The notes under the pieces are model-generated. The model had not been told where the DNA came from, searched no databases, and was given only the letters and a program-made list of their open reading frames with translations. Shown one piece after another: positions 1 to 64,000 of a DNA stretch of 64,000 bases. The position numbers and the translations under genes are program-made. Every line of letters starts with the position of its first letter. Position 1 is the first letter of the stretch. Origin of the DNA: Ruegeria sp. THAF33 (GTDB lineage: Bacteria > Pseudomonadota > Alphaproteobacteria > Rhodobacterales > Rhodobacteraceae); assembly GCF_009363615.1 (NCBI RefSeq), contig NZ_CP045384.1, forward strand, positions 1,114,501 through 1,178,500. Direction: 5' to 3'.

Positions 1-144
1 TCGAACACCCATTGTGTGACATGACTAAACGAAGGTTTGACCATGGCTTGGGTTTAGGGCCCAGTCGGTCGGTTTTCAATGCTGTACTTGATCGCCGCCC
101 CCTGTCACGGCTAGACATGTCCGAACGAGGAGACAAACGATCCC

Positions 145-792
145 ATGAGCCAGACCCGATCCCCGACCAAGGACGCCTACAGCCTTATCCTGGAAGCCAT
201 CGATGTGGGTGTTTACAAACCCGGTGATCGGTTGGTCGAAAGCGAACTGGCAGAGCGTTTCGGAGTGTCACGCACCCCGATCCGCGAAGCGTTGCAACGT
301 TTGGAAACCCAGTCTTTGCTGGAACGGGACGGGCGGTCGTTGATCGTCGCATCCCTGGATCACAACCAGATGGCCGAGCTTTACATCGTGCGCCGGGAAC
401 TTGAGGGGCTGGCTGCGCGCCTGGCCGCAAAACACGCCACCGAAGAAGAAATCAAGGTTCTTCAGGACATGGTCGTCGAAGATGACAAGCTGATCGATGA
501 CCCAACGGCCTTGTCGCGCGCCAACCGACGGTTTCACGAACAGATTCATCTGGCGTCACACAACCGCTATCTGGTTCAGCAGCTTGATCTGGTTCACCGG
601 ACGATGGCCCTGATGGCGACCACTTCGCTGGCTGTTCAGGGTCGTGGCGAGATCGCGCAAAGTGAGCATAAGGGAATCGTCGATGCCATCGCAGCCCGAG
701 ACGAGGAGGCCGCGGGGCAGGCGTTGAAGGAACATATTTCGGTCGCCTTCATGACACGTCTGAAACAGGATGCCAGTCGTCGCGACAAGTGA
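145..792 (+). CDS. GntR-family (FCD subfamily) transcriptional regulator
   Basis: A 215-residue DNA-binding regulator. The N-terminal winged helix (about residues 5-70) shows the GntR pattern with GDRLVESELAERFGVSRTPIREAL, followed by an all-helical FCD effector domain (about 80-205) with RRELEGLAARLAA and FHEQIHLASHN. FCD domains usually bind a small carboxylate, often through a metal held by Asp and His residues. The ATG is preceded by GAGGAGACAAACGATCCC, an acceptable ribosome site. It converges with the glycosyltransferase that ends 3 bases away, so its real target is probably outside the window to the left. Which metabolite it senses cannot be read from the sequence. Confidence 0.9.
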   Translation: MSQTRSPTKDAYSLILEAIDVGVYKPGDRLVESELAERFGVSRTPIREALQRLETQSLLERDGRSLIVASLDHNQMAELYIVRRELEGLAARLAAKHATEEEIKVLQDMVVEDDKLIDDPTALSRANRRFHEQIHLASHNRYLVQQLDLVHRTMALMATTSLAVQGRGEIAQSEHKGIVDAIAARDEEAAGQALKEHISVAFMTRLKQDASRRDK

Positions 793-795
793 ACT

Positions 796-2673
796 TCAGG
801 CCAGTGGAACGTCTTCGCTGGCCTGCCCGTGTTGGGTTTTGTCCCAAAAAAACGGATTTGTCGCCAGTTCCCACAGGGCTTTGTAGCCGGCAACCACCCC
901 CAGCGGGAAATACAGGCACATCGTCGGAACCCACGGCAGCAAAAACCGACGTTCACGCGCGGATACAGCGATGATCCCGACGCATATGTTCAGGGCCTCG
1001 GTTGCCAGAAACAGCCAGATCAGCGCCGTCGTGATCTGCTGCGGCAGGATCTGTTCCATCGGATTGGGCATGCCCAGGGCGTACAACCAGAAAATCCATA
1101 GAACAGGAGCCAGCAGGAACTGACCCAGAGTGCCCAGAAAGAATGCCTGTAGGCCGATAAACTTGGCCGCACCCAAATCAGCATACAGTTTCCGCGGGTC
1201 CCGCATGTGCACAAGATAGGTGACCATGAACCCCTTGAGCCAGCGTGAGCGTTGCTTCACCCACGGCCAGGCGCGGAAATTCGCCTCTTCGAAGGTGGCG
1301 GTGTCCACCATCTCGGTCCGGTAACCCGCCCGGCAAAGCCGCACGCCCAAATCGGCATCTTCGGTGACATTGTGGGCGTCCCAACCGCCCAGTTCCAACA
1401 GCTTTTCGCGGCGAAAAAAGAACGTCGTTCCCCCAAGAGGGACGACCAGCCCCATACGTGCGATGCCCGGCAGGATCACACGAAACCAGCTGTTGTATTC
1501 GATGGTAAAACAGCGTGACCGCCAGTTCGTGCGCGGGTTGTAGTAATCCAAAACACCTTGCAGGCAAACCACCTCGGGCGAAGCTTGGGTGAAATGCGCA
1601 ACCACGCGTTCGATCTGATCCGGTTGTGGTGCGTCTTCGGCATCCCAAACGCCAACGATGTCACCACGGCAAAAATCCAGCGCGTAGTTCATGGCGCGCG
1701 GTTTGGTGGTCAACCCGTTCAGTTCCGGTACTTCAACAACACGCATCCAACTGGGCAGAGCCACCCGCGCAAGGGCGTCGCGCGTCACGTCATCGGTCGC
1801 CTCGAGCACGAGAATGACGTCCAGCAGCGCTTTGGGATAGGTCAGCCTTTGAAGCCGTTGCACCAGAGCATTCGCGATTTCTCGCTCCTTGTACAACGGC
1901 ACCATGATGGACACGCAGGGGTGACGCAGCGCGATCGCCGCCTCTGTTGGCTCGGTCGGCTTTTTCATGCGGTCGCTGAGGCAGGCCAGGGCGCCCATTA
2001 TCCGAAAGGCTGCAAAAAGAACCAAACTGCCTACGGCCGCGCCCAACAAAACCATCAATCCAATCGAGGGGAACAGGGCAGAAAGACAAAGCACACCCAG
2101 CGTTGCCGCAGATGATACGAGCCGGGACCCGGCGGTCCAGTTGCGACAGCTTTGTTCCGCGTTCACACGGGTTTCGGCCGCTTTTGCGAGTGTCCGCGAG
2201 AAGTGCTGTGCAATGACCCGGTCGATCTGATGAGAATCCGCAAGAACCGGCAGGATGGAATAGTCGCAATCCTGCATCTCGGCTGCCACGGTTGCAAAAC
2301 GATCGGGCCGGGCAGTGGCGACCAAAAGCAACGGGCCGATGCGCATCCAAGGGATAACATTGTGCTCAAGCCAGAAGTCCACCGGCTTCAGGTCACACAA
2401 TCCGGGCATCGGTGGAATTTGTTCGAGGTCCGCGATCTGCCACCCGAACTGCATGGACAGAGCTTTCAGAACGTCCTGCCTGGTGGCATACCCCTCCCCA
2501 ACCAGAATCTCGCCAAGCGGCGCTTTCTGCCTGGTCTGCAGGCTCAGCGCATGGTCCAGTTGCGAGCGCGTGATGACCTCGGTTTCCAGCAGGCATGTGC
2601 CCAGCGGTTTGCGAAATCCGGGCGCCGGGATCGGGGACGCGTTTGTAAAATCCTGAAGGTTAAGTTCAACCAT
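796..2673 (-). CDS. MshEN-domain glycosyltransferase family 2, membrane protein
   Basis: 625 residues. The N-terminus (about 22-75) carries two copies of the MshEN/GspE-N motif (PLGTCLLETEVITRSQLDHAL, then LGEILVGEGYATRQDVLKAL), a fold that in other proteins binds cyclic di-GMP. Two or more membrane segments follow (about 185-230). A GT2 domain then begins at VSIMVPLYKE with the donor/metal motif WDAEDAP, the acceptor-base region TEDADLG and the processive signature RSRWLKGF. More membrane segments lie at the C-terminus (about 490-600). This layout matches membrane polysaccharide synthases of the cellulose-synthase-like group. The sugar is unknown. A CtrA-like site lies about 50 bases upstream. 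Domain calls are firm; cyclic di-GMP control is inference. Confidence 0.88.
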   Translation of the reverse strand: MVELNLQDFTNASPIPAPGFRKPLGTCLLETEVITRSQLDHALSLQTRQKAPLGEILVGEGYATRQDVLKALSMQFGWQIADLEQIPPMPGLCDLKPVDFWLEHNVIPWMRIGPLLLVATARPDRFATVAAEMQDCDYSILPVLADSHQIDRVIAQHFSRTLAKAAETRVNAEQSCRNWTAGSRLVSSAATLGVLCLSALFPSIGLMVLLGAAVGSLVLFAAFRIMGALACLSDRMKKPTEPTEAAIALRHPCVSIMVPLYKEREIANALVQRLQRLTYPKALLDVILVLEATDDVTRDALARVALPSWMRVVEVPELNGLTTKPRAMNYALDFCRGDIVGVWDAEDAPQPDQIERVVAHFTQASPEVVCLQGVLDYYNPRTNWRSRCFTIEYNSWFRVILPGIARMGLVVPLGGTTFFFRREKLLELGGWDAHNVTEDADLGVRLCRAGYRTEMVDTATFEEANFRAWPWVKQRSRWLKGFMVTYLVHMRDPRKLYADLGAAKFIGLQAFFLGTLGQFLLAPVLWIFWLYALGMPNPMEQILPQQITTALIWLFLATEALNICVGIIAVSARERRFLLPWVPTMCLYFPLGVVAGYKALWELATNPFFWDKTQHGQASEDVPLA

Positions 2674-2721
2674 TAAAAAACCCTGGCACAGTTACCTGCG
2701 CTCAGGGTTGATCAAACAAGG

Positions 2722-2736
2722 TTAATGTGCCGTTAA
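2722..2736 (-). promoter_or_regulatory. CtrA-like binding site
   Basis: TTAA, seven bases, TTAA, followed directly by C (TTAAC), the full consensus of the alphaproteobacterial cell-cycle regulator CtrA. It sits in the 81-base gap between carA and the MshEN glycosyltransferase, about 50 bases before the latter's start, a natural promoter position. Match is by eye only. Confidence 0.5.
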
Positions 2737-2754
2737 CTCTGGTAACTTAAGGGT

Positions 2755-3921
2755 TTATGCCTGCTCTTTTTTCTTTTCCATCGCATCGGCGAAACGTTCG
2801 AACAGGTAAAAACTGTCCTGGGGGCCGGGCGAAGCTTCGGGGTGGTATTGCACCGAGTATACAGGTCTGTCAGTCATGCGGATCCCGCAGTTCGAGCCGT
2901 CAAACAGCGATCTGTGGGTCTCGACCACGCCTTCCGGCAAAGACTGCGCGTCCACAGCAAAACCGTGATTCATCGACGTGATTTCGACCTTGCCGGTTTC
3001 CAGATCCTTGACCGGGTGGTTCGCGCCGTGGTGGCCGTGGTTCATCTTGACTGTCTGACCGCCTAACGCCAGCGCCAGCATCTGGTGGCCAAGGCAGATA
3101 CCAAAGACGGGCAGATCGGTTGTGTCCAGAATTTCCTTGATCATCGGCACAGCATAGGCACCCGTTGCGGCCGGGTCGCCGGGACCGTTCGACAGGAAAA
3201 CGCCATCCGGCTGATGGGCCAGCACTTCGGCAGCGGTTGCCGTTGCTGGCAGCACGGTTACATCACATCCAGCCGAGGCGAGACAGCGCAGAATATTGCG
3301 CTTTGCACCATAGTCGACAGCCACGACTTTGTGGGCGGGGGCCTCTTGCCGCTTGTACCCTTCCGGCCACGCCCAGCGCATTTCATCCCAGCGGTAGCTT
3401 TGGGCACAGGTGACATCCTTGGCCAAGTCCATCCCCTCCAGCCCGGCAAAGCCGCGGGCCGCAGCCACCAGTGCTTCGATGTCGAAATTGCCCTCGGGAT
3501 CATGAGCCAGCGCCACATGCGGCGCGCCCTGCTGGCGAATGGCGCGGGTCAGACGGCGGGTATCGACGCCGCCGATGGCGATGCGTCCACGGCGGGCAAG
3601 CCAGCCCTTGAGTTCTTCGGCCGAGCGCCAGTTGGACGGCTGGGTCGGATCCCATTTGACGACCATGCCAGCGGCAACCGGATCAGCGGTTTCGTCATCT
3701 TCGGGGTTCACGCCGACATTGCCGATATGGGGGAAGGTAAAGGTGACGATCTGCCCGGCATAGGATGGATCGGTCATGATTTCCTGATATCCGGTCATCG
3801 CTGTGTTGAAGCAGAGTTCAGCCACGGTCTGTCCGGTTGCACCGAAACCGATGCCGTAAAACAGCGTTCCGTCGGCCAAAGCCAGACATGCGGTGGGCTT
3901 GGACGGGGCGTTCTGGGCCAT
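2755..3921 (-). CDS. carA: carbamoyl-phosphate synthase, small (glutaminase) subunit
   Basis: 388 residues from the chosen ATG. It hydrolyses glutamine and passes ammonia to CarB to make carbamoyl phosphate for pyrimidine and arginine synthesis in the cytoplasm. The N-terminal CPSase small domain (about 10-150) is followed by a class I glutamine amidotransferase. The nucleophile Cys is in VFGICLGHQMLALALGG, and the His and Glu of the triad are in QYHPEASPGP. An upstream in-frame codon would add 11 residues, but CAGGAG lies about 8 bases before the ATG at 3921, so the shorter start is preferred. carB is not adjacent in this window. It diverges from the YqeY-type gene. Confidence 0.97.
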   Translation of the reverse strand: MAQNAPSKPTACLALADGTLFYGIGFGATGQTVAELCFNTAMTGYQEIMTDPSYAGQIVTFTFPHIGNVGVNPEDDETADPVAAGMVVKWDPTQPSNWRSAEELKGWLARRGRIAIGGVDTRRLTRAIRQQGAPHVALAHDPEGNFDIEALVAAARGFAGLEGMDLAKDVTCAQSYRWDEMRWAWPEGYKRQEAPAHKVVAVDYGAKRNILRCLASAGCDVTVLPATATAAEVLAHQPDGVFLSNGPGDPAATGAYAVPMIKEILDTTDLPVFGICLGHQMLALALGGQTVKMNHGHHGANHPVKDLETGKVEITSMNHGFAVDAQSLPEGVVETHRSLFDGSNCGIRMTDRPVYSVQYHPEASPGPQDSFYLFERFADAMEKKKEQA

Positions 3922-4041
3922 GGCGCGACTCTCCTGCAAGGTAAACCGGCGCATACCTAAGGGGGTTAAGCGCTTGGGTCAAGTCTGTTCAATTTTTGGG
4001 CTATCGTTATTTTTCAATGGGTTAAGCTTGTTCGCCCCCGG

Positions 4042-4070
4042 TTGTAACACGCTTTTTGTTTAGATATGTT
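4042..4070 (+). promoter_or_regulatory. putative sigma-70-type promoter for the YqeY-type gene
   Basis: TTGTAA, a 17-base spacer and TATGTT, placed 35 bases before the chosen start codon of the downstream gene in the carA/YqeY divergent gap. Spacing is ideal; the boxes are moderate matches. Confidence 0.45.
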
Positions 4071-4104
4071 CGGGGTTCCGTTGTCATGGGGATGGACAAG
4101 CCAA

Positions 4105-4590
4105 ATGGACATGCGATCACGGGTGAATGCCGCCCTGAAGCAAGCAATGAAAGACAAAGCAGCCGAGCGTCTGTCGACGCTGCGGTTGATCAACGCGGCG
4201 ATCAAGGACCGCGACATCGCCGCGCGCGCCTCGGACAATGAAGAGGTCAAAGGCTGCGGTGATGCAGAGGTGCTTGAAATTCTTGGAAAAATGACCAAGC
4301 AACGCAAGGAAAGTGCGCGCGCCTATGAAGAGGGTGGTCGCCTGGACCTGGCCGAGCGCGAGATGCAGGAAGTCGCCGTCATCGAAGAGTTTCTGCCCAA
4401 ACAGTTGGATGATGATGAGGTGTCAAAGGCGATTCAGGCTGCAATCACTTCGACCGGTGCCGGTTCCATTCGCGACATGGGCAAGGTCATGGGCGAGTTG
4501 AAAACCCGTTATACCGGACAGATGGATTTCGGCAAGGTCGGGCCTATGGTCAAGGACCACCTCTGCGCCGCGTCAAACGGCGACTGCTGA
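4105..4590 (+). CDS. GatB/YqeY domain protein
   Basis: 161 residues from MDMRSRVNAALKQAMKDK. The family shares the helical tail domain of the amidotransferase subunit GatB. Stand-alone members are common in bacteria, are often near rpoD/dnaG or carA, and their role is uncertain (suggested tRNA-linked). Visible hallmarks are RLSTLRLINAAIKDRDIAAR, EFLPKQLDDDEV and the C-terminal IRDMGKVMGELKTRYTGQMDFGKV. An in-frame start 13 codons upstream would overlap the likely transcription start, so the inner ATG is chosen. Family length (about 150) agrees. Confidence 0.92.
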   Translation: MDMRSRVNAALKQAMKDKAAERLSTLRLINAAIKDRDIAARASDNEEVKGCGDAEVLEILGKMTKQRKESARAYEEGGRLDLAEREMQEVAVIEEFLPKQLDDDEVSKAIQAAITSTGAGSIRDMGKVMGELKTRYTGQMDFGKVGPMVKDHLCAASNGDC

Positions 4591-4608
4591 GACATCAGGC
4601 TGAAACAC

Positions 4609-5100
4609 CTACTGCGCGACAGGGTCGCGCAGTTTCCTGGCCAAATCGTCATAGAGCGTGATACGCTCGTCTTCCGACAGAAACGCCCCGATTTCGACCT
4701 CGCGCCCGTCTCCGACGAGCGTGACATAATGTGGCACCGGACCACCTTTTTCGTACATTTCAGGTCGTGCCCAATAGCGATTGCACGACCATTCCTGTTG
4801 GTCCTTGCCCGGGGTGTGATGCACCAGGCGGGCTTGTGAACCGGACAAGGTGAAAACCTCAAACGCACTGCGCGCGCGATAGTTCGCCTGAATCGCCAGC
4901 CAAAGCCCAAGCACCGTCAACAGCAGAAACGGTAACAGGCCCCACAACACGACCGACCCAAGCACGGCCAACAATGGGATCAAACCGAACAGAAATACGG
5001 ACAGGATGGCAATCATCGCCCCACGTCGCGGCAGAGAGTTATGCGGCCAGAGGCGCAGTTCCTGTTCGGTTTCGGATGTCTGATTCCATTTGTACGGCAT
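4609..5100 (-). CDS. DUF2244 domain membrane protein
   Basis: 163 residues. The opening WPHNSLPRRG is typical of DUF2244. Two close membrane helices (about 28-70, IAILSVFLFGLIPLLAVLGSVVLW and the next) follow, then a soluble C-terminal beta-rich part. DUF2244 proteins are widespread in alphaproteobacteria and usually sit near respiratory or cytochrome oxidase genes; here ctaD lies 0.8 kb away on the same strand. No biochemical function is established. Confidence 0.85.
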   Translation of the reverse strand: MPYKWNQTSETEQELRLWPHNSLPRRGAMIAILSVFLFGLIPLLAVLGSVVLWGLLPFLLLTVLGLWLAIQANYRARSAFEVFTLSGSQARLVHHTPGKDQQEWSCNRYWARPEMYEKGGPVPHYVTLVGDGREVEIGAFLSEDERITLYDDLARKLRDPVAQ

Positions 5101-5144
5101 ACCGGAAACATATCGCAGTGCCGCCTCATGTCGACGGATTTTGA

Positions 5145-5744
5145 TCAGACCACGTGGCCCACACGCGCCCAGGACAAGGCGTCATCCAAACGGTCGTCGC
5201 CCCAGAACACCTCTTGCCTCACCACGAAGCTGGGGGCGCCGAAAACACCCAGTTTCACGGCGATGTCTGTTTCAGCTTCCAGCGCGGTGACGATATCCGG
5301 GCTGCGCGCGCGGGCCAGCGTCAGGCGAGGATCCTGCTGGCACCGCAGCAATGCTTCGGACAGGGCGCTTTCGCTGCCTGCCTCGACGCCATCCTCGAAC
5401 CAGATGCGGTACAGGTTCTGGGTAAATGACTTGCCCCATCCATCCCTCATACCAAACAAAGCGACCTGATTGGCCAGGGCAAGATCGGAAATCGGATAGG
5501 GTGCGGGCAGGCTGGCGTGGATGTGATACTTGGCACAGCGCCGTTCGATATCACGCCACATATATGCGGATTTTTCGGGTTTTCCGGCGAACGGGATATT
5601 CTGCTGGGCTGACATGACCGTGCGCACATCAAAGGGCCGCCAGTTCACGGTGGCGTCATGTTCTGCGCACCAGTCGTCCAGCCGCATCACGGTAAGGAAG
5701 CTGTAAGTGCTGCCGATTGAATACCAAAAGTCGATTTCCGGCAT
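5145..5744 (-). CDS. DsbA-family / 2-hydroxychromene-2-carboxylate isomerase-like protein
   Basis: 199 residues of thioredoxin-like DsbA fold with the helical insert. The N-terminus IDFWYSIGSTYSFLTVMRL has the Ser-containing loop seen in kappa-class GST and HCCA isomerases instead of a CXXC pair, so it is probably a glutathione-dependent isomerase or transferase, not a disulfide oxidase. The C-terminal GVFGAPSFVV is the cis-proline region of this fold. The substrate is unknown; no aromatic degradation genes are adjacent. It lies downstream of the ctaD terminator, so it probably has its own promoter. Confidence 0.82.
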   Translation of the reverse strand: MPEIDFWYSIGSTYSFLTVMRLDDWCAEHDATVNWRPFDVRTVMSAQQNIPFAGKPEKSAYMWRDIERRCAKYHIHASLPAPYPISDLALANQVALFGMRDGWGKSFTQNLYRIWFEDGVEAGSESALSEALLRCQQDPRLTLARARSPDIVTALEAETDIAVKLGVFGAPSFVVRQEVFWGDDRLDDALSWARVGHVV

Positions 5745-5823
5745 TGCCGATCCTCCGACTGTTCTGTGGGGGTATCATAGCGGATTTTGGCACACTTGGC
5801 GAACCGATAGAGGTGGAAAACGA

Positions 5824-5849
5824 AAACCCCGCCACTTGGGCGGGGTTTC
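5824..5849 (-). terminator. rho-independent terminator after ctaD (bidirectional form)
   Basis: A perfect 10-base stem, AAACCCCGCC / GGCGGGGTTT, with a five-base loop ACTTG. Read on the minus strand it ends in TTTT, 18 bases after the ctaD stop codon. Confidence 0.85.
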
Positions 5850-5866
5850 TTTGGATCAGATCGGGA

Positions 5867-7525
5867 TCAGTGCGCGTGGCCTTTGTCCCAATCTTCCTGC
5901 TTGGGCAGCTGCTCGAACGTGTGTTCGGGCGGCGGTGTCGGCAGGGTCCATTCCAGCGTATCCGCGTATTCATTCCACGGGTTCGGACGTGTCTCTTTCG
6001 CACCACGGAACAGGGCGTAGAACACGATCCCGAAGAACAGCAGGAACGAGGCGAACGAGATGAACGCGCCGATCGACGAAACGAAGTTCCACTGGGCGAA
6101 TGCCTCGGGGTAGTCGATGTAACGGCGCGGCATGCCCTGACGGCCCAGGAAGTGCTGCGGGAAGAAGGTCAGGTTGGCGCCGATGAAGAACATCCAGAAA
6201 TGAACCTTGCCCCAGAACTCGGAGTACTGACGGCCCGTCATCTTGCTGAAGTAGAAGTACACCCCAGCAAAGATCGCGAAGACAGCACCCAGCGACATCA
6301 CGTAGTGGAAGTGTGCCACCACATAGTAGGTGTCGTGATAGGCGCGGTCCACGCCAGCCTGCGACAGAACCACACCGGTCACACCGCCGACGGTGAACAG
6401 GAACAGGAAGCCAAAGGCGAACAGCATCGGTGTCTTGAACTCGATCGAGCCGCCCCACATGGTGGCGATCCACGAGAACACCTTGACCCCCGTCGGAACC
6501 GCGATGACCATCGTTGCCAGCATGAAATAGGCCTGCTGGCGCAGCGACATGCCGACGGTGTACATGTGGTGCGCCCACACGACAAAGCCCAGCACACCGA
6601 TTGCGATAATCGCCCAGACCATCGGCAGATAGCCAAAGATCGGCTTGCGAGAGAAGGTCGCGATGACATGGCTGATGATGCCGAAACCGGGCAGGATCAC
6701 GATATACACTTCCGGGTGGCCAAAGAACCACAGGATGTGCTGATACAGGATCGGGTCACCGCCGCCGGCCGGGTCAAAGAAGGTAAAGCCAAAATTGCGG
6801 TCCATCAGCAGCATGGTGATCGCGCCCGCCAGAACCGGCAGCGACAGCAGAATCAGCCACGAGGTGACGAAGATCGACCAGCTGAACAGCGGTACCTTGA
6901 ACAGGGTCATGCCTGGGGCACGCATGTTCAGGAAGGTGGTGATCATGTTGATCGCGCCGAGGATCGAGGAGGCGCCCGATACGTGCACGGCGAAGATCGC
7001 CAGGTCCATGGACATGCCGCCTTCGGTCGTCGACAGCGGCGGATACAGAACCCAGCCCACACCCGAGCCGAGCTGATCGTTACCACCCGGGCTGAGCAGC
7101 GAGGCAACACCCAGCGAGGTGCCGGCGACATAAAGCCAGAAGGACAGGTTGTTCATCCGCGGGAACGCCATGTCCGGCGCACCGATCTGCAACGGCATGA
7201 AATAGTTGCCAAATCCGCCGAAAAGGGCAGGGATGACAACAAAGAACATCATCAGAACACCGTGATAGGTGATCATCACGTTCCACAAGTGACCGTTGGG
7301 GGTACATGGGTCGGCCATGAAGCCTTCCAGGCACATGTACTGAACGCCCGGGTGCATCAGCTCGAGCCGCATGTAAACGGTCATCGCCACCGAGATCAGA
7401 CCGGCAAGGGCCGAAACGACCAGGTACAGAATCCCGATGTCCTTGTGGTTGGTCGACATGAACCAGCGCTGGAAAAAGCTGCGCTGATCTTCATGGTCGT
7501 GACCGTGAATGGCTGCGTCTGCCAT
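5867..7525 (-). CDS. ctaD: cytochrome c oxidase subunit I (aa3 type)
   Basis: 552 residues. It is the catalytic heme-copper subunit that reduces oxygen and pumps protons in the inner membrane. Twelve hydrophobic helices are visible. [17 protein letters not shown] holds the CuB ligand His and the cross-linked His-Tyr pair, HHMYTVGM follows, and [17 protein letters not shown] holds the heme ligands. The start at 7525 is preferred over one 16 codons upstream because AGGAGG lies 8 bases before it. It stands alone, with no ctaB, ctaC or ctaE beside it, as is usual in Rhodobacterales. A terminator follows and an FNR box lies upstream. Confidence 0.98.
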
Positions 7526-7830
7526 TATAGGTGCCTCCTGTTGCAACTGCACCGCGCAGTCGGACCTCTCCAACGCGCGGGATTCCTGCTGGTTTTAGAA
7601 TGTGAAGAGGGCACCTTCAATGGCCGAGTTTGATCTGGATCAAGATTAATTGTCGCGGGCACGCGGGTGCCGCACGATTTTCCGGCCTTGAATGTGGGGT
7701 ATCTGGGCATGGCGGATGAGAATTCAAGCCCGGACTGTCGATGCGGCATGGACGTTGGCAGAGTTCCGCCTTGACCGTGGCCCGCACGCGTCTCAGAACT
7801 GTGCCGACACCCGCAATCCAGAGGTTTGAG
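7526..7830. other. intergenic region between ctaD and the HIT gene
   Basis: 305 bases with divergent transcription on both sides. It contains the FNR-type dyad at 7630-7643. No convincing small gene was found. Confidence 0.6.
7630..7643. promoter_or_regulatory. FNR/FnrL-type binding site
   Basis: TTGATCTGGATCAA, a perfect TTGAT-N4-ATCAA dyad, the consensus for FNR/FnrL. It lies about 105 bases upstream of ctaD and about 190 upstream of the HIT gene. FnrL control of oxidases is established in Rhodobacter, so oxygen control of ctaD is the likelier role. Confidence 0.75.
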
Positions 7831-8250
7831 ATGGCTGATTACGACCCCGACAATATCTTTGCCAAAATCCTGCGCGAAGAAATCCCGTGCATGCGCGTGT
7901 ACGAGGATGATGAAACGCTGGCTTTCATGGATATCATGCCGCGCGCGGACGGGCATCTGTTGGTGATCCCCAAAACACCATGCCGCAACGTACTGGATGC
8001 CACGCCCGAGCAACTGACGGCGGTTGTGAAAACGGTGCAGAAGATGGCCCGGGCGGTCAAGTCCGCATTCGACGCGGACGGGGTGACGATTCAGCAATTC
8101 AACGAGGCGGCAGGCGGGCAGGAAGTCTTCCACCTGCATTTCCACGTCCTGCCGCGCCACGAAGGGGTTTCCATGCGCCCGCCGGGCAAGATGGGGGATT
8201 TCGAGCTTATCGGGGAACATGCGAAAAAGATCAGCGCCGCACTCGTCTGA
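7831..8250 (+). CDS. HIT-family nucleotide-binding hydrolase
   Basis: 139 residues. Histidine triad proteins hydrolyse nucleoside phosphoramidates or dinucleotides. The catalytic HxHxH is seen as FHLHFHVLPRHEG at about residues 100-112, preceded by the N-terminal half FAKILREEIPCMRVYEDD typical of HINT/Hit-like proteins. The start at 7831 (MADYDPDN) is taken because GAGGTTTGAG immediately precedes it; a longer reading frame from 7741 has no family support. It converges with the MerR gene, 3 bases apart. The physiological substrate is unknown. Confidence 0.93.
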   Translation: MADYDPDNIFAKILREEIPCMRVYEDDETLAFMDIMPRADGHLLVIPKTPCRNVLDATPEQLTAVVKTVQKMARAVKSAFDADGVTIQQFNEAAGGQEVFHLHFHVLPRHEGVSMRPPGKMGDFELIGEHAKKISAALV

Positions 8251-8253
8251 TCA

Positions 8254-8673
8254 TTAGGCGTTGTGAGGCCCCGTACACTCGCTGTGATCTCCAAACGCAT
8301 GCAGCACGGCACAGACATGATCGTGCTGCCCGTCGCAGGCCGCTGAAATTCGGGTCAGTTCCGCTTCGAGGTTTTGCAGGCGGGCAATTCGGTCCCGCAG
8401 ATCGGCCAGTTGTTTTTGGGCAATTTCGTGCGCCCGGTTAAGGTCGCTGCCAGAGGCGCCCTCAAGGGACAGCAGGCCCACGACGTCGGCCAGTGGCAAT
8501 CCCAGATCACGGCAATGGCGAATGAAGATCAGCCGTTTCAACGCGGCTTCGTCATACCGGCGTTGATTGCCCGCGGTTCGCTCTGGTTTGGGTAACAGGC
8601 CTTTGTCTTCATAGAACCGGATTGTCGGAATTTTCACTCCGGTTCGGCGCGATAGATCCCCGATCGAATACAT
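8254..8673 (-). CDS. MerR-family metal-responsive regulator (ZntR/CadR-like)
   Basis: 139 residues from MYSIGDLSRRTG. The MerR winged helix (about 1-70, VKIPTIRFYEDKGLLPKPERT and NQRRYDEAALKRLIFIRHCRDLGL) is followed by a dimerisation helix. The C-terminal tail is rich in Cys and His (ACDGQHDHVCAVLHAFGDHSEC), where ZntR, CadR and PbrR bind metal. The first Cys of the ZntR CC pair is missing, but His residues could replace it. It diverges from a cation-diffusion exporter whose promoter carries a MerR dyad, so zinc or a related metal is the probable signal. The longer upstream frame reads across the operator and is rejected. Confidence 0.88.
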   Translation of the reverse strand: MYSIGDLSRRTGVKIPTIRFYEDKGLLPKPERTAGNQRRYDEAALKRLIFIRHCRDLGLPLADVVGLLSLEGASGSDLNRAHEIAQKQLADLRDRIARLQNLEAELTRISAACDGQHDHVCAVLHAFGDHSECTGPHNA

Positions 8674-8690
8674 TTTTCGGTTTTGACCTC

Positions 8691-8721
8691 TTGAACCTCT
8701 AGTCGCTAGAGGAATTACATG
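8691..8721 (+). promoter_or_regulatory. MerR-type operator/promoter of the zinc exporter
   Basis: A -35 box TTGAAC (8691-8696) and a -10 box TACATG (8716-8721) are separated by 19 bases, the overlong spacing on which MerR proteins act. Inside lies the perfect dyad CCTCTAG-TCG-CTAGAGG (8696-8712). The exporter ATG is 35 bases downstream. Confidence 0.75.
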
Positions 8722-8755
8722 CTCTGGGAAGCCGTAACAAGGGACATCAAACGAT

Positions 8756-9697
8756 ATGGCACACCAGCATTCCCACACCGGGCATGGTCACCAGCACAAC
8801 CACATTGATCCAGACGCTGGCGATGCCCGCGTCGCCTGGGCGATTGCGGTGAACATGTTCCTGACATTGGCTCAGGTCATCGGGGGCATCATTTCGGGTT
8901 CTCTGGCGTTGATTGCCGATGCGCTGCACAATTTTTCGGATGCTGTTGCGCTGATCATCGCGTTTTTTGCCCGCAAGATTGCACGGCGTCCGGCCGATCC
9001 ACGGATGAGCTTTGGCTATGGCCGGGCCGAAGTCGTTGCGGCATTGGTCAATTACACCACGTTGATCGTGTTGTCGGTCTATCTGTTCTACGAAGGCGTC
9101 ATGCGGTTTTTTGAACCCGAGCCGATCAACGGATGGCTTGTGGTCTGGGTCGCCGCGCTGGCATTGGTGGTCGATCTCGTAACCGCTGCTTTGACGTATA
9201 CCATGGCCAAGGACAGCATGAATATCCGGGCCGCATTCATCCATAATGTTGCGGACGCCTTGGGATCAATCGCCGTGATCGTAGCGGGCACTGCGGTGAT
9301 CCTGTTCGGCTGGACATGGGTGGACCCGGCGGTGACGATCCTGATCGCGGTCTACATCATGTGGCATGTCAAAGAAGAGATAGGCGAGACAGTCCGCGTT
9401 CTGATGCTGGGCGCTCCGCCAAACCTGGAGCCAGAGCAGGTTGCCGCGGCGATCGAAGAAACGGAAGGGGTGGCCGAAGTGCATCACATGCATTTGTGGA
9501 GCATGCAGGAGCGGCAGCCCGCGCTGACGGCGCATCTGGTCATTGATGCGAACGCGTGGTCAGATGCCGAAATGGTACGGGACAGTGTCAGGCACACGCT
9601 GCAAGTTCGTTTCGGGTTGGGCCATGCGACGCTCGAACTGGAACAGGCTGGCCGCGCCTGCGTCGGTTCGTCCCGATTTGGCCACCAGGAAGAATAG
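8756..9697 (+). CDS. cation diffusion facilitator (Zn2+/metal exporter)
   Basis: 313 residues. It exports Zn2+ or a similar divalent cation in exchange for protons across the inner membrane. A His-rich N-terminus (HQHSHTGHGHQHNHI) is followed by six membrane helices. The metal site motifs are DALHNFSDA in helix 2 and HNVADALGS in helix 5. The cytoplasmic ferredoxin-like domain contains VAEVHHMHLWSM. It resembles ZitB/CzcD. It is transcribed from the MerR operator just upstream and is divergent to that regulator, a classic resistance pair. The metal is inferred. Confidence 0.95.
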   Translation: MAHQHSHTGHGHQHNHIDPDAGDARVAWAIAVNMFLTLAQVIGGIISGSLALIADALHNFSDAVALIIAFFARKIARRPADPRMSFGYGRAEVVAALVNYTTLIVLSVYLFYEGVMRFFEPEPINGWLVVWVAALALVVDLVTAALTYTMAKDSMNIRAAFIHNVADALGSIAVIVAGTAVILFGWTWVDPAVTILIAVYIMWHVKEEIGETVRVLMLGAPPNLEPEQVAAAIEETEGVAEVHHMHLWSMQERQPALTAHLVIDANAWSDAEMVRDSVRHTLQVRFGLGHATLELEQAGRACVGSSRFGHQEE

Positions 9698-10012
9698 CGG
9701 TGCCTGAAAGAGAATTGCCGTTCCGATTTGGGGTCGGAACGGCAGACTCGTAACCAAACACTTCTCGGATTTCGAGGGCGAGCCCTGGATCACCGGTTAA
9801 CATACCACTCACTCTTGATTGGCAGTTCCATATTACTCGTTAACGGGGCCTTTGTATCTACCTGAGTTAAAAAATGCTTAAAGACTTCCATAAATCCACC
9901 GAATTCAGGGTTAATTGCCTTGCGCATGGGAAACAGAGCCAGCCGGCCACAGGGATTGTTGTTTGCGACAGTGGCGCGCAGCGATTCGCTGCGCAGTGAT
10001 CGACAGATGGAT
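9698..10012. other. intergenic region between exporter and lipB
   Basis: 315 bases between convergent genes. It holds the hairpin at 9716-9744. A minus-strand reading frame (9790-10032, ending NMELPIKSEWYVNR) has protein-like composition in its last 45 residues but overlaps lipB and matches no family known to me. A TTAA-N7-TTAA motif occurs at 9867-9881 inside it. Confidence 0.4.
9716..9744. terminator. hairpin after the metal exporter
   Basis: A perfect 11-base inverted repeat, TGCCGTTCCGA / TCGGAACGGCA, with a 7-base loop, 18 bases past the exporter stop. There is no T-run, so it may act as an RNA-stabilising stem or a weak terminator. Confidence 0.5.
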
Positions 10013-10669
10013 TCAGGGTGCCACTGGGCCAAAAACGTCTGCGAAAGTCTTTTTCAGTGCGGCATCAAGGTCTGCCATCGTTACCGGCAAGCCCAGGTCG
10101 ACCAATGAGGTCACGCCGTATTCGCTTATCCCGCAAGGGACGATGCCGGAAAAATGCTCCAGATCCGGTTCGACATTCACTGAGATCCCGTGAAAACTGA
10201 CCCATTTGCGCAGGCGCAGGCCAATGGCGGCGATCTTGTCTTCCGCCGGTTTGCCGGTCGCTGTCAACGGCTTGTCATCACGCCGAACCCAAACCCCCAC
10301 GCGCCCATCACGGATCTCGCCTTGCACGTTGAATTCCGCCAGCGCCGAGATCACCCAGGTCTCCAGCTGTTTCACAAACTGACGCACGTCGCGACCACGT
10401 TTGTTCAAATCCAGCATGACATAGGCCACACGTTGACCGGGCCCGTGATAGGTGTATTCGCCGCCGCGTTTGCTTGCGTAAACCGGAAACCGATCGGGGT
10501 CGGTCAGATCCTCGATCCTGGCCGAAGTGCCGGCCGTATAAAGCGGCGGGTGTTCCAGCAGCCAGACACATTCTTCAGCTTCGCCATTTGCGATTGCGGC
10601 GACGCGCGCCTCCATAAAGGCAACGGCGTCGTCATAGCTGGTCAGACCATCGGTGATTTTCCATTCCAT
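10013..10669 (-). CDS. lipB: octanoyl-[ACP]:protein N-octanoyltransferase
   Basis: 218 residues. It moves octanoate from acyl carrier protein to lipoyl domains, the first step of lipoate synthesis; LipA then inserts sulfur. The family block [19 protein letters not shown] is present, with the catalytic Lys in [24 protein letters not shown] and the catalytic Cys in [14 protein letters not shown]. The ATG at 10669 is chosen; a TTG 10 codons upstream (10699) is possible but adds residues not typical of the family, and neither has a strong ribosome site. The DsbA-like gene ends 39 bases upstream on the same strand. Confidence 0.96.
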
Positions 10670-10708
10670 GCCGGTCTCATATCCGTCTGAATCGGTCAAG
10701 AAAAGGGG

Positions 10709-11368
10709 TCAGGCGGCCTCGGACAGGCAACGTTGCAGCACCTGGGCATAGGTTTCAGAACCCTGTGCGCCGGTCAGCAGGTATTTCCCGCCAAAAACCA
10801 TGGATGGCACGCCTGAAATTCCCCGGCTGGTCCAGAACAGCTGCTTTTCACGCACCGGGGCTATGTGTTCTCCGCTTTCAAGTGCTTGTCGCGCCGTATC
10901 CGCGTCCAGCCCGATGGATCGAACAACTTCCAGCAGAACATCCATATCGGAAACATCCCGCTGCGCTGTGAAATACGCGTCGAACAGAGCCAGTTTCAAA
11001 GGATGCTGTCGGCCAACTGATTCCGCCCAATCCAGCAACTGATGCGCTGCGAATGTGTTCACCATTCTGCTGTCATCGTCGAAGTTAAAGGCAAAGCCGA
11101 GCTCGGCCCCGATCGAGGTAAGCTTGTCCCGTGCCTGCTGACTTTGCTCGGCGGTCGAGCCGTATTTGGTCATGATATGTTCACGCAGGTTCTGGCCTTC
11201 GGGTGGCATGTCCGGGTTCAACTCGAACGGATGCCAGCGAAGCCGGGCAAGGACACCCTGTTGCTGCAACGCCATGTCAAGCTGTCGAAACCCGACAATG
11301 CACCAGGGGCACACAACATCCGAGACGATATCGATCTGAACGATCGGGAGGTTTTCGGGCGGGGGCAT
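10709..11368 (-). CDS. FrnE-like DsbA-family oxidoreductase
   Basis: 219 residues. A thioredoxin fold with active site CPWC in IDIVSDVVCPWCIVGFRQLDMAL (about residues 19-22), the DsbA helical insert, and the cis-Pro loop in GISGVPSMVFGGKYLLTGAQ. There is no signal peptide, so it acts in the cytoplasm like FrnE, which links disulfide handling to oxidative stress tolerance. It could equally be a polyketide-type isomerase in older annotations. It is close upstream of lipB on the same strand, perhaps co-transcribed. Confidence 0.9.
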   Translation of the reverse strand: MPPPENLPIVQIDIVSDVVCPWCIVGFRQLDMALQQQGVLARLRWHPFELNPDMPPEGQNLREHIMTKYGSTAEQSQQARDKLTSIGAELGFAFNFDDDSRMVNTFAAHQLLDWAESVGRQHPLKLALFDAYFTAQRDVSDMDVLLEVVRSIGLDADTARQALESGEHIAPVREKQLFWTSRGISGVPSMVFGGKYLLTGAQGSETYAQVLQRCLSEAA

Positions 11369-11509
11369 CGGCGGCTCCTGTCAGGTCAATGGCGTGTTGT
11401 CCAGTGGCAGAGATAAGCCCGTGGTGAAGGAATTTAAACCACTGCGTTTTTGCCTCTTCACATCGCGCGCACCAACGTCTATACGCCGCTTTACCAAGTC
11501 ATTGGCAGT

Positions 11510-11596
11510 GCGGTCGTGGCGGAATTGGTAGACGCGCAGCGTTGAGGTCGCTGTGGGGTAACTCCCGTGGAAGTTCGAGTCTTCTCGACCGCACCA
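11510..11596 (+). tRNA. tRNA-Leu (anticodon GAG)
   Basis: Full class II cloverleaf: acceptor GCGGTCG pairs with CGACCGC, discriminator A, encoded CCA. Anticodon stem CAGCG/CGCTG encloses TTGAGGT with GAG at 11544-11546. A long variable arm (TGGGGTAACTCCCG region) precedes the T arm GAAGTTCGAGTCTTC. It reads CUC and CUU. It stands alone at the edge of the variable glycan region, a common integration landmark, but no downstream copy of its 3' end was noticed. Confidence 0.97.
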
Positions 11597-11914
11597 TCTC
11601 TCAGTGAAAGAACAAGAAATTGAGGGCGGGCGCAAAGATTGCATCCGGTGTGGCGCCCACTGTGCGACGTCCAAAAGGGTTGCCGAAGACGACTGTACCA
11701 CGTGAAAGAATTGCTTTCTGAACCTGAATCAGTTCCATGTTTTGGGCGTTCTATCGGAATGTGCAGGATTCTGTTTGGTAGCACCCCAACGGTGTCAACC
11801 TGGTCGGCCATTCTGAAACACTAACAGGCCGCAGCCTTGCTGAGCGTGACGTTTCAGGTGTTCAGGTGACGGGCGCAACCTGACCCATGACCTGAACCCA
11901 AGGCTTGGTCCTCT
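11597..11914. other. intergenic region downstream of tRNA-Leu
   Basis: 318 bases before the convergent TylF-like methyltransferase end. No gene, integrase remnant or T-rich terminator was seen. Confidence 0.5.
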
Positions 11915-12667
11915 CTAGACCTTCTGGAAATAGACGCCCACTCCATCGATTTCGTTGATCGCGGGTGGCTCATAGCCCACCTCGTCAAGATAATCATGCA
12001 CGGCCGCTTTAGCTGCGGGAACCACGTGATAGTCGTCAACGATGATCCAACCGCCTTCCGAGACCTTACCGAAAAGGTGCCGCAAAGGATCTATGGTTGA
12101 TTCATACATGTCGCCGTCAAGACGCAGCACTGCAATCTGCTCACTGGGTACCAGTGGCATGGTGTCTTTGAAGAAGCCTTCAATGAACACGACATTATCG
12201 TCCAGGAGCCCGAACTTTTCAAAATTCGCCCTTACAGAATCGGCTGACACGGCCAGAGCGTCGTACTTATGGAAATCAGACCCCTTGTCGTGAGGATACA
12301 GTTCTTCATTCGGCTTGGGCAGTCCCATGAAAGAGTCACACAGAACGACACGTCTGTCATTCTGGCCATATGTAAAGAGAACCGCTTTCGCGAAGATGCT
12401 GGCACCACCACGCCATACTCCGGTTTCGACAAAATCGCCGGGAACCTGGTTGCCGATGACGGATTCCACCATGGCGCGAACATTGGCCAATCTCTTGCTG
12501 CCCACCATAGTGAAAGCAACAGACGGCCAATCCCAGCCGTATTCACGGTTTTTGGAGTCATAATCCGGTTTGGTGTCTCCAAACAGAATTGGTGGGTCTT
12601 CATAGATCGTGCCATCCAAGGCACGGGCAACCGTGGTCAGATATTGTTCCCGAAGTTCCGCGAGCAT
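11915..12667 (-). CDS. TylF/MycF-family sugar O-methyltransferase
   Basis: 250 residues. The family uses S-adenosylmethionine and Mg2+ to methylate hydroxyls, classically on macrolide deoxysugars; in environmental bacteria it is common in surface glycan loci. VPGDFVETGVWRGGASIFAKAVL is the SAM-binding segment, VVLCDSFMGLPKP is typical of the family, and IAVLRLDGDMYESTIDPL plus GGWIIVDDYH hold the metal-binding acidic residues. Length fits the family. Its acceptor here is unknown; the neighbouring glycosyltransferases suggest a polysaccharide. It ends at the tRNA-side edge of the region. Confidence 0.9.
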   Translation of the reverse strand: MLAELREQYLTTVARALDGTIYEDPPILFGDTKPDYDSKNREYGWDWPSVAFTMVGSKRLANVRAMVESVIGNQVPGDFVETGVWRGGASIFAKAVLFTYGQNDRRVVLCDSFMGLPKPNEELYPHDKGSDFHKYDALAVSADSVRANFEKFGLLDDNVVFIEGFFKDTMPLVPSEQIAVLRLDGDMYESTIDPLRHLFGKVSEGGWIIVDDYHVVPAAKAAVHDYLDEVGYEPPAINEIDGVGVYFQKV

Positions 12668-13045
12668 AGATTATAACCTTGCATAGATGTCTGGCTGGTT
12701 CTGACCTCTCTGCTGTGAAGTTTCAACAAGATTCGCTGGAAATCGCCTGCGGCGTTGGATAAATGGAGTCACATTTCCTGTTAACTGTGTTTTTTTTCAA
12801 CTTAGACGTGCCTTAACTCTCAATTTTGACGTGCAGAGTGAAACATATCTTTTTTGACGCTAAGAATTACGCGAATGTTTGCGCCAACTTCAGCATAAGT
12901 CTTGGCAAATAAGGTCGGACCCAACCCATTTGTTAGGTCGTGAAACAACTGCCCTGCGTTTCTTTCTGCATTTGATGTTCAGTAAGCTTGTAAACCCGGG
13001 ACTTTCAGGTGATGAAGCAGCACTACAACAAGTAAGGGCATATTG
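12668..13045. other. AT-rich intergenic region
   Basis: 378 bases of visibly lower GC than the flanks, between the divergent TylF-like gene and the CmcI-like pseudogene. It contains homopolymer T runs and no open gene. It probably carries promoters for both sides, but no box could be assigned with confidence. Confidence 0.5.
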
Positions 13046-13848
13046 GTGAGCAAATTTAAGGAAGTCATCTCAACTGCTTTGCGCTCAATTTCAGGCAGTT
13101 CGAAATAGAAGAAGGTTCAACCGATTTTCTGTTCAGAGCGGAACAGATGTACCGTTGACGGCGTCAATTTTTTCGCCACGGTTGATGTTGAAGAGTATCA
13201 TGAATTCGCATCGAGCGACTACGAGTTTCTGCTGGTGAAATCCCGCGAAATGATTGAGGCTGAACTTGATTGTACCTCGAAGTTCGATGTTCATAATGTC
13301 GTCGATATAGGAGTATGGCAGGGAGGGAGCGTTGCTCTCTTCGATTGTGTATTTCGGCCTGACAAACTGGTTGCAGTTGAATATTCGACGCGCGATCTGC
13401 CTCACCTTGAGGCGTATGTCGACAGGTGTTCGCGGCAGGATAATGTGCGGCTTTGCAAGGGGATAAGTCAGGCGAACATCAGTCGGTTCGGCGAATTGCT
13501 GGACGCAGAGTTCGGCAACGAGAAGATTGATCTCGCTATAGATGACGCTTCGCGCCAGTATTTGGAAACGATGTTGTCGTTCAACCTCGTTTTTCCGCGC
13601 ATGTCGGAAGGGGGCATCTTCGTCATTGAAGATTGGCAATGGTCTACGATGGAACCACATTACAATTCCGACCACTTCAAAGGGAAAGAGGGGCTGGCGA
13701 ACCTAGTGCTTCAAGCGTCATGTCCTGCGCCTGTCGCCCGGACATTGTTCGTGAAGTAATCGTCAAAAATCACTCTGTTATGGTTGTTCGGGCTGAGGCT
13801 GAACTGCAAAGCGGCGCTTTTGACATTACCGAGATCGCCCGCAATTGA
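13046..13848 (+). pseudogene. broken CmcI-like SAM methyltransferase
   Basis: A GTG start at 13046, following TAAGGGCA, opens a frame that reads 20 codons (VSKFKEVISTALRS...) to an in-frame TAG at 13106. It then continues in the same frame with clear methyltransferase sequence: NVVDIGVWQGGSVALFD (SAM motif), KLVAVEYSTRD, IDLAIDDASRQYLETM and GGIFVIEDWQW. Near 13715-13718 one base appears lost: LANLVLQA shifts into another frame that gives VMSCACRPDIVREV and runs to a stop at 13846-13848. Rejoined, it is about 265 residues, the size of cephalosporin-hydroxylase-like (CmcI) methyltransferases. A protein from the internal GTG at 13235 is possible but would lack both ends. Sequencing error at two places is unlikely. 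Confidence 0.7.
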
Positions 13849-13907
13849 GGCGAGATTGTTCCCCTGATGCTATAGTTCCGCATTGTTTTGGTAGGCGTGC
13901 TCTGCCG

Positions 13908-15005
13908 TCACGACGCCAATTGTTGTGAAGCCTGGTTTCTCAAATCAGGCTTGGTTATCCGGCGGGCAAGGCGGATGAATGGAACTTCGACAGCATAATA
14001 GATAACAGTTGCAATAGGTATCGCTACGGCAAGGGTAATAACACAGACAATGGGCACCACAAGATCCGGATTGTCCGTAAGTGTTGCGGCCCATCGGGTC
14101 AGGTTTGTGTTATAGATAAGAAACGGATGCATCAGATATAGGCTGTAACTGATCTTTCCAAGAAAGCGGGTAAAAGGGTTATAGAGAAAAAAAACGGGTC
14201 GAAGTGCCTGCGATAGCGCTAGGCTTGCAAAGGCGAAGCCCCAGCCCAAAACCAGTGCGAGTGGAACCGGTTTGTTTAGCGTTTGCGCCTGATCAAGAAC
14301 CGGGCCAAACAGATACATGTAAATCAACCCGGCGATCCCGGCACCGAGCGCTAAATAGCCGACGGGGCGCTCGTATGACTTAGGTGTCCAACGGTAGGCG
14401 CACCAAACGATCAGACCCAACGCAAAGTACGGGGCGTTCGTGAAAAAGCTGGTCCAATAATAAAAATCGGGAACTTCACCCTGACTGGATAAGTTTACAT
14501 ACCCCCATCCCAAGCAGGCGAGCAAAAAGAGAAACACCGCTGACCAAATGTTCCGCCAAATCCAAAGGAAGGGGAACAGAAGATAGAAGATAGCTTCGAC
14601 GCCAATTGACCAACCCGCCGGAACAAGACTGGTTTGTTCACTGGGGACAAACCCGAACAGAAATGTAATATTCCTGAGGATCGTACCTGTTTCGGCCTGG
14701 ACCCCAATATACAGCCAAGCAAAGAGCATCACGTAGAAGAGTGGGGCAATTCGAAAAAATCTGCGCAAGGCATAGGCCCAGCTTCGATCGAAAGACACTC
14801 CCTTTGGATAAGCTAGCGACATGGACATCGCGCTTATTATGAAAAACAGCGGCACTCCCATCGCATAGTAGTCGGCACCCCAGTTTTTGTAGTAGACGCC
14901 GAGTGGATGAATGTGCACTGCGTGTACAAACACGACCGCAGACGCAGCGATACCGCGCAGTGAATCAAGGCCATGCGCCCTTTGATCTTTGAGATTACCT
15001 GTCAT
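13908..15005 (-). CDS. OafA/YrhL-type membrane acyltransferase (acyltransferase family 3)
   Basis: 365 residues. This integral membrane family transfers acetyl or other acyl groups to sugars of O-antigen, exopolysaccharide or Nod-type factors. The N-terminus has the family signature RAHGLDSLRGIAASAVVFVHAVH with the catalytic His. Ten or so hydrophobic helices follow, with GVPLFFIISAMSMS and SYSLYLMHPFLIY typical of the family. The C-terminal soluble SGNH domain found in some members is absent. It sits in the glycan-modification region, so surface polysaccharide decoration is the likely role; the acceptor is unknown. Confidence 0.93.
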   Translation of the reverse strand: MTGNLKDQRAHGLDSLRGIAASAVVFVHAVHIHPLGVYYKNWGADYYAMGVPLFFIISAMSMSLAYPKGVSFDRSWAYALRRFFRIAPLFYVMLFAWLYIGVQAETGTILRNITFLFGFVPSEQTSLVPAGWSIGVEAIFYLLFPFLWIWRNIWSAVFLFLLACLGWGYVNLSSQGEVPDFYYWTSFFTNAPYFALGLIVWCAYRWTPKSYERPVGYLALGAGIAGLIYMYLFGPVLDQAQTLNKPVPLALVLGWGFAFASLALSQALRPVFFLYNPFTRFLGKISYSLYLMHPFLIYNTNLTRWAATLTDNPDLVVPIVCVITLAVAIPIATVIYYAVEVPFIRLARRITKPDLRNQASQQLAS

Positions 15006-15322
15006 GATTCACTCGAGATACCGCATCCTTGCTGCCAAAAACCTTTGGCGACATTGAACGTCAGCTATAAATGGTTGGCGCCCGAAGGCAATCAAATTGT
15101 CGTTTTCAAGCATAAAGCCTTACGCATTGAACGCTGTCCACGGGGCTGCGATCGTCCGCGGAATTTGGAGTTGGCAGTCAGTTAACCGGCGGGCTCGTCC
15201 ACTTGCATTGCATTTCCGGGGCCCGTAACAAAGCCGCAGGCAGGGATGCGCGCTATACATCTGCAAAGATGCGTTTTTTCCCGCTATCCTGAATTTGCGG
15301 GCCACGGGTACAGGTAGACGCG
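15006..15322. other. divergent intergenic region with possible gene remnant
   Basis: 317 bases between the acyltransferase and the first two-domain glycosyltransferase. From 15054 to 15185 the plus strand reads LNVSYKWLAPEGNQIVVFKH and on to a stop; this has a beta-strand character like the carbohydrate-binding C-terminal domain of Wzt-type proteins, but with no intact start or neighbour domain. I rate it a possible remnant only. Confidence 0.3.
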
Positions 15323-17206
15323 ATGAGACTTGTCATATCCACGATGAAAGACGAAGGGCCGTTCATCCTGGAATGGATTGCATACTATCTTTCGATCGGC
15401 TTCACCCGTTTTATCGTCAATTCGAACGATTGTTCCGATGGCACCGACGCGATCCTCCAGCGATGCCAGGAACTGGGGTTTCTGGCGCATATAGACAATC
15501 CCGGCCCGTGGGAATTTGGACCCCAGGCTTCAGCTTATGCAAACGCCATGGAACACCCCTGGTGCAAAGAAGCCGAATGGATATTGGTCTGCGATGTGGA
15601 TGAATTTCTTGATATTCGCGTCGGCGACGGAACACTGGACGATTTGTTTCGTGCATTGCCGCATGCGGACGGATTTGCCGCAATCTGGCAGCTGTTCGGG
15701 CACAACGGAATCGTCGAGTTCGAAGACAGGTTCATTGTCGAGCAATTCACCCGTGCGGGCGAGCTTGGCGCCGTCAGTCCTCACAACTTGCGGGCGTTCA
15801 AATCGCTGTTTCGCAACTACGGATCGTATCGCACAATCAGCACGCATCGACCGCGCGGTCCGATACCCAGCAAGGCGGATCGATTTGCCTGGGTCGACGG
15901 GGACGGTGATCCGTTGCCGCCGGCCATGCGAAGACGAGGGTGGGCGTATTCATCAACGGGCGCCGGGTTCGGGCGCAGGCTTTTTCGGATGAACCACTAT
16001 GCGGTGAGATCTGTGGAAAGCTATCTGATGAAACGGTTGCGCGGGGATGTGAATACCTCGAGTTTTCATCCGAAGATGGAGGCAACAGGTCAGGCCTACT
16101 GGAAGCTGCATTGCTATAACGACATCGAAGAAACCTCGATCCTGTCCAAAGTTGCGCGACTTCGGGAGGTTTATGAAAAGCTGCGATCCGATACTGTTCT
16201 GGGGCAATTGCATCATCAGGCAGTTGCATTTCACAAGGAACGCATCGCAAGCCTCAGAAAAACCGAGGTGGCGCAGGATTTTATCGCTAAGTTCAGCCGC
16301 TTTCGCAGCGGGCGCTATGTCAAGGCGCTGGACCTCGGCGTGATGGAAGATGGCGATCTGTCTTTCAACGCTGAAATGTACAAGGACCCGGACATCACAT
16401 TTGCCCAGGTCGCGAAATGGACGCGGCTCGGCAAGATGTCCAAGCCCGAGAACTCCAAGCCATACAATTTTCCTTGGTTCGTTCGGCTCGATGCCCTCGA
16501 AACCTCGTTCGATTACGAAGAGGCCGCCGCGCAGCACGCGCAAATTACGGATGCCAAACAGGTTTCGGTGCCATTCGATCCAAAGGATACTGTTTACCTG
16601 CCTGCTGTCCCTCCGGAAGTTGAAAGAACAAAAGACCAGCGGCAGAGTTTTCTTCGATCAATCAGTGGCAAGAAGAACTGGGTGCTGATCGGGCATGTTG
16701 AGACTGAAATCATTGAAGAAATACTTGATCTGGACGCTGTCGAGAAATTGACGGTCATAGGGCCGTGGGGGCTGTCATGGGACGGCTTCACATGTCCGGA
16801 TGCAACTCAGGATCCCGAGCTACAGGAATTGGATCGCACGTTTTATGCGCTGCTGGAATATTTCCGCGATCCCATTCTCGCCGGACGATTGCACGTCTAC
16901 CGGGCGCTGCCCCCTTTGATGTTGAAGCTGTTTGAAGACGAAAGCGTCGGCGTCGTCATCATCCGCGGGGTGCGGGCAGAGCAGGTGATGACCCAGCTGT
17001 TGCGCCGTATCGACCGGGTTCTTGCCCCCGGGGGCAGTATCGCGTTCACATCCTATCGCCGTCACGGAGGCGGGTCATATACGGGTATGAATGCGGCGAT
17101 AAACAGTTTCATCGGGCGCAATGCTGCACGATACCGGATAACCAGCTTGCAGCCACCGTGGCTTGGCATCGACAAGTTGCCACCGCTTGGCAAAAAGGAA
17201 ACATAG
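15323..17206 (+). CDS. two-domain protein: GT2-like glycosyltransferase plus C-terminal SAM-methyltransferase-like domain
   Basis: 627 residues. The N-terminal third is a Glyco_tranf_2_4-type domain: MRLVISTMKDEGPFILEWIAYY, a sugar-nucleotide segment FIVNSNDCSDGTDAIL, and the metal-binding DVDEFLDIR at about 92-100. A conserved MNHYAVRSVESYLMKRLRG block follows, shared with the gene at 17986. The last 200 residues (from about 445) alternate strand and helix in methyltransferase order, including VIIRGVRAEQVMTQLLRRIDRVLAPGGSIAFTSYRR, but no glycine-rich SAM motif is evident. It heads a co-directional four-gene run. Donor and acceptor are unknown; the second-domain call is tentative. Confidence 0.78.
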   Translation: MRLVISTMKDEGPFILEWIAYYLSIGFTRFIVNSNDCSDGTDAILQRCQELGFLAHIDNPGPWEFGPQASAYANAMEHPWCKEAEWILVCDVDEFLDIRVGDGTLDDLFRALPHADGFAAIWQLFGHNGIVEFEDRFIVEQFTRAGELGAVSPHNLRAFKSLFRNYGSYRTISTHRPRGPIPSKADRFAWVDGDGDPLPPAMRRRGWAYSSTGAGFGRRLFRMNHYAVRSVESYLMKRLRGDVNTSSFHPKMEATGQAYWKLHCYNDIEETSILSKVARLREVYEKLRSDTVLGQLHHQAVAFHKERIASLRKTEVAQDFIAKFSRFRSGRYVKALDLGVMEDGDLSFNAEMYKDPDITFAQVAKWTRLGKMSKPENSKPYNFPWFVRLDALETSFDYEEAAAQHAQITDAKQVSVPFDPKDTVYLPAVPPEVERTKDQRQSFLRSISGKKNWVLIGHVETEIIEEILDLDAVEKLTVIGPWGLSWDGFTCPDATQDPELQELDRTFYALLEYFRDPILAGRLHVYRALPPLMLKLFEDESVGVVIIRGVRAEQVMTQLLRRIDRVLAPGGSIAFTSYRRHGGGSYTGMNAAINSFIGRNAARYRITSLQPPWLGIDKLPPLGKKET

Positions 17207-17300
17207 CTTCTGGTTCTTGAGGCTGTGGCGTGGTAGCCATGGCGCAATGAACAAAACGGGTTCTGAGTGAATGGGATACCCGTCTGCAAGTGAGGTCGAG

Positions 17301-17972
17301 ATGTCAAACGAATCCAAGGTTATCGGTGTTGCGCCCGGCAGCCAGAAGAAACCGAAGGCTGACAAGGCGACCAAGCGCAAAAACAGCAAAGAAGCAATCC
17401 GCCGAACATTCCTTTCGCGTTTGCCAAAGGGGGGCTTGGCCGTTGAAATCGGTGTCTGGCAGGGTGAGTTCTCTCCGACCATCTTGAAACTGATCGAGCC
17501 CAGTCAGCTTTTTCTGATCGACCCGTGGAAGCATATTGGTGAGGAATCGCACACAACCGCGTTTGTGGGTCGGACCGAAGACGAAAAGATGGAGGCCATC
17601 TTCCAGAAGGTCGTAAAGACTTTCGAGGCCGAGATCGAAGAAGGCAAGGTCGGTATTATCCGCGATTTTTCGGTGCCTGCGTTGGAGCTTTTTGATGATG
17701 AAAGCATCTCGTTCGCCTATGTCGACGGAGACCATTCGTATGAAGGCGTGACCGCTGATCTGGCCGCTTTGTTTCCCAAGATCAAACCTGGGGGGATCAT
17801 GGCGTTCGACGACTACCACCGCCGCGGCTGGTGGGGCGACGGCGTGATCCGTGCGGTCAACGAATTTCTGGGCCAGCACCCCCGAGAGTTGCGCATCCGC
17901 GCGATTGCCGGCGCGCAGATCGCCATTGAAAAGATTGTCCCGCAAGATGACAGCAAAGGTCAGAACGGCTAG
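17301..17972 (+). CDS. class I SAM-dependent methyltransferase (Methyltransf_24 type)
   Basis: 223 residues from MSNESKVIG. The start at 17301 is chosen because GTGAGGTCGAG precedes it closely; an ATG at 17271 lacks one. A lysine-rich N-terminal tail (KKPKADKATKRKNSK) is followed by the fold: GLAVEIGVWQGEFSP (SAM loop), LFLIDPWKHIG, ISFAYVDGDHSYEGVTADL (catalytic/metal acidic residues) and GGIMAFDDYH. The family methylates sugars or small secondary metabolites. It lies between two related glycosyltransferases with short gaps, so methylation of the glycan they build is the natural inference. Confidence 0.9.
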   Translation: MSNESKVIGVAPGSQKKPKADKATKRKNSKEAIRRTFLSRLPKGGLAVEIGVWQGEFSPTILKLIEPSQLFLIDPWKHIGEESHTTAFVGRTEDEKMEAIFQKVVKTFEAEIEEGKVGIIRDFSVPALELFDDESISFAYVDGDHSYEGVTADLAALFPKIKPGGIMAFDDYHRRGWWGDGVIRAVNEFLGQHPRELRIRAIAGAQIAIEKIVPQDDSKGQNG

Positions 17973-17985
17973 GCGGCGGGGATAA

Positions 17986-19047
17986 GTGGCAGCGATGGAA
18001 AAGCCTGAAAAAGTCCTCATCACTGCGATGAAGAACGAGGGTCCCTATATTCTGGAATGGGTGGCCCATCACAAGGTTTTGGGGTTTGATCGGATCATTG
18101 TCTACACCAATGATTGTACAGACGGTACCAACCAGATTCTGAGACGGTTGCAGGACTTGGGCCATGTGGAGTTTCACAGGAACCGGGTTGGAACCGGAGG
18201 GATTCATCGGTCTGCGCTGAGACAGGCACGGCGTTTGCCGGTGGTGAAAGACGCAATGTGGATATACGTCGGGGACGCGGATGAGTTCCTGAATATTCAC
18301 GTTGGAAATCACAGGGTTGATGATCTGATCGAGGCAACGCCCGGCGTTGACGTCATCTCCATCCCCTGGAAGATTTTCTCGAACAGTGGTCGGCATGTTA
18401 TGCGCGATACGCTGGTGACGCGGCAATTCTTCGATTGTGAACTGGATTTCGAACAAGGCGGGGCAGGGCGCCGGTTTGTCAAATCCCTATTCAGGCAGGG
18501 CGATTTCTATCTTCGTTTCGGGTTGCACAACCCGCACCCCCGTGCCGACCTTCAGGCCGGCGTGTTCCGGTCCGTGCCCGGAGGGCACGCCACGGAACCT
18601 GCGCCCTTCGGCAACCATGTCTCGCCTCCGTTTGGTTTTGAAGTCGCACAGATCAACCACTATGCCGTCAGATCCACGCAGGCCTATCTGGCCAAGCGCA
18701 GCCGAGGTCGGGCAAATCATTCCTCGCAGACACTTGGAACCGAATATTGGGACCGCTGGAACCGTGGCGGTGCCAAGGATGAAACAATCCTGCGGTACAA
18801 GGATGAAGTGGATGCGGTGCTGGAAGAGTTTCGCGCTGACGACAGGCTTCGACGGCTGCATAGAAGAGCGTTCCGCTGGCACAAGGCCCTGATCAACGAT
18901 CTGCTGAAGCTGCCCGAGTATGATGAGCTGTACCAGAAACTTCTTGAAAAACCGGCTGTGGATTTTGTCGCAAAGGACCGTGGCGTAAGGGAACGCCTGT
19001 CGTCCAGCGCGCCGTCTTCGACTGACGAAAACCGGACAGACTCCTGA
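17986..19047 (+). CDS. GT2-like glycosyltransferase (Glyco_tranf_2_4)
   Basis: 353 residues from GTG; an ATG at 17995 is an equal choice, but GGGGATAA is better spaced to the GTG. The N-terminal domain closely parallels that of the 15323 gene: VLITAMKNEGPYILEWVAHHKVLGFDRIIVYTNDCTDGTNQIL, with the metal-binding GDADEFLNI and later QINHYAVRSTQAYLAKRSRG. It lacks the second domain, so the two genes look like paralogues, one with an added C-terminal part. It starts 13 bases after the methyltransferase stop, which indicates an operon. The sugar is unknown. Confidence 0.88.
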   Translation: MAAMEKPEKVLITAMKNEGPYILEWVAHHKVLGFDRIIVYTNDCTDGTNQILRRLQDLGHVEFHRNRVGTGGIHRSALRQARRLPVVKDAMWIYVGDADEFLNIHVGNHRVDDLIEATPGVDVISIPWKIFSNSGRHVMRDTLVTRQFFDCELDFEQGGAGRRFVKSLFRQGDFYLRFGLHNPHPRADLQAGVFRSVPGGHATEPAPFGNHVSPPFGFEVAQINHYAVRSTQAYLAKRSRGRANHSSQTLGTEYWDRWNRGGAKDETILRYKDEVDAVLEEFRADDRLRRLHRRAFRWHKALINDLLKLPEYDELYQKLLEKPAVDFVAKDRGVRERLSSSAPSSTDENRTDS

Positions 19048-19074
19048 CAAAACAGCCCCTGGAGAAATAGACGA

Positions 19075-20970
19075 ATGGTTGCGGATCACTCTCTTCCGAC
19101 GATTGGGATGCTGTGGATGGAAGGCAGCCTGAGCTTTCTGGAGCAGATGTGCATGCTGTCATTCGTCGAATGCGGGCACAGGGTTGTTTTGTTCCACTAT
19201 GGGCAAGTCGACAACGTTCCGGATGGTATCGAACTGGTGTCGGCAAACGAAATCCACGAGCCCAAGCAGTTCATCGTAAACAACCAGTTCAAGACGCCCG
19301 TGCCCCAATCCGATATCTTCAGATTGCATCTGATGAAGAAAACGGACTTTCTGTGGTGCGACACGGATGTGTTGGCGCTTGCCCCGATACCAAGGGCAGA
19401 TCATGTCTTTGGGTATTTCAACCGTGATACCATCTGCAATGCCGTCATGCGGCTGCCATCCGACAGCCCCACGTTGAATGCGTATTCCGAATACTGCCAG
19501 GATCCCTATCCGATCCGCCCCTGGGTTGAAGGGGAAGAACGGAAAGAACTGGAACGCCTGAAACAGGCTGGGGAGTTGCCGCATGCGTCAGATCAGGAAC
19601 ACAGCGTCTACGGCCCCGGTGTCATGACGTGGTTTCTGCGCCACCACGACGAACTTAAACATGCCAGCCCCATACCGGTCTTTTATCCTTTGCCTTTCAG
19701 ACGGGCAGGACAAGCCAATGATATTCACGTCCGAGAGTTCAGGGACGCGTATATCAAAGAGGAAACGCTTGCCGTACATCTGTGGGGGCGTCGGATGCGA
19801 TGGTGGATTGCAAACGGGATCAAGCGGCATTCGTTTCTGGACCGACGTCTGAGGAACCTGGGGGTGAGACCGGGCGACGCGCCTTTGCCGCGCCACGGCC
19901 GTGGGGGCCTCAAACCGGTGGAGTTTCCGGCAAACCTGCCCACCTTGCGCGCTACGACCGAAGAAATCCACGACGCCACCGGCGGCGTCGTGTCCGTTGC
20001 TCTGCTCTCTAACAGGGAAGACTATCTCAAGGCGGCACAGGCTGATCTCGACGCAATTGCAGCCGACAATCTTCATGGCGCCAACACCCCGCCACGCGTC
20101 GGTTTTTCGCGCGGTTGGGAACACTATGGCAGTGATCCTGCGCGGCTGAATGCGCTTGGTATGTCTTTGTACAACTATGCGGATAGCCATCGGTCTCTAC
20201 CCGATCTGCGCGCGCCAAAGACATTCGCCGAAAAACTGGTGGTCATGAAGCTGTTTGGCGAAGTCCCTGATCCGTTGATCTCTGACCGGTCCAAATACGT
20301 GGGCAGCGCCTCGGAATTGCTTGCCTGCCCACAGCGCATGTGGGAGGCGCACATTCCGGCATTGCCCGAGACACTCGACCTCGGGCCCGGCCAGTATTGG
20401 TTGAAAGGAACGATGAGCCATGGTCACAAGCTGGCCCTGTCGTTCCCGCTGGATCGTACGCAGCGCGACGATGCCAACCAGAAACTGGCCGCGTGGCACA
20501 AGACAAAAACGCCCGAAGGGTTCTGGACAGGCGAATGGTGGCGCGCCACGCAAAAGCCCCTCTATTACATCGAAGAAGACTTGTCCGCCGGGGATCGACA
20601 GGCCGGCACCTGGAAATTCTGGGTAATCGCCGGACGCGTGCAGCTGGTGCAGGTTGACCGTGACCGGGGGCGAGGGCGCATCCAGATGCTCCATGATCGC
20701 GACTACGATTACCTTGCAGATGAGCTGTATTCACCAACCAGCAGCACTGTTGAACCCCGGCCCGAACGTTTTGAAGACATGATCCGGATCGCTGAAACCC
20801 TGGGGCAAGACCTTGAATGCGCAAGCGTAGAGCTTTTCCCGGTTGGTGACAGGATTTGCTTGGGTGACATCATGTTGGCGCCGGTGTCGGGCAAGCACAA
20901 GATGCGGTCGGATGCGCTGGATCAGCGTCTGGGTGCCGCGTGGATCGGAACTCGGCTGTTTCCCGGCTGA
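19075..20970 (+). CDS. two-domain protein: GT-A-type glycosyltransferase plus TupA-like ATP-grasp
   Basis: 631 residues. The first half (about 8-255) is a capsular-type glycosyltransferase: LPTIGMLWMEGSLSFLEQMC, SDIFRLHLM and the DXD motif WCDTDVLAL, with a C-terminal LAVHLWGRRMRWW. The second half (about 355-625) resembles TupA-like ATP-grasp proteins of polysaccharide loci: RAPKTFAEKLVVMKLFGE, LISDRSKYVG, QYWLKGTMSHGHKLAL (the Lys of the ATP site), YYIEEDL, and acidic metal-site residues in ECASVELFPVGDRICLGDIM. ATP-grasp enzymes here typically attach an amino acid or similar carboxylate. GGAGAAATAGACGA precedes the ATG. It closes the four-gene run. The fusion suggests one protein transfers and modifies a sugar. 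Confidence 0.8.
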   Translation: MVADHSLPTIGMLWMEGSLSFLEQMCMLSFVECGHRVVLFHYGQVDNVPDGIELVSANEIHEPKQFIVNNQFKTPVPQSDIFRLHLMKKTDFLWCDTDVLALAPIPRADHVFGYFNRDTICNAVMRLPSDSPTLNAYSEYCQDPYPIRPWVEGEERKELERLKQAGELPHASDQEHSVYGPGVMTWFLRHHDELKHASPIPVFYPLPFRRAGQANDIHVREFRDAYIKEETLAVHLWGRRMRWWIANGIKRHSFLDRRLRNLGVRPGDAPLPRHGRGGLKPVEFPANLPTLRATTEEIHDATGGVVSVALLSNREDYLKAAQADLDAIAADNLHGANTPPRVGFSRGWEHYGSDPARLNALGMSLYNYADSHRSLPDLRAPKTFAEKLVVMKLFGEVPDPLISDRSKYVGSASELLACPQRMWEAHIPALPETLDLGPGQYWLKGTMSHGHKLALSFPLDRTQRDDANQKLAAWHKTKTPEGFWTGEWWRATQKPLYYIEEDLSAGDRQAGTWKFWVIAGRVQLVQVDRDRGRGRIQMLHDRDYDYLADELYSPTSSTVEPRPERFEDMIRIAETLGQDLECASVELFPVGDRICLGDIMLAPVSGKHKMRSDALDQRLGAAWIGTRLFPG

Positions 20971-21019
20971 GGCTGGACAATCCCCGGATCTTTCATGCCG
21001 CCGGAACAGTTGGCAGGGC

Positions 21020-21322
21020 CTATTCGACCGCGATTTCCTGGCGCAGTTTTCCAGTTGTTTTGTCAAAGATCAGAATGCGATTGTCATCGGTTGCGACGGC
21101 ATACCAGTTTGCCCCGATGGTCAGGGCCTGCGCCCGGGCGCCGTCGGGCAGCGCGATCTGATCCGGCAAGGTGGGTGTGCGGTCCGATAGGCGGATGACA
21201 ATCAGGGCGAATGTCACTAGAACCCCGCCAATCATCACCGCGGTCAACAGCATGACCATCCGCCGCAGCAATCGCAGTTGCGGAGTTTCCTGCGGTTCTT
21301 GAGGTTCGGAAGGGACAGTCAT
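21020..21322 (-). CDS. DUF6476-type single-pass membrane protein
   Basis: 100 residues. One membrane helix (about 24-46, MVMLLTAVMIGGVLVTFALIVI) is followed by a periplasmic-side part that reads like one beta-propeller blade (ALTIGANWYAVATDDNRILIFDKTTGKLRQEI). The family is restricted to Rhodobacterales as far as I recall and is of unknown function. The ATG at 21322 is preferred to a GTG two codons earlier. Its start codon overlaps that of the divergent pseudouridine synthase gene by two bases. Confidence 0.75.
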   Translation of the reverse strand: MTVPSEPQEPQETPQLRLLRRMVMLLTAVMIGGVLVTFALIVIRLSDRTPTLPDQIALPDGARAQALTIGANWYAVATDDNRILIFDKTTGKLRQEIAVE

Positions 21323-22355
21323 GGGCACCCGCCAGATTGAGTTTCAGATCGCGGCCGATCCGCCGCCTCGCCTTGATAAGGCGCTTTCCCGCGATGTGCC
21401 AGACGGGGAAAACCTGTCGCGCACCCGACTTGCGCGTCTGATCGAAGGGGGCGCGGTACAGATCGACGGTGCCGAGATACGCGACCCCAAGGCCAAGGTG
21501 GTGGAAGGGGCGCGGGTCACGATTGCCGTGGCCGAGGCCGAAGACAGCCATATCGGCCCCGAGGACATCTCGCTCGAGATTCTCTTCGAGGATGCGGACG
21601 TAATCGTCGTCAACAAACCCGCAGGCATGGTCGTACACCCTGCGCCGGGATCACCCAGCGGTACTCTGGTGAATGCTTTGCTCCACCATTGCGGAGACGA
21701 TCTGTCGGGCGTCGGCGGGGTGAAACGCCCCGGTATCGTGCATCGCATCGATAAGGAAACCAGTGGTCTTCTGGTGGTCGCAAAGTCAGACGCGGCGCAT
21801 CACGGTCTGGCCGAGCAATTCGCGGCGCATAGCGTCGAACGGTATTACCGTGCGGTGTGTTACGGGGTGCCGGATGCCAACGATCCTCGGTTGCGCGGTG
21901 TCAAAGGGATCAGCTTTGAACCCGGCAACATCATGCGCGTCACAACGCAACTTGCGCGACACAAGACCGACCGTCAAAAACAGGCGGTTCTGTTTCATGG
22001 CGGGCGGCATGCCGTGACACGCGCACGCGTTGTCGAGACATTTGGTGTGCCGGCGGGTCTTGCCCTGATCGAGTGCTGGCTTGAAACCGGCCGAACGCAT
22101 CAGATCCGCGTTCATATGGCCCACGCAGGGCACGGGCTGGTGGGCGACCCGGTTTATGGCGGCAAGCGCAAGCTGTCCGCCAAAGCGTTCTCCGCCGCCG
22201 CCGCCGCTTTTGTAGGCGCTTTTCCCCGTCAGGCGCTTCATGCTGCTGTTTTGGGATTCGAGCACCCTGTCACCGGTGAATCCCTGCGGTTTGAGGCTGA
22301 CTTGCCGCAAGATATGCGATGCCTTGTCGAACGTCTGCGCGCACCGCTGTCATAA
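21321..22355 (+). CDS. rluD: RluA-family pseudouridine synthase (RluD-like)
   Basis: 344 residues. It converts uridines to pseudouridine in 23S rRNA. An S4 RNA-binding domain (about 12-75, LDKALSRDVPDGENLSRTRLARLIEGGAVQIDG) precedes the synthase domain. The catalytic Asp lies in GIVHRIDKETSGLLVVAKSD; the family block VVNKPAGMVVHPAPG and the late LETGRTHQIRVHMAHAGHGLVGDPVYG are present. The two-domain order fits RluD or RluC; the symbol is the likelier of the two. It is divergent from the DUF6476-type gene with overlapping start codons and precedes rpoH. Confidence 0.92.
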   Translation: MGTRQIEFQIAADPPPRLDKALSRDVPDGENLSRTRLARLIEGGAVQIDGAEIRDPKAKVVEGARVTIAVAEAEDSHIGPEDISLEILFEDADVIVVNKPAGMVVHPAPGSPSGTLVNALLHHCGDDLSGVGGVKRPGIVHRIDKETSGLLVVAKSDAAHHGLAEQFAAHSVERYYRAVCYGVPDANDPRLRGVKGISFEPGNIMRVTTQLARHKTDRQKQAVLFHGGRHAVTRARVVETFGVPAGLALIECWLETGRTHQIRVHMAHAGHGLVGDPVYGGKRKLSAKAFSAAAAAFVGAFPRQALHAAVLGFEHPVTGESLRFEADLPQDMRCLVERLRAPLS

Positions 22356-22393
22356 TAAGCAAACTCCTGTGAAAAAGGGCTTTTTACCTTTTC

Positions 22394-22408
22394 TTAACGT
22401 AAGATTAA
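22394..22408. promoter_or_regulatory. CtrA-like TTAA-N7-TTAA site upstream of rpoH
   Basis: TTAA, CGTAAGA, TTAA, lying 23 bases before the RpoH-type -35 box. Matches the CtrA half-site spacing, but the AT-rich setting makes chance occurrence possible. Confidence 0.35.
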
Positions 22409-22430
22409 TTCCAGACTGTTAGCAGCACCT

Positions 22431-22459
22431 CTTGAATGGGAAGGGTTCCTTACCCATAT
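22431..22459 (+). promoter_or_regulatory. putative RpoH (sigma-32) heat-shock promoter of rpoH
   Basis: CTTGAAT (22431-22437), 15 bases, then CCCATAT (22453-22459). This matches the sigma-32 CTTGAA / CCCATNT consensus. It is 42 bases before the rpoH ATG, so autoregulation is implied. Confidence 0.6.
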
Positions 22460-22500
22460 CCTATGTTAAACATCTAAACATTTGTCGGAGGGACACAATA

Positions 22501-23397
22501 ATGGCAAACTACGCAAATCTTCCCGCACCGACGCCCGAGGGCGGCCTGAATCGCTATATGCAGGAAATCCGCAAGTTTCCTCTGCTGGAGCCGGAAGAAG
22601 AATACATGCTGGCCAAACGCTGGGTCGAAGAGCAGGACACCGAAGCCGCGCACAAGATGGTGACGTCTCACCTGCGTCTGGCGGCCAAGATCGCCATGGG
22701 CTATCGCGGCTATGGTCTGCCGCAGGCCGAAGTGATTTCCGAGGCCAATGTGGGCCTGATGCAGGCGGTCAAACGGTTTGACCCTGAAAAAGGCTTCCGT
22801 CTGGCGACCTATGCCATGTGGTGGATACGTGCCTCGATCCAGGAATACATCCTGCGGTCCTGGTCTCTGGTGAAACTGGGCACGACCTCGGCGCAGAAAA
22901 AGCTGTTCTTCAATCTGCGCAAGGCCAAGGCCCGCATCGGTGCACTGGAAGAGGGCGACCTGCGCCCTGAAAACGTCAAGAAGATCGCCACTGATCTGGG
23001 TGTGACCGAAGAAGAAGTGATCAGCATGAACCGCCGGATGTCCGGTGGCGATGCGTCCCTGAACGCCACGGTCGGGTCCGAAGGCGAAGGCACCATGCAA
23101 TGGCAGGACTGGCTTGAGGATGAGGATGCCGATCAGGCCGGTGATTACGAAGCACGCGATGAACTGGAAGCACGTCGGCAATTGCTGGCGGCGGCTTTGG
23201 ATGTGCTAAATGATCGGGAAAAGGATATCTTGACCCAGCGCCGTCTGATGGATCAGCCTGTCACGCTCGAGGAGTTGAGCACTCAGTACAACGTAAGCCG
23301 AGAGCGCATTCGCCAGATCGAAGTGCGCGCGTTCGAGAAGCTGCAAAAGAAAATGCGGGATCTGGCGCGGGAAAAAGGCATGCTGGGCGTCAGCTAA
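22501..23397 (+). CDS. rpoH: RNA polymerase heat-shock sigma factor RpoH
   Basis: 298 residues. It directs RNA polymerase to heat-shock promoters. Region 1.2/2 is LNRYMQEIRKFPLLEPEEEYMLAKRW and GFRLATYAMWWIRASIQEYILRSWSLVKLGTT. The RpoH box QKKLFFNLRKAKARI is diagnostic against RpoD. Region 4 is VTLEELSTQYNVSRERIRQIEVRAFEKLQKKMR. GGAGG lies 11 bases before the ATG at 22501; an earlier in-frame ATG at 22432 falls inside the promoter and is rejected. Many Rhodobacterales have two rpoH genes; this could be either. A strong terminator follows. Confidence 0.97.
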   Translation: MANYANLPAPTPEGGLNRYMQEIRKFPLLEPEEEYMLAKRWVEEQDTEAAHKMVTSHLRLAAKIAMGYRGYGLPQAEVISEANVGLMQAVKRFDPEKGFRLATYAMWWIRASIQEYILRSWSLVKLGTTSAQKKLFFNLRKAKARIGALEEGDLRPENVKKIATDLGVTEEEVISMNRRMSGGDASLNATVGSEGEGTMQWQDWLEDEDADQAGDYEARDELEARRQLLAAALDVLNDREKDILTQRRLMDQPVTLEELSTQYNVSRERIRQIEVRAFEKLQKKMRDLAREKGMLGVS

Positions 23398-23454
23398 CAG
23401 TTGCGCCCCTGCTTGCCTCGCAGGAAGATTCTTTGCGTTCAAGCAATAACGGAA

Positions 23455-23486
23455 AACGCCCTCTGATGATCAGGGGGCGTTTTTTG
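23455..23486 (+). terminator. rho-independent terminator after rpoH
   Basis: Stem AACGCCCTCTG / CAGGGGGCGTT (one G-T pair), five-base loop ATGAT, followed by a run of T. Confidence 0.88.
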
Positions 23487-23647
23487 CGAATGTTGGCGGA
23501 AACTGAACCAAAGCCCTGAATCAATGGCTGAAGGTCGAAAGCTGTGTTAGAAAAAGACGTGTTTTGTCTTTGATTTCGCAGCAGAACGAGCGCTGGTGAC
23601 CCCTCGGGAAGCGCGTAATTTGAAACAAGCCGAGTACGGAGGGCGCA

Positions 23648-24622
23648 ATGCAAAGACCGGTTCAATTTGGTGTATTGGGTGCCGCGAAATTTGCCCGCGA
23701 ATACATGGCCCCGGCGATACATGCCGCAAATGGCGCGCGCTTGGCCGCGCTGGCAACCTCGGATGCCGCAAAAGCAGAGCCGTTTCAGTCCTTTTGCCCA
23801 GATTTGCAAGTATTTGACAGCTATGATGCGTTGTTGGCAGACGCCGGAATCGACGCAGTCTACATCCCGTTGCCCAATCATATGCATGCGGAATGGAGCC
23901 TTAAGGCTTTAAAGGCTGGTAAGCATGTTCTGTGCGAAAAGCCCATGACCATGAAGGCGGATGAATTCGACGCATTGATCCAAAAGCGGGACGAAAGCGG
24001 CCTGCTGGCCGCCGAGGCATACATGACCGTCCATCACCCTCAATGGCAGCTTGCAAGGAAACTGATCGCTGATGGTGCCATCGGCAATTTGGTACATGTG
24101 ACCGGTGCATTCAGTTTCGACAATCGCTCTGACACTCGGAACATTCGAAACCGTGCGGAAACGGGCGGCGGAGGATTGCGTGACATCGGGGTCTACGTGA
24201 TCGGTGGAGCACGCTTTGCAACCGGGCAAGAGCCTGTGTCGGTGCAATCCGCGATCCGTTGGCAGGATGATATCGACATCTTCACTGAAATTCGCGCGCA
24301 GTTCCCTGGATTTACCTATTCCAGCTATGTGTCCATACGGATGCATCCCCATCAAGAGATGGTATTTCACGGCGAAAGCGGTTTGATCCGTCTGACGACC
24401 CCGTTCAATGCGCGTGTGTTTGGCGAGGCTCGGGTTGAGCTGCACCGGCCGGGGCTTGAAGTTCAGGTCATTCGCTTCCCCGGAGCAGACCATTACAAGT
24501 TGCAGGTCGAGGCCTTTTGCCGATCAATCAGGGATGGGGCGGAATATCCTTGCCCTTTGGAATTCTCACGCGGGACGCAAGAGGTGATTGATCGTGTATT
24601 CGAGGGCGCGGTTTCACTGTAA
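23648..24622 (+). CDS. Gfo/Idh/MocA-family NAD(P)-dependent oxidoreductase
   Basis: 324 residues. The N-terminal Rossmann domain (about 5-120) has GVLGAAKFAREYMAPAI, slightly off the usual GXGXXG, and the family motif KHVLCEKPMTM with the catalytic Lys. The C-terminal alpha/beta sheet domain contains GGGGLRDIGVYVIGGARF, placing the usual Asp and a Tyr or His equivalent. Members oxidise or reduce sugars, inositols and related polyols. GGAGGGCGCA lies before the ATG. It is a single gene without sugar-transport neighbours, so its substrate cannot be guessed. Confidence 0.92.
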   Translation: MQRPVQFGVLGAAKFAREYMAPAIHAANGARLAALATSDAAKAEPFQSFCPDLQVFDSYDALLADAGIDAVYIPLPNHMHAEWSLKALKAGKHVLCEKPMTMKADEFDALIQKRDESGLLAAEAYMTVHHPQWQLARKLIADGAIGNLVHVTGAFSFDNRSDTRNIRNRAETGGGGLRDIGVYVIGGARFATGQEPVSVQSAIRWQDDIDIFTEIRAQFPGFTYSSYVSIRMHPHQEMVFHGESGLIRLTTPFNARVFGEARVELHRPGLEVQVIRFPGADHYKLQVEAFCRSIRDGAEYPCPLEFSRGTQEVIDRVFEGAVSL

Positions 24623-24679
24623 CTTGCGTTGCGGCCAACGGCTCAGCTATCCTGAGTTTCACAATTTCAGGAGATACCG

Positions 24680-24949
24680 ATGGCCGGAGGTTGGGCACGC
24701 GACGGCGCTGTGAGCGAACAGATCGAAGCGTCGATCTCAGATGAACTGGCGCGGATGCAGGCGCAAAAGCGGCCCCAGGGCGAAAGCCTGGCCCATTGTG
24801 CCGAATGCGAGGAACCTATCCCGGAAAAGCGTCGCGTCGCGTTGCCGGGAGTAAAGCTCTGCCTGGATTGCCAGCAAGAGCGGGACGGCGCGTTCAAGGC
24901 GCGCGGCGGTGTAAATCGGCGTGGATCGAAAGACAGTCAGTTGAAGTGA
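24680..24949 (+). CDS. DksA/TraR-family C4 zinc-finger protein
   Basis: 89 residues. The short helical N-terminus (EASISDELARMQAQKR) precedes a C4 zinc finger, CAECEEPIPEKRRVALPGVKLCLDCQQE, the signature of DksA/TraR. Short members lack the long coiled coil of DksA but can still reach the RNA polymerase secondary channel. Whether this one alters transcription is unknown. AGGAG lies 8 bases before the ATG. It is a stand-alone gene. Confidence 0.9.
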   Translation: MAGGWARDGAVSEQIEASISDELARMQAQKRPQGESLAHCAECEEPIPEKRRVALPGVKLCLDCQQERDGAFKARGGVNRRGSKDSQLK

Positions 24950-25289
24950 TCTTGGTATGGCCGCGATGAGCCCAAAGGCGACTCAGGCTATGGGCGCAGC
25001 ATTTGTCGTTTGGGCGGAAAGCGGGAGTTCGCCGCACGCGCGCCCTGCAAATTGGGTAGTTCTGATAGCGGACGTTCACGCCAATCATTAAAAGCTCAAG
25101 TTAGTTAGCACGAACCGAGAAGCCTAATCTTTTCCGTTGTTCGGCACCAATATGTCCAAGTAAACCGTCCGTCTTCGACTTCCCGTGCAAGACTTTTATT
25201 GCGTGCAGATGAGCAGATTCTGGATTTCTATGTGACGTTGATGCGCTGCTTTGAGCGAGTGCCATAGCGCGATCTGATCCAACTTGTGT
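24950..25289. other. intergenic region
   Basis: 340 bases between convergent genes. A plus-strand frame ends LLLRADEQILDFYVTLMRCFERVP before a stop near 25268, with no start codon and no known match; it may be a fragment of a lost gene. Nothing else was seen. Confidence 0.4.
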
Positions 25290-25769
25290 CTAGAACAGGA
25301 GGTCCTCAACGAGCTGTGAGATCAATTGGCTTTTGCCAGACACTCCTGCCTTTCTGTAAATCGCAGTACATTGAGCCTTAACAGTTCCAATTCGGGTTTG
25401 CCTCAGATTGGCGATTTCAGCCATAGACATCCCCTTCAGAACAAGCCATGCGATCTCTGTTTCCGCGCCGGTCAGGCCGAGCTTCTCGAAATACCCCTCT
25501 ACTACGGTTGTGAACTCGCCGGACGTGATCCGGCGGGCAGTTTCGGCCCGATATGTCGCTTTTTGGGCCACGAGCGCAAGCCGGACACCCAGAAATGCAC
25601 CAAGTATCAGCCCGATACTGGCGCCCGCTTCGACAAGCTCTCGCACACTCCAACGTAGCGGAACCGATGGGATGCCCAAAATAGATGCCAGGATTTCCCA
25701 CAGGAAATACGCACCACACAGGCACTGGATGAGGACAAGGGTCCACACGACCCATGCACGGTTCATCAT
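25290..25769 (-). CDS. membrane-anchored LuxR-type HTH regulator
   Basis: 159 residues from the ATG at 25769 (a GTG three codons earlier is possible). Two membrane helices (about 4-28 and 45-70) precede a cytoplasmic LuxR/GerE-type helix-turn-helix: LTGAETEIAWLVLKGMSMAEIANLRQTRIGTVKAQCTAIYRKAGV. There is no receiver or autoinducer domain, so sensing would have to pass through the membrane part, or the anchor may simply tether it. The two genes for secreted proteins follow upstream on the same strand with short gaps, so the three may be one unit. Targets are unknown. Confidence 0.82.
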   Translation of the reverse strand: MMNRAWVVWTLVLIQCLCGAYFLWEILASILGIPSVPLRWSVRELVEAGASIGLILGAFLGVRLALVAQKATYRAETARRITSGEFTTVVEGYFEKLGLTGAETEIAWLVLKGMSMAEIANLRQTRIGTVKAQCTAIYRKAGVSGKSQLISQLVEDLLF

Positions 25770-25822
25770 GCGCGGCACTCTGTGCAGGTCAATTCCGTTT
25801 CAGCAGGTTGCCTCATGTCAGA

Positions 25823-26287
25823 TCACCCACCGTTTTTTCCGTGGCCGCCATGTCCGCCGCCACCTTTGGGGCCGCTGGATTTGCCATTCCCTTTGGGGCT
25901 ATCGGATTTGCCAGCCCCTTTGGGGCTATCGGATTTGCCAGCCCCTTTGGGGCTGCTATGCGCATTTGGTTCGCTCGGCTGGGCACGTTTGTCTGGTTCA
26001 TTGGCTGGCGGAGCAGGGCGCTCGTCGCCATGTGTTTCCTTTGAGAACCTTTGGTCTCGCAAAACCTCTCCGGACGTACGGTTCAGCACCACTTCGCGCA
26101 GTTCATTCTGATCACTCGCGGTGATGACGATGCGGCCGAGCCAAGACCGTTTTACTTCGTCGACCGTGAAACCTTCGGCCTCAATCCGCGCGATGACACC
26201 GTCAGCAACGGAAACCTGAGCCTGCGCCGGCGAGTGCAATAGCATGAACACCGCCAGGCTTGCGAGGATATATAATCTACGCATCAT
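25823..26287 (-). CDS. secreted PepSY-like protein with Lys/Gly/Ser repeat tail
   Basis: 154 residues. The start at 26287 follows GGGAGCTTT. A Sec signal peptide (RRLYILASLAVFMLLHSPAQAQ) is followed by a small PepSY-like module: VADGVIARIEAEGFTVDEVKRSWLGRIVITASDQNELREVVLNRTSGEVLRD. The tail is low complexity, with nine-residue repeats of the form PKGAGKSDS and a Gly/His-rich end (GGGGHGGHGKNGG) that could bind metal. PepSY domains often act as inhibitors or sensors at the cell surface. The function is not known. Confidence 0.75.
   Translation of the reverse strand: MMRRLYILASLAVFMLLHSPAQAQVSVADGVIARIEAEGFTVDEVKRSWLGRIVITASDQNELREVVLNRTSGEVLRDQRFSKETHGDERPAPPANEPDKRAQPSEPNAHSSPKGAGKSDSPKGAGKSDSPKGNGKSSGPKGGGGHGGHGKNGG
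25863..25955. repeat. 27-bp tandem repeat within the Lys/Gly repeat gene
   Basis: About 3.3 in-frame copies of a 27-base unit (CTTTGGGGCTATCGGATTTG plus seven bases on the plus strand). Two are identical and the outer ones diverged. They encode the PKGAGKSDS repeats, so copy number can change without a frameshift. Confidence 0.8.
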
Positions 26288-26361
26288 AAAGCTCCCGTAC
26301 ATTTGCACATTGGCTAAGTGGTTACCGCGCATCGTGTCAACCGGTGCGCGGTGGCTTTATG

Positions 26362-26874
26362 TTACCCGCGAGGACCGCCTTGACCGCCGTGGCCGCCACG
26401 ACCTTCGCCGCCGCGACCTCCACGACCTTCGCCACTGCCGCCCCTTTCGCCGGAGTCAGCCGTCTCGCTGCCGGACTCTGCACTTCGGCCTTCACCATCG
26501 CGCCTTGCTGGGATCCCTTGTTCGGCCAGTTGATCGCCGATGTTCCGCCGATCTTCGGGGCTCAGGCTCGAGTGGTCGATATCCCCCAGCGCCACGGTTT
26601 CACCGGTTGAAGGGTCGACGACCTCAACCTCTGAAATATCAATGGCGTTCCGATCACGGCCGCGGGGCTGGACTCCCTGTTCTTTCAGCTGATCCCGAAT
26701 TTCGGCACGTTCTTCCTCGGACAATGCTTCGAAATTCACTTCGGACAGCTCAACGGTTTCGCCTGTACTCGGGTCAACAACCGAGATGCTTTTGGCAAGT
26801 AGCGGCTGGAACGACACTGCGGTGACTAGGGCTGCAAGGATCAACGGGTTGTGAGGGAGTAAGAGAGTACGCAT
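26362..26874 (-). CDS. secreted protein with duplicated VVDPSTGETV module and Gly/Arg-rich tail
   Basis: 170 residues. AGGAAGAATAAAC precedes the ATG. A signal peptide ends near residue 28 (LAK). Two copies of a 45-residue module follow: VVDPSTGETVELSEVNFEALSEEERAEIRDQLKEQG (about 32-67) and VVDPSTGETVALGDIDHSSLSPEDRRNIGDQLAEQG (about 85-120). The C-terminus is Gly/Arg/Glu/His-rich (GGRGGEGRGGHGGQGGPRG). I do not recognise the module. Like its neighbour it is exported and ends in a flexible Gly/His tail, so the two may share a surface role. Confidence 0.72.
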   Translation of the reverse strand: MRTLLLPHNPLILAALVTAVSFQPLLAKSISVVDPSTGETVELSEVNFEALSEEERAEIRDQLKEQGVQPRGRDRNAIDISEVEVVDPSTGETVALGDIDHSSLSPEDRRNIGDQLAEQGIPARRDGEGRSAESGSETADSGERGGSGEGRGGRGGEGRGGHGGQGGPRG

Positions 26875-27212
26875 GTTTATTCTTCCTGTTTGTAAGATCT
26901 AACGCCGCTCGGATTGGCGCCGTGAAGCCTAGATGCAGTGAAAACTACGATCGGAATACTGGACGCGAGCCCGATTTTTGGCGCCATAAGCCAAAGTCAT
27001 AGATCGGTGTAGCAGGGCCGAAATGCTCAAGATCGACACGCTCACAATGTGTTCTTCACGGTGAAGTTTTCGGTGTCAGACGTCTATATGACTTTGGCTT
27101 AGACCGCGCACTCGCAGCCTGGGTTCAATGGTTTTCAGGTGGAAAAACATGTCACTCAAGTTCCTTCAGCCGTCACGAATAGACTGGCCAGCAACCGAGA
27201 AGTGGACACAAT
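26875..27212. other. divergent intergenic region with long inverted repeat
   Basis: 338 bases between the repeat-protein gene and the di-heme oxidoreductase. It holds the perfect 15-base inverted repeat at 26987-27101 and no other gene. Confidence 0.6.
26987..27101. repeat. 115-bp element bounded by perfect 15-bp inverted repeats
   Basis: TAAGCCAAAGTCATA at 26987-27001 and its exact reverse complement at 27087-27101, separated by 85 bases with no coding capacity. Flanks show no clear target duplication. It could be a MITE-like relic or a pair of regulator sites. Confidence 0.7.
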
Positions 27213-28709
27213 ATGCGACCAAGAATTCTGTGCTTTGTTTTGGCAAGCCTAACACCAATGGCGGCTTTGGCAGATGAGGAACCTGCGCCCGTCGATCAGC
27301 ACAAATTATCGCGCATGATACAGAACAGAGAGGCAACCAAGGCGTTTCTAGAGGCCTTCTCGGCAGGGGATGAACTAACCGAGTTCAGCTTTGACGCAGC
27401 GCGCGGGGTCGGTGCTAATATCGGCGAAGGCCGTCGTTTCACGCGTATTCCCCGGGCTGATCTCGCCGATCTATCGGAGTGGGCTTCGCATTTTCCGAAG
27501 CGCGAAGGAGGGGCTAACGCGACATCTTGTATTGCCTGTCATAACGCACCGATTGCCAATGGGGCGGGTGACGTTGCAATGAACGTTCTTGTGGATCCCG
27601 CGCATACGGGCGACGCAACCAGATATCTTGAGAGAAATACACTCCCCCTGTTTGCGCTTGGTATCCCTCAGCGGCTTGCAGAAGAAATTAGCACGGACCT
27701 GTATCAACAGCGTGATGCCGCCCATCAGGTTGCCTGCACTTCGGGTCGCGCCTCAGTTCAGCTAGAGTCCAAAGGCGTAGACTATGGAACGTTGACACTT
27801 AAGCGTGCTTCGCAAGACCCCTGTTCCGTCGACACGGATTCCAGCGGATTGAGTGGCATCGACCCGGACCTCGTGATCAAACCGTTTGGATGGAAAGGTA
27901 ATCATGCAACGATCAGAGGATTCACGAGGAATGCTGCGCACAACGAACTGGGATTACAGGCCGTCGAGCTTGTTGGAGACCAGGATGGCGATTTCGATGG
28001 TGTAGTGAATGAGTTGACCGTCGGCGATGTGACGGCGCTTACAGTATACATGGCGGCCCTCGAACGGCCAGTAACCAAGATTGAACTGGCCGATCTGGGT
28101 TTGATCGATCTTTCCGGGTCCGAAAGAACCGATATTCTGGCAGGAGAGGCGCTATTCGCTCAAACCGGCTGCGCCAGTTGTCACACGCCAGAGATGAGCC
28201 TTCGGGATACAACGTTCAAAGAACCCAGCGAAATTCCGGGTTTCTACGATGCCAGGTTTCCCGATGGATCTGACCCTAATACTCATGGCCTGACCGTCGC
28301 CAGTGCAATCACATTCAATCTGGCCGGAGATCAACCCAACAACTCGATTGAGCTGCTGGACGGTTCAATCCACCATCTAGGTGCAATGCGGCAGAATACC
28401 GAAGGTGAGCCAGTGGCCCGATGGTACACAGATTTTAAACGACACGATATGGGTTCCGACTTGGCAGATCCTGATGACCCTCTTGGGTTGGGGGCATCTA
28501 TGTTTCTGACGCGATCACTGGCGGGTGTCGGCGCAACTGGACCCTGGCTACACGATGGTCGTGCGACCACTCTGCAAGAGGCAATTGTTAGTCATGCAGG
28601 TGACGCCTCAGACAGCGCCACTGCCTATAGCCACCTCAGCGAAAGCGAACAAACTAAAATTGTCGCCTTTCTGGAGAATCTAACCATATATAAGGCGGTC
28701 GAAGAATAA
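27213..28709 (+). CDS. di-heme oxidoreductase (DHOR, DUF1111 family), periplasmic c-type cytochrome
   Basis: 498 residues. A signal peptide (RILCFVLASLTPMAALA) is followed by two heme c sites, CIACH at 106-110 and CASCH at 320-324. Family segments include GVGANIGEGRRFTRIPRADL near the first heme and LFAQTGCASCHTPEMSL, then a late GVGATGPWLHDGRATTLQEAI block. This matches the COG3488 'thiol oxidoreductase' group, relatives of di-heme cytochrome c peroxidases. Members often pair with iron- or imelysin-related genes; none is here. The electron partner and substrate are unknown. Confidence 0.88.
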   Translation: MRPRILCFVLASLTPMAALADEEPAPVDQHKLSRMIQNREATKAFLEAFSAGDELTEFSFDAARGVGANIGEGRRFTRIPRADLADLSEWASHFPKREGGANATSCIACHNAPIANGAGDVAMNVLVDPAHTGDATRYLERNTLPLFALGIPQRLAEEISTDLYQQRDAAHQVACTSGRASVQLESKGVDYGTLTLKRASQDPCSVDTDSSGLSGIDPDLVIKPFGWKGNHATIRGFTRNAAHNELGLQAVELVGDQDGDFDGVVNELTVGDVTALTVYMAALERPVTKIELADLGLIDLSGSERTDILAGEALFAQTGCASCHTPEMSLRDTTFKEPSEIPGFYDARFPDGSDPNTHGLTVASAITFNLAGDQPNNSIELLDGSIHHLGAMRQNTEGEPVARWYTDFKRHDMGSDLADPDDPLGLGASMFLTRSLAGVGATGPWLHDGRATTLQEAIVSHAGDASDSATAYSHLSESEQTKIVAFLENLTIYKAVEE

Positions 28710-28799
28710 GTGCTGCCTGAGAAAAGTGGACCGGCAGATTTGGCCGGTGCCGAGTGAATTCTTGCCTCCCGGATACTGCGCGTTCAGTGAATGTCCGGA

Positions 28800-28841
28800 A
28801 TGTGGGCAGCGACCGCTCCATGAGAGTTGAGCTGCCCACAT
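28800..28841. repeat. 11-bp inverted repeat after the di-heme gene
   Basis: ATGTGGGCAGC and its exact reverse complement GCTGCCCACAT, 20 bases apart. It sits at the outer edge of the recombinase-bracketed segment. It lacks a T-run, so it is not an obvious terminator. Confidence 0.5.
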
Positions 28842-28843
28842 CA

Positions 28844-28961
28844 TCAGAATTCTGCAACCACAAACGCGTCTTCTAACTCAGCGCCCAGATACCTGACTGT
28901 ACTGTCCATTTTCGTATGACCTAGCAGAGGTTGAACCGTACGCAGGTTCCTGTTTTCTTGG
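28844..28961 (-). pseudogene. remnant of a tyrosine recombinase C-terminus
   Basis: Reads NLRTVQPLLGHTKMDSTVRYLGAELEDA, nearly the same as the end of the intact recombinase at 32507 (NLRAVQLLLGHTKMDGTVRYLGVELEDA). DNA identity extends through the run GTCCATTTTCGTATGACC. One T is missing in the run near 28947 relative to the intact copy, which shifts the frame before NLR (the KKTG residues lie in another frame). The rest of the gene is gone. It marks the left border of the efflux cassette. Confidence 0.82.
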
Positions 28962-29056
28962 TTGTGCCGCAAACTCTTGGAGCGAACCACTGGTTTGGCG
29001 GGCCGCACCACGGCAAGGACGCCCATAAGCCAACGGCAGGTAAGGGCCGGGGGTCT

Positions 29057-30202
29057 TCAACCCAACCGCTTCTTGAACCTCAGAGTTGCCGCCAACAATC
29101 CGAATGCCGCAAATCCGATCATCCAGAGAATCCCCCAGCGCAACTCGTAGAGCGAAGCATCTCGAAGAACCACACCGCGAATCATGTCCATGAAGTGCGT
29201 CGCAGGTAAAACTTGAGCAATCATTTGGACAGGTTTGGGCATGCCGTCGAAGGGGAACATGAAGCCGGACATTAGGATTGAAGGCAGTAGGACAAAGATG
29301 GTCATTTGCATCGACTGGAGCTGGTTTTGAGCCAGGGTCGAGATCACCAGCCCAAGCGACAGGCTGGCGATGATGAACAACAAGGTCACTATAAGCAAAG
29401 TGCCCAATCCGCCGTTTATCGGGACATCGAACAGGATGTGCCCGAGGCCCAGGATGATTGCGACCTGTATCACGCCCAGAAAGATGTAGGGGATGATCTT
29501 GCCGATCATCAGTTCGATCGATTTGATCGGGGTGTTGATCAGCATCTCCATATTGCCCCGCTCGCGTTCGCGGACGATGGCGGCGGAGGTGAACAGGATC
29601 ATCGTCATGGTTAGGATCACACCGACAAGACCCGGCACGATATTGACCGCCGACCGCTGCTCAGGATTGAAGTAAAGCGTCACCTCGAAGGTGGGCACCA
29701 GCCGGTTTGGTGGTTGTTTCAGCAGTTCTGTCAAAGGCATCGTGCGCAGGGATTTGATTGCGCTGGCGACCATGGTGTCCGAACCATCGACGATCCAATG
29801 GGCAACGGGCCGACTGCTGGTCTGGTCCGTTGCGTTGGGCAGACCCAAACCGACAGAGGGGCTGCGGGCAAGGCGTTGGCTGACATCGGGCGGAATGATC
29901 AGCGCGGCGCGCACGCGGGATTCAGTGATCGCGCGTTCGGCTTCTTGCGGGGTTGTTAGTTGTTCGGTGATGGTCACGACCTGCGTGGCTTGAACGATCT
30001 GCGCCAATGTGCGGGACAGCTCGGTTCCGGATTGGTCCACCACTGCTACGGGCACATGGCGCAGGTTGGTGTTGATCGCATAGCCGAACAGCAGCAGTTG
30101 GATCAGCGGGATCATGATGACCATGGCGAACGTCATCCGGTCTCGCCGTAGTTGCAGCAGTTCTTTCTTCAGTACAGCAACGATGCGGCGTGGCGAGATC
30201 AC
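29057..30202 (-). CDS. ABC-2 type exporter permease (YhhJ/YbhR-like)
   Basis: 381 residues from GTG, overlapping the ATPase stop (GTGA). One N-terminal membrane helix (DRMTFAMVIMIPLIQLLLFGYAI), a large extracytoplasmic domain (about 45-180), then five C-terminal helices with ALVMLINTPIKSIELMIGKIIPYI-type sequence and the late LPATHFMDMIRGVVLRDA typical of ABC-2 permeases. With the HlyD-like and ATPase genes it forms a tripartite-type drug or lipid exporter; a TolC-like outer membrane partner is not in the window. The substrate is unknown. Confidence 0.92.
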   Translation of the reverse strand: MISPRRIVAVLKKELLQLRRDRMTFAMVIMIPLIQLLLFGYAINTNLRHVPVAVVDQSGTELSRTLAQIVQATQVVTITEQLTTPQEAERAITESRVRAALIIPPDVSQRLARSPSVGLGLPNATDQTSSRPVAHWIVDGSDTMVASAIKSLRTMPLTELLKQPPNRLVPTFEVTLYFNPEQRSAVNIVPGLVGVILTMTMILFTSAAIVRERERGNMEMLINTPIKSIELMIGKIIPYIFLGVIQVAIILGLGHILFDVPINGGLGTLLIVTLLFIIASLSLGLVISTLAQNQLQSMQMTIFVLLPSILMSGFMFPFDGMPKPVQMIAQVLPATHFMDMIRGVVLRDASLYELRWGILWMIGFAAFGLLAATLRFKKRLG

Positions 30203-31125
30203 TGTTCTGGCCCCCGTGTGGCGCTGACGAACACGTCTTCCAGATTTGGTCGCTGCGGAGTCAGGGACAGGTCGGGAAACGCAGCAAGTTGGCCGCGCAA
30301 CATGTCCACCGGCTGAGGTTCGGATTTTTCTACCAGCACACGTAGCCGCGACCCGACTTGCGCGGTCGACAGGATCTTGGGCTGGCCGTCCAACGCGTGT
30401 TTGACCTTGCGCAGGTCTGGGCCTTCAACTTCGACAACATCGGCCTGCAGATCGTCCATCAACTGACGCGGAGACCCGTCTGCCTTTTTCACCCCGTGTT
30501 GCAGGATCGCCAACCGGTGACAGCGCTCGGCCTCGTCCATGAAATGTGTCGAGACGATCATCGTCGCGCCCTGATCGACCAGATCGAACAGCTGTTCCCA
30601 GAATGTGCGACGGGTTTCAGGGTCAACGGCAGAGGTCGGTTCATCCAGAAACAGCAGCTTTGGTCGGTGCATGACGGTCGCCGCAAGCGCCAGTTTCTGT
30701 CGCTGTCCGCCACTCATGCTACCGCTTAGCTGATGCACATTGGTTGTCAGGTCATAGGTGTTTAGCAACTCGTCGATCCGGTTTGCCGCCGATTTGGCTG
30801 GAATGCCATAGATTTCAGCCGCAAACCGGAGGTTCTCCAGAACGGTCAGGTCGCGGTAATACGAGAAGATCTGGGTCATGTACCCGATCTCATCTTTTAA
30901 CGGTTCAGCCGCGTCGGGCATTGACCGGCCCAAAACCGAGATCGCCCCACTGCTGGGGGTGAGCAAGCCGGTAAGCATCCGCATGGTGGTGGTCTTGCCG
31001 CAGCCATTGGGGCCGAGAAATCCGTAAATCTGGCCGGTTCGGATTTCGAGATCCAGATTGTTGACGGCGGTGTTTTCCCCAAACCGACGGGTCAGACCTT
31101 GCGTCGAGACGACGACGTCACTCAT
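30199..31125 (-). CDS. ABC transporter ATP-binding protein (drug/lipid export type)
   Basis: 308 residues. Walker A FLGPNGCGKTTT, Q-loop in GYMTQIFSYYRDLTVLENLRF, signature LSGSMSGGQRQK, Walker B LLFLDEPTSAVDP and the switch His in MIVSTHFMDEAERC. The DUF4162-like C-terminal extension (about 225-300) is typical of exporters paired with ABC-2 permeases. It starts inside the stop of the HlyD-like gene (ATGA overlap) and overlaps the permease by four bases, so translation is coupled. It energises export by the downstream permease. Confidence 0.96.
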   Translation of the reverse strand: MSDVVVSTQGLTRRFGENTAVNNLDLEIRTGQIYGFLGPNGCGKTTTMRMLTGLLTPSSGAISVLGRSMPDAAEPLKDEIGYMTQIFSYYRDLTVLENLRFAAEIYGIPAKSAANRIDELLNTYDLTTNVHQLSGSMSGGQRQKLALAATVMHRPKLLFLDEPTSAVDPETRRTFWEQLFDLVDQGATMIVSTHFMDEAERCHRLAILQHGVKKADGSPRQLMDDLQADVVEVEGPDLRKVKHALDGQPKILSTAQVGSRLRVLVEKSEPQPVDMLRGQLAAFPDLSLTPQRPNLEDVFVSATRGPEQ

Positions 31126-32084
31126 GGCATTTTGACCTGCACTGGTACACCGGCGGGCAGATCGGGTGTTGCAGTGGGCAGGTCAATCTCAGCCAAATAG
31201 ACAAGGCGCGTGCGGTCGTCCTTGTTCAATCCGTAATAGGGGGTGAAGGACGCGTCGTCGCTGATCCAGCGGATCACGCCATCCAATGGATCGGCCAGCC
31301 CGTCAACGCGCACTTCCAGCGAATCGCCGGGTCTCAGATTGACGCGATGTGGCTCGGGAACGTAGACGCGCGCATAGGGGATTTGGCCCGTGACTATCAC
31401 GGCCACCGGGCTACCGGATGTTACTCGTTCACCCAAATTCCACGGCAGGGAATCCAATACGCCGTCGCGGGTGGCCGTGACAGTCAAATTATCCAGTACA
31501 GTCTGCTCGGCGGCGATCGAGGCTTCTGCTGCCCGCACATTGGCTTCGGCAACCGCAAGGTCTTCGGGGCGGGTGCCGTTTTGCAGCTCTTTCAGGGATT
31601 GTTGAGCGCTGGCCAACTCAGCCCGCGCGGAATCGCGCAGGGCCAGATCATTTGCCACCTGAGCCTCGGTCACGACCGAGTTCTCGACCAGTCTGGCGTT
31701 TCGGTCATAGATAGCCTCGGCATCGGCAAGACGTGCAACAGCGCCCGCGACTTTGGCTTCGGCTATCGCAATCTCCTCCTCTCGCGGCCCCACCTGCAGT
31801 TTCAGAAGCGTGGCCTGGGCCTTTTCCAGTTCCGCCTGCGCCAGTGCTAACTTTGCGCTTTGCAATGTTGGATCAAGCTGAACCAGCGTGTCACCTGCCT
31901 TTACCACGGCTCCCTCTGCAACCGGTAAATCGACGACAATTTCGCTGGCTGTCGCGGTCAAGGCCACACGATCTCGTGCCAAAACGCCCAAGGCGACGCT
32001 GGTATCGGACCCAGAGCACCGGTCCAGAATGGCGGGCAGCACAGCGGCCAGTATCAAGGGTATGGGAATCGTCATATTCAGCAA
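31122..32084 (-). CDS. HlyD/EmrA-type periplasmic adaptor protein
   Basis: 320 residues from TTG at 32084. GGAGGG sits 5 bases before this TTG, while the ATG three codons on is too far from it, so the TTG is favoured. A membrane or signal segment (IPIPLILAAVLPAIL) is followed by a biotinyl-lipoyl half (LPVAEGAVVKAGDTLVQLD), a long alpha-helical hairpin (about 75-190, rich in Ala/Glu: AKLALAQAELEKAQATLLKLQ), the second lipoyl half, and a beta-barrel. It bridges the inner-membrane exporter to an outer-membrane channel. It is the first gene of the three-gene export operon. Confidence 0.92.
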   Translation of the reverse strand: MLNMTIPIPLILAAVLPAILDRCSGSDTSVALGVLARDRVALTATASEIVVDLPVAEGAVVKAGDTLVQLDPTLQSAKLALAQAELEKAQATLLKLQVGPREEEIAIAEAKVAGAVARLADAEAIYDRNARLVENSVVTEAQVANDLALRDSARAELASAQQSLKELQNGTRPEDLAVAEANVRAAEASIAAEQTVLDNLTVTATRDGVLDSLPWNLGERVTSGSPVAVIVTGQIPYARVYVPEPHRVNLRPGDSLEVRVDGLADPLDGVIRWISDDASFTPYYGLNKDDRTRLVYLAEIDLPTATPDLPAGVPVQVKMP

Positions 32085-32506
32085 GGTTACCCTCCGGTTG
32101 CTGGCCGCTATTCAGGTGGGCCGGTTACTGAACCATACAATCAGGAAATTTGATTTGTATATATCGCCCTGTAGAAACGTCGCGCAGGCAGGTGCGCCAG
32201 TCTTCGAACTTTTTCTCGATAAGGTAGGGATTGTCTTCCTACCGGAAATGCACGCCACTGCCGATATCCACCACTTCGAGATTCTGGATGTTCTGGCGGC
32301 AACATTCGACGTCGTTCGAGCCAATAATTCCGCTGGGTGTAGCGTGAGCAACGTACTAAAAGCTCACTTTGTCCCGCGAACTGCGTGTTCATACGCATCG
32401 GGGTTTTGCGCACGCAGCGAACGGCAGGTTTTATGGCTGCGACTGCAGCGCCAAGGCAGTAGGTTGAATGTCGACTCCGGGCCGTCCGTGAAGACGGCCC
32501 AAGCCT
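32085..32506. other. intergenic region with dehalogenase relic and hairpin
   Basis: 422 bases between the efflux operon and the recombinase. It contains the dead haloalkane dehalogenase tail (32125-32352) and the inverted repeat GGGCCGTC-CGTGAA-GACGGCCC near 32479-32500. No intact gene was found. Confidence 0.6.
32125..32352 (-). pseudogene. C-terminal relic of a haloalkane dehalogenase-like hydrolase
   Basis: One minus-strand frame reads CRQNIQNLEVVDIGSGVHFR, stop, EDNPYLIEKKFEDWRTCL. In haloalkane dehalogenases and close epoxide hydrolases the C-terminal block reads roughly NLxVVDIGxGxHFxQEDNPxLIGxxIxxW and includes the catalytic His. Here that His is present, and the following Gln codon has become TAG. 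Only about 75 codons remain; no start or nucleophile region is present nearby. Confidence 0.65.
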
Positions 32507-33139
32507 TCAGGTTTCCACCGCCTCGGCGATCGTCAAGGCATCCTCGAGTTCGACTCCTAGATACCGAACCGTGCCGTCCATTTTCGTATGACCAAGCAAT
32601 AGCTGAACGGCCCGCAGGTTTCCTGTTTTCTTATAGATCTGAGTGACCTTGGTGCGCCGCATCGAGTGTGTACCATATGCGCTCGCTTCAAGGCCGATCG
32701 ATGTTACCCAATCTCTGACGATTCGCGCATATTGTCGGGTGGAGATGTGCAGACGCTCGTGGAAGCGTCCGGGCCAAAGGTACTCGGAGCCGACCATGAG
32801 TTCGTCTTCCATCCATTTCTCGACCGAAACACGCGTGCCTTCCGAGATTTCGAAACGAACAGGTTTGTGGGTTTTGCTTTGCAGGACAGACGCACGTTCT
32901 TTGATTTGACCGGACGCCATGACGTCGACGACTTTCATCTTCACCAGATCACAGCCCCTCAGCTTGCTATCGATCGCCATGTTGAACAGCGCAAGGTCGC
33001 GATGGTTTTCGGCCAGGTCAAGTCGGACGCGGATCGCCCAGACGTGTTTTGGCTTGAGCGGGCGTTTCTGGCCGACGATGCGCCCTTTGTTCCAGGCTGG
33101 CCGAAACGCACGAATGGCAGGTAGGTTTGGTGTTTCCAT
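32507..33139 (-). CDS. small tyrosine recombinase/integrase
   Basis: 210 residues from METPNLPAIRAF; GGAGGATCAGTC precedes this ATG, and the longer frame upstream reads in a different codon style. Catalytic residues: Arg in DSKLRGCDLVKMKV, Lys in SKTHKPVRF, the HxxR as THSMRRTK, His in LLGHTKMDG and the nucleophile Tyr in VRYLG. The size is that of FimB/FimE-type recombinases that lack the N-terminal arm-binding domain. A truncated copy lies 3.6 kb away on the same strand, beyond the efflux operon. It may have moved or inverted the segment in between. Confidence 0.9.
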   Translation of the reverse strand: METPNLPAIRAFRPAWNKGRIVGQKRPLKPKHVWAIRVRLDLAENHRDLALFNMAIDSKLRGCDLVKMKVVDVMASGQIKERASVLQSKTHKPVRFEISEGTRVSVEKWMEDELMVGSEYLWPGRFHERLHISTRQYARIVRDWVTSIGLEASAYGTHSMRRTKVTQIYKKTGNLRAVQLLLGHTKMDGTVRYLGVELEDALTIAEAVET

Positions 33140-33297
33140 GACTGATCCTCCGATCCGCCATGCTCGCCCAAAACGACAACCCCATGTTGCCGCTGAAGCA
33201 TACCACGGGAGCCGGAAAATTGATCGCAGCGCCGACTTGCCTATCAAACTGAAAGAGTCTGAGACTTAGTCTTATTGAACTCGGGAACTTCTAGGTC

Positions 33298-33726
33298 TCA
33301 TCTCGCGCAATAGCTGCAGCTGCTGGGATGAACATCCGTGATCGTGGTTTCGCGCAGGCGCTCCACGAGGTTTGCTTCGATATCGTCGAGGACTTCCGCA
33401 ATACGTGCTTGCAGGCCTGTTTCGACGCTGCAGTCAGAAGGTTCAGCATCGCCGCCAGTCCCAGAAACAAGCCTTTCGTCGAGTGCCAAATAGACGTCCG
33501 CAAGCGTGATGCTGTCGGCTGACTTGGCCAGACGCCAACCGCCTGCATGGCCTTTCTCAGAATGCAAAAGCCCGGCTTCGCGCAGTTTTCCGAGGACTCG
33601 GCGCACGACCACAGGATTTGTTCCAGCGTGATCGGCAATGTCCGACGAAGTGCGCACGCGGTTCGGTTCTCCGGCCATGTGGCTCAGGGTATGCAAGGCA
33701 AGGGACAGGCGGCTGTTTCGCTTCAT
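33298..33726 (-). CDS. Rrf2-family transcriptional regulator with C-terminal cysteines
   Basis: 142 residues from the ATG with GGAGAAGAATTGCCC before it. A winged helix (about 3-75: RLSLALHTLSHMA, NPVVVRRVLGKLREAGLLHSEKGHAGGWRLAK) is followed by a linker helix and Cys residues in SDCSVETG and SSCSYCAR. IscR and NsrR hold a cluster with three Cys in the middle of the protein; here two Cys lie at the extreme C-terminus, so the ligand may be iron-sulfur, zinc or a thiol signal. It diverges from the nine-gene metal operon with 105 bases between starts and probably controls it. Confidence 0.88.
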   Translation of the reverse strand: MKRNSRLSLALHTLSHMAGEPNRVRTSSDIADHAGTNPVVVRRVLGKLREAGLLHSEKGHAGGWRLAKSADSITLADVYLALDERLVSGTGGDAEPSDCSVETGLQARIAEVLDDIEANLVERLRETTITDVHPSSCSYCAR

Positions 33727-33761
33727 GGGCAATTCTTCTCCGGGTCAGATCCAAACGTAAC

Positions 33762-33776
33762 AATGGCAGTTGCATT
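33762..33776. promoter_or_regulatory. possible operator dyad in the Rrf2/GTPase divergent promoter
   Basis: AATG-N7-CATT, with a second short dyad GTTGCAGCAAC about 45 bases further on. Placement between the two start codons suits a shared operator; neither matches a known Zur consensus. Confidence 0.3.
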
Positions 33777-33831
33777 CGTCTAGTAACTGCGTAAGTTGCG
33801 TGACTGTTGCAGCAACCATTGGAGTTCAGAC

Positions 33832-35046
33832 ATGCCAGATTCCCGTCTACCCGTCACCGTCCTGTCCGGATTCCTTGGCGCCGGCAAAACCACCCTGTTG
33901 AACCGGGTTTTGAACAACCGAGAAGGGCGGCGTGTTGCTGTGATCGTCAACGACATGTCGGAAGTGAACATCGACGCCGATCTGGTGCGCGCGGACACCG
34001 AACTCAGCCGAACGGACGAGACACTGGTTGAGATGTCCAACGGTTGCATCTGCTGCACGTTGCGTGACGACCTTCTCAATGAGGTGCGTCGCTTGGCCGC
34101 TGAGCGCCGGTTTGACTACCTGCTGATCGAGAGCACCGGCATATCCGAGCCGCTGCCGGTAGCGGCCACATTCGAATTCCGCGACGAGTTTGGCGACAGC
34201 TTGTCTGATGTTGCGCGGCTCGACACGATGGTGACAGTCGTGGATGCGGTGAACCTGCTCAAGGATTTCTCCAGCCACGATTTCCTGCGGGATCGCGGCG
34301 AAGTCATGGGCGATGAAGACGAACGCACGTTGGTGCATCTTCTGACTGACCAGATCGAATTTGCCGATGTGGTGATCCTCAACAAGGTCGCTGACGCGAC
34401 CGAAGGTCAGGTCGATGCTGCCCGCAAGATCATTCGCAGTCTGAACGCGGATGCCGAAATCATCGAGACGAACCATTCAGAGGTTGCCGCAGACAAGATC
34501 CTCGACACCGGGCTGTTCGATTTCGACAAGGCGCATGAGCATCCGATGTGGGCCAAGGAACTCTACGGCTTTGCAGACCACACGCCGGAGACCGAAGAGT
34601 ATGGGGTGACCTCCTACGTTTACCGTGCGCGCCAGCCCTTCATCCCGGAAAAGATTCTCGCGGTTCTGAATGGGGATATGCCCGGGGTGATTCGAGCGAA
34701 GGGTCATTTCTGGATCGCAACCCGCCCTGAATGGGTGGCCGAGTTCTCTCTGGCCGGCGCGTTGTCCAGCGTCAAACCTATCGGGACATGGTGGGCATCT
34801 GTCCCCCAAGAGCGTTGGCCAGACCACGCATCAGCGCGCGAGTACATGCAGCGGCATTGGGTTGAGCCTTGGGGAGACCGGCGGCAAGAGCTTGTGTTTA
34901 TTGGTTCTGGCGTTGATTGGCCTGCTCTCAAGGAAAAACTCGATGCCTGCCTCGTGCCATCGGTCATGGCTGCCGGACCAGATGCTTTGCCGCTGGACAT
35001 GCCAGACCCGTTTCCCGGCTGGCGGCGCGTTGAGGACGCGGCATGA
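33832..35046 (+). CDS. COG0523/CobW-family GTP-binding metallochaperone
   Basis: 404 residues. GGAGTTCAGAC precedes the ATG at 33832. Walker [15 protein letters not shown], the metal-binding CXCC as [13 protein letters not shown], then [19 protein letters not shown] and Walker-type [21 protein letters not shown]. The C-terminal CobW_C domain begins near [16 protein letters not shown]0523 proteins insert or allocate zinc, cobalt or iron; subgroups under zinc-limitation control (ZigA, ZinU) are established. Linkage to DUF1826 and a Nik-type importer favours a metal-scarcity role. It heads the nine-gene operon. Confidence 0.92.
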
Positions 35047-35678
35047 GCTTCGTCCGCAAAACATTCAAAGGCGCAGCAGTCGGCGTTGCTGTTGCGGACG
35101 ACCCCGCGGGACTGCGCGCCTTTTTGCAGCCGGGATGCGCTGCGGCTATTTGGCGGCGAAACATGCCGAAAGATGTGCAGTCCTGGCTTGAATCCGTGCC
35201 CGAAGATGCCTTGCCGAATGGCCGCGTCATTCTCCCCAAGGGTGCCGTGGCCGAAACCGTTGGACATCTTTGCGATATGTCGGCCATGCCAAACGGAGGC
35301 GAACGTGCCTGGCTTGAGGCTGATATCGCGGAAATGGCGCGCATGTTCGCGGACCTGATGCAGACGGATTACCTGCGTCTGCGGCTGGACAGGATCCAAA
35401 CCAACGCGTGTCGCAGGTTCCACATCGACGCGGTTACCGCCCGCCTTGTGTGCACCTATCGTGGCACGGGAACCCAATATGGTGTTTCCACGGATGGCGC
35501 CGAACCAAAGCGTGTATTCACGGTACCAACAGGCGCGCCAATCCTCCTGCGAGGCACGCTCTGGCCTGCCGAACCGCCGTCAGGCCTTTTGCATCGTTCA
35601 CCGCCGATTGAAGGGACGGGCGAAACCCGTCTGGTGCTCGTTGTCGACCCAATTTTGGACCCGGACGAAGCTGAATGA
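35043..35678 (+). CDS. DUF1826 domain protein
   Basis: 211 residues, start overlapping the GTPase stop (ATGA). DUF1826 proteins have no proven function but are repeatedly found beside COG0523 GTPases in zinc-limitation gene sets. Visible conserved parts are [25 protein letters not shown], whose His, Asp and Arg recall a 2-oxoglutarate-oxygenase-like metal pocket, [12 protein letters not shown], and [22 protein letters not shown], with a late His and Arg pattern. A non-heme metal enzyme is therefore conceivable, but this is inference. No signal peptide or membrane segment is present. Confidence 0.82.
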
Positions 35679-35947
35679 AACGCAATCTCGGTCAATGCAG
35701 TCTGCGTCGCAGAAAGCGTGCAGGAGACCCGATGGATGCCTTTGACAGTTTGCCGCAACCCGTCCGACAATGGGTCGCACAAGCTGCTCTGCCATGGTCG
35801 CCCGCCTCGGTGCGCCGCATTTGGTCCAAGTCTCGGGCGCGGGGGCTGTCGGACGACGAGGCACTCGTTTCGCTTGCCCAAGCCGAAGCCCGCACACTTG
35901 CCCGTGATCGGCAATCCACCGTTTTCAAACTCAACTCCATGTCCTGA
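35675..35947 (+). CDS. DUF6525-type small basic protein
   Basis: 90 residues. The ATG overlaps the DUF1826 stop by three bases. The opening NLGQCSLRRRKRAGDPMDAFD and the Trp/Arg-rich core PVRQWVAQAALPWSPASVRRIWSKSRARG match a small family seen in Rhodobacterales, of unknown function. Helical and basic throughout, so nucleic acid or protein binding is possible. The inner ATG at 35733 is an alternative, but the N-terminal part is conserved in my recollection of the family. Confidence 0.7.
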   Translation: MKRNLGQCSLRRRKRAGDPMDAFDSLPQPVRQWVAQAALPWSPASVRRIWSKSRARGLSDDEALVSLAQAEARTLARDRQSTVFKLNSMS

Positions 35948-35958
35948 AGGAAACCCTT

Positions 35959-37482
35959 ATGTCTTTCTTTTCCCGGTTGGCGGTAGCAGGAGCTATTGCA
36001 CTCGGCACTACGCTGCCCGCAGCGGCCCAAGAGGGCGCTCTTACCATTTCCGTTGGCTTTGGTCCGACGGCCGAAGTGCCTGATCCGCGGGCCAGCTACA
36101 ATGGCTGGATGTCGAACCAGACCGGCGTGACTGAAACGCTCATGGGGATCGACTATGACATGAACCTCTATCCGCGTCTGGCGGAGAGTATTGAACAGGC
36201 GTCGCCAACGACGTGGCGTGTAACCCTGCGCGAAGGGCTGACCTTTCATGATGGTAGCCCGGTAACGGCACAGGCCGTCATTGATTCAATCGCTCCGATC
36301 TCAGATGAGGAGCACCCCGGCCACAATGCACGGGCTTCCAAACTGCTCGATCTTGCGGGTATGTCGATCGACGGCGACCGCGTCGTTGTTTTTGAAACCA
36401 ACAGCCCGAATGCCGCTTTCCCTTGGACTCTGTCCGAACCCGCGATTGCGGTTCTGGGTGAACCGTCCGATGCGTTTCCCATCAACGCTACGGGTCCCTA
36501 CGTGTTCAAGGAAGCGGTGCCGGAACAGCTCTATCGTGCCGAGGCAAACCTGAATTACTGGCAAGGGACGCCCGGCCTCGAAGAAGTCCGCGTCGTCGCT
36601 TCGGCGAACCCTGCCACTGCGGCCTTGGCATTTGAGGCGGGCGAGATTGACCTGGTGATCAACTACCCGGAAACCGACTTTGAACGCATCAAGGAAACGG
36701 GTGCGCAGGGTTTCTCAGCGCCCACGGCACGGCTCTACTTCTTCACAGTGAACGCCAAGAATGGCCCCATGGCAAACCCGCTCATTCGCCAAGCGGTTTC
36801 CTATGCGATCGACCGTCAGGGCATCGTCGACGCGGCCCTGTCTGGCGTTGGTGGTGTCCCGGCAGGCACTGTTTTTCCCGCGGGCAAAGGCTGGGCAGCA
36901 GATATCTCTGCACCCTATGATCCTGCAAAAGCCGAGGCGCTGCTGGCCCAGGCGGGAGCGGTGAAGGAAGGTGGGACCTGGATGCTGGACGGCACACCGC
37001 TGGAAATTGATATTGTCACCTACTCCTCGCGGGCCGCACTGCCGCCGACGGCGGAGTTGACGCAAGCCTTCCTTGCAACGATTGGCGTCAAGGCCAACAT
37101 AACCGTTGGCGAATGGGGAGCAAGCAATGATGCAATCGCGGCAGGTGACGCCGACCTTTTCCTGCAAGCCTGGGTGACAACGCCGCAGGGTGATCCGGGT
37201 GCCGTTCTGGAGACACTGTTGAAGTCTGATGGAAGTTCGAACTCCGGGCGCTTTGCGAATGCGCGTTTGGATGAGTTGCTTGATCTGGGGCGTCTGACGT
37301 TCGACCACGACGCACGCATGGCAATCTACGACGAGGTTCAGCACATCATTGCGTCCGAGGCCGCTTTGATTCCGGTGTTTCATGTCAGCCAGACCAATGT
37401 CGGTGTGCCGGGCCTGACCGGTTATCAGGTGCATCCCACCGAGACTTACTGGATCAATCATGAGACGAAACTGACCAAATGA
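35959..37482 (+). CDS. periplasmic substrate-binding protein, Nik/Opp (SBP family 5) type
   Basis: 507 residues. A signal peptide (SRLAVAGAIALGTTLPAAA) is followed by the family 5 fold: GVTETLMGIDYDMNLYPRLAESIE, WRVTLREGLTFHDGSPVTAQAVIDSI, the hinge region LIRQAVSYAIDRQGIVDAALSGVGGVPAG, and LAQAGAVKEGGTWMLDGTPLEIDIVT. Members carry peptides, nickel or metal-chelator complexes. The start lies 11 bases after the DUF6525-type stop and the stop overlaps the ATPase start. The ligand is unknown; the GTPase-led context favours a metal chelate over a peptide. Confidence 0.92.
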   Translation: MSFFSRLAVAGAIALGTTLPAAAQEGALTISVGFGPTAEVPDPRASYNGWMSNQTGVTETLMGIDYDMNLYPRLAESIEQASPTTWRVTLREGLTFHDGSPVTAQAVIDSIAPISDEEHPGHNARASKLLDLAGMSIDGDRVVVFETNSPNAAFPWTLSEPAIAVLGEPSDAFPINATGPYVFKEAVPEQLYRAEANLNYWQGTPGLEEVRVVASANPATAALAFEAGEIDLVINYPETDFERIKETGAQGFSAPTARLYFFTVNAKNGPMANPLIRQAVSYAIDRQGIVDAALSGVGGVPAGTVFPAGKGWAADISAPYDPAKAEALLAQAGAVKEGGTWMLDGTPLEIDIVTYSSRAALPPTAELTQAFLATIGVKANITVGEWGASNDAIAAGDADLFLQAWVTTPQGDPGAVLETLLKSDGSSNSGRFANARLDELLDLGRLTFDHDARMAIYDEVQHIIASEAALIPVFHVSQTNVGVPGLTGYQVHPTETYWINHETKLTK

Positions 37483-38162
37483 CGCTGAACGTGACCGGTC
37501 TGAGTGCGGCGCGCTCGGGTCGGACCATCCTTCACCCCACATCTCTGGAGATCCCACCTCGAAGCCGCATCGGCCTGGTCGGTGCGTCGGGCTCCGGCAA
37601 ATCCACTCTGGGCCATGTGCTGATCGACGACTTGCGCGCGCGAGGTTACAGCGTCGCTCATGTTCCACAAAGCGCGGATGAGGCGCTCGATCCGTTGCGA
37701 TCCGTGGCGTTTCACTGGCGCGAAGCGGAAATGGCACTTGGTCTCGCAACGGGCAGCACGGACCGGGTCGGGTTGTTCCAGGCGTTGAAGATCGAGGGCG
37801 GCGACATGCGCAAACGCCCTTGGGGCTGGAGCCGTGGGATGCAGCAACGTTTTGTCATTGCCATGGCGTTGATCGGCGCGCCTGATCTGATCGTGCTGGA
37901 CGAGCCGACATCCGCGCTCGATCCCGTGGTGGCAGCCACAACAATGGACCTTCTGAGCGTCACTCTGAATGACAGAAATACGGCGATGCTTCTGATTACG
38001 CACGATCTTGGCCTCGCAGCGCGCTGGGTAGATACGCTCATGGTAATGGACGCAGGGCGCTTGGTTGAGCGAGGTCGCACCGAAGACATTCTGGAAAACC
38101 CGCAGACTCAGGCGGCGAAGTCGCTTTCCGCACATCGCAGTTGGTTGGCGCTGCCATGTTGA
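37479..38162 (+). CDS. ABC importer ATPase (NikD/OppD-like, short)
   Basis: 227 residues, about 100 shorter than typical OppD because the C-terminal oligopeptide extension is missing. Walker A LVGASGSGKSTLG, Q-loop VAHVPQSADEALDPL, Walker B LIVLDEPTSALDP and switch His LLITHDLGLA are good. The signature motif is degenerate, WSRGMQQR in place of LSGGQ. In a two-ATPase importer one composite site can be weak, so this may be the less active subunit. The start overlaps the binding-protein stop (ATGA). Confidence 0.92.
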   Translation: MTLNVTGLSAARSGRTILHPTSLEIPPRSRIGLVGASGSGKSTLGHVLIDDLRARGYSVAHVPQSADEALDPLRSVAFHWREAEMALGLATGSTDRVGLFQALKIEGGDMRKRPWGWSRGMQQRFVIAMALIGAPDLIVLDEPTSALDPVVAATTMDLLSVTLNDRNTAMLLITHDLGLAARWVDTLMVMDAGRLVERGRTEDILENPQTQAAKSLSAHRSWLALPC

Positions 38163-38881
38163 CCGTGAGCAACCTCAAGGTGAAACGCGGGGCGCGTGTG
38201 ACACTACACGACATCTCGCTGTCCTTGCCTGCTGGCGAGACCCTTGCCGTTGTCGGCGAGAGCGGTGCTGGAAAATCCACTCTGATTGCAGCGATCCTCG
38301 GTCTTCTGAAACCCTCAGGCGGGCAGATTACCTGGAACGGCGCACCGACGCGCATGGTCCGTCCAGCCCTCGTCATGCAAGAGCCCCGCGCGGCTTTCAA
38401 TCCGGTGCTGAGCTTGCGCCAATCGATCATGGAACCGGTCGTCGCGCAGAATATCAAACTGGCGCAAGGGCGGCTGCAGCGACTTTGCGCCGAACTCGAT
38501 CTGCCATTGGAAATTCTGGATCGCCGTCCCGGACAAGTCTCGATCGGGCAGGCCCAACGCGCGGGCATCCTGCGCGCTTTGATCGCATCACCCCCACTGA
38601 TCCTGTTTGATGAACCGCTCTCCGCCTTGGATGCCGTTACACAGAAGCACACAGCGCGGCTGATATCCGATCTTCAAGGCGAAGAAGGCTTTGCTGCGCT
38701 GATTGTAACTCACGACCTCGGCTATGCCGTGGCCCATTCGGATCAGATCGCCGTTTTGAAAGCCGGGCGGATCGAGGAAATTGCGGATTCTGAAACATTT
38801 GCCTTGAACCCGCGATCAAAATACTGCCGCACCCTACGCGACGCTGCAATCGCACTTGGGGCACTCGAGGCCGTCGCATGA
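38156..38881 (+). CDS. ABC importer ATPase (NikE/OppF-like, short)
   Basis: 241 residues from the ATG at 38156, overlapping the first ATPase by seven bases. Walker A VVGESGAGKSTLIA, Q-loop LVMQEPRAAFNPVL, signature VSIGQAQRAG (Ile-Gly in place of the usual Gly-Gly), Walker B LILFDEPLSALDA, switch His LIVTHDLGYA. The pairing partner is the preceding gene. The C-terminal Cys-rich iron-sulfur or peptide-type extension of OppF is absent, as in nickel-type systems. Confidence 0.93.
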   Translation: MLTVSNLKVKRGARVTLHDISLSLPAGETLAVVGESGAGKSTLIAAILGLLKPSGGQITWNGAPTRMVRPALVMQEPRAAFNPVLSLRQSIMEPVVAQNIKLAQGRLQRLCAELDLPLEILDRRPGQVSIGQAQRAGILRALIASPPLILFDEPLSALDAVTQKHTARLISDLQGEEGFAALIVTHDLGYAVAHSDQIAVLKAGRIEEIADSETFALNPRSKYCRTLRDAAIALGALEAVA

Positions 38882-39816
38882 TCAAAGCCATCTGTGGACT
38901 TTTGCTGCGCGCGTTCGTTGTGCTGTCTGGCACCACCATCCTCACGTTTGTCTTGCTATGGAATGCGCCGGGCGATCCGGCACAAGCCATTGCCATGGCT
39001 CGGTTCGATGCGCTCCTGACCGATGAGGTCGTTGACCAGGTTCGTCAAGAAGTCGGCTTGGACAGGTCATTCTGGCAAGCCTTCTGGGCATGGCTTGGGC
39101 CACTGCTCACATTGGACCTCGGCTTTTCATCGGTCACCGGCCGTCCTGTCTGGCCCGATCTTGCGGCGGCGATCAGCCATACTTTTCCGCTGGCCTTCTC
39201 ATCACTGGCTGTCGGTCTCGCAGTGTCTATACCCTTGGCAATTCTGGCCACGAAACGTCCCGGCGGATTGATGGACAGGCTCGCCGTGGCGGCCGCCTCG
39301 CTCGGCAACGCGATCCCGGCCTATTGGCTGGGCCTGATCCTTATCCTGCTTTTCTCAGTAAAACTTGCTTGGCTACCCGCGCTTGGTGCAAGCACACCGG
39401 CTCACGCCATCCTGCCTGCGCTGACGCTTGGGCTGGGAGTTGCGGCATCGCTCACGCGGATCATTCGCTCCGGTATTCTTGAGGCGCGCGGCCAGCCTTT
39501 CCTTCCGGCGTTCAGAAGACGTGGGATTGTCGAAAAATCCATTGGAAGAGACCATGTCGCCCCCCACGCTGCGATACCCGTTGTCACTGTTTTTGGATTG
39601 GAACTGGCCTTCCTCCTCGAAGGGCTCGTCCTTGTTGAGGTAATCTTTGGCAGACCGGGCCTCGGCACGTTTCTTGTGCAAGCCATCCTTGCCCGAGACT
39701 TTGCCCATGTGCAGGCCGTTGTGGTCCTGACCGCGCTGGTGTTCGTCGCCGTCAACCTGGCCATCGACTTGACCTACCGCATCATTGATCCTCGGATCGG
39801 AGAGAGCGATGCGTAG
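38878..39816 (+). CDS. ABC importer permease (NikB/DppB-like)
   Basis: 312 residues with about six membrane helices. The N-terminal LLRAFVVLSGTTILTFVLLWNAPGDPAQAIA is typical of DppB/NikB permeases. The ATPase-coupling loop is present near SLTRIIRSGILEARGQPFLPAFRRRG and RHVAPHAAIPVVTVFGLELAFLLEGLVLVEVIFGRPGLG closes the family block. ATG overlaps the ATPase stop (ATGA). Works with the next gene as the heterodimeric channel. Confidence 0.94.
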   Translation: MIKAICGLLLRAFVVLSGTTILTFVLLWNAPGDPAQAIAMARFDALLTDEVVDQVRQEVGLDRSFWQAFWAWLGPLLTLDLGFSSVTGRPVWPDLAAAISHTFPLAFSSLAVGLAVSIPLAILATKRPGGLMDRLAVAAASLGNAIPAYWLGLILILLFSVKLAWLPALGASTPAHAILPALTLGLGVAASLTRIIRSGILEARGQPFLPAFRRRGIVEKSIGRDHVAPHAAIPVVTVFGLELAFLLEGLVLVEVIFGRPGLGTFLVQAILARDFAHVQAVVVLTALVFVAVNLAIDLTYRIIDPRIGESDA

Positions 39817-40603
39817 CGTTTGGGTGCTGGCGATCGTCTTTTTGCTGCTGGCCGGTCTTGGACCCGTGCTTGCGCCTTACGATCCAACGGCAATCAATAT
39901 CCCGAAACGTTTGTCACCGCCAAATTCCGATTTTCTGCTTGGGACCGACGCAATGGGTCGGGATATTCTGTCGCGTTTGCTGCACGGTGCGCGCTGGTCG
40001 CTGGGATTGGCCTTCCTGATCTCGGTCATCAGCCTTGTAATCGGCACCGCAATCGGGCTTGTCGCGGCTCTGGGCGGCAAACGTGCGGATTGGATGGTGA
40101 TGCGGACCACGGACACGTTTCTTGCCTTCCCGGAGCTTGTGGCGGCAATCGTTATTGCCGGGCTGATGGGCGCCGGGACCTGGAGCCTGATCTTTGCCCT
40201 GAGCGTCACCGGCTGGATGCGCTATGCCCGCGTCGCGCGCGGCATCGGCTTGTCGGTTCAAAGCCGTGGCTACGTCGTGCAGGCCCGCCTCGCCGCTCTG
40301 TCGGCCTGGTCTATAGCCCGCTGGCACTATCTGCCATTTCTGATCCCGTCCCTCACAGTCGTCTGGACCGGCATGTTCGCCCGCGCGATCCTCGGCATCT
40401 CGGCACTCGGCTTTTTGGGATTTGGAGTGCAACCGCCGAACCCGGAATGGGGCTCGATGCTGTTGGATGTGCGGGTTCACTTGCGCTCCACCCCCTTGCA
40501 GATGGTCTGGCCCGGACTTGCGGTTGTCCTCTGCGTCTTGGCGATCAACCTGACAGGCGACGCACTGCGTGACGCCTTGGCGGAACGGGACTACCCCAAG
40601 TGA
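39809..40603 (+). CDS. ABC importer permease (NikC/DppC-like)
   Basis: 264 residues from the ATG at 39809, which overlaps the previous gene and follows GGAGAGAGCG. Six helices. The DppC/NikC signature LLGTDAMGRDILSRLLHGARWSL is present, and the coupling loop contains WMRYARVARGIGLSVQSRGYVVQARLAA. FLGFGVQPPNPEWGSMLLD is the usual C-terminal block. Ends with an overlap onto the EamA start (GTGA). Confidence 0.95.
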   Translation: MRSVWVLAIVFLLLAGLGPVLAPYDPTAINIPKRLSPPNSDFLLGTDAMGRDILSRLLHGARWSLGLAFLISVISLVIGTAIGLVAALGGKRADWMVMRTTDTFLAFPELVAAIVIAGLMGAGTWSLIFALSVTGWMRYARVARGIGLSVQSRGYVVQARLAALSAWSIARWHYLPFLIPSLTVVWTGMFARAILGISALGFLGFGVQPPNPEWGSMLLDVRVHLRSTPLQMVWPGLAVVLCVLAINLTGDALRDALAERDYPK

Positions 40604-41502
40604 GAGATTATGACTTTCCAAGACTCGGGATCAGCCTGCGCATCCTGTCTGGGCTGCTCATGGCAGGCATGTTCGTCAGTGTGAAAGCCGTCAGCGCGGG
40701 TGTCCCGCTTGGGCAGATCGTATTTTTCCGCTCCTTTTTTGCCATTTTTCCGCTCGTAGTCTTCCTTTGGATTCGAGGGGAGTTTCCGAGTGGCCTCGCG
40801 ACCGAGCGGCCCGGCGCCCATTTTCTGAGGGCCGGTTTTGGCGCTCTTGCCTTGTTTGGATCCTTTGCTGCCGTCGCACGTTTAAACCTTGCAGAGGCCA
40901 TCCTGATCTCGCAACTCTCCCCGATCTTGATGGCGCTTGGAGCGGCAATCCTTCTGGCTGAGCGCCTGACCCGATGGCGCATCTGGGGCCTCGCGCTCGG
41001 ATTTGCAGGCATTGTCGTGCTCATCTGGCCTGAACTGACAACCTATTCCTGGGAGCGCGGTCGGCTGATGGGGTACTTCTTAGGGTTTGCCACAGCTGTC
41101 TTGACCGCCCTAGCTCTCATCATGGTACGCAGCCTCAACAAGACAGAAAGCCCCGGGGCCATCGCGTTCTATTTCGTTCTGGCGTCAATGATAGGCGGCA
41201 TCGCCACACTGCCTTGGGGTTGGGTCGTGCCCAACGGGCCGATACTTGGTTTCCTGATCTTGTCGGGTCTGTTCGGTGGTTTCGGCCACATCGCGATGAC
41301 ACTGGCATTTCGCTATGCCGAGGCATCGCGGCTTGCGCCCTTCGAGTACATCGCGCTGCTCTGGCCAATTCTCGCGGATGTTTTCATTTTCCGCCTGAGC
41401 CTTGCCACCAGCTTCCTACTTGCAGCGCCACTCATTTTGGCCGGAGCGGCGATCGCGGCGGCGGAAAAAGGTGGAGAGTCGCGCGGCAAGCATCTTTCCT
41501 AA
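40600..41502 (+). CDS. EamA/DMT-family exporter
   Basis: 300 residues from GTG, overlapping the permease stop. Ten membrane helices in two EamA repeats: first GLLMAGMFVSVKAVSAGVPLGQIVFFRSFFAIFPLVVF with LAEAILISQLSPILMALGAAILLAERLTRWRIWGLALGFAGIVVLIWPE, then the second ending FEYIALLWPILADVFIF. DMT members export amino acids, opines and small metabolites; in Pseudomonas an EamA protein (CntI) exports the metallophore pseudopaline. Position as the last gene of an import operon suggests export of a chelator whose metal complex is taken back, but no biosynthetic gene is here. Confidence 0.93.
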   Translation: MRDYDFPRLGISLRILSGLLMAGMFVSVKAVSAGVPLGQIVFFRSFFAIFPLVVFLWIRGEFPSGLATERPGAHFLRAGFGALALFGSFAAVARLNLAEAILISQLSPILMALGAAILLAERLTRWRIWGLALGFAGIVVLIWPELTTYSWERGRLMGYFLGFATAVLTALALIMVRSLNKTESPGAIAFYFVLASMIGGIATLPWGWVVPNGPILGFLILSGLFGGFGHIAMTLAFRYAEASRLAPFEYIALLWPILADVFIFRLSLATSFLLAAPLILAGAAIAAAEKGGESRGKHLS

Positions 41503-41529
41503 AGGCTATTCTTGAATGAGACCCTCAAT

Positions 41530-41645
41530 TTATCGGCAGCCGATCAATGTCCGCTTTGGCGAGGCTGCGCTGCCGCAAAGATGACTTTGGTGAAGGTCCG
41601 CAATGGGCCGTGTCAAACATCCAGACAAACTGACTTATCGGCAGC
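41530..41645. repeat. direct repeat in the gap after the EamA gene
   Basis: TTATCGGCAGC occurs at 41530-41540 and 41635-41645, each soon followed by TGTCCGC; AAGGTCCGCAATGGGCCGTG lies between them. The pattern resembles dispersed intergenic sequence I associate with Rhodobacterales, possibly old insertion-sequence debris. The 41503-41749 gap has no gene. Confidence 0.4.
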
Positions 41646-41749
41646 ATTGTCCGCGTAGCGGGCATTCAAGGTCCCCTTGGGCGCGACATTGCCGGGCATG
41701 GCAAGTTTTTTCCACAAGGCAGATGTCGCCACCCTCTGTTACGGGCGTC

Positions 41750-43570
41750 TCAGCCCTCCATCGCCTCCAGCTCGTCAATGAAGCCCGAGATCATCGACAG
41801 GCCCTTGTCCCAGAATTTCGGGTCACTGGCATCCAGCCCGAACGGGGCCAGCAGTTCCTTGTGGTGCTTTGATCCACCTGCGCGCAGCATTTCGAAATAC
41901 TTGTCCTCGAAACCTTCGGCGCCGCTTTCATAGACCGAGTATAGCGCGTTCACCAACCCGTCGCCGAAGGCATAGGCGTAAACGTAGAAGGGCGAATGAA
42001 CAAAGTGCGGGATATAAGCCCAGAAGGTCTCGTACCCGTCCATGAATTCGAATGCCGGGCCAAGGCTTTCGGCTTGAACGCTCATCCACAGGGCATTGAT
42101 GTCGCCCGGGGTCAGCTCCCCCTCGCGGCGGGCGGCGTGCAGTTTGCATTCAAAGTCATAGAAGGCAATCTGGCGGACCACCGTGTTGATCATGTCCTCG
42201 ACCTTGCCGGCCAGCAGAACCTTGCGCTGTTCGGGCGTTTCGGCCTGGTCCAGCATCTTGCGGAAGGTCAGCATCTCGCCGAAGACGCTGGCGGTTTCAG
42301 CCAGTGTCAGGGGCGTCGAGGATAGCATCTCGCCCTGATCGGCGGCCAGCACCTGATGTACCCCGTGGCCCAGCTCGTGCGCCAGGGTCATCACGTCGCG
42401 CGGCTTGCCCAGATAGTTGAGCATCACGTAAGGATGCACCTCGGTCACGGTGGGATGCGCGAAGGCGCCCGGGGCCTTGCCGGGTTTCACCGCCGCGTCG
42501 ATCCAGCCTTTCGAGAAGAACGGCGCCGCGATGTCGGCCATGCGGGGATCGAAGGCGGCGTAGGCTTCCATCACGGTTTTCTCGGCGTCCTCCCACGACA
42601 CGGTGCGGGTGTCTTCCATCGGCAGCGGCGCGTTGCGGTCCCAGACCTGCATCACATCCAGCCCCAGCCACTTGCGCTTGAGCTCATAGTACCGATGGCT
42701 GAGTTTGGGATAGGCGGCCACGACCGCCTCGCGCAGGGCTTCGACCACTTCGGGTTCGACATCGTTCGACAAGTGACGCCCTGTTTGCGCGGTCGGCATC
42801 TTGCGCCAGCGATCGACGATTTCTTTCTCTTTGGCCTGCGTGTTGTGGACACGGGCAAATGTTTTGATGTTCTCCTGAAACACGCGGGCCAGTTCGCGCG
42901 CCGCGGCCTCGCGCTTGGACCGGTCCTGTTCGGTCAACAGGTTCAGGGTGCCTTCGATGTTCAGCTCTTCGCCGTCCACCGTAAAGGTCAGTCCGGCGAT
43001 GGTTTCGTCGAAAAGACGCTCCCACGCGTCGCCGACAACGCCCAGATCGTGCAGGAATTTTTCCAGCTCGTCAGACAGCTGATAGGGCTTCATCGCGCGG
43101 ATGCGCCGGAACACGGGCTCGTATCGGGCAAGATCCGGGTTGGCAGCAAAATGCGCCCCAAGCACATCATCTTCGATCCGGTTGATCTCGAGCGTGAAAA
43201 ACACCAGAGGCGTTGTGAACACGGTGATCTTTTCCTGCATGTCCGACAGGAACTTGGCCCGCTCTGCGTCGGTGGTCAGCTGGTAATAGCGCAGACCGGC
43301 AAAGGACATGATACGGCCTGCGACGGCGTTGATCTTTTCATTGCGCTGAACGCAGGCCAAAAGGGCCGCGGCGTCCAGCTCTGCCAGCTTGCCTTCATAG
43401 TCGGCAGCAAAGGCGGCACATTCGCCTTCCAGCCAGTCCAAGTCGCGCGCCAGTTCGGGCGCCTCTTCCGAGGCGTAGAGATCCGTCAGATCCCATTCGG
43501 GAAGATTGCCCAGATTGTCGGCACCGCCCATTGCGTTTGCGTCACGGACGGGAAAGGGAAGGTCGCGCAT
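41750..43570 (-). CDS. pepF: M3-family oligoendopeptidase F
   Basis: 606 residues. A cytoplasmic zinc metallopeptidase that trims oligopeptides. The zinc motif HEXXH is in MTLAHELGHGVHQVLA, with the distal Glu in TPLTLAETASVFGEML. The PepF opening LPEWDLTDLYASEEAPEL and the late VHSPFYVYAYAFGDGLVNALY are characteristic of the family. Length matches the usual about 600. AAGGTGATCC precedes the ATG. It is a monocistronic gene; a long complementary frame on the other strand is a codon-bias shadow. Confidence 0.95.
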   Translation of the reverse strand: MRDLPFPVRDANAMGGADNLGNLPEWDLTDLYASEEAPELARDLDWLEGECAAFAADYEGKLAELDAAALLACVQRNEKINAVAGRIMSFAGLRYYQLTTDAERAKFLSDMQEKITVFTTPLVFFTLEINRIEDDVLGAHFAANPDLARYEPVFRRIRAMKPYQLSDELEKFLHDLGVVGDAWERLFDETIAGLTFTVDGEELNIEGTLNLLTEQDRSKREAAARELARVFQENIKTFARVHNTQAKEKEIVDRWRKMPTAQTGRHLSNDVEPEVVEALREAVVAAYPKLSHRYYELKRKWLGLDVMQVWDRNAPLPMEDTRTVSWEDAEKTVMEAYAAFDPRMADIAAPFFSKGWIDAAVKPGKAPGAFAHPTVTEVHPYVMLNYLGKPRDVMTLAHELGHGVHQVLAADQGEMLSSTPLTLAETASVFGEMLTFRKMLDQAETPEQRKVLLAGKVEDMINTVVRQIAFYDFECKLHAARREGELTPGDINALWMSVQAESLGPAFEFMDGYETFWAYIPHFVHSPFYVYAYAFGDGLVNALYSVYESGAEGFEDKYFEMLRAGGSKHHKELLAPFGLDASDPKFWDKGLSMISGFIDELEAMEG

Positions 43571-43653
43571 GGATCACCTTTTGTAGACTGCTTTGCAAAC
43601 ATCTAGGGTTGGCGCGCGCGGATCACAAGCGGCCAATCCCAAGGTGAAAAGGT

Positions 43654-44628
43654 TTACGTGGAAACCAGCTTGGACGCCCCATTTGATTGGTTGGCCCGGA
43701 AATGACTGGCAAGCTGGTCCAGAACCGGGCTCCGAACGTCCGGTGCTTCCATCAGCACTTCATGTTCACCGTTCGGGATTTCGATCAATGTACCATTCGG
43801 CCAATTGGCCATGCGCGCCCGTATGGCCTTGCGATCCACGATTTGTTCGTGGCTGCCCAGAAAAGTCAGACAGGGTGTTTTTGGGGCGGGCTGTTCCATC
43901 AACCATTCGCATTCGTCCAGCGACTCGCGCAGCCAGCGGTTGGAAGGGGCACCAAGAGCCAGTTCGGGATGCGCATTCAGCTGATTTTGCATCATCCGGT
44001 ACATGTCCGGGTCGCGGGTCAGCATATTCCCGTCGAAAGGTTGCGACAGGACATAGCTTTCAAGCGTCGTGGTCGGGGGGGTGCGTTCGCCAAGGCCAAG
44101 CGCGGTGCCCCAATATGCGGTAACGCGGCTCAGAGGTTTCATGACCGGAGTGAAGAAAATTCCCCACATCGGGCCGGTGAACGCGCACGCGGCAAAACAC
44201 CCTTTTTCGATGACGGCACGCAACCCGATGGCACCGCCCATCGAATGCCCGACGACATACCACGGCTTGGGCAAATCCAGAGCGTTCGCAAGGTCCAAGG
44301 TTGACTGAACATCATATTGGTAATCGGTGAAATGATCGACATGGCCGATGCGTGGGTTGTCCAGCAACCGATCCGCAAGACCCTGGCCGCGCCAGTCCAC
44401 GGCCAGCATCGCAAAGCCGCGCTTCGCGAATTCACCGGCGGTACTGCCATATTTTTCGATATATTCGGTGCGTCCGGGGAACATCATGACGGTGCCATGT
44501 GCGCCATCATCCGGAAGCCAGTGACCCACGCGAATGCGTTTTTGGTCAGACGTCGTCAACCAATGGGTCTTTCCACCGGCAGGTCCGCCGGCCACGTCTT
44601 CAAAAAAGGGGGCCGGCGACAACTCCAT
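43654..44628 (-). CDS. alpha/beta hydrolase, lysophospholipase-like
   Basis: 324 residues. The nucleophile elbow VVGHSMGGAIG holds the catalytic Ser; the oxyanion strand is TVMMFPGRTEYIEKYG, AMLAVDWRGQGLADR follows, and the acid and His are in SHEQIVDRKAI and PNGEHEVLMEA. Sequence order matches Hydrolase_4 / PldB-type lysophospholipases or monoacylglycerol lipases. It is translationally coupled to the SCP2 protein gene upstream (TGATG overlap), which suggests a lipid substrate. No signal peptide. Confidence 0.9.
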   Translation of the reverse strand: MELSPAPFFEDVAGGPAGGKTHWLTTSDQKRIRVGHWLPDDGAHGTVMMFPGRTEYIEKYGSTAGEFAKRGFAMLAVDWRGQGLADRLLDNPRIGHVDHFTDYQYDVQSTLDLANALDLPKPWYVVGHSMGGAIGLRAVIEKGCFAACAFTGPMWGIFFTPVMKPLSRVTAYWGTALGLGERTPPTTTLESYVLSQPFDGNMLTRDPDMYRMMQNQLNAHPELALGAPSNRWLRESLDECEWLMEQPAPKTPCLTFLGSHEQIVDRKAIRARMANWPNGTLIEIPNGEHEVLMEAPDVRSPVLDQLASHFRANQSNGASKLVST

Positions 44629-44918
44629 CAGGCCAGCACCGAGGCAAGCTTCATGGCAACACCCATGTCGCCGTCAATGCTCAGCTTTCCGGACATGAAC
44701 GCGCCGGTCGGATTCAGCTCACCGCTGAGGATCTGTTCGAATGTCTCTGCATCAGCGCTCATGGTGACACTGGCCTCTTCATCGCTGACCCGCGCACCGT
44801 TTTCGTCCAGAACGATCGAACCCAGATCGGTGATGGCGAACTTGGCCGTGTCATCAAACGCGCCGCCATCCAGTTTTTCGTTCAGTGCGGCAGCCGCCTT
44901 TTCAAGAGTCTCGCTCAT
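44628..44918 (-). CDS. SCP2 sterol-carrier-domain protein
   Basis: 96 residues from MSETLEK; AGGAAAAGC precedes this ATG, so the longer upstream frame is set aside. A single SCP2 domain: LNEKLDGGAFDDTAKFAITDLGSIVLDENG, then MSADAETFEQILSGELNPTGAFMSGKLSIDGDMGVAMKL, the FMSGKLxxxGDM block being diagnostic. SCP2 proteins hold fatty acyl or other hydrophobic ligands. The downstream hydrolase is coupled to it, a pairing that hints at lipid turnover; the ligand is unknown. Confidence 0.93.
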   Translation of the reverse strand: MSETLEKAAAALNEKLDGGAFDDTAKFAITDLGSIVLDENGARVSDEEASVTMSADAETFEQILSGELNPTGAFMSGKLSIDGDMGVAMKLASVLA

Positions 44919-44987
44919 GCTTTTCCTCATATTGTTAGTGCGCCGTGAATGGACATCCCCGGTCGCAACGCTACACTGCCTATTGTT

Positions 44988-45557
44988 ATGAGCATTGCAA
45001 TTCACAATCTCAAAGGTACCGTTGCGGCACTTTTTGTCCTAGTCACGTTTTCCACCAATTGTTTCGCGCAGCAGGCGGATTCACGGGACGAGGATGAGTT
45101 GCTGCAAAAACTGGCGCAGTCGACCCCGGAACAGGCAATTGCACTGGATCGGCAGTTGCAGGCGCTGTGGTCGCAATCGGGGTCTGCGTCGGCTGATCTG
45201 CTGCTGGAGCGGGGACGCGAGGCCTTGGATGAGGGCGACGTCGACGCTGCTCTGGATCACCTGACCGCGCTGACGGATCACGCGCCTGATTTTGCCGAAG
45301 GCTGGCATCTGCGCGCATCTGCCTTTTTCGGGGTCGAGCGATTTGGTATGGCAGCCGCCGATCTGGAACATGTGCTGACGCTGAATCCAAATCACTATGA
45401 GGCTATTTACGGTCTGGGTCTGATCTTTGAAGTTATCGGGGAACCTCGGAAAGCCTACGAGGCTTATTCTCGGGCGTTGTCTATATATCCTCATCACGAA
45501 GAAGTAACCAATGCCGTGAATCGGCTGAAGCCTCAGGTTGAAGGCAAGGCGCTGTAA
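44988..45557 (+). CDS. secreted TPR-repeat protein
   Basis: 189 residues from MSIAIHN, taken because it begins a good signal peptide (LKGTVAALFVLVTFSTNCFAQ); an ATG 13 codons earlier is possible and neither has a strong ribosome site. The mature part holds about three TPR units, including ADLLLERGREALDEGDVDAALDHLTALTDHAPDFAEGWHLRA, AAADLEHVLTLNPNHYEAIYGLGLIFE and KAYEAYSRALSIYPHHEEV. TPR proteins serve as periplasmic scaffolds. It is divergent from the SCP2 gene and 21 bases ahead of the helicase, perhaps co-transcribed. Confidence 0.85.
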   Translation: MSIAIHNLKGTVAALFVLVTFSTNCFAQQADSRDEDELLQKLAQSTPEQAIALDRQLQALWSQSGSASADLLLERGREALDEGDVDAALDHLTALTDHAPDFAEGWHLRASAFFGVERFGMAAADLEHVLTLNPNHYEAIYGLGLIFEVIGEPRKAYEAYSRALSIYPHHEEVTNAVNRLKPQVEGKAL

Positions 45558-45578
45558 GGCTCGGGGCAGGGGGCGAAT

Positions 45579-48404
45579 GTGAGCGGGTCATCCCGAATCG
45601 TGGCCGTACTTGGCCCGACCAACACTGGTAAAACCCATTACGCTATTGAACGCATGCTGGGTCATCGGACCGGCGTGATCGGTCTGCCGCTGCGCCTGCT
45701 GGCGCGCGAGGTCTATGACAAGATCGTTGCGATCCGTGGGCCGTCGGTGGTGGCGCTGGTCACGGGTGAAGAACGGATCGTACCGCCCCGCGCCCAGTAT
45801 TGGGTGTGCACGGTTGAGGCGATGCCGGAAGGCATGGGCGCTGATTTTGTTGCCATCGATGAGATCCAGCTCTGTGCCGATCCGGAACGGGGTCACGTCT
45901 TCACCGACCGTCTGCTTAGGTCTCGCGGCACGAACGAGACATTGTTCCTGGGCTCGGACACAATGCGTGGCCCGATTTCGGCGCTGGTCCCCCAGGCGCA
46001 GTTCGTGCGGCGAGAGCGGATGTCACAGCTGGTTTACTCGGGCTCCAGAAAGATCAGCCGGATGCCTGCGCGCAGCGCCATAGTGGGGTTCTCGGTTGAG
46101 AACGTCTATGCCATCGCCGAATTGCTGCGCCGCCAAAAAGGTGGTGCCGCGGTGGTCATGGGGGCGCTCAGTCCGCGGACCCGGAATGCACAGGTGGAGC
46201 TGTATCAAAACGGCGAGGTTGATTACCTGGTTGCCACGGACGCTATCGGGATGGGGTTGAACCTGGATGTGAACCACGTTGCGTTTTCATCCCTGTCCAA
46301 GTTCGACGGGCGCAGGATGCGTCCGCTTGCGCCGAATGAGCTGGCGCAGATCGCAGGCCGGGCAGGTCGCGGGATGTCGGATGGCACCTTCGGCGTAACC
46401 GGAGAGGCCCCGCCGCTGGACGAGGGCGTGGCGCAGGCGATAATGGACAGCCGGTTTACGCCGATGAAAAAGCTGAACTGGCGGAACGCCGCCCTTCGGT
46501 TCGGCTCGATTGAAGCGTTGATCGACTCGCTTGAGGTCAGCCCGGATGATGAACACCTGATCAAGGCCCGCCCTGCTGATGACCTGAACGCGTTGAAATC
46601 GCTGTCGCAAGTGACCGAGGTTGTCGCCCGTGCAAGCGACGGCCCGTCCATCCGGTTGTTGTGGGATGTGTGCAGAATCCCTGATTTTCGCGGTATCAGC
46701 CACGCGGAACACGCCAGCTTGCTGGAGGTGATCTATGGCCATCTGCATGAACGGGGAACCATTCCCGACGAGTTCATGGCACGGCAGATCAGACGGATCG
46801 ATCAGACCCACGGCGATATCGACGCTTTATCTAAAAGATTGGCATATATTCGCACGTGGACATATGTTGCGCAGCGGAAAGGGTGGGTTCGTGACGAATC
46901 ACATTGGCGTGACGAAACCCGCACTGTAGAAGACAGACTGTCCGACGCTCTGCATGAGCGTCTCACGCAAAGATTTGTGGATCGGCGCACATCGGTTTTG
47001 TTGCGCCGGCTCAAACAGAAGGAGGCCCTTTTGGCCGAAGTAAATGACAAGGGTGAAGTGACCGTCGAAGGCGAATTCGTCGGTCGTCTGGAAGGGTTCC
47101 GGTTCATCCCGGACAAAAGCGCGCAGGGAACCGAGGCGAAAGCTCTGAAATCGGCGTCTCTGCAAGCACTCGCGCCGCAATTCCATCTGCGCGCCGATCG
47201 CTTCTACAACGCGCCCGATACTGAAATTGATTTCACTGATCAGGGTGGCCTGATGTGGGGTGAATACGCCGTTGGCAAGCTGGTTGCCGGGGCGGAACCT
47301 CTCAAACCCATGGTCGAAGTGTTCGTTGACGAAGCGGCGGGGCCGGATGTCGAGCAGAAAGTGCAGCGCCGTTTGCAGCACTTCATTGACCGCAAGGTGG
47401 CCGCTCTGTTCGAGCCGCTGCTGAACCTGTCCCGTGATGAGGAACTCAGCGGCCTTGCCAAAGGCTTTGCTTTCCGCATGGTCGAAGCGCTGGGTATCCT
47501 GCCCCGCGCCCAAGTCGCACAAGAGGTCAAGGATCTTGATCAGGACGCCCGCGGCGCCTTGCGCAAGCATGGTATCCGGTTCGGCCAGTTCACCATTTTC
47601 ATGCCGCTGCTGCTGAAACCGGCCCCCACACGTCTGCGTCTCGTGCTCTGGGCGCTGTCCAGCGGGTTGCAGGAATTCCCCGAAGCGCCGCCTCCGGGCC
47701 TGGTGACCGTGCCGGTCGCCAAGGATGCACCGCAGGGCTATGACACCATGTGTGGCTACCGCGATGCGGGCGAGCGTTCGATCCGTATCGACATGCTGGA
47801 ACGTTTGGCGGACATGCTGCGCGCAGAAGACAGCCGCGGCGGTTTCGAAGCGAAACCCGATATGCTGTCGATCACCGGTATGACGCTGGATCAGTTCGCA
47901 GACCTTATGCAGGGGCTGGGATACAAGGCGGAACGCGGCGAGCGGCCGAAAGTCAAACCTGCACCGGTCGAACAGCCGGCGGAAGCTGAAGCGGACAAAC
48001 CGACCGCCGAAGAAGCCTCGGCAAGTGAAGTCGCGGCAGAAGAGGTCGCCGCACCCGCCGAGGCGGCAGCCGAGGCCACCGACGGCACCGAGGCGGCAGC
48101 CGAGGCTGGCGCGGACAGCCTTCCCGCGGAACCAGTGTCAGACGAACCCGAGGTTGAAGTGTTCTACACCTTCACCTGGGCCCGTCAGCGACAGCCCAAT
48201 CGAGGCCCGCGCCGCGAGCAGGGGCAGGGCAAGGGCAAACCGCGCGGCAAACCGCAGGATGGCCGTGGCAAACCGCATGGCAAGAAGGGCGGCAAGCCTC
48301 AGGGCGCCAAGACCTTCTCGTCGCGGCCGCCGAAAAAGGAAAAGGCGATTGATCCCGACAACCCGTTTGCAGCCGCGCTGATGGGTTTGAAGGACGGCAA
48401 CTGA
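45579..48404 (+). CDS. SUV3-like DEAD/DExH RNA helicase
   Basis: 941 residues from GTG. Motif I is GPTNTGKTHYAIERML, motif II DEIQLCADPERGHVFTDRLL, then MGALSPRTRNAQVELYQ, VATDAIGMGLNLD and QIAGRAGRG, the order seen in mitochondrial SUV3 and its alphaproteobacterial relatives. SUV3 unwinds RNA for degradation. The region past 520 is a long C-terminal domain. The end is low complexity, first Ala/Glu-rich (EAEADKPTAEEASASEVAAEE) and then Lys/Gly/Arg-rich (GKGKPRGKPQDGRGKPHGKK), likely for RNA contact. It is followed after 6 bases by an S4 RNA-binding gene, so the pair probably handles RNA together. Confidence 0.92.
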   Translation: MSGSSRIVAVLGPTNTGKTHYAIERMLGHRTGVIGLPLRLLAREVYDKIVAIRGPSVVALVTGEERIVPPRAQYWVCTVEAMPEGMGADFVAIDEIQLCADPERGHVFTDRLLRSRGTNETLFLGSDTMRGPISALVPQAQFVRRERMSQLVYSGSRKISRMPARSAIVGFSVENVYAIAELLRRQKGGAAVVMGALSPRTRNAQVELYQNGEVDYLVATDAIGMGLNLDVNHVAFSSLSKFDGRRMRPLAPNELAQIAGRAGRGMSDGTFGVTGEAPPLDEGVAQAIMDSRFTPMKKLNWRNAALRFGSIEALIDSLEVSPDDEHLIKARPADDLNALKSLSQVTEVVARASDGPSIRLLWDVCRIPDFRGISHAEHASLLEVIYGHLHERGTIPDEFMARQIRRIDQTHGDIDALSKRLAYIRTWTYVAQRKGWVRDESHWRDETRTVEDRLSDALHERLTQRFVDRRTSVLLRRLKQKEALLAEVNDKGEVTVEGEFVGRLEGFRFIPDKSAQGTEAKALKSASLQALAPQFHLRADRFYNAPDTEIDFTDQGGLMWGEYAVGKLVAGAEPLKPMVEVFVDEAAGPDVEQKVQRRLQHFIDRKVAALFEPLLNLSRDEELSGLAKGFAFRMVEALGILPRAQVAQEVKDLDQDARGALRKHGIRFGQFTIFMPLLLKPAPTRLRLVLWALSSGLQEFPEAPPPGLVTVPVAKDAPQGYDTMCGYRDAGERSIRIDMLERLADMLRAEDSRGGFEAKPDMLSITGMTLDQFADLMQGLGYKAERGERPKVKPAPVEQPAEAEADKPTAEEASASEVAAEEVAAPAEAAAEATDGTEAAAEAGADSLPAEPVSDEPEVEVFYTFTWARQRQPNRGPRREQGQGKGKPRGKPQDGRGKPHGKKGGKPQGAKTFSSRPPKKEKAIDPDNPFAAALMGLKDGN

Positions 48405-48410
48405 TCCGAA

Positions 48411-48776
48411 ATGGCCGAGGCCAAGCTGCGGATTGACAAATGGTTGTGGCAGGCGCGGTTCTTCAAGACCCGCAGCCTGGCCGCCAAACAGGTCAGCGGC
48501 GGCCATGTCAGGTTGAACGGAAACCGGGTGCAAAAACCGGCGCAGGCCGTGGCACCGGGCGACGTTCTGACCTTTGCTCAGGGCCGTATCGTCCGCGTCG
48601 TTCGCATCGAAAAAATCGGGGATCGCCGTGGTCCGGCCCCCGAAGCGCAAACGCTGTATTTCGATATGACCGAAAAACAGGACGTTCCGCCCAAAAATCC
48701 GGGGTTTGAGGGAAAAGGTCGCCCGACAAAGAAAGATCGCCGTTCACTTGATCTTTCTCGCACCGAAGATCGCTGA
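48411..48776 (+). CDS. S4-domain RNA-binding protein (Hsp15-like)
   Basis: 121 residues. The S4 domain (about 5-70) reads LRIDKWLWQARFFKTRSLAAKQVSGGHVRLNGNRVQKPAQAVAPGDVL, very close to Hsp15, which binds ribosomal 50S subunits with stalled peptidyl-tRNA after heat shock. The C-terminal basic tail (PTKKDRRSLDLSRT) fits RNA binding. It begins 6 bases after the helicase stop and is clearly co-transcribed. Confidence 0.93.
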   Translation: MAEAKLRIDKWLWQARFFKTRSLAAKQVSGGHVRLNGNRVQKPAQAVAPGDVLTFAQGRIVRVVRIEKIGDRRGPAPEAQTLYFDMTEKQDVPPKNPGFEGKGRPTKKDRRSLDLSRTEDR

Positions 48777-48842
48777 TCATATCTTGAAGAGTAGGCCAGA
48801 CTGAATTAGCTAAACGCTCAAACCGCAAACGGGAATCCGATC

Positions 48843-49181
48843 ATGACCTATGTTGTCACCGAAAACTGTATCGCCTGCAAATATACTGACTGTGTCGAAG
48901 TATGTCCGGTGGACTGTTTCTATGAAGGTGAGAACACGTTGGTCATCCATCCCGACGAATGCATCGACTGCGGTGTTTGCGAACCGGAATGCCCGGCCGA
49001 CGCGATCCGCCCCGATACTGAACCGGGCATGGATCAATGGGTCGAATTCAATCGCAAGTACTCGGAAATGTGGCCCGTGATCGTCACCAAGAAAGATCCG
49101 CTTCCCGATGCGGAAGAACGCGACGGTGAAGAAGGCAAGATGGAGAAGTATTTCTCGGAAGCACCGGGCGAGGGTGGTTGA
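48843..49181 (+). CDS. fdxA: seven-iron ferredoxin (3Fe-4S / 4Fe-4S)
   Basis: 112 residues. Two cluster sites: [21 protein letters not shown] and [19 protein letters not shown]. The first has the spacing of a 3Fe-4S site with a displaced Cys, as in FdxA of Azotobacter and alphaproteobacteria. The C-terminal extension [17 protein letters not shown] is a family trait. FdxA carries single electrons in the cytoplasm; partners here are unknown. It precedes carD, a frequent order in Rhodobacterales. Confidence 0.96.
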
Positions 49182-49463
49182 ACGATTCGCGCTCAAACCC
49201 CTGTTTGATGCGCAAAGAACGCGGCACAACCTGTTGAAAACAGGTTGAATAGGAAAATTTACCGTGGGGTAAACTTTCGGGTGTCGTATTTTTGTGATAT
49301 ACTTGGTTCTTGTATGATGACCGAGATTGGGATGCGCTCCACAAGTATGCTCGCTTTGGAGATTTGAATTTGTGACAATATCGCCGCCTGTCGGGGCTGA
49401 AAAAGTCCCCGCATGTGGTGCTTTTGTTGTCTGTGTCCCGTCCGCAAGCAAGGAAAAAACTGA
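49182..49463. other. carD upstream region with two short dyads
   Basis: 282 bases. Two perfect palindromic motifs lie here: AACCTGTT-GAA-AACAGGTT (about 49227-49245) and TTTACC-GTGG-GGTAAA (about 49259-49274). A TATACT-like box lies further on near 49297. The first could be a weak transcription stop for fdxA or an operator; the -35 box is unclear. Confidence 0.4.
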
Positions 49464-49973
49464 ATGACAAAGTCGAAAAAGCTCGAGTTCCGCCCGAACG
49501 ACTATGTTGTCTACCCCGCCCACGGCGTAGGCCAGATCATCTCGATCGAAGAACAGGAAGTCGCGGGATTCTCTCTGGAGCTGTTCGTCATCTCATTTGA
49601 GAAAGACAAGATGACACTGCGCGTGCCGACCAACAAGGTTACCGAATCCGGTCTACGGTCGCTCAGCTCGCCCGACGTGATCAGTCAGGCGATGAAGACG
49701 CTCAAAGGAAAGGCAAAGGTCAAACGCGCCATGTGGTCGCGCCGTGCTCAGGAATACGAGCAGAAAATCAACTCGGGCGATCTGATCTCGATTGCGGAAG
49801 TGGTCCGCGATCTGCATCGCACGGACGACCAGCGCGAGCAGAGCTATTCCGAGCGTCAGCTGTACGAAGCTGCCCTGGAACGCCTGACCCGCGAGGTCGC
49901 GGCGGTTTCCGGCGCCGGCGAAGTATCCGCTGCCAAACAGGTGGACGAAGTTCTGACCTCTCGCGCTGCCTGA
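49464..49973 (+). CDS. carD: CarD-family transcriptional regulator
   Basis: 169 residues. The Tudor-like N-terminal RNA-polymerase-interaction domain shows FRPNDYVVYPAHGVGQIISIEEQEVAG and LRVPTNKVTESGLR. A helical DNA-contact domain follows with KVKRAMWSRRAQEYEQKINSGDLISIAEVVRDL and SYSERQLYEAALERLTREVAAV. CarD binds the RNA polymerase beta subunit and stabilises open promoter complexes, adjusting rRNA and stress transcription. It ends at a strong terminator. Confidence 0.96.
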   Translation: MTKSKKLEFRPNDYVVYPAHGVGQIISIEEQEVAGFSLELFVISFEKDKMTLRVPTNKVTESGLRSLSSPDVISQAMKTLKGKAKVKRAMWSRRAQEYEQKINSGDLISIAEVVRDLHRTDDQREQSYSERQLYEAALERLTREVAAVSGAGEVSAAKQVDEVLTSRAA

Positions 49974-49994
49974 CAGCGAGTTCGATATGACAAC

Positions 49995-50024
49995 AGGCCG
50001 CTCCACCATCGGGGCGGCCTTTTT
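49995..50024 (+). terminator. rho-independent terminator after carD
   Basis: Stem AGGCCGCTCC / GGGGCGGCCT with one G-T pair, six-base loop, then a T-run, 22 bases after the stop codon. Confidence 0.88.
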
Positions 50025-50090
50025 CGTGGCTTGGTGAATTCCGCAAGTACCGCTAATTTCACTGTATATGCAGCAAGCTACAGGGCGGAC

Positions 50091-50852
50091 ATGAAGCAGA
50101 CAGTTAGATATCTGTATATCGGACATGACCCGATTTCGGTCTGGTTTCGGTACGCTCTGATCCTGTTCGATGTTGCGACAATCATTTTCTTTGTCGCAAC
50201 GGCTCACGTCCCTCATGGTCCCGGCTTGGTCCTTGCAAGCCAGTTGATCGGTTTTTTGATTTTCTTGGACTTCTCTGCGCGGCTTTGGATTTCAAAAGAT
50301 CGTTGGAAGTTGCTGCGCCAGATTTATACGCTGGCGGATATTGTCGTCATCGTCTCGCTGGTTCTGGATCCGTTCCTGACGGGCAACCTGGCTTTCCTGA
50401 GGATTCTGCGGGCCTTGCGCCTGATCCACTCATACCATCTGCTCAGGGACTTGCGACGCGACAGCAGCTTTTTTCGCACCCATGAAGACGCGGTGATTGC
50501 GGCAATCAATCTGATGGTATTTGTCTTTGCCACCTCTACGGCGGTTTTGGTGTTCTTCATTCCGGAAGACGCCCAGACGCCTTACATAGACGCGCTGTAT
50601 TTCACCATGGCCACCCTGACCACAACCGGCTTCGGCGACATCACGCTGAGCACCCCTTGGGGCAAGCTGTTCTCGGTGTTCATCATGGTCGTGGGTGTCG
50701 CGTTGTTTGTCCGTTTGGCGCAGGCGATATTCATGCCGCAGAAGGTACGTCACAAATGCCCAAGCTGCGGGTTGTATCGGCATGATCCCGATGCCGTGCA
50801 TTGCAAGCATTGCGGTGGAACACTGCGGATCGAAACAGGCGGCGTGTCCTAG
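50091..50852 (+). CDS. potassium channel (voltage-gated-like) with C-terminal zinc ribbon
   Basis: 253 residues from MKQTVRYLYIGHDP; a longer start at 50031 is less likely. Four voltage-sensor-like helices include ILRALRLIHSYHLLRDLRRD, an S4-type segment with several Arg. The pore has the selectivity filter TTTGFGDI in FTMATLTTTGFGDITLSTPWG, with the K+ signature TXGFGD, between two helices. The C-terminus carries a two-Cys-pair zinc ribbon, CPSCGLYRHDPDAVHCKHCG. The zinc ribbon could couple gating to metal or redox state, but nothing shows this. Its stop overlaps the stop of the convergent cobS. Confidence 0.88.
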   Translation: MKQTVRYLYIGHDPISVWFRYALILFDVATIIFFVATAHVPHGPGLVLASQLIGFLIFLDFSARLWISKDRWKLLRQIYTLADIVVIVSLVLDPFLTGNLAFLRILRALRLIHSYHLLRDLRRDSSFFRTHEDAVIAAINLMVFVFATSTAVLVFFIPEDAQTPYIDALYFTMATLTTTGFGDITLSTPWGKLFSVFIMVVGVALFVRLAQAIFMPQKVRHKCPSCGLYRHDPDAVHCKHCGGTLRIETGGVS

Positions 50853-51613
50853 ATCTGCGCGCTGATGGCAAGCAGAAACGCGATCTCGGCCAGTTGTTGC
50901 GATGCCCCAAGTATGTCCCCGGTCTGGCCGCCGATCTTCTTGCGCGCTGTCAGCGCCAAGATGGCAGCAACCGAGGCGGCAGAGAAGATGGCGGTGATCG
51001 CCGCACCCCCGCACAGGAAAACGGCGATTGGAGCGGCCAGGCCCAAGGACATGCTGACTGAAATCGCGCCGGGGGTTCCCACCGAATGGCTCAGCCCCGA
51101 TTTTCTGGCGTTTGGCAGGGATGCCATCAAAACCGGCATCAGGGCGCGTGAGAACATGCAGGCTGCCAGAATCGCCCAAATCGACCCGGTTGCCAAAATT
51201 GTGGCAACTGCCGAAACACGAGCAAGCTGAGAAAAAACCAAAGCGAGAACACCATAGGTTCCGATCTGGCTGTCTTTCATGATTTCAAGTCGACGTTCAG
51301 CGGTGAACCCGCCCCAGAGGCCGTCGAACGTATCGGCCAGACCGTCCTCGTGCATCGCGCCCGTCGTCATGATCAACGTTGCAACCAATAGGGCCGCGGC
51401 AACAAAAGGGGGCAGATGAAAGACCATTGCCATCCATCCGACCAGACAGGCAATCGCTCCGACGGCCAGCCCGGCGATGGGGAAGGCCCATGCCGCCTGT
51501 GCCTGCCGCTCGAATACAGGTTCGGGCAATCGGGGCAGGGGCAGGCGGGTCAACAGCACCAGAGCCAGCGGAATATCCCACAGGGAAAAGGGATTGGTGT
51601 CGTTTTTATGCAC
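50849..51613 (-). CDS. cobS: adenosylcobinamide-GDP ribazoletransferase
   Basis: 254 residues from GTG at 51613 (HKNDTNPFSLWDIPLALVLLTRLPLPRLP). It joins alpha-ribazole to adenosylcobinamide-GDP, the last assembly step of cobalamin, at the inner membrane. The family acidic motif lies in TGAMHEDGLADTFDGLWGG, and several helices follow. A much longer upstream frame exists but is only the antisense shadow of cobT. It diverges from cobT, 79 bases apart, so the two share a promoter region. Confidence 0.95.
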   Translation of the reverse strand: MHKNDTNPFSLWDIPLALVLLTRLPLPRLPEPVFERQAQAAWAFPIAGLAVGAIACLVGWMAMVFHLPPFVAAALLVATLIMTTGAMHEDGLADTFDGLWGGFTAERRLEIMKDSQIGTYGVLALVFSQLARVSAVATILATGSIWAILAACMFSRALMPVLMASLPNARKSGLSHSVGTPGAISVSMSLGLAAPIAVFLCGGAAITAIFSAASVAAILALTARKKIGGQTGDILGASQQLAEIAFLLAISAQI

Positions 51614-51691
51614 GCCCGTGCCTTTCGGGGTCTTGTTGGTTTCGATGCTTCGGTTAAACACACAGGACCACTCTGATGCAATGAGGCTTTC

Positions 51692-52702
51692 ATGTTGCCT
51701 GAACTGAATGATTTGAACGCGTTCCGTGCTGCGCTTGCAGCGGCTCCCGGGCCGGATGCCACCGCGGCACAGGGCGCGGCAGAGCGAAACGGACAACTGA
51801 CGAAACCCCCGGGTGCGCTGGGGCGACTTGAAGACTTGGCAATCTGGTACGCTGGATGGCGAGGAGATGCCCGGCCACAGATCACGGCGCCACAGGTCAT
51901 CGTCTTTGCCGGAAACCATGGAGTCACCGCACAGGGGGTCTCGGCTTTTCCGTCGGAAGTGACCGTGCAAATGGTGATGAACTTCGAACATGGCGGTGCG
52001 GCGATCAACCAACTGGCCCGGGCGGCGGGTGCGGCGATGGATGTACACGCACTGGATCTGGACAACCCGACCGCAGATTTCACCCAGGCACCGGCCATGA
52101 CGGAAGCCGAACTGCTGGATGCGCTGCGCACCGGCTGGCAGGCCGTGGACCCGCAGGCTGATCTGTTGGTCGTGGGCGAGATGGGCATTGGCAACACGAC
52201 CCCGGCAGCCGCCATTGCCTGCGCGCTGTTCGGCGGTGACGCGGCCGATTGGACAGGTCGCGGGACAGGCGTCGATGATGCAGGGCTGACCAACAAGACC
52301 CGCGTTGTGGCCGAAGGTGTAGCGTTGCACAAGTCAGAGGACGGCCTTGAAATCCTGCGCTGCCTCGGAGGTCGTGAGATCGCGGCGATGGCAGGGGCGA
52401 TTGCCGCCGCGCGGATATTGCGCATTCCTGTGATCCTTGACGGTTTTATCTGTACCGCCGCCGCTGCCTGCCTGTGGAGGCTGTCGGACACCGCGCTGGA
52501 TCACGCCGTGGCCGGCCACCAAAGCGCCGAGGCCGCACACGGTGCCGTATTGGCGAAGCTGGGCAAGGAACCGCTGCTGAGTCTTGGTCTTCGGCTGGGC
52601 GAAGGGTCGGGCGGGGCACTGGCGATCAATATTCTCAAAAGCGCCGTGGCCTGCCATTCCGGTATGGCAACCTTTGCCGAGGCAGGAGTGTCTGACGGTT
52701 GA
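51692..52702 (+). CDS. cobT: nicotinate-nucleotide-dimethylbenzimidazole phosphoribosyltransferase
   Basis: 336 residues. It makes alpha-ribazole phosphate for the lower ligand of cobalamin. Visible blocks: [43 protein letters not shown], the glycine-rich [21 protein letters not shown] and the late [24 protein letters not shown] segment with the catalytic Glu. It feeds CobS, encoded next door on the other strand. No cobalamin riboswitch fits in the 78-base gap. Confidence 0.96.
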
Positions 52703-52708
52703 TTCATT

Positions 52709-52738
52709 GCCTGACCCGGGCACAGGCTTGGGTCAGGC
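52709..52738. terminator. hairpin between cobT and the Kef-type gene
   Basis: GCCTGACCC and GGGTCAGGC, a perfect 9-base inverted repeat 12 bases apart between convergent genes, overlapping the antiporter's stop codon. No T-run. Confidence 0.45.
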
Positions 52739-54613
52739 GGACTTCTTGGCGTGTTTTTCGGCCAGCTCAAGCAGCGCGGTTTCCAAATCTTTTTCCAGCT
52801 GCTGTGCACGCTCGATGTATTTCTTGTTTTCGGCAGTTGGCAGACCCGGGACCCATAGTTCGGCGAGATCGCGAACAGACATCCGGTCATGGTGATAAAA
52901 GGTCTGTTCCGCCTGTGCGGCCTCGTACTCACTTAGCCCGACATTCTCCAGAACATAGCGGCCTGCGCGCAATGAGCTGTCGAAAAGTTCCCGCACGATG
53001 TCGTTGGCGCCAGCCTGATAGAGCTCGTACACATGCGTCCGGTCGCGGGCGCGGGCGATGATGTGAAGGTCAGGGCGCTGCCGTCTGGCATACCCGACAA
53101 GCCGCGTGACTTGCTTGTGGTCATCCATGGCGGCGACAAGGACCGACGCTTTTTCCAACCCCGCAGCGCGCAGCAATTCAGGGCGTGTAGGATCGCCCAG
53201 AAACCCTTTGACGCCGAAACGGCGCATCAACTGAATGGTTTCGATATCGTGGTCCAGTACAACCGTCTTGAACCCGCTGGCCCGCACCAGCCGGTTTACA
53301 ATCTGCCCGAACCGACCAATCCCGGCGATGATGACGGGGCCTTTTTCGTCAATTTCGTCCGGCACAGGTTCTTTGGAAGTGTCGCCGATCTTTCGCGACA
53401 GAAGATCGTAGATGATAAACAGAAGCGGTGTGATCAGCATCGTCAAAGCGATGATCATCAGCAGTTTTTGGGACAGGTCGGGGGGGATGACATTCTGTTG
53501 CGTGGAAAATGCCAGCAGAACAAAACCAAACTCACCCGCTTGCGCCAAGCCCAAGGTAAACAGCCAGTGATCGCGCCCACGCAACTTGAAGGCCTTGCCC
53601 ACAAGATACAGGATGATCCCTTTTGCAAGGATCAAAAGAAGCGCCAGACCGATCAGGTCAAGGGGATCATCAAAGAAATAGGCAACATCAATACCGGCAC
53701 CGACCGTGATGAAGAAAAGCCCAAGCAAAAGCCCTTTGAATGGCTCAAGGTCGCTTTCCATTTCATGTCTGAACTCGGAACTGGCCAGAACCACGCCCGC
53801 CAGGAAGGCGCCCAGGGCAGGGGACAGTCCGACGAGGGTCATCAGGAAGGAAATCCCGACCACGATCATAAGCGCCAGGGCGGTATACATCTCGCGCAGG
53901 CGGGTCGCGTGGATGAAGCGAAACAGCGGGCGGGTCAGGTAGACACCGGCCAGAATGACAAACACCACTGCCCCGATCGTAACCAGCGTGACGGCCCAAC
54001 CCGGCAGACCTTCGACCAGAGAAAGGCTGTGATGGTCCGCGCCGTGAAGTTCTCCGGCCCCGCGGTCAATCGAACCATCCGATTCGATATGTGGCATGGC
54101 CGGCAAGGCCAGAAGTGGAAGCAAGGCCAAGATCGGAATGACCGCTATGTCCTGCGTCAGCAGCACCGAAAACGTAGCTCGACCGCCATTTGTTCGCATC
54201 AGGCCCTTTTCCGAAAGAGTCTGAAGAACGATTGCCGTGGATGACAGCGACAAGGTCAGCCCTACGGCCAGGGCGACCGACCAGGGGTGGTTGGCGTACA
54301 TTGCCACGGCAGCGATCGCAGCCGTCGACAACGCAACCTGCAACCCGCCCAACCCCAGCAACTTGTCGCGCATATCCCACAGGGCGCGCGGCTCCAGTTC
54401 CAGACCGATCAGGAACAGCATCATCACCACACCGAATTCGGCAACGTGCTGAAGGTTTTCCGTTTCCGCGCCGACAAGCCCAAGAACAGGTCCAATGATG
54501 ATCCCGGCGGCCAGGTATCCCAGCACCGACCCCAGCCCCAGCCGTGCAGACAGGGGAACGGCGATGACCGCCGCTGCCAGATAGATCGAAGCCTGATATA
54601 GGAATACGTCCAT
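52733..54613 (-). CDS. Kef-type cation:proton antiporter (CPA2) with RCK domain
   Basis: 626 residues. The first 390 form about 12 membrane helices of the CPA2 exchanger fold, with GLELEPRALWDMRDKLLGLGGLQ and GAFLAGVVLASSEF typical of KefB/KefC. A cytoplasmic RCK/TrkA-N domain follows: GPVIIAGIGRFGQIVNRLVRASGFKTVVLDHD, a Rossmann nucleotide-binding motif, then VLVAAMDDHKQVTRLVGYARR. A helical C-terminal tail ends it. It probably exchanges K+ for H+ under nucleotide or glutathione-adduct control; the ancillary KefF/KefG protein is absent here. GAGAGGACACCT precedes the ATG. Confidence 0.94.
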   Translation of the reverse strand: MDVFLYQASIYLAAAVIAVPLSARLGLGSVLGYLAAGIIIGPVLGLVGAETENLQHVAEFGVVMMLFLIGLELEPRALWDMRDKLLGLGGLQVALSTAAIAAVAMYANHPWSVALAVGLTLSLSSTAIVLQTLSEKGLMRTNGGRATFSVLLTQDIAVIPILALLPLLALPAMPHIESDGSIDRGAGELHGADHHSLSLVEGLPGWAVTLVTIGAVVFVILAGVYLTRPLFRFIHATRLREMYTALALMIVVGISFLMTLVGLSPALGAFLAGVVLASSEFRHEMESDLEPFKGLLLGLFFITVGAGIDVAYFFDDPLDLIGLALLLILAKGIILYLVGKAFKLRGRDHWLFTLGLAQAGEFGFVLLAFSTQQNVIPPDLSQKLLMIIALTMLITPLLFIIYDLLSRKIGDTSKEPVPDEIDEKGPVIIAGIGRFGQIVNRLVRASGFKTVVLDHDIETIQLMRRFGVKGFLGDPTRPELLRAAGLEKASVLVAAMDDHKQVTRLVGYARRQRPDLHIIARARDRTHVYELYQAGANDIVRELFDSSLRAGRYVLENVGLSEYEAAQAEQTFYHHDRMSVRDLAELWVPGLPTAENKKYIERAQQLEKDLETALLELAEKHAKKSA

Positions 54614-54633
54614 AGGTGTCCTCTCGGGCCCGT

Positions 54634-55089
54634 TCAGGTGGGCAGGGGGGCGTCGCGTTTCAGTTGGTCCATTACGATCTGGCTATGGACCCTTGCAACG
54701 GCAGGATGCGGCAGGATGACCGAATGTAGCAAGCTGTTGAGCGCGGAAAGATCGTCACAATAGATGTGCAGCAGGTAATCTGCCTCTCCGGTCATCGTCC
54801 ATGCGCTGGTAATTTCGGGGCGGGTGTCGACCATGCGGGCGAAGCTTGCAGATTGTTCAGGGCCATGTGTCCCCAGATGGACTTGAACAAAGCCTTGCAC
54901 TTGCAGACCCAGTTTCAACGGGTCCAGCCGGGCGGCATACCCGGTGATGTACCCTTCGGCTTCAAGCCGCTGGCGGCGGCGCCCTGCCTGACTGGGCGAC
55001 AGGTTCAGCATTTCGCCCAGTTGGTGCGCGGTCAGGTGTGCGTCCTTTTGCAAGGCGGAAAGCAATCGCTTGTCGGTCGCGTCCAGCAT
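54634..55089 (-). CDS. Lrp/AsnC-family transcriptional regulator
   Basis: 151 residues from MLDATDKRLLSALQKDAHLTAHQLGEMLNLSPSQAGRRRQRLEAEG, which holds the helix-turn-helix. The second half (about 60-150) is the RAM ligand domain, with ARMVDTRPEITSAWTMTGEADYLLHIYCDDLSALNSLLHSVILPHPAVARVHSQIVMD. The frame continues far upstream but without family similarity. It diverges from hppD with 147 bases between starts, so it most likely regulates tyrosine breakdown in response to an amino acid. Confidence 0.94.
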   Translation of the reverse strand: MLDATDKRLLSALQKDAHLTAHQLGEMLNLSPSQAGRRRQRLEAEGYITGYAARLDPLKLGLQVQGFVQVHLGTHGPEQSASFARMVDTRPEITSAWTMTGEADYLLHIYCDDLSALNSLLHSVILPHPAVARVHSQIVMDQLKRDAPLPT

Positions 55090-55121
55090 GTGCGGAAAAA
55101 TCCTGCCTTTATTAACTTTTA

Positions 55122-55136
55122 TGCGCGTTTTGCGCA
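55122..55136. promoter_or_regulatory. Lrp-type operator dyad in the hppD/Lrp divergent promoter
   Basis: TGCGC-GTTTT-GCGCA, a 5-base inverted repeat with a 5-base centre. A further ATGCGCAG half-site lies about 30 bases on. Position and 15-base size suit an Lrp/AsnC dimer. Confidence 0.45.
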
Positions 55137-55236
55137 CCCATCGGCAGTTTACACGAAAACAATGCGCAGAAACAGCGTCACAAAAGTCATATTTTTGAAT
55201 CAGCAAAGAAATTCCTGTTTTTGAAGGAGACGCGCC

Positions 55237-56334
55237 ATGGGTCCTTTCCCACACAACGCCCCGAAATCTGTTATCAGCGAAGAAAACCCTGCCGGTACCG
55301 ATGGGTTTGAATTCGTCGAGTTTGCTCATCCTGAACCGCAGGAGCTGCGTGATCTGTTCTCGAAGATGGGGTTTGACCTGGTGGCCCGCCAAAAAGAAAA
55401 ACCCGCCGTCGAGCTGTGGCAGCAAGGGGATGTCACCTATATCCTGAACGCGGATCCCGACAGCTTTGCCGCGAGGTTCGTGGATGAACACGGCCCTTGC
55501 GCGCCATCCATGGGGTGGCGCGTTGTTGACGCGCAAAAGGCCTATGACCATGCCGTATCGAAAGGTGCAGAACCTTACGACGGCGCTGACAAAACCATGA
55601 ATGTGCCTGCGATCAAGGGCATCGGCGGATCATTGATCTATTTTATCGATCAATATTACGACACATCGCCATACAATCAGGAATTCGAGTGGATCAAGGA
55701 ATCCAAACCACGGGGTGTGGGTTTCTTCTATCTCGATCACCTGACGCACAACGTCTACAAGGGCAACATGGACAAGTGGTTCAAGTTCTACGGCGACCTG
55801 TTCAACTTCCGTGAAATTCGTTTCTTTGACATTCAGGGCAAGTTCACCGGGTTGTACAGCCGGGCGCTGACGTCTCCTTGTGGTCGTATCCGCATCCCGA
55901 TCAACGAAGACCGCGGTGAGACGGGGCAAATCGTGTCTTACCTGAAGAAATACAAAGGTGAAGGCATTCAGCATATTGCTGTCGGCAGTGACGATATTTA
56001 CGCCTCGACCGATGCAATTGCGGAAAACGGCCTGAAATTCATGCCGGGCCCGAACAAGGCATATTACGAGATGTCCAAGACCCGTGTGGCCGGCCACGAG
56101 GAACCGTTGGACCGGATGATGAAACACGGCATCCTGATCGATGGTGAAGGCGTTGTCGACGGTGGTGAGACCCGGATTCTGCTACAGATTTTCTCGAAAA
56201 CCGTCATCGGACCGATCTTCTTCGAGTTCATTCAGCGCAAGGGCGACGACGGTTTCGGCGAGGGAAATTTCCAGGCGCTATTCGAATCCATCGAACGCGA
56301 ACAGATCGAAAGCGGCGAGATTTCCGCAGCCTGA
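55237..56334 (+). CDS. hppD: 4-hydroxyphenylpyruvate dioxygenase
   Basis: 365 residues. It converts 4-hydroxyphenylpyruvate to homogentisate in tyrosine degradation, with Fe(II). Two vicinal-oxygen-chelate domains. The iron ligands are His in FFYLDHLTHNVYKG, His in GIQHIAVGSDDIYAS and Glu in IGPIFFEFIQRKGDDGFGEGNF, which also carries the C-terminal family block. Length fits. GAAGGAGACGCGCC precedes the ATG. Homogentisate dioxygenase is not in the window. An Lrp-type regulator is divergent upstream. Confidence 0.98.
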   Translation: MGPFPHNAPKSVISEENPAGTDGFEFVEFAHPEPQELRDLFSKMGFDLVARQKEKPAVELWQQGDVTYILNADPDSFAARFVDEHGPCAPSMGWRVVDAQKAYDHAVSKGAEPYDGADKTMNVPAIKGIGGSLIYFIDQYYDTSPYNQEFEWIKESKPRGVGFFYLDHLTHNVYKGNMDKWFKFYGDLFNFREIRFFDIQGKFTGLYSRALTSPCGRIRIPINEDRGETGQIVSYLKKYKGEGIQHIAVGSDDIYASTDAIAENGLKFMPGPNKAYYEMSKTRVAGHEEPLDRMMKHGILIDGEGVVDGGETRILLQIFSKTVIGPIFFEFIQRKGDDGFGEGNFQALFESIEREQIESGEISAA

Positions 56335-56423
56335 TTGCAACGCACTGACACGCCGGGGGCAGTTCATCTGCCTTCGGCGCTTTCATGTGATGGTTGGTGC
56401 GTCAGAAGATCGATTGCCGGTTT

Positions 56424-58373
56424 TCAGCTGCGCGGCATCGCAAGGGTCACGTTGCGGCCCTTTTTCTGATATCGAAGCTCACTGTCGCTGATCGCGATCA
56501 CTTTCCCGCCATCAAGGCGGTCTCCGACTTTCAGCTTTTTGTAACGCCCGCTGGGAAGCCGCACCAATGCGCGTCTGTTGGCTGGCGTTCCGTAGACCCC
56601 GATCAGGTTCAATCTGCGTAGGTTGATTGCGTTGTCGATCGTGGCTTGTCGTGCGACCGACGCGGTCGAAGGGATTTTGGGTGCGACGGTCTTTGGTTGG
56701 AACGATCCTGCTTCATCGGATTTCTGATCCAATGCTGCTGTGGACCCAAGATTCGAACTGTTTGAAACAGTTGATTTGGCAGGGGCCAATCCGGCAGGGC
56801 GGGATTTGGGGCGCGGTACTCTTACGACAGCCAAGGCCGTTGGTGCATCATCGACCTGTGGCTTGGTCTGAAGGCTTTCCGGGCGCGCTTTCGGCCGCTT
56901 GGATGCCAATTCCTCCAATGACCGGCCACCCAGTTGACCGCGCTCGAAATTCTCGACCAGATCAGCAGGGCGTGGCTTGGGTCGAATGCCTGCCAATCTG
57001 TCGTCGACCTCGTCGACCACCGGTTCTTCTTCGAAACGAACCGGAGTTTCAGGCGGAACCTTGGATGGGCGCCCCAGATAAACAACAACCCCCTCCGGAT
57101 TTACGGTGCCTTCCGGTGTTGGCACGACCAAGCCGTTCTCATCCAGATCAAACCGAGTGCCCGCAATGTTGGGGGATACGTCGGGTTCAAAAGGAGCGTC
57201 GGTGTCAAAACTGGGGTCGGGCGGTAGGGCAACCGCATCCTCGAACAGATCGGCGTTGTCGAGTGATGCCAGATACAATTCCTGCGGTTCAACAGTTTCG
57301 GGTATTTCCGGTGCCGCTGGCGCTGTCGTGCTTATGCCCGTAACGGCCTCGACGCTTCTTTGCGTCTCGGGGTCCTGAGCGACGGATTCCACCGCGGTAG
57401 GGGCAACTTTGAGGGCCTCCAGAATGGCTGCATCTGTGGCAGTCAGATCCGGCTGCGTGCCGGTCTCGGTTTCCGAGGCCTCGTTCGCAGGCTCTTCGGC
57501 GTCATCGGTCGCAAGGTCCGGAACGACTTGTTGCGGGGTTTCCAGCGCAGCCGTGTCCAGTTCTGGTTCAGGCAGGGGCTCTGCGGCCGGTTCAGAAGTT
57601 GAAACCGCAACCTGCGCCGGGCTCTGTTCGGCCTGATCCTGTTCAGGGTCGGACCCCGATGCCAGCCATACGCCAACAAGCCCACCTACGAGAAGCACAG
57701 CGGCAAAGACCGGAATGGCAGACCGGTTTACCCTTGAAGATGCATCAAGGCTTTTCGCTGTTTCCCGGGGTACTCGGAAAGCCTCGGGCGCGGCGGTGCC
57801 GGCAATCGGATGGGTGGGCAGGCCGGAATCATCAGCCTGTTCAACTGCGTCCATTTCCACCGGAGATGGCTGGTTTTCCGGGTGTGACAGATCGGAAGCG
57901 TCCGAGGTTTCGCGAAACAACGCCTCGCGCGGGAACGCGCCCTCTTTGTCTTCGGCAGTGAACGCCACCACCACAAAACCATGTTCCGAGGCAAAGGTCC
58001 GTGCTTCGGCCAGAGTTTCAACCGCCACGGCAGCAACATAGGTCGTGTCACCTTCGGTGTGACTGTCATAACTCAGTTCCGACAGGGCGTAAGGCGTGGC
58101 CTCAGTCAGCGCAGTTTCGATACGTTCCGTCCGGTCTTGCGGTGGCACCCCATCGGTCGAAAGCTGTAGAAACCGAACCTGATCTTCTGGCAGCACGAGC
58201 TTGCAGCTCAGATCATTTTCCAGCGCAAATGCCTTTTCCCGTAACGCCTGTATCTGTGCGGACAAGTCCGGAACATCCAGCGGAATCGTACCGACGACAA
58301 ACCAGTCGTCATCGGAGCGGTGGTGCAGTGTTATTCCGGTCGCAGAAAAAGACAGCGCAAAGGCGGGTTTCAT
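56424..58373 (-). CDS. fused GspL/PilM-like and PilP/GspC-like membrane protein
   Basis: 649 residues. The N-terminal part (about 1-160) is an actin-like GspL/PilM-type domain: AFALSFSATGITLHHR, KLVLPEDQVRFLQLST and YALSELSYDSHTEGDTTYVAAVAVE. A single membrane helix follows (near 218-240, IPVFAAVLLVGGLVGVWLA). A long Pro/Glu/Thr-rich linker with repeats of the KPRP/RPKARP kind (ARKRPKARPESL, PRPKSRPAGL) precedes a C-terminal domain (about 575-649), LIGVYGTPANRRALVRLPSGRYKKLKVGDRLDGGKVIAISDSELRYQK, that reads like the homology region of PilP/GspC. No other type II or IV machinery is adjacent, so the partners lie elsewhere. Role is inferred. Confidence 0.78.
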   Translation of the reverse strand: MKPAFALSFSATGITLHHRSDDDWFVVGTIPLDVPDLSAQIQALREKAFALENDLSCKLVLPEDQVRFLQLSTDGVPPQDRTERIETALTEATPYALSELSYDSHTEGDTTYVAAVAVETLAEARTFASEHGFVVVAFTAEDKEGAFPREALFRETSDASDLSHPENQPSPVEMDAVEQADDSGLPTHPIAGTAAPEAFRVPRETAKSLDASSRVNRSAIPVFAAVLLVGGLVGVWLASGSDPEQDQAEQSPAQVAVSTSEPAAEPLPEPELDTAALETPQQVVPDLATDDAEEPANEASETETGTQPDLTATDAAILEALKVAPTAVESVAQDPETQRSVEAVTGISTTAPAAPEIPETVEPQELYLASLDNADLFEDAVALPPDPSFDTDAPFEPDVSPNIAGTRFDLDENGLVVPTPEGTVNPEGVVVYLGRPSKVPPETPVRFEEEPVVDEVDDRLAGIRPKPRPADLVENFERGQLGGRSLEELASKRPKARPESLQTKPQVDDAPTALAVVRVPRPKSRPAGLAPAKSTVSNSSNLGSTAALDQKSDEAGSFQPKTVAPKIPSTASVARQATIDNAINLRRLNLIGVYGTPANRRALVRLPSGRYKKLKVGDRLDGGKVIAISDSELRYQKKGRNVTLAMPRS

Positions 58374-58537
58374 ATTCCGGAGGAACCATAATTATCAATG
58401 TCAATGCAAACGACTTTGCGTTTGCAGACTGACATTAAAGCAGGAACCCGCCGAGGGAAAGAAAAAGGCGGTATCCCCTCTTGTATCGCAAGGGCCCGTC
58501 AACCCATCTAGAAGCAGAGTAATTTGGAGTGATAACC

Positions 58538-59233
58538 TTGAAGACATTCGCTTTTCTGGCCGCGATGATGGCGGCTGCGGCTGCCGGGGCCGCTCATGCG
58601 GAAGAACGTCGCATCAGCGTTGATGCAACCGGAACAGTGCAGATTGCGCCTGATATGGCGACGATAACCCTGGGCGTGACCAACGAAAACGCCGAAGCCT
58701 CGGCTGCGATGCAGGCGACGTCGGATGCCGTTTCCAAAGTCCTGGCGCGTCTGGCCGAGATGGGTATCGAAGATCGTGACGTCCAGACACGGGATCTGTC
58801 ATTGTCCCCCGTCTGGTCGGGTCGTCATGGACAGAATGGGGAGACACCCGAAATCACCGGCTTTACTGCGTCCAATCGCGTGTTTGTGCGTGTGCGCGAC
58901 CTGACCCAACTGGGGAAGATCATGGACGCGGTCATTCAGGACGGCGCCAATGATTTCGGGGGTTTGAGCTTTGGCGTGCAGGATCCCAACCCGATCGAGG
59001 CGCAGGCGCGTGCCAAGGCCGTTGGCGAAGCCACGGCCAAAGCACAGCAGTTAGCAGAGGCAGCGGGTGTGACGCTTGGTCCGGTTCAGTCGATCTCGGA
59101 ACAAACAGCTGGCATTCGTCCGATGGCAGAAATGCGCGCGCTGAGCATGGCGGATGCGGGTGGTGTTCCCGTTGCGGGAGGCGAGGTCTCGGTTTCCGTC
59201 AGTGTCTCGATGGAATTCGAGATTTCAGACTAA
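58538..59233 (+). CDS. SIMPL-domain (DUF541) periplasmic protein
   Basis: 231 residues from TTG at 58538. GGAG lies 8 bases before it, whereas an in-frame GTG at 58529 would overlap that ribosome site; the TTG also begins a clean signal peptide (KTFAFLAAMMAAAAAGAAHA). The mature protein matches SIMPL: ISVDATGTVQIAPDMATITLGVT, VQTRDLSLSPVWSG and a late ALSMADAGGVPVAGGEVSVSVSVSMEFEI. SIMPL proteins are periplasmic or cell-envelope, of poorly defined role, and form large oligomers. Divergent from the GspL-like gene. Confidence 0.92.
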   Translation: MKTFAFLAAMMAAAAAGAAHAEERRISVDATGTVQIAPDMATITLGVTNENAEASAAMQATSDAVSKVLARLAEMGIEDRDVQTRDLSLSPVWSGRHGQNGETPEITGFTASNRVFVRVRDLTQLGKIMDAVIQDGANDFGGLSFGVQDPNPIEAQARAKAVGEATAKAQQLAEAAGVTLGPVQSISEQTAGIRPMAEMRALSMADAGGVPVAGGEVSVSVSVSMEFEISD

Positions 59234-59235
59234 GA

Positions 59236-59946
59236 TCACGCTTTCGCACGGGCCATCAGCGGTTTGCGCTGCTGGCCCGTGCCGTCAAAATTGTCGGACG
59301 ACAGCCAGGCTTCGAATGCATCGCGAATGCGCGGCCATTCGGTGTCGATGATCGCGTACCATGCCGTGTCCCTGTTGCGGCCTTTGTAGTGGGTCGCCTG
59401 CCGAAACACCCCTTCGAAAGTAAATCCCAGCCGTTCAGCGGCATTGCGTGACGGTGCATTCAGTGCGTCGCATTTCCACTCGTATCGGCGATAGCCGAGC
59501 TCATCGAAAACCCGCTTCATCATGAGGTACATGACCTCGGTCGATTGCGGCTTGCGTTGCAGCAGCGGCGAGAAGTGGATGTGGCCGACTTCGATGGCAC
59601 CCGCTGCGGGTTCGATCCGAAGATAAGAGGCCATGCCCACCGGTACTTCGTCCGCATCCAATACGGTATGAAACATCGGGTCCGCATCCATGCAGTTGGC
59701 GCGGGCCCAGTCTTCAAATTCCGGTTCGCTGACAAACGGGCCATAGGGCAGGTATGTCCAGTTGCGGCCATCCCTGTCATTGGCAAACGCCCGAAAAAGT
59801 CCGGGCGCATGGCGATTCACATCCAGCGGCACGACAGAACAGTACCGGCCTTCCATCGGTGTATAAGGCGGCGTCGGGCGCGGAAAGTCACCCGACACCG
59901 GCAAACCGATGGGCTGGCCAAGGTCGTTTGTGTCGTGCCCGGCCAT
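59236..59946 (-). CDS. GNAT-family N-acetyltransferase (RimJ/RimL type)
   Basis: 236 residues. The GNAT fold has GRYCSVVPLDVNRHAPGLFRAF, a mid-region AIEVGHIHFSPLLQRKPQSTEVMYLMMKRVFDELGYRRYEWKCD containing the acetyl-CoA-binding loop, and LNAPSRNAAERLGFTFEGVFRQATHYKGRNRDTAWYAIID, the block typical of RimJ/RimL-type proteins that often acetylate ribosomal or antibiotic amines. It starts 2 bases after the metY stop and is co-transcribed with it. Target unknown. Confidence 0.92.
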   Translation of the reverse strand: MAGHDTNDLGQPIGLPVSGDFPRPTPPYTPMEGRYCSVVPLDVNRHAPGLFRAFANDRDGRNWTYLPYGPFVSEPEFEDWARANCMDADPMFHTVLDADEVPVGMASYLRIEPAAGAIEVGHIHFSPLLQRKPQSTEVMYLMMKRVFDELGYRRYEWKCDALNAPSRNAAERLGFTFEGVFRQATHYKGRNRDTAWYAIIDTEWPRIRDAFEAWLSSDNFDGTGQQRKPLMARAKA

Positions 59947-59948
59947 TG

Positions 59949-61241
59949 TCAGGCGCTGGCCTTGGCGAGGGCCTGATCAAGGTCCGCGATCAAGTCGTTC
60001 ACGTCTTCGATGCCGATAGACACCCGCACAACACCGGGGCCCGCGCCCGCGGCTTCCTGTTGTTCCGGCGTCAGTTGTCGGTGGGTGGTCGAGGCCGAGT
60101 GGATGATCAACGAGCGGGCATCGCCCAAATTGGCCACGTGGCTGAAGATTTCCAGCGCGTTGACCAGTTTGATACAGGCGTCATAACCGCCCTTCACCGC
60201 AAAGGTGAACAGTGCACCGGCGCCACGCGGATACTGTGATTTGACCCGGTCCTTGTAAGGTGATGACGGCAATCCCGCATAGGTGACGTATTCCACGCGG
60301 TCATCCGCTTCCAGCCACGCTGCGATTTTCTGGGCGTTTTCGACGTGACGCTCCATCCGCAGCGACAGTGTTTCGATCCCCATCAGCGTGTAATGGGCTG
60401 CCTGCGGGTTCATGGTCATGCCCAGATCACGCAGACCGATGGCAATGCCGTGGAAGGTGAAGGCCAGCGGGCCAAAGGTCTCGTGGAACTTCAGGCCGTG
60501 ATAGGCAGGCTCGGGTTCGCTCAGTGACGGGAATTTGTCATTCGCGGACCAGTCGAACTTGCCAGAATCCACGATGCACCCGCCTGTGACGGTTCCGTTG
60601 CCGGTCAGGTACTTGGTGGTAGAATGCACAACCAGTGTCGCGCCGTGCTCGATCGGACGGCACAGGTAGGGCGTGGCCGAGGTGTTGTCGACAATCAGCG
60701 GAATGCCCGCTGCATCAGCAACATCCGCCAACGCACGGATATCAGACACGTAACCGCCCGGATTGGCGATGGATTCGCAGAACACGGCGCGGGTGTTTTC
60801 GTCGATGGCATCCTTCACGGCGTCCAGATCATCGGTGTCCACGAACTTGGCGGACCAGCCAAAGCGTTTGATCGTCTGGCTGAACTGCGTGACCGTACCG
60901 CCATACAAACGGGTCGAGGCGACCACGTTGCAGCCGGGCCCCATCAGCGGGAACAGCGCCATGATCTGCGCCGCATGCCCGGACGAGCAGCACACCGCCC
61001 CGACGCCGCCTTCAAGCGTCGCCACGCGTTCCTGCAGAACGGCGACGGTTGGGTTGGTCAGGCGGGAATAGATAAAGCCTACCTCTTGCAGGTTGAACAG
61101 GGCCGCTGCGTGGTCCGCATCCCGGAACACATAGGCCGTGGTCTGATAGATCGGTGTCTGGCGTGCTCCGGTCGCCGGGTCGGGGCGGGCACCCGCATGA
61201 ATTTGCAATGTGTCGAAACCGTAGGTCGGGCCGTCAGACAT
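59949..61241 (-). CDS. metY: O-acetylhomoserine (thiol)-lyase / MetY-type sulfhydrylase
   Basis: 430 residues. It makes homocysteine from O-acetylhomoserine and sulfide, with pyridoxal phosphate. The PLP Lys is in VVHSTTKYLTGNGTVTGG; other family blocks are IYSRLTNPTVAVLQERVATLEGG, CCSSGHAAQIMALF, and SYP-type loop TRLYGGTVTQFSQTIKRFGW. Length and order fit the Cys/Met metabolism PLP family, MetY subgroup. Substrate preference between acetyl- and succinyl-homoserine cannot be told. AGGAG lies 9 bases before the ATG. Confidence 0.95.
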   Translation of the reverse strand: MSDGPTYGFDTLQIHAGARPDPATGARQTPIYQTTAYVFRDADHAAALFNLQEVGFIYSRLTNPTVAVLQERVATLEGGVGAVCCSSGHAAQIMALFPLMGPGCNVVASTRLYGGTVTQFSQTIKRFGWSAKFVDTDDLDAVKDAIDENTRAVFCESIANPGGYVSDIRALADVADAAGIPLIVDNTSATPYLCRPIEHGATLVVHSTTKYLTGNGTVTGGCIVDSGKFDWSANDKFPSLSEPEPAYHGLKFHETFGPLAFTFHGIAIGLRDLGMTMNPQAAHYTLMGIETLSLRMERHVENAQKIAAWLEADDRVEYVTYAGLPSSPYKDRVKSQYPRGAGALFTFAVKGGYDACIKLVNALEIFSHVANLGDARSLIIHSASTTHRQLTPEQQEAAGAGPGVVRVSIGIEDVNDLIADLDQALAKASA

Positions 61242-61313
61242 CGTGAAAATCTCCTGTTGGTATCTGTCTTGCGGAATCTGTAGGCCATTGCCCGCCTGCG
61301 CACAACGATCCTG

Positions 61314-62309
61314 TCAGCGCAGCCAGAGGCCTTTGCTTTTGATCGCGTTGCGCAGTGCCTGTTCCCGCCGCGGCAGATTGTCCTGATCAAAGAGCGCACG
61401 GATTTTTTCGCCTTTGCCCTGAAGAACCAGCTTTTTCAGCGGATCATACTGTTTGAGCACTTTTTTGACCTTGTTGGGGGCCACGACGGTTTCCAGCACA
61501 TCGATCACGTGATCGCTTTCGCGGGCATAAAGCAAAGGGAACAGGCGATAGTGGCAGCTGACGGACCCATCCAGAAGCCCGTCCGGCAAAGCATCTCGCC
61601 CACCGCCGAAAGAATGAATGACCAGCGGCAGAGCTGCCTGATCCAGCCATGGGTCAAGGTTCTGGCCCGTCAGTTCGGGAATGTTTTCATCCCGGATCGT
61701 TCTTGCGTAGTCCAGGTACCGTTCACCGAACATCCTGGGGCATTTGTAAAAGAAGTAACCCGCGTTGAAGTAAAGGTATCGCCGCCAGTAACCATCGGGT
61801 TGGTCCGGATCCACCGAGCTTTCGAAATCCAACCCGAAGCGTGCATAAAGCGCCCGCCAGATACCGTCAAAGCCGGGGCCGTACAGCGTCGGCTTTGGCC
61901 ACGTGCCCTCGACCTTCAGTGAGGCTCCAGGGCGGTCGAAATCGAACGGAACGCTTGTGATGTCGCCGGTGATCAGCGTGTCCGTATCGAAGAACACAAA
62001 GGGTTCATCTTCCGGCAGGGCCAACAAAGCCTCGATCTTGTTGCCATATGGGTAGCTTTCGCCAAAAACATGCGAGTCGAAGGGCAGGATTTCGGCATCT
62101 AGCTGTTTCAGGGCTTTCAGAACGTCTTCGTCCTGGATGCCGGGGTTGTGGGTCCAGCGCGGGCCCGGGTTGGGTGTGGCGACAAACAGCCGGCCTTTGA
62201 ACCCGGGCGAACAATGGCGAAGCGAGGCCGCGAACAACAGGGCCTCATATTGCAGGCGGTTGTTTTGCCCGACAACCGCGATGTTGAATTTCCGAGAACT
62301 TGCCTGCAT
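61314..62309 (-). CDS. GT-A-fold glycosyltransferase-like protein
   Basis: 331 residues. KFNIAVVGQNNRLQYEALLFAASLRHC opens a Rossmann-like nucleotide-sugar fold; FVFFDTDTLITGDI holds the DXD metal motif; FNAGYFFYKCPRMFGERYLDYA and LDQAALPLVIHSFGG follow in the order of glycosyltransferase families that act on NDP-sugars. I do not recognise a specific family. There is no signal peptide or membrane helix. It has no co-directional neighbours of related role, and its target is unknown. Confidence 0.7.
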   Translation of the reverse strand: MQASSRKFNIAVVGQNNRLQYEALLFAASLRHCSPGFKGRLFVATPNPGPRWTHNPGIQDEDVLKALKQLDAEILPFDSHVFGESYPYGNKIEALLALPEDEPFVFFDTDTLITGDITSVPFDFDRPGASLKVEGTWPKPTLYGPGFDGIWRALYARFGLDFESSVDPDQPDGYWRRYLYFNAGYFFYKCPRMFGERYLDYARTIRDENIPELTGQNLDPWLDQAALPLVIHSFGGGRDALPDGLLDGSVSCHYRLFPLLYARESDHVIDVLETVVAPNKVKKVLKQYDPLKKLVLQGKGEKIRALFDQDNLPRREQALRNAIKSKGLWLR

Positions 62310-62751
62310 CTATGCCCATTCCTGAAAGCTGCCGGAACCGGCACCCTTTGATCCGGGTTACAGCAAGCGGGGTGGGGCGTCAAAAGCCGAAAGTTTGATT
62401 TCTTGTTATCTATGGCATTCCTCTCATCGCGCCGAGGAAGGGCTCAGCAAGGTCATTTCGCGGATTTTCCGAGGTTGGCCCGGTTCATGTCGAAAGGTGA
62501 AATCGGTGGCGTGCGATGCTCACAGAACCTTGTTTGCCAATCCCCGCACATCCCTTTCTTGGCCAAATCCTGCCTTTGGACCCAATGTTTCAACGCTTTT
62601 CATGCTTAATCCGCGGGCGAAGTGCCCAAAAACACAGTTGTTTTTGCAAGGCTTTTCATTTTTTGACCATTTGGCAAATTTTACCAATTGATAAAAAATT
62701 TATTTGTGGCAAGCTGAGAGCATAACAAACATATCTACAGGGAGTAGAGTG
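62310..62751. other. promoter-rich intergenic region ahead of preT
   Basis: 442 bases between divergent genes. It ends in an AT-rich stretch with the near-palindrome at 62671-62687. A 98-codon plus-strand frame (62395-62691) has no family features and is not taken as a gene. Confidence 0.5.
62671..62687. promoter_or_regulatory. putative operator upstream of preT
   Basis: TTGGCAAATTTTACCAA, palindromic at 14 of 17 positions (TTGG/CCAA arms). It lies 65 bases before the preT ATG in an AT-rich promoter stretch. The binder is unknown. Confidence 0.45.
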
Positions 62752-64000
62752 ATGGCACAGGGCCAGATGGCACCCGGTATCGTAGCCGGGCGGCTTTCAA
62801 GCGATGAGCTGACCTCGAATTTCACCGATCTGCACCCGCCGCTTGCGCAGCATGAGGCCGCAGTAGCCGCAGATCGCTGTTATTTCTGCTATGACGCGCC
62901 ATGCGTGACGGCCTGTCCAACGGATATCGATATCCCGTTGTTCATTCGCCAGATTCAAGCCGGTCAACCGCAATCAGCAGGGCGCACGATTCTGGAACAG
63001 AATATTCTGGGCGGAATGTGCGCTCGGGTCTGTCCAACCGAAACGCTGTGCGAAGAGGCCTGCGTTCGCGAGGCCGCCGAAGGCAAACCGGTTGAGATCG
63101 GGCGCCTGCAACGTTTCGCCACCGATGAAATCATGGCCTCGGGTGTGCATCCGTTTGAACGTGCGCCTTCGACCGGCAAGACAGTTGCCGTTGTGGGGGC
63201 CGGGCCTGCGGGTCTGGCCTGTGCCCATCGGCTGGCGATGCTGGGCCATGACGTGGTGATCCACGAAAGCAAGCTCAAACCCGGCGGCCTGAATGAATAT
63301 GGTATCGCGGCCTATAAATCGACCAACGATTTTGCACAGGCCGAGGTGGACTGGCTGCTGAAAATCGGAGGGATTGCAATCGAGACCGGTTCGGTTTTGG
63401 GCGAAAGCATCTCATTGGATGGGCTGGTCGAAAACTACGACGCGGTGTTTCTGTCCATCGGTCTTGCCGGTGTCAACGCCTTGCGTGCAGGCGGCGTCGA
63501 CAAGGACGGTGTGCGGGCCGCGGTCGATTTCATATCGGACGTGCGGCAGGCCAGCGACCTTGCCGATCTGCCCGTTGGACGGAATGTGGTCGTCATCGGC
63601 GGGGGCATGACGGCTGTGGATGCCGCCGTGAAATCCAAGCTTCTGGGCGCCGAAAACGTCACGATTGCCTATCGCCGCGGCCGGGATGCCATGGGGGCCA
63701 GCCGGTACGAGCAGGACCTGGCAGCGTCGCATGGCGTTCGGATCATGACCAATGTTCAGCCGGTGGCCATCCACGGCAATGGTACCGCGACCGAGATCGA
63801 GCTGGAATATACATCCAGCCAGAACGGTCAGCTCATCGGCACCGGAGAAACGATCCGCTTGCAGGCCGATCAGGTTCTCAAGGCCATTGGACAGACCTTG
63901 GAGGGCGCGCCCGAAGGCCTGACGCTGGATGGCAACAAGATCGCCGTCAGCGGCGCTGGCCGAACCTCCTTGGCTGGTGTCTGGGCCGGCGGTGACTGCG
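62752..64000 (+). CDS. preT: NAD-dependent dihydropyrimidine dehydrogenase subunit PreT (partial, runs off the window)
   Basis: 416 codons visible, no stop before the window end. PreT with PreA reduces uracil and thymine in the reductive pyrimidine pathway. The N-terminal glutamate-synthase-beta-like iron-sulfur part is CYFCYDAPCVTACPTDIDIP and GMCARVCPTETLCEEACV. The FAD domain is VAVVGAGPAGLACAHRLAMLGHDVVIHE, with PGGLNEYGI. A second, NAD(P)-binding Rossmann motif reads VVVIGGGMTAVDAAVKSKLLGAENVTIAYRRG. GGGAG lies 8 bases before the ATG. preA is expected just beyond the window; a GntR regulator is also common nearby in such loci, but the one in this window is far away. Confidence 0.93.
   Translation, partial: MAQGQMAPGIVAGRLSSDELTSNFTDLHPPLAQHEAAVAADRCYFCYDAPCVTACPTDIDIPLFIRQIQAGQPQSAGRTILEQNILGGMCARVCPTETLCEEACVREAAEGKPVEIGRLQRFATDEIMASGVHPFERAPSTGKTVAVVGAGPAGLACAHRLAMLGHDVVIHESKLKPGGLNEYGIAAYKSTNDFAQAEVDWLLKIGGIAIETGSVLGESISLDGLVENYDAVFLSIGLAGVNALRAGGVDKDGVRAAVDFISDVRQASDLADLPVGRNVVVIGGGMTAVDAAVKSKLLGAENVTIAYRRGRDAMGASRYEQDLAASHGVRIMTNVQPVAIHGNGTATEIELEYTSSQNGQLIGTGETIRLQADQVLKAIGQTLEGAPEGLTLDGNKIAVSGAGRTSLAGVWAGGDC

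Follow-up and report, generated by a model that had tools for sequence, protein, structure and literature searches.

A zinc-type operon of Ruegeria sp. THAF33 with a predicted Rrf2 operator in place of a Zur box

Layout of the locus

In Ruegeria sp. THAF33, nine plus-strand genes (33832-41502) lie downstream of a divergent Rrf2 gene and a predicted tandem operator. Positions refer to the window, which is the whole 64,000-nucleotide stretch analyzed. The earlier note had read this region as an operon under an Rrf2 regulator. All the genes that it named are confirmed in place, but the Rrf2 gene is divergent and falls outside the nine co-directional genes. The features are as follows.

33298-33726, minus strand: Rrf2-family regulator, presumed repressor (Pfam PF02082, 105.2 bits)
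33757-33799, no strand: predicted tandem operator made of two GTAAC-N7-GTTGC copies (33757-33773 and 33783-33799) with a spacing of 26 bp
33832-35046, plus strand: ZigA-like COG0523/G3E GTPase (PF02492 and PF07683; NCBIfam ZigA, 586.9 bits)
35043-35678, plus strand: DUF1826 protein (PF08856, 192.1 bits)
35675-35947, plus strand: DUF6525 small protein (PF20135, 105.3 bits)
35959-37482, plus strand: cluster C (family 5) solute-binding protein, SBP_bac_5 (PF00496, 258.2 bits)
37479-38162, plus strand: ABC transporter ATPase 1 (PF00005)
38156-38881, plus strand: ABC transporter ATPase 2 (PF00005; ATG start at 38156)
38878-39816, plus strand: ABC transporter permease B (PF00528; Opp2B, 297.3 bits, cut-off 350)
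39809-40603, plus strand: ABC transporter permease C (PF00528; Opp2C, 260.7 bits, cut-off 300)
40600-41502, plus strand: EamA-family transporter, putative exporter (PF00892)

Adjacent plus-strand genes overlap by 4-8 bases, except for an 11-base gap upstream of the binding-protein gene. The GTPase carries a CxCC motif, in the form CICC, and its score is a near miss, below the cut-off of 600 for the ZigA model NF038288. The best NCBIfam model for the binding protein is Opp5A_nikA (208.1 bits, cut-off 600), and the binding protein, ATPases, and permeases all score under the Nik cut-offs shown for the Nik-type importer models. The EamA protein matches no NCBIfam family above cut-off.

The DUF1826 alignment, for which 56 of 66 hits were retained by length, conserves H127 (98%), D129 (100%), H184 (96%), and R196 (96%). 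This HxD...H...R arrangement suggests a protein that may resemble 2-oxoglutarate oxygenases. A search of the PDB with the DUF1826 profile gave no match below E 0.5.

Tandem operator and its Rrf2 neighbor

The downstream half-sites of the operator in the window read TTGC. Of 394 family genomes, 24 contain the tandem palindrome pattern and none its reversed control. All 24 tandem genomes, and four more, encode an Rrf2 protein of at least 61% identity (Fisher, 1e-34; here and below, p-values overstate independence, because the rows share descent and the operator was first noticed in the same kind of loci). The tandem is found in none of the 366 genomes outside these 28. An intact Rrf2 gene adjoins 25 of 27 tandem sites, and the distance from the operator to the Rrf2 start is 29-31 bp at 31 of 34 sites. 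The operator is present in Rrf2-bearing relatives of the locus (one copy is imperfect in L013) and absent from L020 and L022, both of which lack Rrf2. At nine of ten loci, Rrf2 relatives of 40-55% identity have a single site upstream of their own gene.

A scan of the 24 tandem genomes for the single site GTAAC-N7-GTTAC was mostly no richer than control, leaving a wider regulon unsupported. The lone site of this form in the THAF33 genome falls inside an open frame of 471 aa and was put down to chance.

Zur boxes at ZigA promoters

For the comparison with Zur, 119 loci were entered and 99 ZigA promoters were kept; the rest were six operator loci that lacked ZigA at 60% identity, thirteen duplicates, and a locus whose upstream stretch was too short. 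A locus with a ZigA remnant (L074) is in the promoter count but was left out of the tree described below. The tandem is present at 24 promoters and absent from 75, a ratio that is no estimate of prevalence, since the operator loci were picked for having the operator, and the remaining family loci are the best-ranked entries, by identity, among ZigA matches in 146 genomes. Zur boxes with at most one mismatch occur at 0 of the 24 tandem promoters and at 53 of the 75 without it (p 1e-10; shuffles 0.6%). Among the other 22, 12 have a Zur box farther upstream (2/220 in shuffled 1.2-kb stretches). Thus, within the stretch scanned, 10 of the 99 promoters have neither element, and two of these (L133 and L237) retain one operator copy or an imperfect operator. 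The Rrf2 operator and the Zur box are nearly completely mutually exclusive. One promoter (L123) contains both, and in L125 a Zur box lies over a decayed Rrf2 operator; these two may be stages of an exchange.

No Zur box with at most one mismatch lies within the window, and the best candidate in the operon promoter has three mismatches. The THAF33 genome retains a znuA/zur/znuCB cluster with two Zur boxes. At one mismatch, the Zur pattern occurs 24 times in this genome versus 28 in the reversed control; it is therefore informative only by position, being no commoner genome-wide than in the control. The earlier note had proposed a scan for Zur sites and had called an Rrf2 regulator in place of Zur unusual. 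The scan places boxes at most ZigA promoters without the tandem and none at the operon promoter, and the remark is borne out and made specific by the co-occurrence of operator and Rrf2 and by the exclusion of Zur boxes.

Of the 24 operator genomes, 23 carry a Zur homologue (only G302 gave none), and wholesale loss of Zur is rejected on this count. One genome (G035) has two ZigA copies, one under each regulator. Together, the coexistence with Zur and the G035 pair suggest that the input of Rrf2 differs from that of Zur. In a quick ZigA tree, the Rrf2-type sequences nest among the Zur-type ones, and a single Rrf2-type clade is rejected (p-AU 2.4e-6, midpoint root). This pattern would fit either transfer of the whole cassette or repeated switching. 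On comparative grounds, a local exchange of Zur for Rrf2 at the operon is well supported.

A probable regulator exchange and its possible input

Starting from the computed gene content, operator, Rrf2-operator co-occurrence, and operator/Zur-box exclusion, we infer DNA binding, repression, and a zinc-scarcity setting. The locus is probably a zinc-scarcity operon, ancestrally repressed by Zur, that has been taken over by a divergent single-cysteine Rrf2 repressor. The operon would supply a GTPase associated with zinc and two accessory proteins, together with an ABC importer that takes up a zinc-carrying ligand or peptide; its EamA protein would act as an exporter. In its ancestral form, it would have been under Zur repression. 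In the THAF33 lineage, a divergent Rrf2 repressor with a single conserved Cys would have captured it. From the tandem operator of GTAA-N9-TTAC type between Rrf2 and zigA, this protein would repress its own gene as well as the operon. If it works as SifR does, it would repress in the reduced state, and modification of C99 would release the DNA; the thiol signal at C99 is the least certain step of this scheme. A further proposal, held tentatively, is that Rrf2 displaced Zur and zinc import thereby gained a second input, either a thiol-reactive signal or zinc acting through a site that was ancestrally a redox switch. Thiol-reactive inputs would perhaps include reactive sulfur or an oxidized zinc-binding ligand carried by the importer.

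C99 is present in 37 of 38 aligned Rrf2 rows, the remaining row being truncated. In the alignment it falls on the YwnA (1XD7) Cys, in agreement with the single conserved Cys that the SifR/YwnA class has at the start of alpha5. The terminal Cys stressed in the earlier note belongs to a C-terminal CSYC found in only 12 of 38 related rows; the conserved Cys is C99 instead. The residues preceding C99 are EPSD, and the HxxPNPxC motif of the cluster to which SifR itself belongs is absent. By its conserved Cys and its operator type, the protein appears to match the single-cysteine SifR/YwnA class; the Rrf2 family is known to detect reactive compounds by means of one Cys.

Rrf2 might instead sense zinc itself, with Zn(II) bound by H12, H16, H33, C99, and E102 holding the protein on DNA and loss of zinc freeing it. 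Of the 38 rows, one of them truncated, 37 have H12, H16, and H33, as they do C99, and 36 have E102; after the swap, the operon still has zinc genes around it; and other Rrf2 proteins such as RsrR hold clusters through His, Glu, and Cys. However, H12, H16, C99, and mostly E102 are common to ten Rrf2 relatives that adjoin a thioredoxin-reductase-like gene (H33 occurs in three), so the candidate residues do not set the zinc clade apart, and the proposed H12/H16/C99/E102 zinc site is weakened. The Zur homologue alongside Rrf2 in 23 of 24 genomes and the G035 ZigA pair also argue against a second zinc sensor, which we consider unlikely.

Importer loci in relatives

Binding-protein, ATPase, and permease genes recur in 14 named loci, 11 of which have a divergent Rrf2 gene. 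The marine Ruegeria intermedia DSM 29341 has a binding protein 97% identical to that of THAF33. The gene arrangement is non-random, and the conservation of neighborhood that the earlier note wished to see examined is present for the importer core. ZigA is found in only three of the 14 loci, DUF1826 is missing from several, and deletion scars are seen; the importer core therefore need not be zinc-specific. Zur boxes (at most one mismatch) are present at nine of ten importer loci without an adjacent Rrf2 (shuffled control 2.5%) and at one of 25 with it (shuffles 2.5%). These boxes, along with a very similar Paracoccus denitrificans gene set that is induced by zinc depletion and has Zur boxes (PMC5387054), strengthen the link to zinc scarcity drawn earlier. 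In L074 and L091, a distant importer (binding protein about 30% identical) lies behind the Rrf2 operator. AztD-like, ZigA-like, and ZrgA genes are neighbors of the importer, and a ZrgA zinc-uptake operon adjoins it in L098. L021 and L098 are one contig, and L013, L024, and L085 stop near the operon.

Of 36 loci, 23 have an EamA gene after the importer, three of them with importers about 47% identical, and an exporter-importer pair is possible on this basis. EamA might export a chelator whose metal complex the importer recovers, as in the opine-type metallophore cycling suggested in the earlier note. The Nik/Opp class of the importer, the recurrence of EamA, and Zur boxes (at most one mismatch) at those three importers fit this proposal. 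However, EamA was not found in 13 of the 36 loci (three of which, L013, L024, and L085, reach a contig end), the operon holds no chelator synthesis genes, and the binding protein falls far below the NikA cut-off and scores 93.8 bits against the CntA cut-off of 800. Nicotianamine synthase (PF03059) has no match in the THAF33 genome, with the positive control matched in one of 14. The opine dehydrogenase model (PF10100) was silent here and in its controls alike (0/14) and carries no weight. Metallophore cycling is not supported and appears improbable.

Alternatively, the genes could encode an ordinary nickel or peptide importer that has no special role in zinc supply and sits beside a general stress regulator. 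The best-scoring models are indeed nickel and peptide importers, and SifR, from the single-cysteine Rrf2 class, senses quinones (PMC9218516). Against this stand the Zur boxes at importer loci without an adjacent Rrf2 (9/10), the ZigA-like, ZrgA, and AztD-like neighbors, and a similar operon that is induced by zinc depletion and bound by Zur at the importer promoter (PMC5387054), which make an ordinary importer quite improbable. It is very improbable that the operator serves another, unlinked regulator with the Rrf2 gene as a bystander: ZigA loci with a tandem (L079) or one copy (L133) do lack an adjacent Rrf2, but both genomes carry Rrf2 elsewhere, all 24 operator genomes have Rrf2, the tandem is absent from all 366 genomes lacking it, and in the 40-55% identity relatives one site lies ahead of the Rrf2 gene itself (9/10 loci).

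Comparison with known systems

The staphylopine and pseudopaline (Cnt) systems pair a Nik/Opp-class importer with an exporter. The THAF33 operon likewise has a Nik/Opp-class importer and a putative exporter; unlike the Cnt systems, it has no chelator synthesis genes, and its binding protein lies far under the CntA cut-off.

COG0523 GTPases and DUF1826 genes have been associated with Zur regulons or with predicted sites for Zur (PMC2770081; PMC5786701). Compared with those Zur-linked ZigA/COG0523-DUF1826 genes, the THAF33 operon has a predicted Rrf2 regulator and adds an importer and an exporter. SifR of Streptococcus pneumoniae has the operator TGTAA-N9-TTACA and controls a regulon for metal-chelate (catechol-iron) uptake (PMC9218516). 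SifR/YwnA proteins and the THAF33 Rrf2 share one conserved Cys, and the predicted operator here reads GTAA-N9-TT(A/G)C. Unlike that of SifR, the predicted target is a zinc-scarcity operon, the operator is tandem, and the protein has no HxxPNPxC.

If the exchange is real, zinc import in part of the Rhodobacteraceae responds to a signal other than that of Zur, and there is an operon at which a swap between two unrelated repressors can be tested directly. The predicted operator is precise enough for a simple binding assay. A literature search of open-licence PMC articles, within the text these made available, returned no report of Rrf2 control over a zinc-scarcity operon.

The closest counterpart is pden1338-1344 of P. 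denitrificans, in which zinc-depleted medium raises the expression of every gene more than eight-fold; Zur binds the operon, which has Zur boxes upstream of the first gene and of the binding-protein gene (PMC5387054). Both operons combine a COG0523 GTPase, two hypothetical proteins, and a cluster C importer with its binding protein, a likeness drawn from the gene lists. The importer order is SBP-permease-permease-ATPase in P. denitrificans and SBP-ATPase-ATPase-permease-permease here, and the available description of pden1338-1344 names neither EamA nor Rrf2. The regulator there is Zur, whereas the THAF33 promoter has no Zur box with at most one mismatch and Rrf2 is predicted instead. The new part is the regulator, an Rrf2 protein predicted to stand over a zinc-type operon whose Zur-controlled counterpart is already published.

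The operon and its genes

The nine genes that the earlier note had described as a run in one direction form a dense plus-strand operon in the window, and the Rrf2 gene faces away from it. The features are as follows.

32507-33139, gene with a phage-integrase domain, directly adjoining the Rrf2 gene
33298-33726 (-), Rrf2 regulator gene
33757-33799, predicted tandem operator
33832-41502 (+), operon of ZigA-like GTPase, DUF1826 (35043-35678), DUF6525, binding protein, two ATPases, two permeases and EamA

The integrase gene is compatible with mobility of the stretch. The GTPase reaches 586.9 bits against the NCBIfam ZigA model (cut-off 600), and Pfam matches were obtained for DUF1826, DUF6525, the family 5 binding protein, both ATPases, both permeases and EamA. 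The importer subunits most closely resemble the nickel/peptide class in NCBIfam, with no listed nickel or staphylopine model at or above its cut-off. HxD...H...R is the signature of Fe(II)/2-oxoglutarate oxygenases, and DUF1826 may recall these enzymes in its H127xD129, H184 and R196, kept in 96-100% of 56 rows. At two related loci, L013 (968-1201) and L014 (1528-1761), a deletion has left the end of DUF1826 and the first ZigA codons fused in a single open frame, and the importer genes are retained downstream. Elsewhere in the window (8254-9697), a MerR-family regulator is divergent from a His-rich cation-efflux transporter, likely as a metal efflux pair.

The predicted tandem operator and its putative Rrf2 partner

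The Rrf2 and ZigA start codons are separated by 105 bases, which contain GTAAC-N7-GTTGC twice, the copies 26 bp apart. The tandem recurs in all ten other Rrf2-bearing loci compared (one copy is imperfect at L013) and is absent at L020 and L022, both of which lack Rrf2. The distance to the Rrf2 start codon is 29-31 bp in 31 of 34 sites. Across these 34 sites, the operator holds 1.32 bits per position vs. 0.42 and 0.57 in the flanks, a figure that is partly built in because the sites were picked by the pattern itself.

A genome-wide pattern search found the tandem in 24 of 394 family genomes (27 sites); read backward, the pattern occurs in none of the 394. A separate search found an Rrf2 protein of at least 61% identity in 28 genomes, including all 24 with the tandem (Fisher p about 1e-34), and the best match below this group is 55% identical. 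Rrf2 genomes lacking an exact tandem have one with a single mismatch (G187), a single site by their own Rrf2 gene (G342) or at an unlinked ZigA gene (G056), or neither tandem nor single site (G139).

An intact Rrf2 gene adjoins 25 of the 27 tandem sites (the window's own counted), and ZigA, DUF1826 or DUF6525 lies on the other side in 26. Where the tandem has no adjacent Rrf2 (L079), the same genome carries one at L080. At L086, the Rrf2/ZigA pair is a decayed remnant, and the operator stands upstream of a gene that matches no model but that of AztD, a zinc chaperone (324.8 bits, cut-off 400). At L080 (9550-11956), the tandem is upstream of DUF6525 and a family-unassigned gene, and, by eye, ABC transporter genes of siderophore-uptake appearance adjoin it. 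No wider Rrf2 regulon is claimed because single perfect palindromes were not richer than control in most of the 24 tandem genomes.

Operator and Zur box at ZigA and importer promoters

ZigA is found in 146 of the 394 family genomes, and 99 distinct ZigA upstream regions were examined (96 from the family sample and three named loci). The tandem operator is present in 24, of which 23 have an adjacent Rrf2 gene and one (L074) has only a ZigA remnant. None of these 24 has a Zur box at up to one mismatch (four have a two-mismatch match), compared with 53 of the 75 promoters without the operator (40 exact, 13 with one mismatch). Of 495 trials with shuffled promoters, 0.6% reached one mismatch and 6.7% reached two. 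The exclusion gives a Fisher p of 1e-10, which is overstated because the rows are related. Among the 22 promoters with neither element, a Zur box lies farther upstream in 12, by eye mostly before another COG0523 gene (control, 2 of 220 shuffled 1.2-kb stretches). That leaves 10 of 99 with neither, including L133, with one operator copy, and L237, with an imperfect operator farther off. At L211 (275-1147), a thioredoxin-reductase-like flavoprotein gene directly precedes ZigA behind a Zur-like box.

The link to zinc extends beyond ZigA because importer loci show the same Zur-box pattern, which matters because ZigA is found in just 3 of the 14 named importer loci. The importer sample (36 loci, 35 distinct) includes all 22 genomes of an importer search and a locus from an assembly labelled Chromatiales (L024). 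Twenty-five distinct loci have an adjacent Rrf2 gene, one of them (L123) also with a Zur box. Of the 10 without, nine have a Zur box at up to one mismatch, which shuffles of these ten upstream stretches reached in 2.5% of 600 trials, and L124 has neither element. Three of the nine Zur-box importers are only about 47% identical. At L098, the genes back to back with the operon encode ZrgA (223.3 bits, cut-off 185) and a Zur-like regulator (80.9 bits, cut-off 167), together with an ABC transporter and two DUF3299 proteins.

Direction and number of the proposed regulator exchanges

In a ZigA tree built quickly from 98 rows, Rrf2-type rows nest inside wider Zur-type diversity, and nine changes are needed between the two types. 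A single clade of Rrf2-type ZigA was rejected on the same tree (p-AU 2.4e-6). From this nesting, in a tree rooted only at its midpoint, and from the published Zur operon, we infer a change from Zur to Rrf2. The nine changes could represent repeated switching or transfer of whole cassettes. One genome (G035) has a ZigA of each kind (L081, L210). At L123 (11058-11115) and L125 (6796-6846), a Zur box abuts or overlaps an Rrf2 operator, which is decayed at L125; these promoters are possible intermediates of the exchange.

The change of regulator appears local because 23 of the 24 genomes with the operator have a Zur homologue. In the window's own genome, a Zur homologue (124.9 bits) adjoins znuA (224.5 bits) and znuCB on contig C2 with two Zur boxes; both scores are below the NCBIfam cut-offs. 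The scan for Zur sites proposed in the earlier note, run on the whole window, returned no match to the published motif at up to one mismatch. Genome-wide, this threshold gives 24 matches vs. 28 for the reversed control, and the motif is therefore meaningful only through position.

Probable origin and possible signal of the Rrf2 regulator

C99, the one conserved cysteine (37 of 38 rows), aligns with the YwnA cysteine. Ten distant relatives, 40-55% identical (L301, L302, L305-L312), all adjoin a thioredoxin-reductase-like flavoprotein gene (two of the ten flavoproteins scanned with Pfam), and in nine the Rrf2 gene has a single operator upstream. These flavoprotein-linked relatives suggest that the ancestor was a redox-type repressor, later recruited to the zinc operon. 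At L300 (1665-2501), a gene 27-29% identical to that flavoprotein, without a Pfam match, lies between the Rrf2 operator and ZigA and is perhaps a remnant of Rrf2's arrival. In genome G123 (L296, 6423-8812), a znuA-like gene (by eye) is closely followed by a related Rrf2, which has a single operator and lies beside zur.

The class of the regulator favors a thiol signal; zinc itself is possible. In S. aureus, sulfide is described as eliciting a zinc-limitation response, with a COG0523 gene and flavoprotein disulfide oxidoreductases among its members (PMC5480029), a published lead that would fit a redox repressor on a zinc operon. Control of a zinc operon by Rrf2 did not come up in searches of open-licence PMC papers.

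Comparison with known systems

SifR is described as a member of the single-cysteine Rrf2 class; its own cysteine reacts with quinones, SifR is released from its operator, and a regulon for catechol-iron uptake is opened (PMC9218516). Its operator, given there as TGTAA-N9-TTACA, has equal geometry to GTAAC-N7-GTTAC here, which was derived before the likeness was met.

The gene set itself is already known as a zinc-scarcity operon from P. denitrificans. pden1338-1344 is described as combining a cluster C importer with a COG0523 gene and two hypothetical genes, and zinc depletion of the medium raises each of them more than eight-fold (PMC5387054). The same account places Zur boxes upstream of pden1338 and pden1341 and reports Zur binding to the pden1341 promoter by gel shift (PMC5387054). 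The likeness to the window's operon is one of gene set as described rather than of compared protein sequences, and the regulator is the part that differs from the published Zur operon.
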